Shown piece by piece: positions 1-46,463 of a DNA stretch of 46,463 bases. Below the pieces are notes generated by a model. It ran no database searches. It was not told the DNA's origin and saw only the letters and a list, made by a program, of their open reading frames with translations. Within the stretch, counting starts at the first letter, position 1, and each line of letters begins with the position of its first letter. The stretch spans positions 1-46,463 of the forward strand of contig QHXI01000087.1 in assembly GCA_003222895.1 (NCBI GenBank), read 5' to 3'. The DNA comes from Acidobacteriota bacterium. Its GTDB lineage: Bacteria > Acidobacteriota > Blastocatellia > Pyrinomonadales > Pyrinomonadaceae. The translations under genes and the position numbers were made by a program.

Positions 1-1
1 G

Positions 2-109
2 GCTGCGACCTTCCTGAAAGATCATCCGGAATATGGATGGATGAACGGGATTTTGCAGGATATGCCTTCGCGTCCGTGGACCACTTTCACCAGCAGCATG
101 AGGAAGTGA
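2..109 (+). CDS. C-terminal fragment of an unrecognised protein
   Basis: An open frame enters from the left edge and ends at TGA 107-109, giving 35 residues that include HPEYGWMNGIL and PSRPWTTFTSS. The tryptophan- and proline-rich ending looks like genuine protein, and a stable hairpin begins 8 bases after the stop, which fits a gene end. The start lies outside the window. I do not recognise the family and assign no function. Confidence 0.55.
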   Translation, partial: AATFLKDHPEYGWMNGILQDMPSRPWTTFTSSMRK

Positions 110-110
110 C

Positions 111-144
111 AAAAAAACCGCTCGGTGGATCTCACACCGAGCGG
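111..144. terminator. Perfect 10-bp hairpin behind the left-edge gene
   Basis: CCGCTCGGTG (118-127) pairs exactly with CACCGAGCGG (135-144) around a 7-base loop. A run of seven A precedes it at 111-117, so on the minus strand it is a hairpin followed by seven T, the classical intrinsic terminator shape. No T tract follows on the plus strand. The plus-strand gene ending at 109 may still use it as a 3' end. Confidence 0.6.
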
Positions 145-380
145 TGAATCACAGGAGGTATCGAGTGTTATCGTGCGCTGCTGATCACCTTCAGGGGTGC
201 TGCGCTATCGAATAACCTCGATTGCTAAGATGGCTCCATCCAGGACTTGGGTTGCTAATCGAGCAACCACCGCGCACAGGAATATAAATCGGATCCGAGA
301 AGTTCAAGTATTGCCCGGCGATTATTGTCGCGAGAAAAAACAACTCGAGTTGCTCAGCCTCATCCGCATCTGCGAACGCA

Positions 381-390
381 ATGCTATAAT
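381..390 (+). promoter_or_regulatory. Extended -10 promoter element for the DnaC-like gene
   Basis: TGCTATAAT at 382-390 matches the extended -10 consensus (TGnTATAAT) exactly and lies about 30 bases before the ATG at 421. No good -35 box sits 16-18 bases upstream, as is common for extended -10 promoters. Confidence 0.5.
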
Positions 391-420
391 TAAATCTTCT
401 CAATAGAAGCGCAAAGCGAA

Positions 421-1224
421 ATGACCCCAACCGAAAAATCCGAGCGCCTGCGCATCCTCAAGCCTGCAACGACGGAAGAGCCGGACGCGACGCCTCAGAA
501 AGCCGATCGCGTTCCTGACGCCGCTTGCCCTCGTTGTTTCGGCACGGGTATGGAAATCGTGCCCGGCGGAGGCGCGCGGCGCTGCGATTGTCAGACCTCC
601 GATCATCTTCAGCAGTTGTTTCAAAACGCGCGTATCCCGGCGCGATATCAACATTGTACGCTCGCGAATTACGATGCCGGCGATTCTGAGTCGATGTGGA
701 TAGCCAAACGCGAAGCGCAAATCGTGCTCGACGATTTTTTGGTAATCGATGGACGCGGTTTGGTTTTGGTAGGGCCGGTCGGAGTCGGAAAGACGCATTT
801 GGCCGTGGCGATTCTGCGCGAGTTGATCGAACGCTATCAGGTTCGCGGATTGTTCTATCAATTTGGCGCACTGCTTCGTCGCATTCAGGATTCTTACAAC
901 CCCATCTCGCAAACTTCGGAACTCGCGGTCCTGCAGCCGGTTTTTGACGCCGATGTTTTGGTGCTGGACGAATTGGGCGCGTCGAAACCGACGGATTGGG
1001 TGCGCGATACGATGATGCAAATCATCAACGCGCGTTACAACGACAAGCGCATGACTATCTTCACCACGAACTTTTCAGACAAGCGCCGGAACGAAAAAGA
1101 CACGACGGAGTTGTTGGAAGATCGTATCGGAGTGCCGTTGCGTTCCCGGCTTTACGAAATGTGCAAGACTGTCGAGATCGAAGGCGAGGATTACCGAAAG
1201 CGATCTAGCGCTCAGACGGTTTAG
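421..1224 (+). CDS. DnaC/IstB-like AAA+ ATPase, putative helicase loader
   Basis: A 267-residue ATPase of the DnaC/DnaI/IstB group. Members load replicative helicase or assist transposases by remodelling DNA-bound partners in the cytoplasm. Cysteines 36, 39, 55 and 57 suggest a small N-terminal zinc finger. Walker A is GPVGVGKT at 118-125, Walker B is VLVLDE at 179-184, a sensor-1 TTN lies at 215-217, and an arginine-finger-like segment PLRSRL lies near 239-244. No transposase is adjacent, so helicase loading is more likely than IstB function. The 3' end overlaps the convergent pyrophosphatase gene by 20 bp. The family call is firm; the loader role is inference. Confidence 0.85.
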   Translation: MTPTEKSERLRILKPATTEEPDATPQKADRVPDAACPRCFGTGMEIVPGGGARRCDCQTSDHLQQLFQNARIPARYQHCTLANYDAGDSESMWIAKREAQIVLDDFLVIDGRGLVLVGPVGVGKTHLAVAILRELIERYQVRGLFYQFGALLRRIQDSYNPISQTSELAVLQPVFDADVLVLDELGASKPTDWVRDTMMQIINARYNDKRMTIFTTNFSDKRRNEKDTTELLEDRIGVPLRSRLYEMCKTVEIEGEDYRKRSSAQTV

Positions 1225-1738
1225 CTGAGTATCGCTCCTGGCACTCACTAACAATCTCGCGCGCCTTCTCAGCATTTTCCCAACCAATAATTCGCGTTGT
1301 CTTCGCTTCCAACTCTTTGTAAACAGAAAAGAAGTGTTCGATCCCGCGCAACAGGTGCGGATACAAGCTGTCGTAATCCGTGACGTTTTCATAAATCGGA
1401 TTACTTGTACCCACGGCGAGGATTTTTTCGTCTTCCTTCGCCTGATCGATCATCTTCAGCACGCCGATCGGACGCACAGTCATCACGCATCCGGTAAAGC
1501 TCGGCGCGTCAACCAAAACCAGCACGTCAAGCGGATCGCCGTCGAGACTCAGCGTGCTCGGAATGAAACCGTAATCGCCGGGATAATGAACCGGAGAAAA
1601 AAGATTTCGGTCGAGTCGAAAGACATGAAATTGTTTGTCGTATTCGTACTTGTTGGTGTCGCCGCGCGGGATTTCGATAACTGCGTTGACTTCAGCGGGT
1701 GCGCCGTCGCCAATCGGCAATGCCAGATAGTTGGTCAT
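1205..1738 (-). CDS. ppa: Inorganic pyrophosphatase, family I
   Basis: A 177-residue soluble enzyme that hydrolyses pyrophosphate to two phosphates and so pulls biosynthetic polymerisation forward. The family I signature DGDPLDVLV at 66-74 supplies metal-binding aspartates D66, D68 and D71. E22, K30, Y52 and Y56 fall in the expected active-site segments (IEIPRGD and HYPGDYGFIP). The length is typical. It lies 52 bp downstream of the DksA-like gene on the same strand and may be co-transcribed with it. Its tail overlaps the convergent ATPase gene. Confidence 0.95.
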   Translation of the reverse strand: MTNYLALPIGDGAPAEVNAVIEIPRGDTNKYEYDKQFHVFRLDRNLFSPVHYPGDYGFIPSTLSLDGDPLDVLVLVDAPSFTGCVMTVRPIGVLKMIDQAKEDEKILAVGTSNPIYENVTDYDSLYPHLLRGIEHFFSVYKELEAKTTRIIGWENAEKAREIVSECQERYSAKPSER

Positions 1739-1790
1739 CGTCTTTGAGAGTTCAATCCGAATTGCGTTGCGATAGCGCGAGCCTTGATCA

Positions 1791-2165
1791 TCAAAGCGAC
1801 GGACCCGCCGTTTGACCCTTCATCGCTTCGATTGTAGCCTGGCACGCCGCATCGTACCGAGCGGTCGGCATCGCTTCCAACCTTCGCTGGTCAATCGGCT
1901 GATTGCAACGAATACAAATCCCGTACGAGCCTTCACTCATCCGCATCAACGCCTGATCAATATCGGCAACCATCTGCGATTCGCGGTCGCCTAGCTTAAG
2001 CGCCAGCTCCTGAATGACATCACGCAGTGCCAGATCGGAACTCTCTTTCGCGTCATCGTTCGCAACCTCAAGCGCTTGCATCTGATCTTCGTCGATATGC
2101 TGCGCGTGGCGGCGCAACTCAGAAAGTAAAAGCTGTTTGAAGTGTTCGCATTCGGTTGCGTTCAT
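1791..2165 (-). CDS. DksA/TraR-type zinc-finger protein with one cysteine replaced
   Basis: The 124-residue protein has an N-terminal helical region, then a DksA/TraR C4-type finger (CIRC at 84-87, continuing NQPIDQRRLEAMPTARY). Family members bind the RNA polymerase secondary channel and tune transcription with ppGpp. The third zinc cysteine is missing: the usual YCxxC reads Y104-D105-A-A-C108. An open frame extends to 2261, but the ATG at 2165 is preferred because a strong minus-strand promoter lies at 2209-2236, inside the longer frame, and because family homology begins after it. It is divergent from the TauE-type gene. Whether it still binds zinc is uncertain. Confidence 0.85.
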   Translation of the reverse strand: MNATECEHFKQLLLSELRRHAQHIDEDQMQALEVANDDAKESSDLALRDVIQELALKLGDRESQMVADIDQALMRMSEGSYGICIRCNQPIDQRRLEAMPTARYDAACQATIEAMKGQTAGPSL

Positions 2166-2208
2166 TTTTGATTTGAATTTCACTTGTTCAGTTTGGTTCG
2201 GGACGCGA

Positions 2209-2236
2209 ATTATATCAAGCGGCCAGTGACAGCAAA
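2209..2236 (-). promoter_or_regulatory. Promoter of the DksA-like gene
   Basis: Read on the minus strand, TGATATAAT (2217-2209) is a perfect extended -10. TTTGCT (2236-2231) stands 16 bases upstream as a plausible -35. The start codon at 2165 is about 44 bases downstream. Confidence 0.6.
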
Positions 2237-2304
2237 ACGCGGGCCATTTGCTCGCACCCATTCGTTATGGTTTCATGCTGAACTCTATTAACTGTCTTTG
2301 GCCG

Positions 2305-3075
2305 ATGAACCCAGTTACAACCATTACTTTGCTAATCGCGGCGCTGATTTTTGTCGTGGCCTTGCTCTATTCGACCGTCGGGCACGCCGGCGCGTCCGGT
2401 TATCTCGCGGCGATGGCGCTGTTTGGCATCTCGCCTTTGGTGATGAAGCCGACCGCGCTCGTGCTGAATATTCTCGTCGCGATCATTGGAACTGTCCGGT
2501 TTTATCGCGCCGGATTTTTTTCGTGGCGGGTCTTCTGGCCATTTGTCATCACCTCGATTCCGGCATCATTCGTCGGTGGGGCCATGACTTTGCCTGTCCC
2601 TGTATACAAATCGATCGTCGGCATTGTCCTGCTTTACAGCGCCGTGCGCCTGTTCTTTAGCGCAAGTCGTGCCGATCAGAACGAGACAACGCCTCCACCG
2701 ATTGTTCTGGCGCTAATCATCGGTGCGGCGATTGGCTTGCTGTCGGGATTGACTGGAGTCGGCGGCGGAATTTTTCTCAGCCCGGTCCTGCTGTTGATGC
2801 ATTGGGCCAGGACGAGAGAGACATCCGGCGTCGCGGTTGCATTCATTCTGGTCAATTCAATCGCGGGATTGTTGGGCCATGTGTCATCGGTTTCGCTTGT
2901 GCCCGTCCAGATACTCTATTGGGCGCCGGCGGCGTTGATGGGCGGTTGGATTGGAACGATCCTGGGGACGAGGGTGCTGCCGGTGGCCGGCATCAGGCGC
3001 TGGCTGTCTTTGGTCTTAGTGCTCGCCGGCGGAAAGTTGTTATGGGAAGTTATTGTCCTGCTGCTCCACAGATGA
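2305..3075 (+). CDS. TauE/SafE-family membrane transporter
   Basis: A 256-residue polytopic inner-membrane protein of the sulfite exporter TauE/SafE family, which exports sulfite, sulfoacetate or other small anions; the substrate here is unknown. Two diagnostic loops are visible, HAGASGYLAAMALFG near the N-terminus and LLSGLTGVGGGIFLSP near the middle, the inverted halves of the fold. About seven or eight hydrophobic segments follow. The frame opens at 2248, but the ATG at 2305 places the first membrane helix right after the start, as in relatives. The last 26 bp overlap the convergent gene. Confidence 0.85.
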   Translation: MNPVTTITLLIAALIFVVALLYSTVGHAGASGYLAAMALFGISPLVMKPTALVLNILVAIIGTVRFYRAGFFSWRVFWPFVITSIPASFVGGAMTLPVPVYKSIVGIVLLYSAVRLFFSASRADQNETTPPPIVLALIIGAAIGLLSGLTGVGGGIFLSPVLLLMHWARTRETSGVAVAFILVNSIAGLLGHVSSVSLVPVQILYWAPAALMGGWIGTILGTRVLPVAGIRRWLSLVLVLAGGKLLWEVIVLLLHR

Positions 3076-4015
3076 GTTCGGCCGCGAGCAACGGAACCAT
3101 CAACTCGTGATGGCCGGTGATCGCGAAACCTTTCCCAGCTCCACCCGCAGTCGGACGGCGCACAACATTCGTAAGTGGGCGATACGATTGAATGAAATCG
3201 AAATTCGCAGTCGTGATGTCGTTCAGTTCGTGTCCGAGATTACGAACCAACGTCACGCACTTGAGAAAAACTTCCGGCAGCGTGACGGCTGAACCAATGT
3301 TGAGATAGACACCACCGCCATTCATTCGCCGTACAATTTCCGTCAATAAGCGAAAGTCTGTAAGCGATGTTGCGCCCAGCGCTGCGCCATCTGCGGCCGG
3401 ATGAAAATGAGCGATGTCACCACCGATCGTCAGATGCGCGGTGAATGGAATTCGGGCTTTGTAGGCTGCGCACAAAAGCGAAACGTTTTCGTGCCCAGGC
3501 TTCAACGCGAGTACTGCCCGACCTAGCGCTTCAGCAAGGCCAATCTGATCGCGTGCTCCGTCCCGCGCAGCGTCGTTGAGAAGTTTGCCGGTTTCTTCGG
3601 CACCGCCGAATACGCCTTCGCCAAGCGTCGCGTCGACATCTTCCGACGTCGATCCAACCATCGCGATTTCTGCATCATGAATAAGCACCGAACCGTTTGA
3701 TGCGATCGCGTTAACGAAGCCACGCTTCATTAGATCAATGATGACTGGAGAGAGGCCGGTCTTGATCACGTGACCGCCAATTCCCCACACAATCGGTTTA
3801 CCGAGCGATCGCGCGCGCCGCATTCGGCCGGCAATCTCGCGCAGGCTCTGAACCGCTAGAATATTCGGCAGCGATTCCAGGTATTCGCGCAAAGACGATT
3901 CGTCGGTAATCGGTTTTGCGAAATCAGACACTGTTACTTTGCTGGGACGCGATGCGAGCGGATAGGTGTGAACTTCGTCGAGACTTATTGGCTGGAGACC
4001 CTCGTAGGTGGACAT
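3050..4015 (-). CDS. Deoxyhypusine-synthase-like protein (tentative)
   Basis: A 321-residue cytoplasmic protein. Segments such as WGIGGHVIKTGLSPVIIDLM and the following NAIASNG resemble the NAD-binding Rossmann-like fold of deoxyhypusine synthase (DS) relatives, where a glycine-rich loop precedes a helix and a conserved TGA/NGS turn. Other conserved-looking blocks are GGDIAHFHPAADGA and NIGSAVTLPEVFLK. I do not find the lysine-containing catalytic motif of true deoxyhypusine synthase, so the enzyme activity should not be assumed. It lies 15 bp upstream of the uvrA stop region on the same strand. Its 3' end overlaps the convergent TauE-type gene. The gene is real; the family assignment is moderate. 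Confidence 0.5.
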   Translation of the reverse strand: MSTYEGLQPISLDEVHTYPLASRPSKVTVSDFAKPITDESSLREYLESLPNILAVQSLREIAGRMRRARSLGKPIVWGIGGHVIKTGLSPVIIDLMKRGFVNAIASNGSVLIHDAEIAMVGSTSEDVDATLGEGVFGGAEETGKLLNDAARDGARDQIGLAEALGRAVLALKPGHENVSLLCAAYKARIPFTAHLTIGGDIAHFHPAADGAALGATSLTDFRLLTEIVRRMNGGGVYLNIGSAVTLPEVFLKCVTLVRNLGHELNDITTANFDFIQSYRPLTNVVRRPTAGGAGKGFAITGHHELMVPLLAAELICGAAGQ

Positions 4016-4030
4016 TCGCGGCGGAGTATA

Positions 4031-6898
4031 TCACGCACCATTATCAGACTGAGTCCTTGCCAGCGCGTTGCGTGCGCCATTCTGTTTTCTATTCCCATTC
4101 AGCAACGGCTTCAACACACTCCCGGTATGCGATCGCTTTACTGCCGCAACTTCTTCCGGCGTGCCACTGGCAACCACGCGGCCGCCCTGCGCGCCGCCTT
4201 CCGGACCGAGGTCGATGATGTAGTCGGCGCTTTTGATCACGTCGAGATTATGTTCGATCACGATTACGGTATTTCCGACGCTGACCAGACGCTGCAGCAC
4301 GTCCAGTAGCTTGTGCACGTCGGCAAAATGAAGCCCAGTGGTTGGCTCATCGAGGATGTAGATCGTACGTCCGGTAGCGCGCTTGGAAAGTTCTTTCGCC
4401 AGTTTGATGCGTTGCGCCTCGCCGCCGGACAGTGTCGTTGCCGATTGTCCCAACTTGATGTAACCCAAACCAACATCCAGCAACGTCTGCAGCTTCGGCT
4501 TGATCTGCGGAATGTTTGCGAGAACCGGCAAAGCTTCTTCCACCGTCGTATCGAGTAAATCAGCGATCGATTTTCCTTTATAGGTTACACCCAACGTTTC
4601 GCGGTTATAGCGCGCGCCGCGGCAAACGTCGCAGAGCACGTAAACGTCCGGTAAAAAATTCATTTCGATCCGCTTGAGGCCTTCGCCTTCGCAGGCTTCG
4701 CAGCGACCGCCCCTCACATTGAAAGAAAACCGGCCCGGCTTGTATCCGCGCTCACGCGACTCAGGCAGCATCGCGTAAAGCTCGCGAATCGGCGTGAAGA
4801 GCCCGGTGTAGGTTGCCGGATTCGATCGCGGCGTCCGGCCGATCGGCGATTGATCGATCTCAATCACTTTGTCGATGTAATCAAGGCCTTCGATCAACTG
4901 GTGCGCGCCCGGTTCTTCGAGCGATCCGTACAGGTTCTTGGCCAGGGCTCGATAAAGAATGTCCGCGACTAAAGTCGATTTACCGGAACCTGAGACACCG
5001 GTCACAACCGTCAACAATCCCAACGGAAACGTTACGTCGATCGCTTTCAGATTGTGGTGATGCGCGCCGCGCACGACGATCGCTTTGCCATTCGGGAGCC
5101 GGCGTTCCGTCGGCACTGGAATCTTTCGTTCGCCGCGAATATAAAGCCCGGTGATCGATTCAGGGTTGTTTGCGATGTCAGAAGGATCGCCCAGCGCCAC
5201 AACCGTTCCGCCATGCGTTCCTGCCCCGGGACCAAGGTCGACGACGTAATCCGCGCGCCGAATCGTCTCTTCGTCATGTTCGACGACGACGACTGTGTTG
5301 CCGAGATCGCGCAGCGCCGCCAACGTATCGAGCAGACGCCGATTGTCGCGTGGATGCAAACCGATCGACGGTTCGTCGAGAACGTAAAGCACGCCACGAA
5401 GCTGCGAACCAATCTGCGTTGCGAGACGAATGCGCTGCCCTTCGCCGCCAGACAAAGTTGCTGATGGCCGATCGAGAGTTATATAACCAAGGCCAACTGT
5501 TTCCAGAAATTGCAGGCGGGATTTGATCTCGCGCAGCACTAATCCGGCGATCTGTTCCTCGCGCTTGTCGAGCCTGATTCGATCGAAGGCTTCGATCGCG
5601 TCGGCTATCGTCATCGACGTGTAATCAGAAATCCCGCGACCTCCGATCCGTACCGCCAGCGAGTCCGCACGCAAGCGGCGGCCACCGCACACGCTGCAAA
5701 CAGCAGGTGAAACCATCTCTTCAATCGCGACGCGAACTTTTTCCGATGGCGCTTCGTCCAAGCGCTCGCGCAACCACGGCAACGCGCCGCGCCACGGGCT
5801 CTTGTATGAATAAAGGCCCTGCCGAAATTTCATTTGCGCGGACAAGCCGTTAAGGAATGCGTCTCGAACTTCATTCGGCAGATCGGCGAATCGAGCCTTC
5901 GGATCAGCTTTGAAATGATTGATGATCGCCAGCAGCGCGCTGCGCAGATAAGCAGAGCCGGCTTTGTCGGCCGCTGCCATGAACGGAAGATCTTCCGCAA
6001 TTTCGTCCGGGTGCGGAATCAATTTCGCCGGATCAATTTCGAGCACGGTGCCGAGCCCGTGACAATGCTTGCAGGCGCCGTACGCCGAGTTGAACGAGAA
6101 CGAGCGTGGCTCGAGCGGCGGCACATTGATGCCGCAATTCACGCACGCCATTTTTTCCGAATACAACTTTTCCTCGCCGTCGATCACTGAAACCAGAACG
6201 GCTCCGCCCGTAAGCTTCAGCGCGGTGCGAATCGATTCCCCCAGGCGCTCGTTAATGCCCGACTTGATCAGCAAACGATCGATGACCGCTTCGATTGAAT
6301 GATTCCGGCGTTTGTCGAGACGAATGTCTTCATCGAGTGAGCGCAACTCGCCGTCGATGCGCGCTCGGATGAAACCATCGCGTGCCAGCTTCGCTAACTC
6401 TTTCTTGAACTCGCCTTTCCGGCCGCGAACGATCGGCGCGAGAATCATGACCCGCTCACCTTCGGGAAGTGCCAGCACGTTTTGCAAAATCTGATCGACG
6501 CTCTGACGGGTGATTGTCTGTCCGCACTGCGGGCAATGCGGCTGGCCGATTGATGAGAAGAGCAGACGTAGATAATCGTAAATCTCGGTGACCGTGCCGA
6601 CGGTTGAACGCGGGCTGCGAGCGACGGTCTTTTGCTCGATGGAGATCGCGGGAGACAATCCTTCGACGGAATCGACGTCAGGTTTTTCTAATTGATCGAG
6701 AAACTGGCGCGCGTAAGCCGACAGCGATTCGACGTAGCGGCGCTGCCCTTCGGCGTAGATCGTATCGAAGGCGAGCGACGATTTTCCCGAACCCGACAGA
6801 CCGGTAATAACCGTCAGTTTGTCTCGGGGAATATCGACGTCAATATTTTTGAGGTTGTGCTGGCGTGCTCCGCGAACCGTAATGCGATCTATTGCCAT
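4031..6898 (-). CDS. uvrA: Excinuclease ABC subunit A
   Basis: A 955-residue ABC-type ATPase that finds bulky DNA lesions and loads UvrB, which is also encoded in this window at 42609. Walker A motifs are GLSGSGKS (33-40) and GVSGSGKS in the second half. Signatures [12 protein letters not shown] and [12 protein letters not shown] are intact, and Cys-rich zinc modules CVNC/CKHC and CEAC/CDVC are present. The frame opens at 6943, but the protein normally begins at [10 protein letters not shown], so the ATG at 6898 is chosen; the extra 15 residues are cysteine-rich and unlike the family. No strong ribosome site is visible. It is divergent from pgsA. Confidence 0.97.
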
Positions 6899-7006
6899 GA
6901 TGTTTGAAGTCGATCCGCAGCCGCACAGACAAGAATTTCGCACACTGCAGAACCGAATATCTTAACCGACACCAACACGGTCGAGCAAGCGAGCGTTTTT
7001 CGTATC

Positions 7007-7035
7007 TTGACACTCGATTTACCGAAACCTAGACT
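7007..7035 (+). promoter_or_regulatory. Promoter of pgsA
   Basis: A perfect -35 TTGACA (7007-7012) is followed after 17 bases by TAGACT (7030-7035), a 4-of-6 match to -10. The GTG start of pgsA is 31 bases further on. Confidence 0.6.
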
Positions 7036-7065
7036 GCAAATATTCCGAACCGGCGGAATACCAAA

Positions 7066-7794
7066 GTGAACCTTCCTAACGCGCTAACGCTTTCGCGAAT
7101 TTTCATCGTGCCGCTGCTGGTGGTGGTATTGCTCACACCTGTGTCTGAGAGTTGGTTGGGCGTCCCGCGCTATTTGCTGGGCATCGGAATTTTTGTCGCG
7201 GCGGCGCTGACGGATTATTTCGACGGAAAGCTGGCGCGGAGTTGGAAGCAAGTTTCAAAGCTGGGTAAGTTGCTCGATCCAATTGCGGACAAGCTTTTGA
7301 TTTCCGCCGCGCTGATCTCTCTAGTTGAGAATCATCTTGCGCCCGCCTGGGCAGTTGTGATCATCGTCGGTCGCGAATTTGCGGTTACTGGCCTGCGATC
7401 GATTGCCGCGACTGAAGGCGTCATAATCTCGGCGTCGAAGATGGGCAAGTTCAAGATGGTTGCGCAGGTCGTTACGGTTGGTCTGCTGATCCTTTCGATC
7501 TCGCCCGGAAGTTCACCGCACCTTTCGAACTTCGGGGCATCGTTTCCCGCGATCAAATTCTGGACAGTTCCGGAACTCGCCACAGCATGGTCACATCTCA
7601 CGGGACCCGAAGCGACAACATGGAATGATTGGCAAGTTCTGCTTTATACCGCTGGCCGCGCGATGCTCTGGGTCGTAGTCATCTCTGCGATGATTTCGAT
7701 GTGGGGTTATTTCAGAGCCTTCTTTACGGACGTCGTGCGCCGCGACAAATCGACGGCCAAGGCAACGACCTCGACTGCGGCAAGTCTTCAATAG
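7066..7794 (+). CDS. pgsA: CDP-diacylglycerol-glycerol-3-phosphate 3-phosphatidyltransferase
   Basis: An integral membrane enzyme (242 residues) that makes phosphatidylglycerol phosphate from CDP-diacylglycerol, the committed step to phosphatidylglycerol and cardiolipin. The CDP-alcohol phosphotransferase signature DG..AR........G...D...D is complete (DYFDGKLARSWKQVSKLG then KLLDPIADK, near residues 50-76). Translation starts with GTG, and the N-terminal MNLPNALTLSRI is classic for PgsA. Between the fourth and last membrane segments there is an extra stretch of about 45 residues (PGSSPHLSNFG to TTWNDWQ) not usual in short bacterial PgsA. A bidirectional terminator follows. Confidence 0.92.
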   Translation: MNLPNALTLSRIFIVPLLVVVLLTPVSESWLGVPRYLLGIGIFVAAALTDYFDGKLARSWKQVSKLGKLLDPIADKLLISAALISLVENHLAPAWAVVIIVGREFAVTGLRSIAATEGVIISASKMGKFKMVAQVVTVGLLILSISPGSSPHLSNFGASFPAIKFWTVPELATAWSHLTGPEATTWNDWQVLLYTAGRAMLWVVVISAMISMWGYFRAFFTDVVRRDKSTAKATTSTAASLQ

Positions 7795-7812
7795 AAACTC
7801 TGCGGGAAAAGC

Positions 7813-7858
7813 AAAAAGGCCCTTCAGCAATCCTGCTGAAGAGCCTTTCTTATTTTAT
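7813..7858. terminator. Bidirectional intrinsic terminator between pgsA and the M48 gene
   Basis: AAAGGC-C-CTTCAGCA (7815-7829) pairs with TGCTGAAG-A-GCCTTT (7834-7848) around ATCC, with one internal mismatch. T-rich sequence follows on the plus strand (TTTCTTATTTTATT). On the minus strand the stem is followed by TTTTTGCTTTT, so it can end both convergent genes. Confidence 0.9.
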
Positions 7859-7897
7859 TCGCCCTTCCTGACGGCCGGACTTCTGACCAGCTTATGG

Positions 7898-9085
7898 CTA
7901 TGGCGAAGGTGAAGGTTGAGCATCCGGAGTACGTCTCAGGGTTGGCGGAGCCGGCTTGTTCGGATCCGTCTTTTGAGTTCCATCCGGATTCGTCGTCGTC
8001 GGATCGTCCGGGGTCGGGGTTCGACGTTTCAACGTTGGACGTCCCGGCGTACCATCATCACTAGCAGCGATCGCTCCGGTGTTTGACGCACGCGCGTTTG
8101 ACAATCTCAGCAGACGATTCTTAACGCGCTGAAATTCCGAGGAGCTGATTACGTACTCTTCCTTTTCCGGAAAGCGCGCGGCCAAAGCGAGAGCTGATGC
8201 GCGACGATCAGCCGGGGCCGGGTGATCGGCGAACAGCTTCGCGATCGTTCCGGGTTTCTTTTTGTTCTTGGCTTCCAGCTTCTCAAACATCGTGGCCATC
8301 GCGCCCGGATCGTACCCAGCCGCCCACATATATTGCACGCCAAGCTTGTCAGCTTCTTCTTCGGCGCCGCGACTGAATTTCAGAAACGCCATGCCTTCAA
8401 AGAATCCGCTGCCGTTGTAAAGCACGTTACTGATGATCGGTCCGCCGAGCAGGATGCCAGCCAACATTCCGTAATCCATCAGTTGCATCTTGCGCTCGTT
8501 CTCCATCGCATGACGAGCGCAGACGTGCGCAATCTCGTGCGCCATGACGCCGGCGAGTTCAGCTTCGTTGTCAGCAGCGAGAATCAATCCCTTGTTCACG
8601 TAAAAGAATCCGCCCGGCAGCGCGAATGCATTCACTTCGTCTGAGTCGATCACTTTGATCGTGAAAGGGACCTTTGCGTCTGAGTGCAGCACGATATTCT
8701 GGCCGACGCGATTGACGTATTCGGTGATGATCGGATCGTCGACAAACTTCGCTTCCTTGTCGACCTGCGCGGCGAGCATGCGGCCCATCTTCACTTCCGA
8801 TTCAGTTCCGGCGGCGAGCTTGCCCCAAAGTCCCTTGTTGATATTCCGCTTGCCGATCATGTTCGGATCATCGTTAGTTGACAGCGGACCGCCCTTCTTT
8901 GCTTGCTGTTCCGGCGTGGACGTTGGGCTCGACTTTTGATCCTGCTGGGTCGATGGTGTTTGCGTAGACGAGTTTTGAGTTTGATTCTTGGTCTGCTGTG
9001 GCGCTGCTAATGCGCTGATGCTGCCAAACCACAGACTAGCTCCCAAGCCGACGGCGATTACGGCACGAGAGAGATGAAATTTCAT
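7898..9085 (-). CDS. Exported M48-family zinc metalloprotease
   Basis: A 395-residue exported protease, BepA/Oma1-like in outline. A signal peptide ends near ALAAPQQ (28-31), followed by a Q/T/S-rich linker. The catalytic HEIAH is at 183-187, with the third metal ligand expected in the EEEAD block near 242-246. A Pro/Thr-rich low-complexity tail (about 335-395) replaces the TPR domain of BepA. A GGAGG ribosome site lies 5 bases before ATG. M48 enzymes of this type degrade misfolded envelope proteins. The substrate is unknown. It is convergent with pgsA. Confidence 0.9.
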   Translation of the reverse strand: MKFHLSRAVIAVGLGASLWFGSISALAAPQQTKNQTQNSSTQTPSTQQDQKSSPTSTPEQQAKKGGPLSTNDDPNMIGKRNINKGLWGKLAAGTESEVKMGRMLAAQVDKEAKFVDDPIITEYVNRVGQNIVLHSDAKVPFTIKVIDSDEVNAFALPGGFFYVNKGLILAADNEAELAGVMAHEIAHVCARHAMENERKMQLMDYGMLAGILLGGPIISNVLYNGSGFFEGMAFLKFSRGAEEEADKLGVQYMWAAGYDPGAMATMFEKLEAKNKKKPGTIAKLFADHPAPADRRASALALAARFPEKEEYVISSSEFQRVKNRLLRLSNARASNTGAIAASDDGTPGRPTLKRRTPTPDDPTTTNPDGTQKTDPNKPAPPTLRRTPDAQPSPSP

Positions 9086-9429
9086 TTAAACCTCCAACTT
9101 CACGAGGCCGGGAGAGAAATCCAAGCTTGCTCTCTCTCGGTGGTCATCGATTCTTCAAACGACCGATTTGCTTTTCATGGGGGCAGCGCCCGAGGCCGTG
9201 GCACTGCAGTCGTTAACGCACCGCTATGATGCGTGCTCTACCAAAGAAGGTTGCGCCGGAATTTTCATGTCGGCGACAACCAACCGAGGTAACAGCATCG
9301 GACGCATTATATGTCAGCGAGAGCCAAAATCCTACGGAATTGCGCGGCGATTGGCAGAATGTTAGAGTCGCGCCGCCGCGCAGACAGCCCGGGCTTTCGT
9401 CCGCCAAGGCGATGACACCATCTTGATCC
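9086..9429. other. Gene-free divergent region of about 340 bp
   Basis: This lies between two divergent genes. Near the M48 start there is a 10-bp near-perfect inverted repeat (CCGGGAGAGA 9108-9117 with TCTCTCTCGG 9131-9140), which would form a hairpin in that gene's leader. Short frames on both strands lack protein character. I see no RNA gene. Confidence 0.45.
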
Positions 9430-10401
9430 ATGGCGATAAAGAAAAAGAGTGACGCCAGTTCACAGACTCGCAAGATTAGAGCGAAGAAGCTTGCGGTCTC
9501 GATCATCGGTGCCGGCAGAGTCGGGACGGCGTTTGGAATCGGTCTTCGAAAAGCTGGATATGAGATCGATTTACTCGTCGCAAAGCACGAGCGCAGCGCG
9601 AAGCGTGCGGCACGGTTGATCGGGAGCCCGGTCGTCGCCTTGTCTGCGGCGCAATTTCGGCGGCTAACAAAGACGAATGTCCCTCAGTCCTCGCTAATAA
9701 TTATCGCCACGCCGGATGACGTAATTGAATCGATCGCCAACGAACTCGCTGCAATGTTTCGCGCGCGAGGCCCAAACAACCCGGTCAAGAATCGCGTCGT
9801 CTTGCACACTAGCGGCGCATTCCCGGCACAGGTTCTTCGACCTTTGCGGGATCGAGGCTTCGCGATTGGCTCGCTTCATCCGCTTATCTCGATTAGCGAT
9901 TCCGAGATCGGCGCCAAAGAGCTAACTCATTCGTTTTTTTCACTGGAGGGCGACGCTGCCGCGGTGCGCTTGGGCAGACGAATGGGGCGGGACCTCGGCG
10001 GCCAGAGTTTTACCATCAATTCGAGTGCGAAGCCGCTCTATCACGCGGCCGCGCTGATGGCTTCGCCCGGCATGACTGCGCTGTTCGATATCGCGGTCGA
10101 AATGCTGGTGCGCTGCGGACTAAGCCGGACGCGCGCCCGAAAGATTCTCTTGCCACTAGTGAAAAGCACGCTGGAGAATCTTAAGACACAGGATCCAGCA
10201 CGGGCGCTGACCGGTACCTTCAAGCGCGGCGACATCGCCACGGTAAGAAAACACCTCGCTGCGATTGAATCGCAGAAGATGCGTGACGCTCTCGAAGCTT
10301 ATGTCGTGCTGGGAAGAAGATCGCTCGCTTTATCAGACCACGCACCAAACGAGAAAGCGATTCGACGGCTGCTGACTCGCGTCTCGCTCAGGAGCGCATA
10401 A
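9430..10401 (+). CDS. Rossmann-fold protein with DUF2520 domain
   Basis: A 323-residue cytoplasmic protein. After a lysine-rich N-terminus, a dinucleotide-binding loop IIGAGRVGTAFG (25-36) opens a Rossmann fold of the ketopantoate-reductase/pyrroline-carboxylate-reductase type. Conserved blocks LIIIATPDDVI, LHTSGAFPA and GSLHPLISIS follow. The helical C-terminal half (PLYHAAALMASPGMTALF onward) matches the DUF2520 domain that accompanies this Rossmann domain in an uncharacterised oxidoreductase family. Substrate and pathway are not known. The ATG at 9430 lacks a strong ribosome site. Confidence 0.8.
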   Translation: MAIKKKSDASSQTRKIRAKKLAVSIIGAGRVGTAFGIGLRKAGYEIDLLVAKHERSAKRAARLIGSPVVALSAAQFRRLTKTNVPQSSLIIIATPDDVIESIANELAAMFRARGPNNPVKNRVVLHTSGAFPAQVLRPLRDRGFAIGSLHPLISISDSEIGAKELTHSFFSLEGDAAAVRLGRRMGRDLGGQSFTINSSAKPLYHAAALMASPGMTALFDIAVEMLVRCGLSRTRARKILLPLVKSTLENLKTQDPARALTGTFKRGDIATVRKHLAAIESQKMRDALEAYVVLGRRSLALSDHAPNEKAIRRLLTRVSLRSA

Positions 10402-10675
10402 CTCTCCCAATCGCGAACGAAACAGCGGTTTACCCGTGACGCTTTTTGAATTGAAAAAAATACCAAGCGGCAGCCTGCTGCGCGAAATCTGGTGAGCACG
10501 CAAGTCGCGGCAGCCTTTCTGCATCGAACCCGCCGGCTCCAACTTTACAAATTCTTAACAAAACACATGAAACTCACGCTCTGTTTCGAGCGTCTCAATT
10601 AGCGGCCCCAGAATTCTTGTTAACGCTAAGCTAATCTAGCCGTCTTAACTTTCGGACATCATTCAAGGAAACATT

Positions 10676-11032
10676 ATGAGTACTGCCAAAGCTGCTCTAA
10701 TTGGATCTATAGCCAAGCCACAACTTCGTGGTCTGCCTTCACGCAAGGCCGCCGGTGAACGTTTGAACAAAATCAGGAATTTGGCTTCTTCGTTGCTGGA
10801 CGAAGCCGAGACGCTCGATCACGAGAACGCTCTGGCCGAGGCTTCAGCGACAGTCGAGAATCTCAACGTGAATTCCGGCGTAGATTTCTTCGACGAGGTT
10901 CGCCGGTTTGAGGTTCGGCTCATCTCGCGCGCGCTGGAAGTCACGGGTGGGAATCAGGCTCGTGCGGCGCGGTTGCTGGGTCTTGGGACCACAACTCTCA
11001 ATTACAAAATCAAAGCGTACGAACTCGCCTGA
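10676..11032 (+). CDS. Small Fis-type helix-turn-helix protein
   Basis: A 118-residue protein whose C-terminal 48 residues form a Fis-type DNA-binding unit: FEVRLISRALEVTGGNQARA then ARLLGLGTTTLNYKIKAYEL (about 78-118), with the HTH at 92-112. The N-terminal 70 residues are charged and helical, with no receiver or AAA+ domain, so this is not a full NtrC-type regulator. Stand-alone proteins of this kind can be nucleoid-type or local regulators; the target is unknown. AAGGAA 5 bases before ATG serves as ribosome site. The 274 bp upstream hold no gene and may be a long regulatory leader. Confidence 0.85.
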   Translation: MSTAKAALIGSIAKPQLRGLPSRKAAGERLNKIRNLASSLLDEAETLDHENALAEASATVENLNVNSGVDFFDEVRRFEVRLISRALEVTGGNQARAARLLGLGTTTLNYKIKAYELA

Positions 11033-11054
11033 GCGACTTAGGTAGAGTTGGAAG

Positions 11055-11483
11055 TTAGTTAACAGTTTCCGATTCTTCTTCGGGAGCAATCAGTTGTTGG
11101 TCGGAAACGATCAGCGGACGCTCGTCGAATAGATTCGAGTCGATCAAAGTCTGCACGAGATATTGGCCGGCGACCGGGAAAGTTACGTTAACGAAGAAGC
11201 TGATGTTGTCGGCTGAACCGTGATTGATTTCGAATCGCGCCGGCTGTGAGACGACCAGCGCCTGCTGGCGATCGGGCATGAGGATTCGCACCTCCGAGAG
11301 ATGCGCGCCTTCACCGCGCCAATGATTCACCACCGCTAATTTCGGCAACCACACCGGCAGTTGCGGCACGATAATGTTTTGGAACACGCCCATGTACGAA
11401 AGTTTGTTGCCGATTTCCAGACGCACATCATCGCAAAATAGGGTGTAGGCAAGTTCCAATTTTGGGGCTTGGGTTGGTTCCAT
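11055..11483 (-). CDS. DUF6941-type conserved hypothetical protein
   Basis: A 142-residue soluble protein with the pattern ELAYTLFCDDVRLEIGNKLS followed by YMGVFQNIIVP, which I associate with DUF6941, a small beta-rich family of unknown function. It has no signal peptide and no catalytic motif. It starts 5 bp after the ligA stop and is probably the last gene of the acetyltransferase-ligA operon. It is convergent with the Fis-type gene, 22 bp apart. Confidence 0.7.
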   Translation of the reverse strand: MEPTQAPKLELAYTLFCDDVRLEIGNKLSYMGVFQNIIVPQLPVWLPKLAVVNHWRGEGAHLSEVRILMPDRQQALVVSQPARFEINHGSADNISFFVNVTFPVAGQYLVQTLIDSNLFDERPLIVSDQQLIAPEEESETVN

Positions 11484-11488
11484 CGCCG

Positions 11489-14286
<2,798 letters not shown>

Positions 14287-14356
14287 GACGATTCGCTGAT
14301 GCGCGAATCATAACATGATGATTTGAGCGCACGCATTGGCCGGCGATCGTTTGTGA

Positions 14357-14719
14357 TTACTTCTTGCCGGATTCCTGATAGTCCGTGTCCGGTGACTGAC
14401 TAGTGCGTGCGACCTCGGACAATTGATCGAGAGTTCGCTGTAGCTGATGTGCCGAGTTTTGAATGCGCTCGCAGAAGTTTCGCTGGGCGTCGGAGATCTT
14501 TTCCTGACTCAACAGAATTTCCGCAAAGCCCAAAATGGAAGTTAGCGGCGTGCGAAGTTCGTGCGCAAAGTGAGCAATTTGCGCGGAACGATATTCCTTC
14601 AGCTCACGCAGTTTTCGGTTCTCGTCTTTGAGTCGCGCGTTTGCCTGGGCAAGTGTCTCATCAGACGCTTGGTCCTGGACCATAGGACTCGCGCCTGTCG
14701 CTGAATCGTTCGTTACCAT
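14357..14719 (-). CDS. Orphan HisKA-domain protein without kinase ATPase
   Basis: A 120-residue protein holding a short coiled coil (LAQANARLKDENRKLRELK, about 23-41) and a complete histidine-kinase dimerisation helix pair. Its H-box FAHELRTPLTSILGFAEILL centres on H53. No HATPase_c domain follows: the frame ends about 35 residues after the second helix and the next gene begins 50 bp away. It may be phosphorylated by another kinase, act as a dimerisation inhibitor, or be a relic of a larger kinase. No membrane segment. No partner is adjacent. Confidence 0.8.
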   Translation of the reverse strand: MVTNDSATGASPMVQDQASDETLAQANARLKDENRKLRELKEYRSAQIAHFAHELRTPLTSILGFAEILLSQEKISDAQRNFCERIQNSAHQLQRTLDQLSEVARTSQSPDTDYQESGKK

Positions 14720-14770
14720 GGATTAGTGTCGATTGGGCCGGCGCGACGATCACCGGCCCGAATTACTCAG

Positions 14771-16150
14771 TCAGTTTCCACCGACGGCGCCAACCACCGC
14801 GCGGGCTTCATCCTGAAGCGCCGCATTGATGCTGGCCTCGCTCGTCTCTTCTTTGGCGGAAGCAGACGATTGCAGCTTCGGCGAAGTGCTGCCCACGGGC
14901 ACCAGCCGATAGTCCAATTTCGTTTCAGCCTTTCCCGCGCCTCCGCCGCCAACGCCGACCGCTCCTCCCAGCATGCCCCCGAGTCGCTTTCCCGTCGACG
15001 GAGCTTTGAACGTCGAGATGTCGGTATAAAGAAGGTAAGTGCAGCCCTTAGCTTTTGCCTCGATCGCGGCCTCGCCCGACGAACTCGCGTTCAAAGATAC
15101 GGCGTCGATCCCATCGCCATTAAGCGTCGCGATTAGTTGCTCTCGCAGAGAATCAGTCGAAACAGACGCCTTCGCTTTGTTGTTGAATTCAACGACCCCA
15201 ACTTTCGCTCTGGCTGCCGCGCTGGGTGTCGAGGGCATTCCCGACGTTGAGGGTTGGCCGCTTGATGTCTCGCCTGACTGCTGACGGGACATCGCCATGA
15301 TTTCCGCCATCGATGGCTCTGCATACATTTCCTGCTGGCTCCTCGCTTCCGTGTAACCGGCCGGCACGTCGAACAACGCCGCATCAAGCGGTTGGCGCGA
15401 CAACTCGACAACTTCTTTCTGCATCGTCGTCATGACGCTTCCGTCCGTGCCATAGATCGTCGTCGTCTCGATCAGTGGAAACCCGAGATTCGTCGGGCCC
15501 GTATGTTTGAACTGATATCGATCGCGACAACCTTGTGGCGCAGTCGTGCGACCCATCTGCGGGGGCCGCTCGGTGCCGCAATTCAATCCGTACTCGAGAT
15601 TAATGTACCAACCGTCGCGCTCCATCTTCATGTTGTTCTGCGCGCACGCGTCGGGCGAAGATTGCGACATCATCGTTTGCTTCAAGTGACGCGCGGTAAA
15701 GCTAAACATCTCTTTGCGCTCGCCAGTGTCTACAGTGTTGATCGTCATTGTCACGACACCGCCACGTCGCGAGCCTCCGCTTGTTGAGGGACCCATGTCG
15801 CCGCTGCTCACGCCCTCGCCTGAGTCAGTGTCCATCGGCGCGATCATGTACTTGCGCGCGCGATCGTTAATTTGAATCGTGCGCTTCAAGTCGCATTGCG
15901 TGATACTGGTTTGGCTGCCCATTCCTGCAGGCATGCCCGGCACATTCATACTGGTCTCGCTGCGCTCGCGCATACCTTTGATCATGGTCGTGCTCTGCAT
16001 TTCCTGCCCGCCCATGTTTTGCTTGAACGTAATTTTGAAGTCGCCCGAGATTGGCCGATCGTTGTCGCGCGTTCGTTGCGCAAACGAGATTGCCGTGATG
16101 GTGGTGATTGCGAAAAGAATAGCTGTGAACAAAGATAATCTGAGCTTCAT
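14771..16150 (-). CDS. Exported two-domain protein of unknown function
   Basis: A 459-residue exported protein. The signal peptide ends near ISFAQR (22-26), and AAGGAG 6 bases before ATG is a good ribosome site. Residues 35-275 resemble the DUF4412-like folds that report on small periplasmic ligands (ITFKQNMGGQEMQSTTMIKG, paired cysteines, LFDVPAGY). After a Ser/Pro-rich linker, about 318-380 (KVGVVEFNNKA, LIATLNGDGIDAVSL, GCTYLLYTDIS) looks like the nucleotide-free Rossmann-like unit of CsgG/LpoB-type envelope proteins. A Gly-rich stretch near 390-410 may contact membrane. Function unknown. Confidence 0.7.
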   Translation of the reverse strand: MKLRLSLFTAILFAITTITAISFAQRTRDNDRPISGDFKITFKQNMGGQEMQSTTMIKGMRERSETSMNVPGMPAGMGSQTSITQCDLKRTIQINDRARKYMIAPMDTDSGEGVSSGDMGPSTSGGSRRGGVVTMTINTVDTGERKEMFSFTARHLKQTMMSQSSPDACAQNNMKMERDGWYINLEYGLNCGTERPPQMGRTTAPQGCRDRYQFKHTGPTNLGFPLIETTTIYGTDGSVMTTMQKEVVELSRQPLDAALFDVPAGYTEARSQQEMYAEPSMAEIMAMSRQQSGETSSGQPSTSGMPSTPSAAARAKVGVVEFNNKAKASVSTDSLREQLIATLNGDGIDAVSLNASSSGEAAIEAKAKGCTYLLYTDISTFKAPSTGKRLGGMLGGAVGVGGGGAGKAETKLDYRLVPVGSTSPKLQSSASAKEETSEASINAALQDEARAVVGAVGGN

Positions 16151-16213
16151 AAAGACTCCTTATTTGAACCTGGTCTGGGGATGAGTGGAAGCTACCAAAA
16201 AGTTTGGTGTTAC

Positions 16214-17281
16214 TCAAGACCGCAATCGTTTCCATTTATTGAGAAACTGAACCAGGTCTTTCTTCAACATTCGTCGCGCCGCTTCGAATTCGCCATCGCC
16301 GCTGCTGTAGAGCAAGCGACCGTTGCTTTCCAAAATCGAGACCGCCGGAACACCTTTGTCCAGAGGAATCTTGTATGTCTTCACGAGATCGGCGTTCCGC
16401 TCACCTTCGCCAATGTCCACGTGGATCAGCAGAAAGTCCTGGCTGACGATTTTTCCCGCTTCGCCGTCATGCAAGGCTTGATCGAGAACGTGACAGTCAT
16501 AACACCAGTTGGCGCCAAAGATCAGCAGCACGCGTTTATGTTCGACAGCCGCGCGGCTTACAGCATCACCAATCTCTTTCTTTGCGTCGGCATCGGCGGG
16601 ATAAAGATCCGTTTTCCCATCTACGCCGGCAAGAATCTCTTCTGCGCCGCCTGCTGTTTGTTGGGGCGCATCTGCCACTGCATCCGCCAGCGTGATCTTG
16701 AACGAACCGAAGAACCGCCCGCTGATGGTTTGGTAAAAATCGGTGCGCTCGCTTTCCGTCGAGCTGGGCTTCCCGCTCTTGAATGCGGTTTGCGGCGTAG
16801 TGGCAATTGAGAGCGAATACAATCTGCCCTTGATAAGAAAAAATCGATTGTGGCCTATGGTTCCATCGACGGTTACCAGGAGGTCTCGGCCTTTTATGCC
16901 GTTCAGGCTCATGTCCTTCTCGCTGATCACTACAGCTCCGTCTCGCACCATTTGGTCGCGACCGCCGTCGAGGAAGTCTTTAACGAACTGCGGTTCGGCG
17001 GTAGCCGCCGGAATATCTATATACGAGATGCCAAACTCCGCGACCGTAGTTCTAACGACGTATACATGGATGAGCAGCCGGCCCAGCGGCGTGTCCTGGG
17101 GAATCGTGATGATGGCTGGCGTGCCCGGGAAAGCTACTTCAAAAGAGCCTTCCTGAGAGATGAAGGGTTTCCAAGTATTGGGATCGTAGTTAGTGAGCGG
17201 GGGCCGCTGCGGCGCTTGCGCGGCTGTAGCCGAGACCGACGCGGCGATGAACAACGTTACCAGAAGTAAGCAAGCACGCAT
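16214..17281 (-). CDS. Exported thioredoxin-fold protein
   Basis: A 355-residue protein with a signal peptide (MRACLLLVTLFIAASVSATA, cleavage near AQA-P). Residues 30-200 are a beta-rich domain without obvious catalytic residues. The C-terminal part is a thioredoxin fold with redox motif CYDC (C260 and C263) in VLLIFGANWC, and a cis-proline segment GVPAVSIL. It probably acts in envelope disulfide reduction or isomerisation, or in cytochrome maturation; no dedicated partner is adjacent. It sits 63 bp upstream of the exported two-domain gene and may share its transcript. Confidence 0.85.
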   Translation of the reverse strand: MRACLLLVTLFIAASVSATAAQAPQRPPLTNYDPNTWKPFISQEGSFEVAFPGTPAIITIPQDTPLGRLLIHVYVVRTTVAEFGISYIDIPAATAEPQFVKDFLDGGRDQMVRDGAVVISEKDMSLNGIKGRDLLVTVDGTIGHNRFFLIKGRLYSLSIATTPQTAFKSGKPSSTESERTDFYQTISGRFFGSFKITLADAVADAPQQTAGGAEEILAGVDGKTDLYPADADAKKEIGDAVSRAAVEHKRVLLIFGANWCYDCHVLDQALHDGEAGKIVSQDFLLIHVDIGEGERNADLVKTYKIPLDKGVPAVSILESNGRLLYSSGDGEFEAARRMLKKDLVQFLNKWKRLRS

Positions 17282-17305
17282 GGGCGTCTGTCCGCGAAAT
17301 TGTCT

Positions 17306-18898
17306 TCACGGCAGTTCCGTACCGAAAGTGGAATTATGAGGTTCAGAGCTAAATGCCTCTCGCTGCTTCACAACTGATCGTCGCCGGATGCGAAACATGT
17401 CCCGCCCTCTTCTGGTGATCATAATAACGACGCGAAGACAAATCCGGTTAAAGAGACTGAGTTTGTTTTTCCGAACGTTATCGGCGGCAATGCCATTGGG
17501 ATACAGCGACATAAAACCTACGCAGGCCATGGCATAGAAAAACTTGCCGCTTAATGACATCCAGGCCAATGGTCCCCGGATTCGTTTGAGTATTCCCTTT
17601 AGGTTATAGAATGTCTGCCAACTTTCCGCGGCTTCGCGGGCCAGATCCTCATTCGAGAGATGCGGAAGTTTCACCGTAAGTTCGGTGTGGTCAAAGTCGA
17701 GCCAAAACTTATCCCGGATGAACTGCGCTGCGTGTTTCGGAACATAGCCCGCCTGGTCGCGGTTCTTCAGATCGCGCAGCATCTCGTGATAATCCTTGGT
17801 CCCCGGATAGACGCTGTAGATCGGAAACTGGGCGAACGCAGTGCCCGAGGCGATCGCGAATTGGCGCATGGTCCGCAACGTCGCCACCGTATCACTCTCG
17901 AGCCCGTTGATTATCGAAGCGAGGACGATGATGCCATGGCCCTGAATCTTCTGAATTGCTTCAACCATGCGCTGGCCCACCGGATTCCACATCTTGTTTG
18001 CGGTTTTCAAACCTTCTTCGGTGAATGACTCGACGCCAATCAACGCGCCGCGCACCCGCATCTTGTCGTGCATCGCGTCAAGGTATTCGTCATCACTAAT
18101 CACTTCCGCTGTCATTTGCGTAAACGCATAAAGTGTAGGTGGGCCGGATCGATCATATTCATCGAAGAACCGCATGCGATCCTCTCGCACTTGCTCGAGC
18201 AATTTCCGGGTCCCGGCATTTGTTTCGCGCGCGATGCGACCATGGGTCGAGGGATTGAAATTGTCGTCGGCAAAGAAAACGTACCGAAAACCCATCGCGT
18301 GAAGTTCATTGGCTTCTTCGATCAGTTGTTGATTGCGGTGCAACCTCGGAGTCCGGCCTTCGGTAACCCAAACCGAACAGAAGCTGCAATTCTCTGGACA
18401 ACCGGCGACGGTCTGGATCGATCCCATCAAATACTTACTAGGATCCAAAAGATCCCAACGCGCCTTGACCATCTGCTCGCCCGGTACGCGGCCTCCGTCA
18501 TACACGCGCTGAAGGCGGCCATCCAAAACATCCTTGATGACGCCGCCCCAGATAAGATCGCCGCCGCCTTTGACTACCGCGTCCGCACCCATTTCGAGTG
18601 GTTCTTCCGGAAATATTGTTGGGTGAATGCCGCCCACGATCACCGTCGCGCCGCGCTTCTTCGCTTCGCGCACGACGCGGTATCCGGGCCGGCAATTTCC
18701 CGTGTGGATGCCGACGCCGACGATGTCCCCGGGTCGAACCTGCTGCGGATCGAAAGACGTAATTGGCTCGTCAACTATGATTGGGTCGCCGACCAAATCG
18801 CTTGGCGTGGCGCCCGCAAGTACGTACAGCCATCGAGGCGTAATCACGCTATAGCCGACGGTGGCGTTCGCAGGATTGACGAGAAACACTTTGGGCAT
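17306..18898 (-). CDS. B12-binding-type radical SAM protein
   Basis: A 530-residue enzyme. The N-terminal region (1-150) has the Rossmann-like layout of B12-binding radical SAM proteins (PGDIVGVGIHTGNCRPGY, ATVIVGGIHPTIFPEE), though the usual DxHxxG cobalt-ligand motif is not evident. The radical SAM core carries the [4Fe-4S] cluster motif CPENCSFC (C167, C171, C174) with later strands FFADDNFNP and IGVESFTEEGL. The C-terminal 110 residues are basic with a hydrophobic segment, suggesting membrane association. Members modify lipids, hopanoids or antibiotics; the substrate cannot be read here. Confidence 0.88.
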   Translation of the reverse strand: MPKVFLVNPANATVGYSVITPRWLYVLAGATPSDLVGDPIIVDEPITSFDPQQVRPGDIVGVGIHTGNCRPGYRVVREAKKRGATVIVGGIHPTIFPEEPLEMGADAVVKGGGDLIWGGVIKDVLDGRLQRVYDGGRVPGEQMVKARWDLLDPSKYLMGSIQTVAGCPENCSFCSVWVTEGRTPRLHRNQQLIEEANELHAMGFRYVFFADDNFNPSTHGRIARETNAGTRKLLEQVREDRMRFFDEYDRSGPPTLYAFTQMTAEVISDDEYLDAMHDKMRVRGALIGVESFTEEGLKTANKMWNPVGQRMVEAIQKIQGHGIIVLASIINGLESDTVATLRTMRQFAIASGTAFAQFPIYSVYPGTKDYHEMLRDLKNRDQAGYVPKHAAQFIRDKFWLDFDHTELTVKLPHLSNEDLAREAAESWQTFYNLKGILKRIRGPLAWMSLSGKFFYAMACVGFMSLYPNGIAADNVRKNKLSLFNRICLRVVIMITRRGRDMFRIRRRSVVKQREAFSSEPHNSTFGTELP

Positions 18899-19030
18899 TC
18901 AACGAATCTCTTAGACAGTTATTTGACAGCAAAGCACCCGAATAGCGAAGCACTATACCCTTAACCGCTAACATCGTCTACGAAATTGATCGCCTCCGCA
19001 ACGTTGGCGGAGCGGGATACGCATTTGCTT

Positions 19031-19040
19031 CATGTATAAT
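19031..19040 (+). promoter_or_regulatory. -10-like element before carB
   Basis: ATGTATAAT ends at 19040, 40 bases before the carB ATG. TATAAT is perfect, but no good -35 lies at 16-18 bases. The call rests on the -10 match and position only. Confidence 0.35.
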
Positions 19041-19080
19041 CGCGAACCGCAACGAAAACTTTAATTGCGATTCGATTCAG

Positions 19081-22000
19081 ATGCCCAAACGCACTGATAT
19101 TCACAAAATTCTGATTATTGGCTCAGGCCCAATCGTCATCGGCCAGGCCTGTGAATTTGATTATTCCGGAACGCAGGCGTGCAAGGCTCTGCGGCAAGAG
19201 GGCTACAAGGTCGTCCTCGTCAATTCGAACCCGGCGACGATCATGACCGATCCGGAAACGGCTGATCGCACCTATATTGAGCCGCTCACCGTTGAATCAG
19301 TCTCGGCCATCATTCGACAAGAGAAACCTGATGCGCTGCTGCCGACGGTTGGCGGACAGACGGCTCTGAATCTCGCTATCGCTTTGGATGACGCGGGCGT
19401 GCTGGAAGAAAACGGTGTCGAGATGATCGGCGCCAAGCGCGAAGCGATCAAAGTCGCCGAAGATCGTCTGCTGTTCAAGCAGGCGATGGACGAAGCCGGC
19501 ATGCAAATGCCGCGCGGCGGCTTCGCCAAGTCCTGGGCGGAAGCGGAAAGCCTCGTCAAAGAAACTGACTATCCCGCAATCATTCGTCCGAGTTTCACGC
19601 TCGGCGGCACCGGCGGAGGCACGGCATTCAATCCGGAAGAATTTGAAGAGATCGTGCGCGGTGGTCTGGCGGCCTCGCCGATTCATGAAGTTCTGATCGA
19701 GGAATCGATTCTCGGGTGGAAAGAATTCGAGCTGGAAGTGATGCGCGACCTCGCGGACAACGTCGTGATCATCTGCTCGATCGAGAACTTCGATCCGATG
19801 GGCGTACATACCGGCGACTCGATCACAGTGGCGCCCGCGCAGACTCTGACCGATCGCGAATATCAAAAGCTGCGCGACATGGCGATTACGATCATTCGCA
19901 AAGTTGGCGTCGAGACTGGCGGCTCCAACATTCAATTCGCCGTGAACCCGGACAACGGTGACGTGCGCATCATCGAGATGAATCCGCGCGTGTCGCGCTC
20001 GTCCGCGCTGGCTTCGAAAGCCACCGGATTCCCGATCGCCAAGATAGCGGCGAAACTCGCGGTCGGTTATAGGCTCGACGAAATCCCGAACGACATCACC
20101 AAGAAAACGCCCGCGTCGTTCGAACCGACGATTGATTACGTCGTGACTAAGATTCCGAAATGGAATTTTGAAAAGTTTCGCGAAGCGGAAGATGTGCTCG
20201 GCACGCAGATGAAGTCCGTCGGCGAAGTCATGGCTATCGGCCGCACGTTCAAAGAATCCTTATTCAAAGGCCTTCGATCTTTGGAAGCAGTAAAGCCGTT
20301 GCGACTCGAAGATGTTCCGGACGACGAATTGCAGCGGAAGCTCGCGCGCCCAAATTCGCAGCGCTTCTCGTACATCACATACGCGCTCGAACACGGTTGG
20401 GCTATCGATGAGATTTACCGCCTCTCGCGGATCGATCCGTGGTTTCTGGATCAGCTCAAGCAGGTGATGGAAATTCAACGCGAGATCGAAGCGATCGTGG
20501 CGACACCCGGCGTGTCAGTACCATCCGCGTCAGCGGATGGGTCAAATCAAGTTCCGACGCTGGAATGTATTCCTCTCGATCTGCTCCGCTCATTCAAAGA
20601 AGCGGCTCTCTCTGATCGCCGCCTAGCTTACTTAACCAAACGCACTGAAGACGAAGTCCGCGCGTATCGGAAGCAACTCGGCCTGATTCCCGTTTATAAG
20701 CGCGTCGATACTTGCGGCGCCGAGTTCGAATCCTACACACCTTATCTTTATTCGACCTACGAAGAGGAAGATGAAGCGCAGCCGACCGACCGAAAGAAAA
20801 TCATGATTCTCGGCTCGGGTCCGAATCGTATCGGCCAGGGAATCGAGTTCGATTACTGCTGCGTGCACGCATCGTTCGCGCTGCATGACGCAGGCTACGA
20901 AACGATCATGGTCAACTGCAATCCGGAAACCGTCTCGACGGATTACGACACTTCAGATCGTTTGTATTTCGAACCGCTGACCTTTGAAGACGTGATGAAC
21001 ATCGTCGATGTCGAGAAGCCGACTGGCGTAATCGTGCAGTTTGGCGGGCAGACGCCCTTAAATCTGGCGATGCGTCTGCATGGAGCCGGCGTCCCGATCA
21101 TCGGCACGTCTCCCGACTCAATCGATCTCGCCGAAGATCGAAAGCGATTCGGCGCGTTGCTCGATGAACTTGGAATTCCGCAGCCTGAAAATGGCACGGC
21201 AACTTCGATCGAGGGCGCGCGCGAAGCCGCGGATCGAATCGGTTATCCAGTCCTCGTACGACCGAGCTATGTTTTAGGTGGTCGCGCGATGGCAATCGTT
21301 TACGATCATGATAGCCTCGACGAATACATGCGGACCGCCGTGGATTTTTCGAATGAGCGTCCAGTTCTCATCGACAAGTTTCTCGAGCAAGCCGCCGAGT
21401 TCGACGTGGACGCGCTCGCCGACGACGGCGCCTGCGTCATCGCCGGCATTCAGGAACACATCGAAGAAGCGGGCATTCACTCAGGCGATTCGTCCTGCGT
21501 GCTGCCGCCGGTGCGCATCGCCGAAGAACATCTCGAGACGATGCGTCACTATACTCGCAGACTGGCTTCTGCCTTGTCGGTTAAAGGCCTGATGAATATT
21601 CAATTCGCGATCAAGGACGATCGCGTCTATGTGCTCGAAGTGAATCCGCGCGCGTCGCGCACCGTTCCGTTTGTTTCGAAAGCGACGGGTGTTCCGCTGG
21701 CGCGCATCGCCGCGATCGTCATGGCTGGTCGTCCGCTGAAAGAATTTGGTTTGCCTGATGAGCTGACTGTCGATCGTTTTTACATTAAGTCGCCGGTCTT
21801 CCCTTTCAGAAAGTTTCCCGGCGTCGATCCGGTGCTGAGTCCCGAGATGCATTCAACCGGCGAAGTGATGGGCATTGGCGAGAGTTTCGGCGAAGCTTAT
21901 GCGAAGGCAATGACCGCGGCGGGTACCGAGCTTCCGCAAACGGGCACAGCTTTTATCAGCGTGAATGAAAGCGATAAGGGACAGGCAGTTCTGTTGGCTC

Positions 22001-22356
22001 GTCGTTTGTCACGGCTTGGGTTTGTTTTGATGGCAACAGTAGGCACGGCCCTCCGCCTGCGTGAGGTTGGACTCGAATGCGAAACAGTTTTCAAAGTGAA
22101 CGAAGGCCGCCCCAACGTCGCTGATTACATCAAGCAGGGCGACATCGCTTTAGTAATCAACACACCGCTCGGTCGCGCATCGCATTACGACGAACAGGCG
22201 ATTCGCCGCGCCGCGCTGCAATACAACGTGCCGTGCGTCACGACGATGACCGGCGCGCAAGCGCTGGTTGAAGCATTGGCAGCGAGAGCCGATCAGAAGC
22301 AGATCAGCGTGCACCCGCTGCAAGAGTTACATGCGGTTAGCGCGTCTGCGAAATGA
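19081..22356 (+). CDS. carB: Carbamoyl-phosphate synthase large subunit
   Basis: A 1091-residue enzyme with two homologous ATP-grasp halves ([17 protein letters not shown] near the start; [17 protein letters not shown] at about 579) that convert bicarbonate, ammonia and two ATP to carbamoyl phosphate for pyrimidine and arginine synthesis. The C-terminal MGS-like allosteric domain (VATVG onward) is complete. A short serine-rich insertion ([11 protein letters not shown], about 479-489) lies in the oligomerisation region. The small subunit carA is not adjacent. The length is typical of the full enzyme. Confidence 0.97.
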
Positions 22357-22397
22357 GCGTGCTCCGGGCTGTGCCCGCTGATGTGGGGAAAGCTTAG

Positions 22398-22528
22398 GGC
22401 TCCGGTAGGAGCCAAATGTTTATAGATTCGTCTTAAGATTTAGATTACCAAGCTCCTTCAGGAGCGGAATAAAGTTGATCTTGTGCGGTCTGAATTTGCG
22501 ATACGACGATGTCTCTCCTAAAGGAGCT
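22398..22528. repeat. Cluster of three REP-like GGAGC hairpins
   Basis: Three short palindromes of one type lie between carB and the broken moaB-like gene: GGCTCC-GGTA-GGAGCC (22398-22413), GCTCC-TTCA-GGAGC (22452-22465) and CTCC-TAAA-GGAG (22515-22526). The first two are followed by similar AAT-containing tails. This resembles dispersed REP elements mobilised by RAYT-type transposases; none is in the window. Confidence 0.6.
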
Positions 22529-22638
22529 TATTAGGCTAGAGAGTACTTGAAACTATAAAATATTTCGCTGCTAGCAGAGCGAAGCATAATCCCTTCGCAG
22601 ATCAATCTCTCGAGCTGTGAATCGGGCGTCCACTCATC

Positions 22639-23033
22639 ATGTCCACTCAAATTCGTGCAATCATCATCACCGTCAGCGACGCCTGCGCAGCGCGCGAGCG
22701 TGAGGATGCGTCCGGCACAGCTCTGGTCGAGTTGCTTACTGAAGTGGGCGCTGCGATTGTTGCGAAGGTTGTCGTGAATGACGATCTCGAGCCGCTCGCG
22801 CACAAGCTGCGAGCCTATGCCGATCTAAAACATGTCAACCTGATCGTGACCACCGGCGGCACGGGTTTCGGTCACCGCGACAACACTCCCGAAGCAACCC
22901 TGCAAGCGATCGAACGCGAAGCGCCAGGTCTCGCCGAAGCGATGCGGATCGAAACTCCGAAAGCTTCGAAGTCATCAAGCCGGTCTTGAATCACGCGATC
23001 GATCTGCTCAGCGGCAAAACTCGGCATAACTAG
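22639..23033 (+). pseudogene. MoaB/MogA-type molybdopterin adenylyltransferase, broken by internal deletion
   Basis: The frame from ATG 22639 to TGA 22989 gives a normal MoaB/MogA N-terminal half: IITVSDACAAREREDASG and the TTGGTGFGHRDNTPEAT loop for molybdopterin binding, ending in APGLAEAMRIE. It then reads nonsense (TPKASKSSSRS). A family-like C-terminus, ESFEVIKPVLNHAIDLLSG, continues in another frame from 22959 to TAG 23031-23033. The region that should lie between, including the conserved SR..G..G.TL..NLPGSP block (about 35 residues), is absent. An out-of-frame deletion of roughly 100 bp explains this. A sequencing or assembly error is possible. Confidence 0.75.
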
Positions 23034-23070
23034 CATCGGAACCGTGAGCGATAGCGAGCGACTATGAATA

Positions 23071-23103
23071 AGCCACGGATGAACGCGGATTTTCGCAGAT
23101 AAG
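23071..23103 (+). repeat. Dispersed repeat, left of the TIR-STAND gene
   Basis: AGCCACGGATGAACGCGGAT followed by TTTCGCAGATAAG. A closely similar unit in the same orientation lies at 26149-26182, just beyond the TIR-STAND gene. Sequences of this type recur in noncoding DNA of many bacteria. Confidence 0.65.
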
Positions 23104-23231
23104 ACAAGGCACTACCCGACCGTCAGGGAGCGCTCCGCATTTTTCTTCCCACCCCAATTCGTCAGTGATAGACTTCGCCGCTGTGAAGACAGAATCGAAT
23201 CTGATTCTGATAACACCTTCACTTCCCTCAT

Positions 23232-26108
23232 ATGAATACGCCCACAGTCTTCATCAGTTACAGCCACAAAGACAAAGACCTGCTGGCTCCACTTGTAGCG
23301 CAATTAAAGACGCTCGAACAAACTGGGCTGCTCGAGGTTTGGGCGGACACACGTATCGATGCTGGGGACAAATGGTATCCAGAAATCGAGGAGGCGATGA
23401 AGCGAGCCGCCGTGGCGGTTTGTCTTGTCTCGGAATACTTCCTGTCGTCGGACTTCTGCACCAAACAAGAGGTGCCCTTCCTGTTGAAGCGTGAAGCTGA
23501 TGGCGGACTGTTGATTGTTCCGGTCCTGTTGAGCGAGTGTGTTTGGGAAGCGCATCGCTGGCTGAACGAGACTCAGATGTTACCTGGCGAAGGGCAATCA
23601 GTCCGAACCCATTATCCGAGCAATCCGGCCGCTGTTTTCTCGCGCGCCGCAAAGCGAATCTTCGATAAGCTCGACGATCCGAACTACAAGCCGGTTACGC
23701 CAGCACCGCAATGGCCGCCGCTTGCCAGTGACCGCGTCGATCGTATGCGGCTTCCTGAAACTGGTTCTGCGCTATTCGGCCGTGATGATGAATTGAAAAT
23801 GCTGGACGAGGCGTGGATATCACGCGCGCAGGATTCGCCGGTACGTGTTCTCGCGTTCACAGCGCATGGGGGCGTTGGCAAGTCAACGCTAGTCAACCAT
23901 TGGCTCGAAGAAATGATGCGCGATAACTATCGCGGAGCGACGAGTGTCTTCGGCTGGTCCTTCTTCAGTCAGGGTGTCAAGGATCAGACCTCGGCATCAG
24001 CGGACAGTTTCATTGACGCAGCACTGCGATTCTTCGGCGATACTGATCCAACCGCAGGCTCGCCGTGGGACAAGGGAGCGCGTCTGGCCGGTTTGATCGG
24101 AAAACAACGCGCGCTGCTCGTTCTTGACGGCATGGAGCCGCTGCAGTCTCCCTTCGAGTTCGAGCGAGGTAAAGTGCGCGACCCGGCACTTGAATCAATG
24201 CTGCGCGGACTGGCTCGGCATTCAGAAGGACTTTGCCTGATTACAACCCGTGAACCGTTACCTGATTTAGCGCAGAGACCTGGAGTAGTGACTCGCGACT
24301 TGGAACAGATCACACCACAAGCGGGCCGAGCGTTATTGCGCACAGCGCGAGTCATCGGCACCGATGAAGAACTGGAGGCTTTGGCCGAACGCTTCGGTCC
24401 TCACGCACTCGCCATATCTCTGCTGGGCGTTTACTTATACGAACAACGTGGCCACGGTATTGGTCCCGCGCGAGAACTTGAAAAACTTCCGGGAGATAAG
24501 CCAATCGATCAAGTGCTCGCGGGGTTCGAAGCGTGGCTAGGAGATAGCGCGGAATCCGAAGCTCTTGGCCTCCTTGGATTTTTTGATCGTCCTGCGGATG
24601 AGGGATGTCTCGGCGCCTTGCGCGCAGCACCGCCTGTTTTGGGACTGACCGATCAACTATCAGCACTAACTGAAGCTGATTGGAATCGCGTTTTAGATCG
24701 ATTACAGCGACTTCGTCTCATTCATTTGCCTCAGACAGAATCCGGCAAACAGTTTGTCGATGCGCATCCGTTAATACGAGAACACTTCGCGCAACTCTTG
24801 AAAGGCACCGATGCATGGCGCGAAGGTCATCGGCGGATCTACAAACACCTCTGCGAGACTACACCGGACAAAGAAGAGCCCACGCTTGAAGACCTCCAAC
24901 CTCTCTACCAAGCCGTGGCTCACGGCTGTCATGCGGGATTATACCAAGAGGTGCTCTACGACGTTTACTACACTCGAATTCTGCGCAAGGCGCAGCACTA
25001 TACATGGCGGAAACTCGGTGCGTACGGTTCTGATCTTGGTGCTTACACCAGCTTTTTTGAGAATCTCTGGACTCAACCTTCACCTGCGCTGACGGACGAA
25101 TGGCAGGCTTGGCTATTGAACGAAGCGGGTTACTGCCTACGAGCTTTGGGACGGCTAACTGAAGCGCTCGAATTGTTCCGCAGCGCTCTCGCATGGGCAA
25201 CGAGTCACGAAAAGTGGGAGGAAGCTGCAATCGGCACGACCAACCTGTGCGAGCTAGAGCTTACACTAGGCCTAGTGAAGGATGCCGTGCACGACGCCGA
25301 GAGAGCTGTGACCTGTAGCGATCGCATCCCCCTTGCTTTTCACCCGAGGACTACCCGAGCGCGTTACGCTGACGCGCTGCATCAAGCCGGTCGCCGGGCT
25401 GAGGCGAATATCAATTTCCGGAAAGCCGAGGAGATGCAGCAGGACACCGAATCCTATTCTCTGCTCTACTCTCTAAATGGTTTCCAGTATTGCGATCTCC
25501 TCCTCGCCGAACCCGAACGCGCGGCGTGGCAGCAAATATGGAATACGCAACGTAGACATCACCAGACAGAACTGGTCGATTCGAGCCGTCGCGTCTCTGA
25601 GCGCGCAACTCGGACGCTCGGCTGGGCAGATGCTAGCGCAATGGATATCCTCAGCGCTGCCCTCGACCATCTTACTCTGGGCCGTGCCGCACTCTATCAA
25701 GCTATTCTGGAAGAATCTGAACTGGAAAATCCAAATTCGCAAATCGAACATGCTGTAAACGGCATCCGCCAGGCTAACTCACAAGACGAGATTCCTAGCG
25801 CACTCCTCACCCGCGCGTGGCTTCGATTTCTCCAACAAGACTTTCACGGAGCGCAGGAAGATCTTAACGAAGCGTGGGAAATTGCGGAGCGCGGGCCGAT
25901 GAGATTATTCATGGCGGACATTCATCTCTATCGCGCGCGGTTGTTTCATGCGGTGAAGCCTTATCCTTGGAACAAGAATCCGGATGGGACAGAGCGTGGG
26001 CCGAAGGATGATCTGGATGCCGCCGAGAAACTAATTAATGATTGCGGCTATCATCGCCGAGACGAAGAACTCGCCGATGCAAAGCGCGCCATCTTAGGCA
26101 CGACCTAG
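23232..26108 (+). CDS. TIR-STAND-TPR protein, NLR-like defence candidate
   Basis: A 958-residue soluble protein with three parts. The N-terminal TIR domain (about 4-140) opens VFISYSHKDKD and carries W37/D39 (VWADTRIDAG) and E80 in LSSDFCTKQEVP, placed like the catalytic glutamate of NAD-cleaving TIRs. A STAND ATPase follows (about 178-560): Walker A GGVGKST 213-219, Walker B LLVLD 295-299, sensor TTR 338-340 and a GLPLA-type GPHALAISLLG 389-399. The C-terminal part (about 570-950) is TPR-like (YCLRALGRLTEALELFRSAL). Such proteins sense phage or stress signals and trigger NAD depletion. Related repeats flank the gene. The defence role is inference. Confidence 0.9.
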   Translation: MNTPTVFISYSHKDKDLLAPLVAQLKTLEQTGLLEVWADTRIDAGDKWYPEIEEAMKRAAVAVCLVSEYFLSSDFCTKQEVPFLLKREADGGLLIVPVLLSECVWEAHRWLNETQMLPGEGQSVRTHYPSNPAAVFSRAAKRIFDKLDDPNYKPVTPAPQWPPLASDRVDRMRLPETGSALFGRDDELKMLDEAWISRAQDSPVRVLAFTAHGGVGKSTLVNHWLEEMMRDNYRGATSVFGWSFFSQGVKDQTSASADSFIDAALRFFGDTDPTAGSPWDKGARLAGLIGKQRALLVLDGMEPLQSPFEFERGKVRDPALESMLRGLARHSEGLCLITTREPLPDLAQRPGVVTRDLEQITPQAGRALLRTARVIGTDEELEALAERFGPHALAISLLGVYLYEQRGHGIGPARELEKLPGDKPIDQVLAGFEAWLGDSAESEALGLLGFFDRPADEGCLGALRAAPPVLGLTDQLSALTEADWNRVLDRLQRLRLIHLPQTESGKQFVDAHPLIREHFAQLLKGTDAWREGHRRIYKHLCETTPDKEEPTLEDLQPLYQAVAHGCHAGLYQEVLYDVYYTRILRKAQHYTWRKLGAYGSDLGAYTSFFENLWTQPSPALTDEWQAWLLNEAGYCLRALGRLTEALELFRSALAWATSHEKWEEAAIGTTNLCELELTLGLVKDAVHDAERAVTCSDRIPLAFHPRTTRARYADALHQAGRRAEANINFRKAEEMQQDTESYSLLYSLNGFQYCDLLLAEPERAAWQQIWNTQRRHHQTELVDSSRRVSERATRTLGWADASAMDILSAALDHLTLGRAALYQAILEESELENPNSQIEHAVNGIRQANSQDEIPSALLTRAWLRFLQQDFHGAQEDLNEAWEIAERGPMRLFMADIHLYRARLFHAVKPYPWNKNPDGTERGPKDDLDAAEKLINDCGYHRRDEELADAKRAILGTT

Positions 26109-26148
26109 CGCGGAAGAGGCGGCGAAGAATTGGAAGTAAAGAAAGATC

Positions 26149-26182
26149 AGCCGCGGGATGAACGCAGACTTACGCAGATCAG
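26149..26182 (+). repeat. Dispersed repeat, right of the TIR-STAND gene
   Basis: AGCCGCGGGATGAACGCAGA then CTTACGCAGATCAG. It matches the unit at 23071-23103 with few substitutions and one indel, in the same orientation about 3.08 kb away. Confidence 0.6.
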
Positions 26183-26227
26183 TTTTGCGCTTGCCGCCGA
26201 CAGAGAGGCGGCTGTAATCTTCAAAAC

Positions 26228-26590
26228 ATGAGCGCATTCAAGGTCAACGTCATCGCTCGCAATCCCAAACGCGAAGAACTCAGCACCCAACCAATCCCCG
26301 CGTTGGTCGATACTGGATCTGAACTCACTTGGCTGCCGGGGAATATTTTGACAGCCGCCGGTATCACGCCCCGACGAAAGCGAATATTTGCCACGGCAAC
26401 CCAAGAGAAGGTTGAGCGTGAGGTGGGTTATGCCATCCTCAGCGCCGAAGGTTACGAGACAAATGATGAAGTAGTGTTTGCCGAACCAGGCGACCTTACT
26501 TTGTTGGGCGTACGAACGTTGGAAGGTTTCGGCGTCGCGGTCGACAACATCGCTCATCGCTTCGTAGCGACAACAACATTGGTTGCATAA
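26228..26590 (+). CDS. Retropepsin-like aspartic protease (clan AA)
   Basis: A 120-residue protein, the size of a single-lobe retropepsin that works as a homodimer. The catalytic motif is ALVDTGSELTWLP with D28-T29-G30. The second hydrophobic-hydrophobic-Gly motif is LTLLGVRTLEGFG near 95-107. There is no signal peptide or membrane helix, so it is probably cytoplasmic. It follows the TIR-STAND gene by 119 bp, with a repeat and a GCCGCC/GGCGGC hairpin (26193-26212) between. A functional link to that gene is unproven. Bacterial relatives are mostly uncharacterised. Confidence 0.8.
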   Translation: MSAFKVNVIARNPKREELSTQPIPALVDTGSELTWLPGNILTAAGITPRRKRIFATATQEKVEREVGYAILSAEGYETNDEVVFAEPGDLTLLGVRTLEGFGVAVDNIAHRFVATTTLVA

Positions 26591-26600
26591 TTACTCTTCA

Positions 26601-26630
26601 TTGACTTTGTTCTCACGCGGCACTTAATAT
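26601..26630 (+). promoter_or_regulatory. Promoter of nuoA
   Basis: TTGACT (26601-26606), an 18-base spacer and TAATAT (26625-26630) lie 27 bases before the nuoA ATG. Both boxes are close to consensus. Confidence 0.6.
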
Positions 26631-26657
26631 TCCGGCGTCACTGATTCGGCGAAATAA

Positions 26658-27086
26658 ATGAACAGCGCGATGCTCTTGCTAGACGCAACGACACAGACAG
26701 CGCATTCGATAGGCGGGCCATCGACGGCGTACTTGCCGGTGATGGTCTTCTTCGTTTTTGCGGTTGCCTTTCCGGTGTTGCCTCTGATCCTCGGCCGGTT
26801 CCTGCGGCCTTTGAAATATCAGAAAGATAAGATGCGGCCGTACGAGTGCGGCATCGATCCGGAGACCGGCGCGCACGATCGCTTTACGGTGCGCTACTAC
26901 ATCGTCGCGATGCTGTTTCTGATTTTCGACGTTGAGACTATCTTCCTCCTGCCCTGGGCGATCATTTTTATGGGCAAGGATTTCTCGTTCACGAAATTCG
27001 CGTTGATCGAGATGTTCGTCTTTATCGGCATTCTCGTTGTCGGTTATTACTACGCGTGGCGCAAAGGCGCCCTTGAATGGGCGTGA
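26658..27086 (+). CDS. nuoA: NADH-quinone oxidoreductase subunit A
   Basis: A 142-residue membrane subunit of complex I with three hydrophobic segments (about 26-48, 83-105 and 110-135). The conserved loop KMRPYECGIDPETGAHDRFT with its ECG cysteine, and the following RYYIVAMLFLIFDVETIFL, are diagnostic. The start is preceded by GAAATAA rather than a strong ribosome site. It should be coupled to nuoB, but a four-helix-bundle ORF and inverted heptamer arrays lie between. Confidence 0.95.
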   Translation: MNSAMLLLDATTQTAHSIGGPSTAYLPVMVFFVFAVAFPVLPLILGRFLRPLKYQKDKMRPYECGIDPETGAHDRFTVRYYIVAMLFLIFDVETIFLLPWAIIFMGKDFSFTKFALIEMFVFIGILVVGYYYAWRKGALEWA

Positions 27087-27090
27087 TGTG

Positions 27091-27111
27091 AGGGATGAGG
27101 GATGAGGGATG
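27091..27111 (+). repeat. Left heptamer array, three AGGGATG units
   Basis: Three tandem AGGGATG units begin 5 bases after the nuoA stop. They are the reverse complement of the CATCCCT array at 27486-27513, so the two can pair in the transcript as a stem about 20 bp long enclosing the ORF. Confidence 0.85.
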
Positions 27112-27528
27112 AGCAGCCGCCAGGATATGCGGAAGAGAACAAAGGATTTCGCATTGCGAATCGTTCGACTCTACGCAGCGCTGCCAAAGAACGCGATTGC
27201 GCAAGTTCTGGGTAAGCAAATCCTTCGCTCTGGGACGTCGGTCGGAGCGCAGTATCGAGAAGCTTGTCGCGCGAAATCAAACGCGGATTTCATAAGTAAG
27301 ATCGAAGGCGCGTTGCAGGAACTGGATGAAACGCTTTACTGGCTAGAGATGATTGCGGAATCTGGCGTAGTTGCGGCTTCCCGTCTCGATTCGCTACGGA
27401 AAGAAGCCGAAGAATTGATCGCGATGTTCGTAACAATAGTAAAGGGCGTGAAGGAAAAGACGAGGATGCTCAAACGTAAAGGAGTCATCCCTCATCCCTC
27501 CGCCCTCATCCCTAAAGAAGATGGCTGA
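27109..27528 (+). CDS. Four-helix-bundle protein (S23/IVP family) inserted between nuoA and nuoB
   Basis: Up to 139 residues. The core [55 protein letters not shown] and a last helix with AEELIAMF matches the S23/IVP four-helix-bundle family encoded in 23S rRNA intervening sequences and as free-standing genes (related to bAvd). The ATG at 27109 lies within the left heptamer array; ATG 27127 (MRKRTKD) is an equally possible start. The last 20 residues come from the right array and are not part of the fold. The stop overlaps nuoB by 8 bp. No reverse transcriptase is nearby. Function unknown. Confidence 0.85.
27486..27513 (+). repeat. Right heptamer array, four CATCCCT units
   Basis: Units CATCCCT, CATCCCT, CCGCCCT (variant) and CATCCCT end 7 bases before the nuoB ATG. 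They complement the left array at 27091-27111. Confidence 0.85.
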
Positions 27529-28156
27529 ACACGACCAAGGATTTGTCCTAACAACAGTTGATTCGATCACCAATTTCGTGCGGCAGAAAATTGCCGCGCC
27601 CATGATCGATTCAAAGCCGGTGCAGTTTGGCGTCAACTGGGCGCGCAAGTCCGCAATCTGGCCGATGACCTTCGGCTTGGCTTGCTGCGCGATCGAGATG
27701 ATGGCCACGGGCGCCAGCCGCTTCGACATCGATCGATTCGGCGCGGGCGTCTTTCGTCCGAGTCCTCGCCAGAGCGATCTCATCATCATCGCCGGCACCG
27801 TCACTCTGAAGATGGGCCCCGTCGTGCGGCGTGTCTTCGATCAGATGCCGGAGCCGAAGTGGGCGATTGCGATGGGCGCGTGCGCTTCGACCGGTGGGCC
27901 ATTCGATTCGTATTCAACGATGCAGGGTGTCGATCGAACGATTCCCGTCGATGTTTACATTCCCGGTTGTCCTCCGCGGCCGGAAGCTCTGCTCTACGGC
28001 TTGATGCGCTTGCAGGACATTATCATGCGCGAAGCACCCTCGGCTTACATCTTCGAATCGGATGGCACAGTGCACAGGCAGAGAAGTTTCGACAGCGATA
28101 ATGAAGTGCCCGCGATCGCCGCTAAATCAGAGCCTAAAGAAGAAGCTGCCGCGTAG
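27521..28156 (+). CDS. nuoB: NADH-quinone oxidoreductase subunit B
   Basis: A 211-residue complex I subunit that carries cluster N2, the last iron-sulfur centre before quinone. The ligands C55, C56, C121 and C150 are all present in [23 protein letters not shown] and [12 protein letters not shown]. The C-terminal 45 residues after QDII are a variable charged tail. The ribosome site falls in the end of the inserted four-helix ORF (AAAGAAG). nuoC does not follow, so the rest of complex I must be elsewhere. Confidence 0.96.
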
Positions 28157-28171
28157 GTACTGTCTCAGTTT

Positions 28172-28272
28172 GGCTTTGCGAGTCTTGGCGCCTTCGCGTC
28201 TTTACGTGAAATAATCCTTCCGCACAGCAGCGTTCACGCAGAGGCGCAAAGCCGCAAAGAAAAACCACAAAG
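28172..28272. repeat. Imperfect palindromic repeat after nuoB
   Basis: A CTTTGCG-rich arm (28173-28211, ending CGCGTCTTTACGTGAA) faces an inverted relative (28230-28272, GCGTTCACGCAGAGGCGCAA onward). It resembles GC-A repeats widespread between bacterial genes. No gene is seen from 28157 to 28383. Confidence 0.55.
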
Positions 28273-28383
28273 TAAGACGACTGCCGCTGCGTAGCAAAAG
28301 TTCCCTTCCCCGGGCTATCATAGTTCTCGATTAACTTTCCCTTACGAATTGAATTGTTAGCTCAATTTGGTGGAGGAGTCTTT

Positions 28384-29031
28384 ATGAAATTCGAAGCAGC
28401 AAAGAAAGTGATCATGTTTGCGTTGATGTCATTTGTGATTCCAATCAGCATTAGCGCTCAAACCCGGACCAAGCCGCGACTGCGCCGCACTCCGCCGCGC
28501 ACAACGGTCGTGCCGCAGATCGTGCCCGTCGGGACGAACTTGAAGGTTCGTTTGAACGACACGCTATCGAGCAAAGAGTCGCGCGCCGGCGATAAATTTA
28601 CCGCGATTGTGATCGATCCGATTCGTTTCAGTGAAGCAACGGTGCACGGTCATATCCGCTCGATCGTAAAGTCGGGAAAAGTGCAAGGCCGAACCACAAT
28701 GCACCTGGCGTTCGATTCGATCGATTTGACGGGCGACCCGCCGAAGCATGGAGTGATGCACGGCTACGTCACGCGCATTTATGCGAACAATGCGCGCACT
28801 GATGAAGAAGGCGGTGTGCAATCGGAAGGTCGCGGCAAACAAACTTTGAAACGTAGCGGCATCGGCGCAACTGCGGGCGCAATCATTGGCGGCATCGCCG
28901 GCGGCGGCAAAGGCGCAGCGATTGGTTTGATTCTCGGCGGCGCCGGCGGCGCTGGCTCAGTCGCGATCAACGGAAGCAAGGAATTGAAGATCGAATCCGG
29001 AACCGAGATGCTGGTGCATGTGACACGCTGA
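28384..29031 (+). CDS. Exported glycine-zipper protein of unknown function
   Basis: A 215-residue protein with a signal peptide (KKVIMFALMSFVIPISISAQ, cleavage after about 23) and a basic RTKPRLRRTPPR stretch. A beta domain follows (GTNLKVRLNDTLSSKES, AGDKFTAIVIDPI), similar to small barrel domains of envelope proteins. A glycine zipper near 160-195 (GATAGAIIGGIAGGGKGA) suggests membrane insertion or oligomerisation. A GGAGGAGT ribosome site fixes the ATG at 28384 over an upstream in-frame start at 28354. Function unknown. Confidence 0.8.
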   Translation: MKFEAAKKVIMFALMSFVIPISISAQTRTKPRLRRTPPRTTVVPQIVPVGTNLKVRLNDTLSSKESRAGDKFTAIVIDPIRFSEATVHGHIRSIVKSGKVQGRTTMHLAFDSIDLTGDPPKHGVMHGYVTRIYANNARTDEEGGVQSEGRGKQTLKRSGIGATAGAIIGGIAGGGKGAAIGLILGGAGGAGSVAINGSKELKIESGTEMLVHVTR

Positions 29032-29047
29032 ACCGATTGCCAGCTGG

Positions 29048-29190
29048 TGTGTCAGTACCCAGAGCGGTAACGACGGGATCATGACGCAACCTAATATTTA
29101 GGCGGGGTGGTTGATATCTTGAGATGTTCTCATTGGTAATGACCATACTCGCCAATTGATCCGGTCGCTACCGCTCGCGGTACTGACACA
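29048..29190. repeat. 143-bp element with 33-bp inverted ends
   Basis: TGTGTCAGTACC begins the left end (29048-29080). The right end (29158-29190) is its inverse with 29 of 33 positions matching. The 77-bp interior has no frame. The structure suggests a MITE- or REPIN-like element. It lies just before the terminator at 29190. Confidence 0.8.
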
Positions 29191-29216
29191 GGCGGCTTTG
29201 GCCGCCTTTTTTCTTT
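29190..29216 (+). terminator. Intrinsic terminator
   Basis: AGGCGGC-TTTG-GCCGCCT (29190-29207) is followed by TTTTTCTTT. It ends transcription from the glycine-zipper gene or from the repeat element, before the sigma factor gene. Confidence 0.9.
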
Positions 29217-29262
29217 GCTCACTCAACGGAAGAAAACTAAACTCACTTCCGTCTAATAACTG

Positions 29263-29865
29263 ATGCTCGAGCAAATTGTCGCGACCCATGAGCAGCCGCA
29301 AGTGAAGGAATCGATCGATTCACGAACGATCGCAGCTTGTCAGCGTGGCGATCGAAATGCGCTGCGGATGCTCTTTGATGAATACAAGGATCGTGTGTAT
29401 TCGATCGCGATCTATTCACTGGGCGGCGACAAAACCGCGGCGGCCGATGTGACCCAACAGGTATTTCTTAAACTGATGACGCGCATTCAGCAGTTCCGCG
29501 GCAATTCAGAGTTCGCGACCTGGCTCTATCGTTTGGTTGTGAACACTTGCCGCGACGAGCAGCGCAAGTTGAGACGATTCGTGCCGTTGGCTGATTCGTT
29601 CCTTTCGAACATGAAGTCTGAAACGTCGCCACGAACAAACTACGCGCGCAAAGAAATTTCAGATCGAGTGCAGGTCGCGATTGGCGAGTTAAAGCCCAAA
29701 CTGCGTTGGCCGATTCTGCTGAAGTACGTCGAGGGATTGTCTTACGAAGAGATCGGGGCGGTGCTCGGCTGTTCGAAAGGCACAGTCGCGTCGCGGCTCA
29801 ATCGTGGACACAAAGCGCTGAGCCGCAAGCTCAATGATCTGCGCGGCAACGTCACGTTTGATTAG
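29263..29865 (+). CDS. ECF-type RNA polymerase sigma factor
   Basis: A 200-residue sigma-70-family protein. Region 2 is visible as LFDEYKDRVYSIAIYSLGGD, DVTQQVFLKLM and GNSEFATWLYRLVVNTCRDE. Region 4 is KLRWPILLKYVEGLSYEEIG then CSKGTVASRLNRG, an HTH that reads the -35 element. Regions 1 and 3 are lacking, as expected for ECF factors. It is followed 14 bp later by an anti-sigma-type membrane protein, its probable inhibitor. The regulon is unknown. Confidence 0.93.
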   Translation: MLEQIVATHEQPQVKESIDSRTIAACQRGDRNALRMLFDEYKDRVYSIAIYSLGGDKTAAADVTQQVFLKLMTRIQQFRGNSEFATWLYRLVVNTCRDEQRKLRRFVPLADSFLSNMKSETSPRTNYARKEISDRVQVAIGELKPKLRWPILLKYVEGLSYEEIGAVLGCSKGTVASRLNRGHKALSRKLNDLRGNVTFD

Positions 29866-29879
29866 AATCGGAGTTCAAG

Positions 29880-30992
29880 ATGTTCAGCAAGCATTTATCA
29901 AAACTGAGTTCTGCCTATTGCCATAACGAATTGTCGAGCGAAGATGCGCGACGATTCTCGGAGCATGTGATCGCGTGTCCCAGTTGTCGTCTGGATTTTG
30001 ATGAAGTGAAGTTGGGCGCGACGCTGGCTCAACATTTAGACGTGCTGGCGCCGCCGCCTTCAATCTGGAACAATCTCGTCGCAGTTATCGATAAACAGCC
30101 TCGCACGTTCAACCGATTTCATTTTCTAAAACCACTTGCGATTGCCACAGCGATCATCATGCTAATCGCAGGCGGCTTGTGGTTATCGCGAAAACTCAAC
30201 ACTACATCTGTTCAATCATGGCAAGTTGCCCGGCTGCTTGGAACTCCGCGGGTTGATTCAAAGAGCATCAGCGCCACGGGAAAATTAGCTGTAGGCCAGT
30301 GGCTCGAAACTGATTCGACGTCGCGCGCACAACTGAACATCGACGATGTCGGACGCGTCGAGATCGATCCGAACACGCGTGTTCGTCTCCTGCAAACTAG
30401 CCCGTCCGAACAGCGTTTGGAATTGGCGCAGGGGCGTCTGAGCGCGCGCATCTCAGCGCCGCCAAAGATCTTTTTCGTGAACACTCCGTCGGGCATCGCA
30501 CAGGATCTCGGTTGCGCTTACACGCTGGAAGTTGACGATGCCGGCGGCAGCATCTTGCACGTAACAGCCGGCTGGGTTTCGATGCAAACCTCGGACGGTG
30601 AACCTGTCGTGCCGGCGGGCGCGGCCTGCGCGACAAAGCGCGGAGTAGGGCCGGGCACGCCCTACTTTGAAGATACCTCGGAGAATTTCCGCACAGCTTT
30701 GACGAGGTTTGACTTCTACTCAGCGGCCGAACCATCATCAAAGCATTCCGCAGTTGATGTGCTTCTCCGCGAGGCGCGATCGCGCGATGCGATGACGCTT
30801 TGGTATTTGCTTTCGCGTGTTAATAAAGACGAGCGAGCGCGCGTTTACGATCGCATGACGGCGCTGGTTGCCCCGCCTAATGGTGTGACGCGCGAAGGCA
30901 TGCTCAATCTGGAGCAGACGATGATGAATCGCTGGAAAGCGAGACTCGGTCTCAGTTGGGACCAGGCAATTGCATTCAAACACGGCGCGTGA
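29880..30992 (+). CDS. Anti-sigma factor with FecR domain
   Basis: A 370-residue single-pass membrane protein. The cytoplasmic N-terminus has a zinc anti-sigma motif (HVIACPSC, H29-x3-C33-x2-C36, preceded by YCHNELS). A membrane helix follows (LKPLAIATAIIMLIAGGLWL, about 82-101), then a periplasmic FecR-like region (VGQWLETDSTSRAQL, VEIDPNTRVRLL, GRLSARI, FFVNTPSGIAQDLG). The C-terminal 90 residues are helical. It probably holds the sigma factor and releases it in response to an envelope signal. Confidence 0.88.
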   Translation: MFSKHLSKLSSAYCHNELSSEDARRFSEHVIACPSCRLDFDEVKLGATLAQHLDVLAPPPSIWNNLVAVIDKQPRTFNRFHFLKPLAIATAIIMLIAGGLWLSRKLNTTSVQSWQVARLLGTPRVDSKSISATGKLAVGQWLETDSTSRAQLNIDDVGRVEIDPNTRVRLLQTSPSEQRLELAQGRLSARISAPPKIFFVNTPSGIAQDLGCAYTLEVDDAGGSILHVTAGWVSMQTSDGEPVVPAGAACATKRGVGPGTPYFEDTSENFRTALTRFDFYSAAEPSSKHSAVDVLLREARSRDAMTLWYLLSRVNKDERARVYDRMTALVAPPNGVTREGMLNLEQTMMNRWKARLGLSWDQAIAFKHGA

Positions 30993-31077
30993 ACAAAACT
31001 TTGGACAGGGACGCTGGGCGGGTTGAATCGCTTGCAAGGAAAACGATGATGTGGCGTTCGATTTTTAGGAGGTCATC

Positions 31078-32283
31078 ATGAAACGAGTCGTCAGAATTTC
31101 CATTGTGTTGCTTATCTCCCTGGGCGTCGTGCTTGGCGTAGTCAAACTTCGACGCAGCTCTCATGCAAACAACAAAGCCTCGAGCGCTAATCAGAACAAC
31201 TTAGTTGTTCATGAATGGGGAACGTTCACGTCGATCGCAGGCAAGGACGGAGTGGCGCTCGAATGGCGACCGCTGAATGGATCAATCGATCTGCCAAAGT
31301 TCGTTCATACGATGCAGCAGGAAGGCCTGGGCCTTCGTCACTCGCAAACAAAAGCGGAATTGACCGCGCTGGTTCGCATGGAGACGCCCGTGCTCTATTT
31401 TTACTCGAGCCGCGAAATGAATGTCTCGGCCGAAGTAAATTTCCCGAAAGGCAAAATCACCGAGTGGTATCCGCAAGCGCGTTCGGTCGGCAGCACAATC
31501 AATTGGGGGAACTTCAAGGTCTCGCCGGGCGCCGCATTCAATCTCCCCGCCGATTATTCTGACAATCATTATTACGCCGCGCGCGAAACCGACGCTGCGC
31601 CCGTGCAAGTTTGCGGCTCGAGCGGCAAGGCGGCCGAACAGGAAAAGTTTCTCTTTTATCGCGGCGTCGGAAGTTTCGACCTGCCGTTGTCGGCGAAGTT
31701 GAATAGTCAGCAGATCGAATTGAAGAACACGACGAAAGATCCAATTTCGAGCCTGATCGTCTTTGAGAATCGTGGCGGCAAGATTGGCTATCAGGTTGTT
31801 AACTACTTCACGGGACAGAAAACTACGGAGCGGCCCGCGCTCGACGACAACATCGACTCAGTTATTCGCGATCTGAAGCAGACTTTGATTGCGTCCGGGC
31901 TCTACGACAAAGAAGCCGATGCGATGATCAAGACGTGGCGGAATAGTTGGTTTGAAGAAGGGCTGCGCGTCTTCTATGTGCTGCCGCGGAAAACGACTGA
32001 TGAAGTTTTGCCGATTTCGATCAATCCAAGCCCAACCCAATTGGTGCGTGTACTCGTTGGGCGAACAGAATTAATTACACCTGAGATGGAGAAAGCGGTT
32101 CGCAAACAAGTTAGCTTGTTAAGCGACGCTTCGCCGAAAGTCCGGGAAGAAGCTCGAATGGAAATACAACGACGCGGACGTTTTGCAGAGCCCATTTTGA
32201 AACATATGCTCGACGATGAGACTGAACCAGCGATGCGCGCCCGAATCAAGCAGACAATTGCGTCGGTCTCGCGAACTGACTAA
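31078..32283 (+). CDS. Membrane-anchored protein of unknown function
   Basis: A 401-residue protein with an uncleaved-looking N-terminal helix (ISIVLLISLGVVLGVVKL) and a large extracytoplasmic domain that begins NLVVHEWGTFTSIAG, a block I recognise from uncharacterised proteins of Acidobacteriota and Planctomycetes. The C-terminal 60 residues (SPKVREEARMEIQRRGRFAE) look like one or two HEAT-type helices. GGAGGT before ATG is a strong ribosome site. It lies 85 bp after the anti-sigma gene and 12 bp before the haem-domain gene, probably in one transcript. Function unknown. Confidence 0.75.
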   Translation: MKRVVRISIVLLISLGVVLGVVKLRRSSHANNKASSANQNNLVVHEWGTFTSIAGKDGVALEWRPLNGSIDLPKFVHTMQQEGLGLRHSQTKAELTALVRMETPVLYFYSSREMNVSAEVNFPKGKITEWYPQARSVGSTINWGNFKVSPGAAFNLPADYSDNHYYAARETDAAPVQVCGSSGKAAEQEKFLFYRGVGSFDLPLSAKLNSQQIELKNTTKDPISSLIVFENRGGKIGYQVVNYFTGQKTTERPALDDNIDSVIRDLKQTLIASGLYDKEADAMIKTWRNSWFEEGLRVFYVLPRKTTDEVLPISINPSPTQLVRVLVGRTELITPEMEKAVRKQVSLLSDASPKVREEARMEIQRRGRFAEPILKHMLDDETEPAMRARIKQTIASVSRTD

Positions 32284-32295
32284 GTATCCGATCCG

Positions 32296-32769
32296 ATGAT
32301 CAAGAGAATTCTGAAGATAGTTCTGATCGTTATCGTCGTTATTTTCGTGGGAATGCAGGCCATTCGACCTACGCTTTCGAATCCGCCCGTCGATGAATTG
32401 CAAACCATTAATGGGCGGACCCAGATGACGCCGCAGGTCGCGGCAATCCTCGATCGCTCGTGTCGCGACTGTCATTCAAACAAAACAGTTTGGCCCTGGT
32501 ACACGCAGATCGCGCCGGTTTCCTGGTGGCTTTCGAATCATGTGAACGATGGCCGGCGCAATTTGAATCTATCGGAATGGGGCAAGCTCGCGTCTGATCG
32601 ACAGGATCGAAAGCTGCGCCAAATGTGCGACGAAGTTCAGGACGGGGCGATGCCTCTGTCTTCATATTTGCCGATGCACCCAACGGCGAAATTGTCCGAT
32701 CAGGATAAGAAGGTTCTCTGCGATTGGACCGACGCCGAGCGTCAGCGACTTACCAGTCCACCGAAGTAG
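32296..32769 (+). CDS. Membrane-anchored haem-binding domain protein
   Basis: A 157-residue protein: an N-terminal membrane helix (ILKIVLIVIVVIFVGMQAI, 5-23), then a periplasmic domain with a single c-type haem motif CRDCH (C56, C59, H60) in ILDRSCRDCHSNKT, followed by WPWYTQIAPVSWWLSNHV. This layout is the small haem-binding-domain family found beside redox and envelope genes. It probably transfers electrons or senses redox state. It follows the preceding membrane protein by 12 bp. Confidence 0.88.
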   Translation: MIKRILKIVLIVIVVIFVGMQAIRPTLSNPPVDELQTINGRTQMTPQVAAILDRSCRDCHSNKTVWPWYTQIAPVSWWLSNHVNDGRRNLNLSEWGKLASDRQDRKLRQMCDEVQDGAMPLSSYLPMHPTAKLSDQDKKVLCDWTDAERQRLTSPPK

Positions 32770-32947
32770 GCTGCAGCCGCCAGTCGTAATTCGCAACCAA
32801 CTTATAATCTTTCTCGACCACGGCCTCACTTGTCTTTTCGCAAGTCTGAGTGACAGAATCCTCCCTTCCCCAGCAATCGATTCGATTGACAATGCGTAGG
32901 GCAGTCGCTTCGCCGGCGCAAACTAATCTAACTACTCGGAGATTTTC

Positions 32948-35554
32948 ATGTCACTGATCATTTCTCCCCCGCGCGCAATCCGCAATTTCCTTCTCAGCCT
33001 TGTTTCCCTTTTTATCATCGTAAACATCGCGGCAGCACAGCAGTCGCAACCGGCGGGCCCGGGACCGAGCGCGCGTCGCGTCACGCGGCCGTTTCCGGCA
33101 CCGCAATACATTCCGCCGCACGATTATGATCAGCGAAATATCAAGCTCGATCTGAGATTTGATTGGGATCAGGAGCAGGCAATCGGCAGCGAAACGATTA
33201 CGCTCGCGCCCACCGTAAAGGATTTGCGCCGGGTCGATCTTGACGCCGCGTTCATGACGTTTTCGAGTGTCACACTGGCTGCGGGCGCGCCGTTGAAGTT
33301 CGAATACGATCCCACGAAAGAAAAGATTTCGATCTTTTTCGACCGCGCGTATCAACCGTCAGACGAATTGACGTTGGTGATTTCGTATCACACGAACAAA
33401 CCGCCCGCGGAGCGCACGGCGCTCGTTGGCGGCGGTGGACTGAACTTCATCAAGCCGCGGCCTGACGATCCCAACCGGCCGAAACAAATTTGGACTCAGG
33501 GAGAGGCCGAGGCAAATCATTTCTGGTTTGCCTGCTTCGATCATCCGAACGATTTCGTTACGACTGAAATCGTCGCGACGGTCCCGACTCCGCTGACCGT
33601 GATTTCGAACGGCGCACTCGTAAGCACGAAAGATAATTCGGACGCCACGCGCACGTTTGATTGGAAGATCGACGTGCCGCACGCAACCTATCTCACCTCG
33701 ATCATCGTTGGCGAATTCGCGCCGGTGACTGGCGAGTACGCCGGGATTCCCATCACCACAAACGTCTATCCGAACGAATTGCAAGAGGGAAAGATAACGG
33801 CCGCACGTCTGCCCGAGATGGTCAAATTCTTTTCCGAGAAGACGGGCGTAAAATATCCCTACGCGAAGTACGCGCAAACGACCGTGCGCGATTTCGGCGG
33901 CGGCATGGAAAACATCAGCGCGACCACGCAGACCGACAACATGATTCATGACGCGCGCGCGGAACTGGATTCGAACACCGACGGCTTGCAGGCGCACGAA
34001 TTGGCGCATCAATGGTTCGGCGACTATGTAACGTGCCGCAGTTGGTCCGACATCTGGCTGAATGAAAGTTTCGCGACTTACTTTCAGGCGATGTGGGATG
34101 AACATAAGTTAGGACGTGACGACTTCCTTTACGCCGACGTGCGCGGCAATCAGGAAGCTTATTACGCGACCTGGGCGCGCGGTCAGCGCCGCCCGATCGT
34201 CACCAGGAATTATCCGAATCCCGATGCGGTCTTTGACACGTACGCATATCCGCGCGGCGGAGCGGTGCTGCATATGCTGCGAACGTTCCTCGGCGAAGAC
34301 AATTGGTGGCGCTCAATTAATCACTATTTGACAAAGTACGCTCATCAACCGGTCGAGACCGCGCAGTTTCGCATCGCGATCGAAGAAACAACCGGCCAGC
34401 CGATGGATTGGTTTTTCGACGAGTGGCTTTACAAGATGGGCCACCCCGTTTTTCGCGTCACGCAGGATTATGATGCGACAAAGAAACTTCTGACGCTGAA
34501 CGTCCGGCAGGAGCAACGGCCCGATCCCGAATCCCAATATCCCCAGGTCGCCTTCTTCCAAACCCCGGTCGATATTGAAATCGGCACGGCTTCAAACAAG
34601 AGAATCGAACGCGTGCAGATCGAGCCAAAGGAAGAACAGACGTTCAAGTTTTCAGTTGATTCCGAGCCGCTGTTGGTGAACTTTGATTACAGCAGCACGC
34701 TGATTAAGGAACTCGTCTTCGTCAAGACAACTGGACAGTTGCTGTATCAATTGCGAAACGACGACGATGTGCTTGGAAGAATTTGGGCTACTTCGCAACT
34801 CGCGTCCCGTATGAACGAGGAGAAGACTTCGGCGGCCGATCGCGAATCGATCGTCAAGGCGTTTGGCGAACGGGCGACGGAGGATCAATTTTGGGGCGCA
34901 CGATTCGAAGTCGTGGCCGCGTTGACCGGCAAGAAAGAAGCGCGGGATGCATTACTCGCGGCGGCAAAGGATGGCGACGCTCGAGTGCGCGCTCGCGCCG
35001 TCAACTCGCTGGCGGCGACGAAGGATCCCAGCCTTGCGGACACGTACGCTCAACTGCTCAACGATCGAAGTTACGCCGTGATTCGCGCTACCGCGTTAGC
35101 TTTGGGCCAAACGCAGAGCTCGACGGCCTATGACTCGCTGATCAAATTGATCGAAGCGCCCTCGTGGCGCGATACGATTCGCGCGTCGGGACTGAGTGGC
35201 TTGGCGGCGTTGGCGGACAAACGCGCGCTGGATCTCGGTTTCAAGTATTACGCTCAGCCGAATCCCTCGGCGGTTCGTCTGGCGGCTCTAAATCTTCTCG
35301 GCGCAACGGGCAAAGACGACCCGCGGACCCTCGCGACTTTGACTGCGACGCTGAATGAGGGCGTCGAGCGAAGAAATTTCGGAGTAGTGACCGCGGCCGG
35401 CGAAGCTCTCGTCCTTTTGGGAGATCAGCGTGCGTTAACAACGTTCCAGGAGTTGACCAAGAAAGCCGGGACCTCGCCGCAAATCATTGCAACGCTTTCC
35501 GGTTACGAAGCGCGGCTGAGATCGAAAGCCGTAGCCGCGAAGCCAGGCAGCTAA
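32948..35554 (+). CDS. Exported M1-family aminopeptidase with HEAT repeats
   Basis: An 868-residue zinc aminopeptidase. A signal peptide runs to about residue 30 (LVSLFIIVNIAAAQQ). The exopeptidase motif is GGMEN (near 317), the zinc motif HELAHQW has H350, E351 and H354, and E373 completes it in LNESFATYF. The last 240 residues carry HEAT-like repeats (ARVRARAVNSLAATKDPSLA, YAVIRATALALGQ) in place of the usual ERAP1-like domain. It probably trims peptides outside the cytoplasm. The 178 bp upstream hold no gene. Confidence 0.92.
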   Translation: MSLIISPPRAIRNFLLSLVSLFIIVNIAAAQQSQPAGPGPSARRVTRPFPAPQYIPPHDYDQRNIKLDLRFDWDQEQAIGSETITLAPTVKDLRRVDLDAAFMTFSSVTLAAGAPLKFEYDPTKEKISIFFDRAYQPSDELTLVISYHTNKPPAERTALVGGGGLNFIKPRPDDPNRPKQIWTQGEAEANHFWFACFDHPNDFVTTEIVATVPTPLTVISNGALVSTKDNSDATRTFDWKIDVPHATYLTSIIVGEFAPVTGEYAGIPITTNVYPNELQEGKITAARLPEMVKFFSEKTGVKYPYAKYAQTTVRDFGGGMENISATTQTDNMIHDARAELDSNTDGLQAHELAHQWFGDYVTCRSWSDIWLNESFATYFQAMWDEHKLGRDDFLYADVRGNQEAYYATWARGQRRPIVTRNYPNPDAVFDTYAYPRGGAVLHMLRTFLGEDNWWRSINHYLTKYAHQPVETAQFRIAIEETTGQPMDWFFDEWLYKMGHPVFRVTQDYDATKKLLTLNVRQEQRPDPESQYPQVAFFQTPVDIEIGTASNKRIERVQIEPKEEQTFKFSVDSEPLLVNFDYSSTLIKELVFVKTTGQLLYQLRNDDDVLGRIWATSQLASRMNEEKTSAADRESIVKAFGERATEDQFWGARFEVVAALTGKKEARDALLAAAKDGDARVRARAVNSLAATKDPSLADTYAQLLNDRSYAVIRATALALGQTQSSTAYDSLIKLIEAPSWRDTIRASGLSGLAALADKRALDLGFKYYAQPNPSAVRLAALNLLGATGKDDPRTLATLTATLNEGVERRNFGVVTAAGEALVLLGDQRALTTFQELTKKAGTSPQIIATLSGYEARLRSKAVAAKPGS

Positions 35555-35671
35555 CAAGTTAGCGTTCAGACGTCCGACCTACGACAAGGCCATTTGCGAT
35601 ACGATGCCCCTTGCTAACGCTCGAGCTTCTGACCGGAGTGCCAATTTTCGTCACCAGCTTTAACTTAGTGC

Positions 35672-35701
35672 TTGAGTTAAATTGGAATCTCCTGCTATAT
35701 T
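35672..35701 (+). promoter_or_regulatory. Promoter of the response-regulator/HEAT cassette
   Basis: TTGAGT (35672-35677), an 18-base spacer and TATATT (35696-35701) preceded by TG at the extended position. A 7-bp hairpin (CGCACCG 35710-35716 with CGGTGCG 35724-35730) lies in the leader, before the ATG at 35770. Confidence 0.6.
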
Positions 35702-35769
35702 CCTAATGACGCACCGATCAGCGCGGTGCGGACGCCCCCAGCCTTCTCGCCCTAGAGGGAATACAATTA

Positions 35770-36549
35770 ATGTTAGAAAAACAAAGTGGAGAGAAAGGTT
35801 TGTCTCACTCAATCGAAGCTACGGGAACAGCAACCGCTCCGGCGCCGGCCATCTCGCTGTTAGTTGTTGAAGACGACGAGAACATTTCGACGGCGCTTGC
35901 AGAGTATTTCTCACGAGCAGGTTACTCGGTTACCACTTCTCCAGACGGTCTTGCCGGAGTCGAAGCAGCAGTCAACAGTCGGCCCGACGTGGTCGTCCTG
36001 GATTTGATGTTGCCAAAGATGGACGGCTTGAGCGTCTGCAAAGAAATACGACAGAAGAATCCGCTGATGCCGATCATTATGCTCACTGCAAAGGATGATG
36101 TGGTCGATAAGGTGCTCGGACTTGAGATGGGCGCCGACGATTACATCACCAAGCCATTCAGCCTGCGCGAAGTCGAAGCCCGCATCAAGTCGGTGCTGCG
36201 ACGAGCGCGTGCTGCCGCGGCTGCCAGCGATGGAAGAGATGAAACGCCCATCGTGCGTGGCCAATTACGTGTCGACCCAGTTCGGCGCGAAGTGACGATC
36301 GCCGACAAGCACGTCGACCTTACGCCGAAAGAATTCGATCTGCTGCGTTTGTTTGCTGCGAATCCCGGTCGCGTTTTCCCGCGTAAGTACTTGCTCGAGA
36401 AGATCTGGGATTACTCATACGAAGGCTACGACCGGACGATTGATTCTCACATTAATCGCTTGCGGGCGAAGATCGAAGAGAACCCTGAGAATCCGCAACT
36501 GGTGCTCACAGTTTGGGGCATCGGTTACAAATTTACGGACGCAGAATAA
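35770..36549 (+). CDS. Orphan OmpR/PhoB-type response regulator
   Basis: A 259-residue two-domain regulator. The receiver has D34/D35-type acidic residues (VVEDDEN), phosphorylation site D78 (VVVLDLMLPKMDG), T106 and K128 (ADDYITKPF). The winged-helix DNA-binding domain covers the last 100 residues (DLTPKEFDLLRLFAANPGRV, DRTIDSHINRLRAKIEENPE). A 28-residue Ser/Ala-rich leader precedes the receiver and is unusual. No histidine kinase is adjacent; the nearest H-box protein is the kinase-less one at 14357. It heads the HEAT-repeat cassette. Confidence 0.93.
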   Translation: MLEKQSGEKGLSHSIEATGTATAPAPAISLLVVEDDENISTALAEYFSRAGYSVTTSPDGLAGVEAAVNSRPDVVVLDLMLPKMDGLSVCKEIRQKNPLMPIIMLTAKDDVVDKVLGLEMGADDYITKPFSLREVEARIKSVLRRARAAAAASDGRDETPIVRGQLRVDPVRREVTIADKHVDLTPKEFDLLRLFAANPGRVFPRKYLLEKIWDYSYEGYDRTIDSHINRLRAKIEENPENPQLVLTVWGIGYKFTDAE

Positions 36550-36655
36550 ACTGCTTCCTCGCCTCTCGCCGGCACCTCCGGGGACCGGTTCGCAAGTCCC
36601 GCGAGCCATCCCTGAAATTCACGCCGCACATTAACCAACCTAGACGGTGAAAGCT

Positions 36656-38365
36656 ATGCCAACTCAATTCTCAAACTTCCCTTTCCGCCGATCGGCGTCA
36701 TGGATATTCTCTCTTGCCGCCGGCTGCATCATGATGCTCGTGTTCGCTGTATCAGCTAATGCCGCGATTCAGGATGCACCAACCGACGACGGGTCGTCAT
36801 GGATCTTCTCAACGTACGGCATCTCGATTTTCCTGGTGGTGCTGCTGGTTGGGTTAATCGTCTACAAGAAATGGCGTCACAACAGAGACAACGACGGATT
36901 CGAAGACGTTGAATTACGGCGCGTCACCGAACCAAGAAGTCGCTCGATGCAAACGATTAGTTCGGGATCTCAGGACCCGAAGACTGACCGCCGCGCGGAG
37001 GCCGTGGATGGTGTCCAAGTTTGGGAAAAGCCGGCAGAAGCGGAACAATCGGTATTCGGGGCGTATCGAATCGATCAAGAAGTCGACAAGTTAGTTCTCG
37101 GCAAACCTCATCGCATGGATGTGATGGCGTCGCGCGCGTCCGACGATCGTCGCGCAATCGAAGCTTCGCTGCTTAAAGCGATCGAATCTTCCGAAACGAA
37201 CCAAGAAGGCCGCCGCCGCGCGCGCCACGCTTTGGAGGAATATGGTTTCGTCGCGCGTCAGGGCGCGACGATGCTGATGGGACGCGATGCGTGGGAGCGA
37301 TCCTCCGCTGCGCGCGCCCTGGGACAAATTGGCGCGCAATCGTCGCTTTCATTTTTGATCGAGGCATTGCATGACAACGATTCGGTGGTTCGGAATCAAG
37401 CGATCTCCAGTCTGGGGTCACTGAAGATGCCGGCGGCGATCGGCGCGCTCCTGGACATCGCTCGCCGTCATCCGGAAATTCCCGCATCGTTGTTGAGCGA
37501 AACCTTGAGCGCCTGTTCAGTTGAGAGCCTTGGTTATCTCGACGCTCCATCGTCCCAGCCCGCCCTGCTTTCGGCGAATGTCAGCGAAAGCGAGCCCGCC
37601 GATCTCGACAGATTTGTTTCGTTTCAAGACCTGCCGGTAGGTGCTGAAGACAAAGAGTTGACCAAAGCAATCGATCAGCTTGAGGGTTCCGACGACCGAG
37701 CCCGCGCGTCGCTGGCGCAGGAACTTGCGCTGCATCCCGTGCAACGTTCGGTGGCCACGCTGACATCACTCGTGATGAGCGATCCGGATCCGGCAGTGCG
37801 CTCCGCGGCGGTTGGGAGTCTGGGTTCGATCGATCACGAATCGGTGTTCGCGCCGGTGCTGATCGGTCTGGCTGACGAATCACGCATTGTGCGAGCCGCT
37901 GCGGCCCGCACGTTGACAAGTCTGAATTTCGATCGCGCGGATGCTTACGTTCGTGTTATGGAGACCGCCGACCCCGAGATGATGAAAAAGGTCGCACAAG
38001 CTTGCGTCCAGACCGGTATCGTCGCGCAAGGCGTCGATCGTTTGGCGAGTGAAGATCGCCACCAGGCGTTCGAGGCATTCTCGCTCTTTTCGCTGCTTGC
38101 GCGTGCTAATGAAACTGACCCGATCACGAATGTGATCGAGAAGCATCAGGACGAGGACGTGCGCTTGTGCGCGGTTCGCGTGCTGAACGTTGCCGGTCAG
38201 GCGGCGCTGGTGCCGAAGCTGCGGGAGATTGTTGGAAAGGAGAGCATGCCGGAAAGTGTTCGCACGGCCGTACTCGAAGTCCTGTATAAATTGGATCAAG
38301 ACGAACCATTAATGCATTTGGAAGCGAGTGACAATGAGCCGATGACGTTGCATAATTCTGAATAG
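36656..38365 (+). CDS. Membrane-anchored HEAT-repeat protein with modules A and B
   Basis: 569 residues from ATG 36656; a GTG at 36647 is the alternative start, and GGTGA before the ATG serves as ribosome site. A signal-like segment (WIFSLAAGCIMMLVFAVSANA) is followed by a second helix (ISIFLVVLLVGLIVYKKW), so the rest faces the cytoplasm. After a charged linker, HEAT repeats form module A (about 185-287, RARHALEEYGF) and module B (about 340-547, VRAAAARTLTSLNF, EAFSLFSLLARA, SVRTAVLEVLYKL). The next two genes each carry one of these modules. No enzyme motif is present. Probably a scaffold. Confidence 0.8.
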   Translation: MPTQFSNFPFRRSASWIFSLAAGCIMMLVFAVSANAAIQDAPTDDGSSWIFSTYGISIFLVVLLVGLIVYKKWRHNRDNDGFEDVELRRVTEPRSRSMQTISSGSQDPKTDRRAEAVDGVQVWEKPAEAEQSVFGAYRIDQEVDKLVLGKPHRMDVMASRASDDRRAIEASLLKAIESSETNQEGRRRARHALEEYGFVARQGATMLMGRDAWERSSAARALGQIGAQSSLSFLIEALHDNDSVVRNQAISSLGSLKMPAAIGALLDIARRHPEIPASLLSETLSACSVESLGYLDAPSSQPALLSANVSESEPADLDRFVSFQDLPVGAEDKELTKAIDQLEGSDDRARASLAQELALHPVQRSVATLTSLVMSDPDPAVRSAAVGSLGSIDHESVFAPVLIGLADESRIVRAAAARTLTSLNFDRADAYVRVMETADPEMMKKVAQACVQTGIVAQGVDRLASEDRHQAFEAFSLFSLLARANETDPITNVIEKHQDEDVRLCAVRVLNVAGQAALVPKLREIVGKESMPESVRTAVLEVLYKLDQDEPLMHLEASDNEPMTLHNSE

Positions 38366-38396
38366 CGTTCTTCGCTTTGTCGTTGATGTTGCCCCA

Positions 38397-40175
38397 ATGA
38401 TGAGCACAATGAACCAATCGCCCCGCTGTGCCGATTTCTCAGCCTCAATTCTGGGATTGGCGCTCGCATTTTTGCTGACCGCTGCGCCAGTCGCGGCGCA
38501 GAGCAAGATCGTCCGGCCTACGCCGCAGCCAACTCCGAAGCGCACACACGTCGCGACATTGCGCGCCAGCGATTCTTCTGAAGGATCGCGCGTAGCGATA
38601 AGTTCCGATCAATCGCTCAACAACTATGAAGCTTATCGGCGCGGCGATCGTTTCTACGTAAAGATTCCCGCGGCTGACGTGCCACGCGCTGAAGCCGTCC
38701 GCGGCCGTGGTTTCGCCGATGTCAAAGCACAAAGAGCGGGTGACAGCACGGTTCTTTCGTTCCGGCTGCAACCCGGCGCAACCGCTCACGTTGAGCAACG
38801 TGCGAACAAACTTGACGTGGTGGTGAGCGTTCCCGGAGGCGGCACTCCCGCAGTTGCCGCGAATCGGTCGCGCGAAGTCAGCCGCCCCGTCACGCCCGCA
38901 ACGAATCGAAATTCGAACCCGAGCAATCGGGGAGCGTCGTCATCCGCAAATCGGAATAAGTCGGTAGCCTCGAAAGCTGGATCGAGAGACGGATCGAAAG
39001 GCACGCCTAGAGAATCATCGGCCGCTGCGAACAAGAACGCCGGCAATCAAAAATCATCGACGTCAACTAGTTCGTCTAACTCGAATTCGAAACCTACGAC
39101 AACGCCGACACCCGCGAACAGCCCTTCTTCGAAAGCTTCGCCCAGCGTGAAAGCGGCAAGTCCCACACCGGTTCAAAAATCAAACATCGCCAACAACGCT
39201 TCGCCGTCTCCGTCGAACACGAATACCACAAACCAGTCTGGAACCGATGCGTGGTCGCAAATGAAAGCTCGCGCGCACTACTGGCTCTTGCTGGCCCAGT
39301 TGAACCCGATTCCGGTCATCACCGGCGCTATAGTCTTGCTGGCGATAATCACCCTGCTGTTGTTCCAGCGTCGCCGCGCGAAAGCGACTCGGCGCGTGAA
39401 AGTCACGAAGACGGAAACTTCAAAACCATCGGTCGAAGCAGCCAGCGCATCTTCAGTTGCCCCGGCTGGTTCTGCGGCTGCCTTGCCGGTGGCCGAAGCC
39501 GCCGTCGCTTCCACCGAGGCCGAGTCTGCCGCTGAAGCCGCTGAAGTGATTCCAGCGCCAATCGTGGCCGTACCGCCAACAACCGAGGACGACAACGAGC
39601 GCCGAGAACGCGTCACACAAATTTCGGCGGAAGCCAAAAAAGTTTTCGATGGCGAGCAATACGACGAATCCATCGTCGGTTCGAACGATCCCGAAACGCG
39701 CCGGCTGGTTGGAGCCGAGATGCTCTCAGCGATGGTTGGTCGAAACGTCGAGCGCCGCGAGCGCGCGCGCGAAGCATTCATGAAGCACGGGTACTTTGAC
39801 GACGCGACCCGGGATTTGCGCGTGGCACAATCTGACAATGAACGCGCGGCCGCAGCCCGACGCTTGAGTTTTGTTCAAAATCCTGAAGCAACTCCACATC
39901 TCGTCGGTGCGCTTCAGGATTCTTCGCCCGATGTTCGGCGCGCCGCGGTTGAAGCCTTGATGGACGTCCGGGATCCGGCCGCAATCGCTCCTTTGAATTC
40001 GCTGCTGCAAAACGAAACCGATCGCAAGGTGCCGCGCAATTTGATTCAGCAAGCCATCGATGCTTGCGCTACGGGCGCTCCGGGTGAAGCCACACCGGCC
40101 GGAGTCGCTTCAAGCTTTACTCCCGAATCGTCTTCACAAGCTCTCGAAACTGAACGCGAGGTGATCGAATTATGA
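38397..40175 (+). CDS. AMIN-like, membrane-anchored HEAT protein with module A
   Basis: 592 residues. A signal peptide (ILGLALAFLLTAAPVAAQ) leads to an extracytoplasmic AMIN-like domain (about 50-142: GSRVAISSDQSLNNYEAY, GRGFADVKAQRAGDSTVLSF), a fold that binds peptidoglycan in PilQ and AmiC. A Ser/Asn/Thr-rich linker (145-285), a membrane helix (IPVITGAIVLLAIITLLLF, about 303-321), an Ala/Glu-rich linker and cytoplasmic HEAT module A (about 450-560) follow. Its stop overlaps the next start as ATGA. The AMIN call is by pattern and moderately certain. Confidence 0.8.
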   Translation: MMSTMNQSPRCADFSASILGLALAFLLTAAPVAAQSKIVRPTPQPTPKRTHVATLRASDSSEGSRVAISSDQSLNNYEAYRRGDRFYVKIPAADVPRAEAVRGRGFADVKAQRAGDSTVLSFRLQPGATAHVEQRANKLDVVVSVPGGGTPAVAANRSREVSRPVTPATNRNSNPSNRGASSSANRNKSVASKAGSRDGSKGTPRESSAAANKNAGNQKSSTSTSSSNSNSKPTTTPTPANSPSSKASPSVKAASPTPVQKSNIANNASPSPSNTNTTNQSGTDAWSQMKARAHYWLLLAQLNPIPVITGAIVLLAIITLLLFQRRRAKATRRVKVTKTETSKPSVEAASASSVAPAGSAAALPVAEAAVASTEAESAAEAAEVIPAPIVAVPPTTEDDNERRERVTQISAEAKKVFDGEQYDESIVGSNDPETRRLVGAEMLSAMVGRNVERRERAREAFMKHGYFDDATRDLRVAQSDNERAAAARRLSFVQNPEATPHLVGALQDSSPDVRRAAVEALMDVRDPAAIAPLNSLLQNETDRKVPRNLIQQAIDACATGAPGEATPAGVASSFTPESSSQALETEREVIEL

Positions 40176-42472
40176 CCGCTCACGAATTACTCTCTCAGCT
40201 CCGGGCCAAAGGCGTGGAGATCAAAACTTCCGGCGGCGATCGCCTGGTGATCGACGCGCCAAAGGGCACCGTCACTGAAAATCTGCGCGCGGCGTTGTCG
40301 GCGCACAAGGCAGAGCTGTTGCAAATCCTGAACACGGAAGCGAACCAAGCGGCCGCGTCACCGGCGGCGGCTGCGCCTGCGGTACCGGAAACACCTCCCG
40401 TCATTGTCTTACCCGTTCCGGAAGTCGGCGAAGAAGTCTCTCAACCCGGGTTAGCTTTCGCTCCTGAAACTTCCCATCTACCCGCGGCTACCGCGGAAGT
40501 CGATCCAGCTGCGGACAGCGTGGCGCGGGAGATGTCCCAACTGCAGATTGAGTTGATGCGACTGCGAACGGAAGAAGAAGCGCGCCGTGCCGAAGTTGAA
40601 GCTGCGCGGATCGCCGCTGATAACGCGATGCAAGTCGAGCAGGAACGACTGCGCCAACGGGAAGAAGAGCTCGCGCGCCAACGCGCCGAGCACGAACGTC
40701 AACGCATTGAGGCAGAAGCTCATGAACGCGCGGAAGAGGAACACCGGCGGCAGTTAGGGGACGAAGCAATCGCCCAGACTGCACTGCTACTCACACAGAT
40801 GCGCGATGATGAAGACGTGCGCCGGCAACAGGTTGAAGCGAAAAAGCGCGCCGCGGTCGAGAGGCACGAAGCGGAGCTTGCGGCACTTCGTCAGGCCGAA
40901 GAAGAGCAGTCGCGACAACGCTCAGACGAAGAGCGCAAACATATCGAAACTGAAGCTCGCCGGCGTACCCAGGAAGAGGAATTGCGCCGCCACGCTGAAT
41001 CGCACTTCCGTGCCGTCGAGGAAGAAATGGAGCGCGTACAAGCGCGCGAGGTTGCGCGGATAAAAGCTGAGGAGGAAACACAACGGCTCGTCGAAGAGGC
41101 CGAGCGCCGTCGCCGCGAAGAAGAAGCTCGCCGCCTGGCTGAAGAACAGGCACGACGCCGCGCTGAAGAAGAAGCGAAGTTACGCGCCGAGATCGAAGCC
41201 CAACTGCGCGCTGAAGCCGAGGAACGACGTCGCGCTGAAGAAGATGCCCGCCGTGAAGCTGAAGAAGAAGCTCGCCGGCGCGCTGAAGAAGAAGCACAGG
41301 CGCTCGCCGCTGAACGCGCTCGTCGTTTGGCCGAGCAAGAAGCGCAGCGTCGCGCCGACGAAGAAGCACGGCGTCAGGCTGAGGAAGGCGCGCGTTTGAG
41401 AGCTGAAGAAGAAGCTCGGCGCGCAGCTGAAGAGCAATCGCGGATGAGCGCCGAACAGGCAGAGAACAATCGTATCGACGTTCAGAAGCGTGAGCGCACC
41501 GAACTGGAAGCGCGCATTCGAGCCGAAATCGAAGCGAAGATTCGCGCCGAAGATACCGAGCGACGCGAGGGCGACGCGCGACGGCGTGCCGAAGAAGAAG
41601 CTCACCGGCGCGCGGAACACGAGCGGATTGTCGCCGAAGAAGCGGCCAAAGCCACGACCCGCGAGCCGTATCCATTCGAAATCGAACGATCAGAAGTCGA
41701 AGATCCTCCTTTGTCGAATGCATCGTCTAAGGTCACGGAAATTGAAGAGTGGTTCCAGGTCGATCTGCAAAACCGCAAAGAGATCGTTCCCGTAACTGCC
41801 GAAAGCAATTTCTTTGCCCGCAGCGAAGAAGAAGCCAGCGAATTTCGCCCGGTCAGCATTCCCGAAGAAAGTTTTGGTCCCAGCGCGCATTTGCCGGCGG
41901 AGGTTTCGGAGCAATTGATTAGGGGCAGCTCAGCCGAACGCATGGCCGCAGTTTCTAACCTGCCCCATATCGGTGGTGAAGAGGCTTTCCGTCATATCAG
42001 CGCCGCGTTCGATGATCCGGCGATCGACGTTCGGAACGCCGCTGCCCGAGCGCTGTTCGAACTACAGGAGGATCGCGCGGCTGCGTTCACGCGCGCTTTG
42101 CGCGAAGCCAGTGCCGATCGTCGTCGCAAGATCGGTGCGGCGATCGCTTCGTCGGGATTAGCTAATGAGGCCATCAGAAATTTGACCGGCGAGAGCCGCG
42201 ACAAAACTTATGATGCCTTCTCGCTTTTGTTCTTGATGTCGAAAGCCGGAGAGGTGCAGAGCTTGATGCGCGCGATCGAAGAGCATCCAAACATCGAAGT
42301 TCGTCTGGCGGTAGTAAAGCTGCTCGCGCTAAGCGGACAACCCGACATTCTGCCCTCGTTCCGACGCATGGCGGTGCGTGGTTCGCTCCCGCCCGAAGTT
42401 CGTTCGGCAGTGATGGAAGCGATTTATCAAATTACGAGCCAGTCACCGGCTGAAGCTCAATCGACGATGTAA
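40172..42472 (+). CDS. TubC-docking, coiled-coil and HEAT module B protein
   Basis: 766 residues, soluble. The first 57 residues ([49 protein letters not shown]) match the TubC N-terminal docking domain that joins subunits of NRPS/PKS lines. No such synthase is nearby. A Pro/Ala linker follows, then a very long charged coiled coil (about 115-490, RRAEEEARR repeats). The C-terminal HEAT module B (about 574-757, [38 protein letters not shown]) is homologous to that of the 36656 protein. ATGA overlap couples it to the AMIN-like gene. A terminator follows. Confidence 0.82.
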
Positions 42473-42496
42473 CAGCAAACCAACTCCTGATTTCGC

Positions 42497-42531
42497 AAGC
42501 GCAGAGTGGACTTCCCTCTGCGCTTTTTTTG
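42497..42531 (+). terminator. Intrinsic terminator of the HEAT cassette
   Basis: AAGCGCAGAG (42497-42506) pairs with CTCTGCGCTT (42516-42525) around a 9-base loop, and T continues to 42530. It separates the cassette from uvrB. Confidence 0.92.
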
Positions 42532-42608
42532 TCGAAGCGCTATCTCGGTGCCCGAATCCTGCCTGCGCATTTGTTCTATTCACGAGTCACGATTTACTAT
42601 TTCCTTTT

Positions 42609-44597
42609 ATGTCTTTCGCTCTCAAATCCGATTATCGTCCCTGTGGCGACCAACCGCAGGCGATCGACGCTCTGGTTCGCGGTCTTCGAGATGGTTCGAA
42701 GGATCAGGTTCTGCTCGGCATTACCGGCAGCGGCAAGACTTTCACCATCGCCAGCGTCATCGAAGAAACGCAGCGGCCGACTCTCGTAATCGCTCACAAC
42801 AAAACGCTCGCGGCTCAGCTTTATCAGGAATTTCGATCACTCTTTCCCGAAAACTCCGTCGAATACTTCGTCTCCTATTACGATTATTATCAACCCGAAG
42901 CATACGTTCCCGCCTCAGACACTTACATCGAAAAAGATGCCATCGTTAATGAAGACATCGATCGTCTTCGCATGTCTGCCACGCGTGCGCTTTTCGAACG
43001 GCGCGATGTGATTGTCGTGGCGAGCGTGTCCTGCATCTACGGTCTTGGCGACCCGGATGCGTACTATGGCATGCTCGTTTTTCTCGAGCCGGGGATGCGT
43101 ATCGCGCGCGATACTTTGCTTCAGCGTCTGGTCGAATTGCAGTACGAACGCAATGACATTGATTTTAAACGTGGCAGCTTTCGCGTGCGCGGCGACGTTG
43201 TCGAAGTCTATCCCAGCTATCAGGACGAGGCTTATCGCGTCGAGCTGTGGGGCGATGAAATCGATTCGATCTCGACGATCGATCCGTTGCTGGGCGAAGT
43301 CACGCAGAAGCACACATCGCGCGTTCCGATTTATCCAAAATCGCATTACGTAATGCCGCGTACGACTTTGAAGCGAGCCATCAAATCGATCAAGCAAGAG
43401 TTGGAATGGTGGGAGCCGAAGCTAATTGAAGAAGGAAAATTGCTCGAAGCCCAGCGTCTGCATCAGCGCACGATGTTCGACCTCGAGATGATGAAAGAGA
43501 TGGGCTTCTGTCGCGGCATCGAGAACTATTCGCGTCACCTGACCGGCAAGAAACCTGGCGAGCCGCCGCCGACGCTGCTTGATTATCTTCCGCGCGACAC
43601 GCTGGTCGTGATCGACGAATCGCACCAGACGATCCCGCAGGTACGCGGCATGTTCTTTGGCGATCAATCGCGTAAGAAGACGCTGGTTGAATATGGTTTT
43701 CGTCTGCCGTCGGCGTTGGATAATCGTCCATTGAACTTCGATGAATTTGAAGGACGCATCAGCCAGCGCATTTACGTCTCAGCCACGCCGGGCCCGTACG
43801 AACTCACCAAATCAAGCGGCGAGGTCGTTGAGCAAATCATTCGGCCGACGGGATTAATGGATCCCGAAGTCGAAGTTCGTCCGGTCAAAGGCCAAATCGA
43901 TCATCTGCTTGGCGAGTGCCGCCTGCGCGCCGAAAACAACGAGCGCGTACTGGTTACGACCTTGACGAAGAAAATGTCAGAAGACTTAACCGAGTACTTC
44001 ACCGAAGTCGACGTGCGCGTACGCTATCTTCATTCGGACATCGAAACACTGGAACGTATCAAGATCCTGCGTGATCTGCGCCGCGGCGAATTCGATGTGC
44101 TGGTGGGAATCAATCTGCTGCGCGAAGGTTTAGATTTGCCCGAAGTTTCGCTCGTCGCAATTCTCGACGCGGACAAAGAAGGATTTCTGCGGTCTGAATC
44201 ATCTTTGATTCAGACGATCGGCCGGGCCGCGCGCAACGCGAACGGCAAAGCGATTCTTTACGCCGACCGTGTGACCAATTCGATGAAGCGCGCCATCGAT
44301 GAAACGCAGCGACGGCGCGCGCTTCAGGAAGTTTACAATCGCGAACGCGGCATTACGCCGATGACGATCATCAAACCGATCGAAGCAACTCTGGTAACTG
44401 CCGCCGAGGCCGACTATTTCAAAGTGCCGCTGGAGCTGGAAGACATTGAAGCTTATAGTGCGGAACAAATCGAGGAAACCATCAACCGCTTAGAATTCGA
44501 AATGCGCGAGCACGCCAAGAAATTCGAGTTCGAAAAGGCCGCCGAGCTTCGCGATCGGATCAAGTATCTGCGCGAGCGTGAATTAGTGGTGGCTTAG
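42609..44597 (+). CDS. uvrB: Excinuclease ABC subunit B
   Basis: A 662-residue helicase-like damage verifier that works with UvrA (encoded at 4031-6898) and UvrC. Walker A is GITGSGKT (37-44). The damage-probing beta-hairpin lies in [13 protein letters not shown], helicase motifs VVIDESH and [19 protein letters not shown] are intact, and the C-terminal UVR domain ([20 protein letters not shown]) that contacts UvrC is present. The ATG at 42609 has no clear ribosome site. Confidence 0.97.
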
Positions 44598-44603
44598 GAA
44601 GAA

Positions 44604-44763
44604 TTAACCACCAAGGACAGAGGAAAGCAAAAGAATCAGTCATAAAGATGCACAAAAGGCACAAATCAAAAAACGCTACGCGAGATTGCTGTTAATAATT
44701 CCTTTGTGCTTCTTGTGCCTTTTTGTGGCTGACTGTTTTCTTCTCTGTGTCCTCTGTGGTTAG
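44604..44763. repeat. Imperfect palindromic repeat after uvrB
   Basis: TTAACCACCAAGGACAGAGG begins the left arm. The right arm is its imperfect inverse (ending CCTCTGTGGTTAG), and both contain GGCACAA/TTGTGCC cores. The type is common in noncoding DNA. A GTG/ATG-opened frame running through it to the next gene is not a true N-terminus. Confidence 0.6.
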
Positions 44764-44785
44764 TCTCGTGGCCTCCGTGTTTCAA

Positions 44786-46315
44786 ATGATGCTGACCAAG
44801 ACTCAACCAGACGAAATTCAGAATTACCTTTCCGACGCCAGCTATTTGAAAGGCGGGCACGCGTCCCGTGTGGTCTTTCCTGAATCTGCTGAAGACGTAG
44901 CGCGAGTACTTGTCGAGGCGAGTCAAACGAAAACTCAAGTCACGATCTCCGGCGCCGGCACAGGCACGGTAGCGGGTCGCGTTCCGTTCGGCGGCATCGT
45001 CATCGCCACCGACAGACTGAATCGCATTCGGAGCGTTACTCATGAAGAAGGCGGCGGACACGCGATAACAGAAGCCGGCGTGCGCTTGATAGATCTCCAA
45101 CGCGCCGCCGATGCCGAAAGGTTGCTCTATCCACCTGATCCAACCGAACGAAGTTGCTTTCTTGGCGGAAACATCGCGACTAACGCTTCCGGCGCGCGCA
45201 CCTTCAAATACGGTCCGACTCGAAATTACATCGAGCGTTTGAAGATCGCTTTGCCGACAGGGGATTTGATCGATCTGCGCCGCGGTGACTTGCATGCTGA
45301 CGATCGGCTAATAAGACTTCCGTTGTCGTCAGGCACAGTCATCGAAGCGCAGTTGCCATCGTATGAAATGCCGCGCGTTCGCAAACACGCATCGGGTTAT
45401 TACATCAAGTCGGGGATGGATCTCATCGATCTTTTCATCGGCAGCGAGGGCACACTCGGCGTAATCGTTGATGCCGAACTCAAACTTATTCCGAAACCAG
45501 AAGGACTGTTAAGCGGAGTCGTTTTCTTTGCCGATGAAGACAAACTGCTTTCGTTTGTTAGCGAAGCTCGCGAGCGATCGCTCACAATGCGGGACAGTAG
45601 CGTAAGCGAGAGCAACCCCAAAGGTCTCGGCGTCCGGGCTTTGGAGTACTTTGATAATCAATCACTCAACTTCCTGCGCCAAAAATACAACACCGTCCCC
45701 GAGCAGGCAGTCGGCGCGATTTTCTTCGAACAGGAAACGACTTCATCAAGTGAAGATTCGTTGATGACCGAATGGTTGTCTTTGCTTGAAACGCACAAGG
45801 CCCTGACCGATCAATCATGGTTTGCGACGAACGAACCGGACCAAGCAAAGCTGCGCGAGTTCCGTCACGCGCTGCCGGTGCTGATGAACGAATGGTTCGC
45901 GCAACATAATCAGAAAAAAGTTTCGACGGACATGGCGGTGCCCGATGAAGCGTTCGCCGGGATGCTGCGGTTTTATCAGGACAGTCTGCGCGATGGAGAC
46001 TTGCGCTACACGATCTTCGGGCACATCGGCGACAATCATGTGCACGTGAATATTCTGCCGCGCAACGACGATGAGGCAAACAGGGCTTGGGAAATCTATC
46101 GGACGTTCATTCGGCGCGCGGTTGACGTTGGCGGCACGATTTCAGCCGAGCATGGAATTGGCAAATTGAAGCGCGAGTATTTGCGCGAGCTTTATGGCGA
46201 AGAACATCTGCGCGAGATGGCGGCGTTGAAACGAGCATTCGATCCGGCGGGAATACTCGGCCGTGGGAATATCTTTGGAGAAGAATTCTTAAAGCCGGCA
46301 AGCCCAGAAGGCTAG
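44786..46315 (+). CDS. GlcD-like FAD-binding oxidoreductase
   Basis: 509 residues from ATG 44786 (ATG 44789 also possible). The frame opens at 44723, but that part is translated repeat DNA. The PCMH-type FAD domain is clear: VFPESAEDVARVL, ISGAGTGTVAG, GGNIATNASGARTFKYGPTR, and IGSEGTLGVIVDAELKLIP. The C-terminal cap ends with GHIGDNHVHVNILP and AEHGIGKLKREYL, as in glycolate oxidase GlcD and D-lactate dehydrogenases. The substrate is a 2-hydroxy acid of unknown identity. GlcE and GlcF are not adjacent. Confidence 0.9.
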   Translation: MMLTKTQPDEIQNYLSDASYLKGGHASRVVFPESAEDVARVLVEASQTKTQVTISGAGTGTVAGRVPFGGIVIATDRLNRIRSVTHEEGGGHAITEAGVRLIDLQRAADAERLLYPPDPTERSCFLGGNIATNASGARTFKYGPTRNYIERLKIALPTGDLIDLRRGDLHADDRLIRLPLSSGTVIEAQLPSYEMPRVRKHASGYYIKSGMDLIDLFIGSEGTLGVIVDAELKLIPKPEGLLSGVVFFADEDKLLSFVSEARERSLTMRDSSVSESNPKGLGVRALEYFDNQSLNFLRQKYNTVPEQAVGAIFFEQETTSSSEDSLMTEWLSLLETHKALTDQSWFATNEPDQAKLREFRHALPVLMNEWFAQHNQKKVSTDMAVPDEAFAGMLRFYQDSLRDGDLRYTIFGHIGDNHVHVNILPRNDDEANRAWEIYRTFIRRAVDVGGTISAEHGIGKLKREYLRELYGEEHLREMAALKRAFDPAGILGRGNIFGEEFLKPASPEG

Positions 46316-46343
46316 GCCGGTACAGCCACTAAACACCAGAATA

Positions 46344-46463
46344 ATGACCCGCCAACAACACCGACAGCCATCCTTCGCGAAGCGCGCCAGATTGTCACGC
46401 TTTGGCCGCGTATGGCTACCGATCATTATTAGCATAATCGTTGCTGGCGAGATCGCCTTTCAA
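46344..46463 (+). CDS. N-terminal fragment of a membrane or exported protein
   Basis: ATG 46344 opens 40 codons that run off the right edge without a stop. A basic N-terminus (FAKRARLSRFGR) precedes a hydrophobic segment (VWLPIIISIIVAGEIAF), typical of a signal anchor. The family is not recognisable from this fragment, and no strong ribosome site is visible. Confidence 0.5.
   Translation, partial: MTRQQHRQPSFAKRARLSRFGRVWLPIIISIIVAGEIAFQ

Follow-up and report, generated by a model that had tools for sequence, protein, structure and literature searches.

Why would a bacterial genome place, behind a single response regulator gene, three related HEAT-repeat genes, one of which appears whole and the other two of which look like its halves? 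This arrangement occurs in a 46,463-nucleotide stretch of DNA (contig QHXI01000087.1, referred to here as the window) from an Acidobacteriota bacterium of the family Pyrinomonadaceae. The layout proposed in a first-pass annotation, a response regulator (RR) followed by three HEAT genes (HA, HB and HC) and a terminator, was confirmed by the coordinates:

32948..35554, + strand: M1-type peptidase with C-terminal HEAT repeats, which often adjoins RR upstream
35770..36549, + strand: RR, OmpR-family response regulator, receiver plus winged helix (Pfam domains, NCBIfam)
36647..38365, + strand: HA, start GTG 36647 or ATG 36656
38397..40175, + strand: HB, with signal-like helix, N-terminal beta domain, low-complexity linker, transmembrane segment (TM), HEAT A and docking tail
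40172..40175, + strand: ATGA stop/start overlap of HB and HC, 4 nt
40172..42472, + strand: HC, with TubC_N docking domain, long E/R-rich helix and HEAT B, without TM by hydropathy
42499..42530, + strand: intrinsic terminator, hairpin plus T run (-19.7 kcal/mol, z -4.6)
42609..44597, + strand: uvrB, the downstream neighbour in 17/20 loci with >1 kb of sequence downstream

RR belongs to the OmpR family by its Pfam domains; its best NCBIfam scores, for RpaB (240 vs cut-off 330), MtrA (231 vs 300) and YycF (227 vs 340), all fall under the equivalog cut-offs, and these identities were rejected. The terminator hairpin was not reported by a consensus terminator scan, probably on account of a long or bulged loop. 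The counts of the consensus scan were at chance level (10 terminators vs 11.6 expected, 4 promoters vs 1.9 +/- 1.7 expected), and a promoter-like site at 35672 is therefore of little weight. In a gene-neighbourhood survey RR preceded HA, in the same orientation, in 28/28 loci, and HB, or a fused HB+HC, lay downstream of HA in 24/24, so the genes do stay together in relatives. RR may place the set under two-component control, as had been suggested.

The three proteins share two HEAT modules, A and B, and two of them are predicted to be anchored in the membrane:

36803..36859, + strand: predicted TM of HA, residues 53-71 (hydropathy)
37052..37546, + strand: HEAT module A of HA, residues 136-300 (profile match)
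37757..38311, + strand: HEAT module B of HA, residues 371-555 (profile match)
39309..39365, + strand: predicted TM of HB, residues 305-323 (hydropathy)
39609..40082, + strand: HEAT module A of HB, residues 405-562 (profile match)
41912..42451, + strand: HEAT module B of HC, residues 581-760 (profile match)

HA holds both modules within one polypeptide, and the earlier reading of two proteins as membrane-anchored agrees with hydropathy, by which HA and HB each have a signal-like helix plus a single additional TM. Built from 19 HA module-A sequences, one profile matched HB with 65 bits (columns 6-156), compared with 42.6 bits for the best other HEAT protein of the genome, a sum over generic repeats with a best single stretch of 26. 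The margin was smaller for the reverse profile (19 module-A sequences from HB or fused proteins), which gave HA 82 bits, a contig C13 protein 77.6 bits over the second half of the module only, and another HEAT protein 67.5 bits summed (best stretch 34); the C13 protein proved to be a relative. The profile of 19 HA module-B sequences gave 140 bits to HC, 131 to the C135 paralogue and no more than 26.9 to any unrelated HEAT protein. Profile-profile comparison joined A with A (99.5%, E 8.5e-23, 151 columns) and B with B (100%, E 8.6e-39, 172 columns), the A:B crosses reaching 50-92% over 49-65 columns. The modules thus align specifically with one another, above the genome's other HEAT proteins and not as random HEAT proteins would. 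A paralogue adjacent to mreB matched with 77 bits over its whole length and 82.5 bits over its first 120 residues when HMMER was run with --max; without this option it gave no HEAT match, probably through the composition filter. The CpcE/NblB phycobilisome HEAT proteins were rejected as identities for HA (39 bits vs 300 and 36 vs 330, NCBIfam curated cut-offs).

The claim that HB and HC are a split duplicate of HA was upheld in the sense that HB+HC is the split version of an HA paralogue, which is one polypeptide in 11 relatives and two genes in 10. The cut lies after HEAT A in 7/10 and before it in 3/10. All 10 split junctions combine a 4-nt ATGA overlap, an upstream tail of the form [ED]REV[IF]E[LI] and a downstream N-terminal TubC_N domain above the Pfam cut-off, a domain found in 0/11 fused proteins (best score 3.8 bits, E 0.2). 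As a DNA pattern, tail plus ATGA occurs in 10/118 family genomes, once in each and always at the HB/HC junction, with one match for the reversed control. The fused and split genomes were counted among 42 with a HEAT B match of the HC type; besides the 11 fused and the 10 split with the cassette, two have frame breaks without it (G007, G140), one has frames broken by N runs (G123), six are cut by a contig end or matched only at a paralogue or HA (G001, G009, G017, G074, G132, G137), two are compact (G027, G136), nine have nothing but a short HEAT B protein (G121, G122, G125, G126, G129, G131, G133, G134, G135) and one has a 167-aa HEAT B frame adjoining RR (G124). Since G007 and G140 are draft genomes with breaks in this very gene, such breaks do occur; nevertheless, faulty assembly or decay of the gene is an exceedingly unlikely cause of the split, given its presence in 10 genomes, the synonymous differences among their tail codons and the complete TubC_N domain that opens each downstream gene.

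The elements of the junction in the window are as follows:

40152..40172, + strand: C-terminal tail of HB, EREVIEL, predicted docking short linear motif (SLiM)
40172..40339, + strand: TubC_N / beta-hairpin docking domain (betaHD) of HC, residues 1-56 (Pfam PF18563, 44.2 bits, cut-off 26)
40505..41638, + strand: helical arm of HC, 378 residues, model residues 112-489 (predicted model)

The first-pass annotation had given HC a TubC/coiled-coil arm; Pfam supports the TubC_N domain and the model supports the helical arm, but the TubC part is most likely the joint between the split halves and not an ornament. Identity of HC with TolA was rejected (17 bits vs a curated NCBIfam cut-off of 213). The AlphaFold model of HC (H3-12, E16-20, E24-28, H36-44, H46-61; pLDDT 80-90) has an alpha-beta-beta-alpha-alpha order, in agreement with the betaHD fold and the position of beta2, aa 24-28, described in PMC6195595, and its beta2 carries R24 and D28. 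A Foldseek search with the whole HC model found HEAT/ARM-type chains in all 50 matches listed and no docking domain among them, and the tryptophan common in NRPS TubC_N domains is absent from HC. Tail residues -7 to -1 show 79% mean identity among the 10 splits, compared with 9-16% in the three preceding blocks. By sequence, all 10 tails have a glutamate at -2, predicted to face R24, and a hydrophobic C-terminal residue.

The same pairing is seen at junctions elsewhere. Of 36 TubC_N loci at sites other than HB/HC, 10 were dropped because no frame of 100 codons preceded them with an overlap of 4 nt; in the 26 kept, which all belong to a single phylum and are in part dependent on one another, position -2 is acidic in 11/14 with R24 and in 0/12 without it (Fisher 4.9e-5). 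Leaving out four perhaps miscalled junctions, whose tails end without a large hydrophobic residue, gives 11/12 vs 0/10 (p 3.4e-5); two of the three R24 junctions lacking an acidic -2 are doubtful calls. Three NRPS junctions of the phylum (PCP domain followed by TubC_N-condensation, Pfam) end in NREEIEL, AREYGEL and EREVGEL, the last with R24/D28. The second salt bridge of Kj12, between residue 28 and position -4 (PMC6195595), has no counterpart here, -4 being V in 10/10 splits; the same source, which gives a Kd of 15 uM for the Kj12 pair, describes systems in which hydrogen bonding or hydrophobic contact may stand in for the bridge. A pairing of residue 28 with -6 was found in 4/5 vs 2/21 (p 0.005), a pairing picked after inspection of the data.

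Most likely, therefore, HB and HC are re-joined halves, because the HB tail and the HC domain match the R24/E(-2) contact of published pairs and other junctions co-vary in the way that it predicts; binding of the two as halves of one membrane scaffold through a docking pair is thus a probable prediction from sequence. That the HC domain instead docks elsewhere or only self-dimerises, the acidic end of HB being a coincidence, we consider unlikely. TubC dimerises through its hairpin and TubC-NDD is a homodimer (PMC6195595), so that self-association of HC is possible; SLiM-betaHD pairs can be promiscuous (PMC9113145), and the SLiM was dispensable in one NRPS system (PMC13324335). However, tail and domain occur together in 10/10 splits at two positions, while the domain occurs in 0/11 fused proteins; the HB tail is conserved amid non-conserved surroundings, the co-variation in other pairs matches the published contact, and the genome of the window holds the DNA pattern once and TubC_N once, in HC. 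A ribosomal frameshift at ATGA, which would yield a fused HB-HC and make the joint unneeded, would suit the -1 frame of HC relative to HB and the 4-nt overlap; yet upstream of its ATG the HC frame is open for no more than about five codons (772 vs 766 aa), no slippery heptamer was seen on checking by eye, and the product would hold a docking domain absent from naturally fused proteins. We rejected this very improbable explanation on these grounds.

The history of the split was approached with two trees. In the tree of HC docking domains (57 columns, few supported forks) three groups appear, namely the genus of the window (g1), G011, and G014/G034/G128; a single clade of all of them, tried as one origin, fits the data too (p-AU 0.21, not rejected). 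In the UvrB tree, midpoint-rooted and with two partial rows left out, split and fused lineages alternate, and a split and a fused genome are sisters in G011 + G020 (90/79). From this midpoint-rooted tree we infer that the fused form probably came first and the split later. The arms of split HC are E/R-rich in 9/9 measured (E+R 0.35-0.43; the tenth, G004, is cut by a contig end and was left out), and the fused linkers are richer in P/T/V/S in 10/11 (E+R 0.15-0.22). Arm and split are not strictly tied, since fused G020 carries an arm (E+R 0.46), and the arm was rejected as the reason for the split.

A further element concerns the origin of HB:

38541..38837, + strand: N-terminal beta-rich domain of HB, residues 49-147, homologous to the HA N-domain of other genera

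HB had been described as re-equipped with this domain, and the evidence reverses that direction. The domain is common to HB and to the HA of other genera (15/15 examined; HHalign 99%, E 2.9e-18) and absent from HA in the genus of the window (4/4 examined); therefore a loss from HA is the likeliest event, and not a gain by HB. The scenario of the first-pass annotation, in which a duplicate of HA acquired both a domain for wall binding and a coiled-coil arm, gains something from the fact that HA of the window, like two short HA-like proteins of deeper genera (L057, L058), lacks both domain and arm; it is nonetheless very unlikely, as HA carries the N-domain in 15/15 loci examined outside the genus and the genus is nested among N-domain lineages in the UvrB tree. 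The identification of this domain as AMIN found no support from Pfam (PF11741 matched 1/11 members, E 0.025), from HHalign (1.9% probability against nine AMIN stretches from relatives) or from a family search of the window genome (G000; nothing at E 0.1), and no AMIN chain was present among the 6 matches of one search or the 50 matches listed in another. The domain may still have a remote AMIN fold, because the predicted model, of low confidence (mean pLDDT 53), has eight strands.

In the mechanism that we propose, the full scaffold would run N-domain, TM, HEAT A, arm and HEAT B, in the order of the single polypeptide of relatives, and would be divided by a docking cassette consisting of the C-terminal SLiM of HB, the ATGA stop/start and the N-terminal TubC_N of HC. 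In the HC domain the tail would pair with beta2 (residues 24-28) as one more strand. R24 and E(-2) would form a salt bridge, D28 and R(-6) perhaps a second, and the final hydrophobic side chain of the tail would occupy the helix pocket, so that the halves would be connected reversibly and non-covalently. Coupling by ATGA would pair the synthesis of HB and HC. HB would span the inner membrane, its beta domain lying on the outer side and HEAT A on the inner side, and the 378-residue arm of HC would carry HEAT B at its tip, roughly 57 nm away at 0.15 nm per residue; HA would be a one-piece paralogue of short reach. The set may be envelope-spanning, as had been suggested. Only tentatively do we regard the gene set as an envelope-anchored scaffold that might recruit a client, perhaps one tied to the cell-shape machinery.

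Several known systems resemble parts of this arrangement. The SLiM-betaHD pairs of NRPS/PKS (TubB/TubC, Kj12B/C, EpoA/B) share with HB/HC the N-terminal alpha-beta-beta-alpha-alpha domain, adjacent genes, R24 and an acidic residue 28 on beta2 and a partner tail ending in E-hydrophobic. HB and HC, however, are HEAT proteins, one with a TM, and not synthase modules (carrier, condensation, adenylation and other synthase domains gave no Pfam or NCBIfam match in HA, HB or HC); their joint lies at a split inside a protein that relatives make whole, and their second salt bridge is proposed via -6 and not, as in Kj12, via -4. In artificially split NRPS described in PMC7496407, a polypeptide was likewise cut and re-joined by natural docking domains, but the HB/HC split is natural, at two positions and outside biosynthesis. 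The polar landmarks HubP/FimV, as presented in PMC12918733, also have a periplasmic domain, a single TM, a long cytoplasmic region and C-terminal helical repeats; the scaffold differs in having HEAT in place of TPR, with no LysM or FimV TPR among Pfam matches up to E 1. The AMIN-bearing FliO of PMC12403147 similarly has a periplasmic beta domain, one TM and a cytoplasmic part, but AMIN identity is unsupported in HB and the FliO core is absent among the Pfam matches.

Within our own set, DUF3631/DUF3987 proteins at L162, L164 and L182, presumably of mobile elements, are followed by small TubC_N proteins with an ATGA overlap as in HB/HC; their tails are REVFEL, REHFEL and REIFKL, and the partners have an acidic residue 28 in 3/3 and R24 in 2/3, the small size of the second protein being one difference from HB/HC. 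Whether tail, ATGA and TubC_N form a portable gene-splitting connector, inserted into ordinary coding sequences to give a reversible two-part complex, is in our judgement evenly balanced. Its occurrences on that reading are the envelope scaffold at two sites and the DUF3631/DUF3987 proteins with small partners, with split NRPS as the hand-made parallel.

In the publications consulted, SLiM-betaHD pairs have been described from NRPS/PKS assembly lines only, and the same joint now appears in a predicted membrane scaffold. Fused and split relatives, together with two cut sites, provide a natural comparison, which makes docking-domain evolution testable outside biosynthesis, and the joint would give a rule for predicting which split genes still act as one protein. 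It also provides an entry point to a so far uncharacterised family of scaffolds in uncultured Acidobacteriota.

The 4.77-Mb draft genome G000, in which the window is contig C152, carries an OmpR-family response regulator gene (RR) followed by three HEAT-repeat genes, HA, HB and HC, that share two HEAT modules, A and B. Transmembrane segments (TM) in their products were called from hydropathy alone, and the structure model of HB is of low confidence.

35770-36549, + strand: RR, OmpR-family response regulator
36647-38365, + strand: HA, signal-like helix and single TM, followed by HEAT A and HEAT B
38397-40175, + strand: HB, signal-like helix, beta-rich N-domain, TM, HEAT A
40172-42472, + strand: HC, TubC_N (a beta-hairpin docking domain, betaHD), 378-residue helix, HEAT B; without TM
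42499-42530: hairpin terminator, closing the RR-HA-HB-HC set

Of the 37 same-family genomes sampled first, 20 have an HA orthologue (>350 bits); 23 genomes representing other families of the class have none. At E 1e-35, HEAT B of HC was matched in 42 of the 119 family genomes, and at least one of these matches, in G017, is to HA itself. For gene order, seven proteins of the window were run by tblastn against 40 loci (L-numbers) and the window itself. RR lies upstream of HA on the same strand in all 28 loci with an HA orthologue, at a distance of 78-252 nt in the 20 loci measured, and HB or a fused form follows 3' of HA in all 24 loci where the sequence continues, so that the conserved neighbourhood proposed as a check by the first-pass annotation was indeed found. 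RR, which adjoins HA in 28/28 loci, probably controls the set. Further downstream, uvrB is present in 17 of the 20 loci with more than 1 kb of sequence there, the exceptions being L051, L103 and L104. A single gene intervenes before uvrB in L055, and uvrB of G006 lies in two open frames (L035:4302-6430), probably owing to an assembly break.

The HEAT modules were compared using profiles built from 19 HA orthologues. The module-A profile scored HB at 65 bits and the next-best HEAT protein of the genome at 42.6 (generic repeats, summed), and the module-B profile scored HC at 140 bits, a paralogue on contig C135 at 131 and the best remaining HEAT protein at 26.9. The margin was narrower for an HB-side module-A profile, which gave 82 bits for HA, 77.6 for a related protein on contig C13 (second half of the module only) and 67.5 for a further HEAT protein, a sum in which the single best stretch reached 34. 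Profile-profile comparison yielded 99.5% over 151 columns for A:A and 100% over 172 columns for B:B, with A/B crosses aligning over just 49-65 columns. These comparisons confirm the proposed module-specific relation of HA to HB (A) and to HC (B): HEAT A and HEAT B are specific homologous parts, beyond generic HEAT likeness.

In 11 genomes (G008, G012, G015, G020, G023, G025, G078, G079, G080, G138 and G139) HB and HC are a single protein of 937-1369 aa, arranged as N-domain - HEAT A - linker - HEAT B; in all except G078 (10/11) a TM separates the N-domain from HEAT A. They are two genes in 10 others, cut after HEAT A in seven (G000, G002-G006, G011) and before it in three (G014, G034, G128); the remaining 21 of the 42 HEAT B genomes belong to neither class. 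The earlier reading of HB and HC as a split duplicate is thus upheld. Its companion, that the split genes had been re-equipped with new domains, is reversed, as HA carries the N-domain in every one of 15 loci examined from other genera (HHalign against the HB domain, 99%, E 2.9e-18) and lacks it in all four cases examined in the window's genus. Because the genus is nested, in the UvrB tree, among lineages whose HA has the N-domain, this domain was most likely lost from HA of the window's genus. The original observation stands, and its interpretation does so in part.

The 10 splits have three features in common: gene ends that overlap by 4 nt (ATGA), the tail [ED]REV[IF]E[LI] on the upstream product and TubC_N at the start of the downstream product. 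This domain was found above 3.8 bits in none of the 11 fused proteins. A DNA pattern of tail plus ATGA matched once in each of 10 of 118 family genomes, always at the HB/HC junction, and its reversed control matched once in the 118. Among 396 phylum-wide genomes, which contain 5 of the 10 split genomes, it matched at one further place, the junction of a DUF3631 protein with a small TubC_N protein in G355. TubC_N itself occurs in 14 of the 118 family genomes, at 10 HB/HC junctions, 2 NRPS junctions (PCP / TubC_N-condensation, assigned by Pfam) and 2 small-protein junctions, behind a DUF3631 protein and an AAA/DnaB-like protein. Tail residues -7 to -1, counted back from the C-terminus, have a mean identity of 79% among the 10 splits, compared with 9-16% in the three preceding blocks, and their codons differ synonymously.

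In NRPS/PKS enzymes, betaHD domains bind short C-terminal tail motifs (SLiMs). In the solved Kj12 pair, as described in two reports, just the last five tail residues bind, along beta2 (residues 24-28), with salt bridges R24-E(-2) and E28-R(-4) and the last tail residue buried (PMC6195595; PMC9113145). In the HC model beta2 comprises residues 24-28, and R24 and D28 are present in TubC_N of all 10 splits; the HB tail likewise has E(-2) and ends in a hydrophobic residue in each of them. Unlike in Kj12, position -4 is V, and the published second bridge (28/-4) has no counterpart; R(-6) is invariant in these tails, and D28 may face it in plain antiparallel register, a contact proposed post hoc.

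Covariation was assessed in 36 TubC_N loci outside HB/HC, of which 26 were kept (upstream frame of at least 100 codons, 4-nt overlap), all from a single phylum and not fully independent. For the R24/-2 contact, taken from the published pair, an acidic -2 accompanied R24 in 11/14 pairs and other residues at 24 in 0/12 (Fisher 4.9e-5). A basic -6 accompanied acidic 28 in 4/5 pairs, versus 2/21 otherwise (p 0.005, post hoc). Random reassignment of tails to domains equalled the real charge match, 17 opposite and 1 same, with p 1e-4, in a test that takes in the post hoc 28/-6 contact. Because of this covariation in other pairs, and because the tail EREVGEL occurs with R24/D28 at an NRPS junction (L175, A-PCP / TubC_N-condensation), the HB tail can be assigned, by its sequence, to the SLiM type. 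At L169 the polarity is swapped, D24 standing opposite K(-2), as a docking contact would predict. At L140/L162, L164, L182, L153 and L152, a DUF3631, DUF3987 or AAA/DnaB-like protein precedes, with an ATGA overlap, a small TubC_N protein; the tails at L140/L162, L164 and L182 are REVFEL, REHFEL and REIFKL, respectively. These loci encode apparent docking pairs outside assembly lines.

Several related proteins were also observed. The C135 paralogue (1523 aa; L033:9809-14380 in G000; also L036, L040, L069, L070, L071) combines a HEAT A head remnant, recognised by eye, with an SMC-like coil and HEAT B; its C-terminus is 52% identical to HC, and it has no TubC_N and, by hydropathy, no TM. It adjoins a class II aldolase gene (by Pfam in L033 and L040; elsewhere a same-sized 256-aa gene) and, in L033, also a TonB-type outer-membrane protein gene. 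A compact form of ~500 aa, N-domain - TM - HEAT B (L068:7674-9233, L120:6817-8316), lies between an M1 peptidase (plus RR in L120) and uvrB. In other genera of the family (L057-L064), HA-like proteins of about 350-415 aa have a signal-like helix, TM and HEAT B only (two checked); the fetched stretches include uvrB in 7/8 and RR in 0/8. In a subset of genus g9 (L117, L119, L123-L127), a HEAT B protein of ~190-250 aa alone remains before uvrB, separated from RR in L117, L119 and L123 by three proteins (Pfam, L119 only: TPR, DUF4388, none).

Among the open-licence papers listed by the searches, judged by titles and abstract openings, we found neither SLiM-betaHD pairs outside megasynthases nor the HA/HB/HC scaffold. 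Artificial splitting of an NRPS with docking pairs of this type has been published (PMC7496407), and HubP/FimV (PMC12918733), by its layout, and AMIN-bearing FliO (PMC12403147) are analogues of the scaffold and not relatives. Our verdict is that a docking pair already known recurs here in a new setting, the natural split of an uncharacterised scaffold. Most likely, HB and HC are translationally coupled and re-joined by the docking pair: HB, in the membrane with HEAT A, and HC, the arm with HEAT B, would be synthesised in step and re-joined as one scaffold with a releasable arm, with HA as the short one-piece form. Client, topology and regulation of this scaffold are what we infer. A soluble HEAT A paralogue, related to HEAT A of HB and carrying a long coiled coil of ~750 residues, has its gene immediately 5' of mreB and on the mreB strand in the two genomes where a close copy occurs, G000 (L198:5046-7694, contig C13) and its near relative G006 (L226:4699-7401, contig C247), with gaps of 57 and 90 nt. 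The cell-shape machinery is therefore, as a functional hint, a first candidate client of the scaffold.
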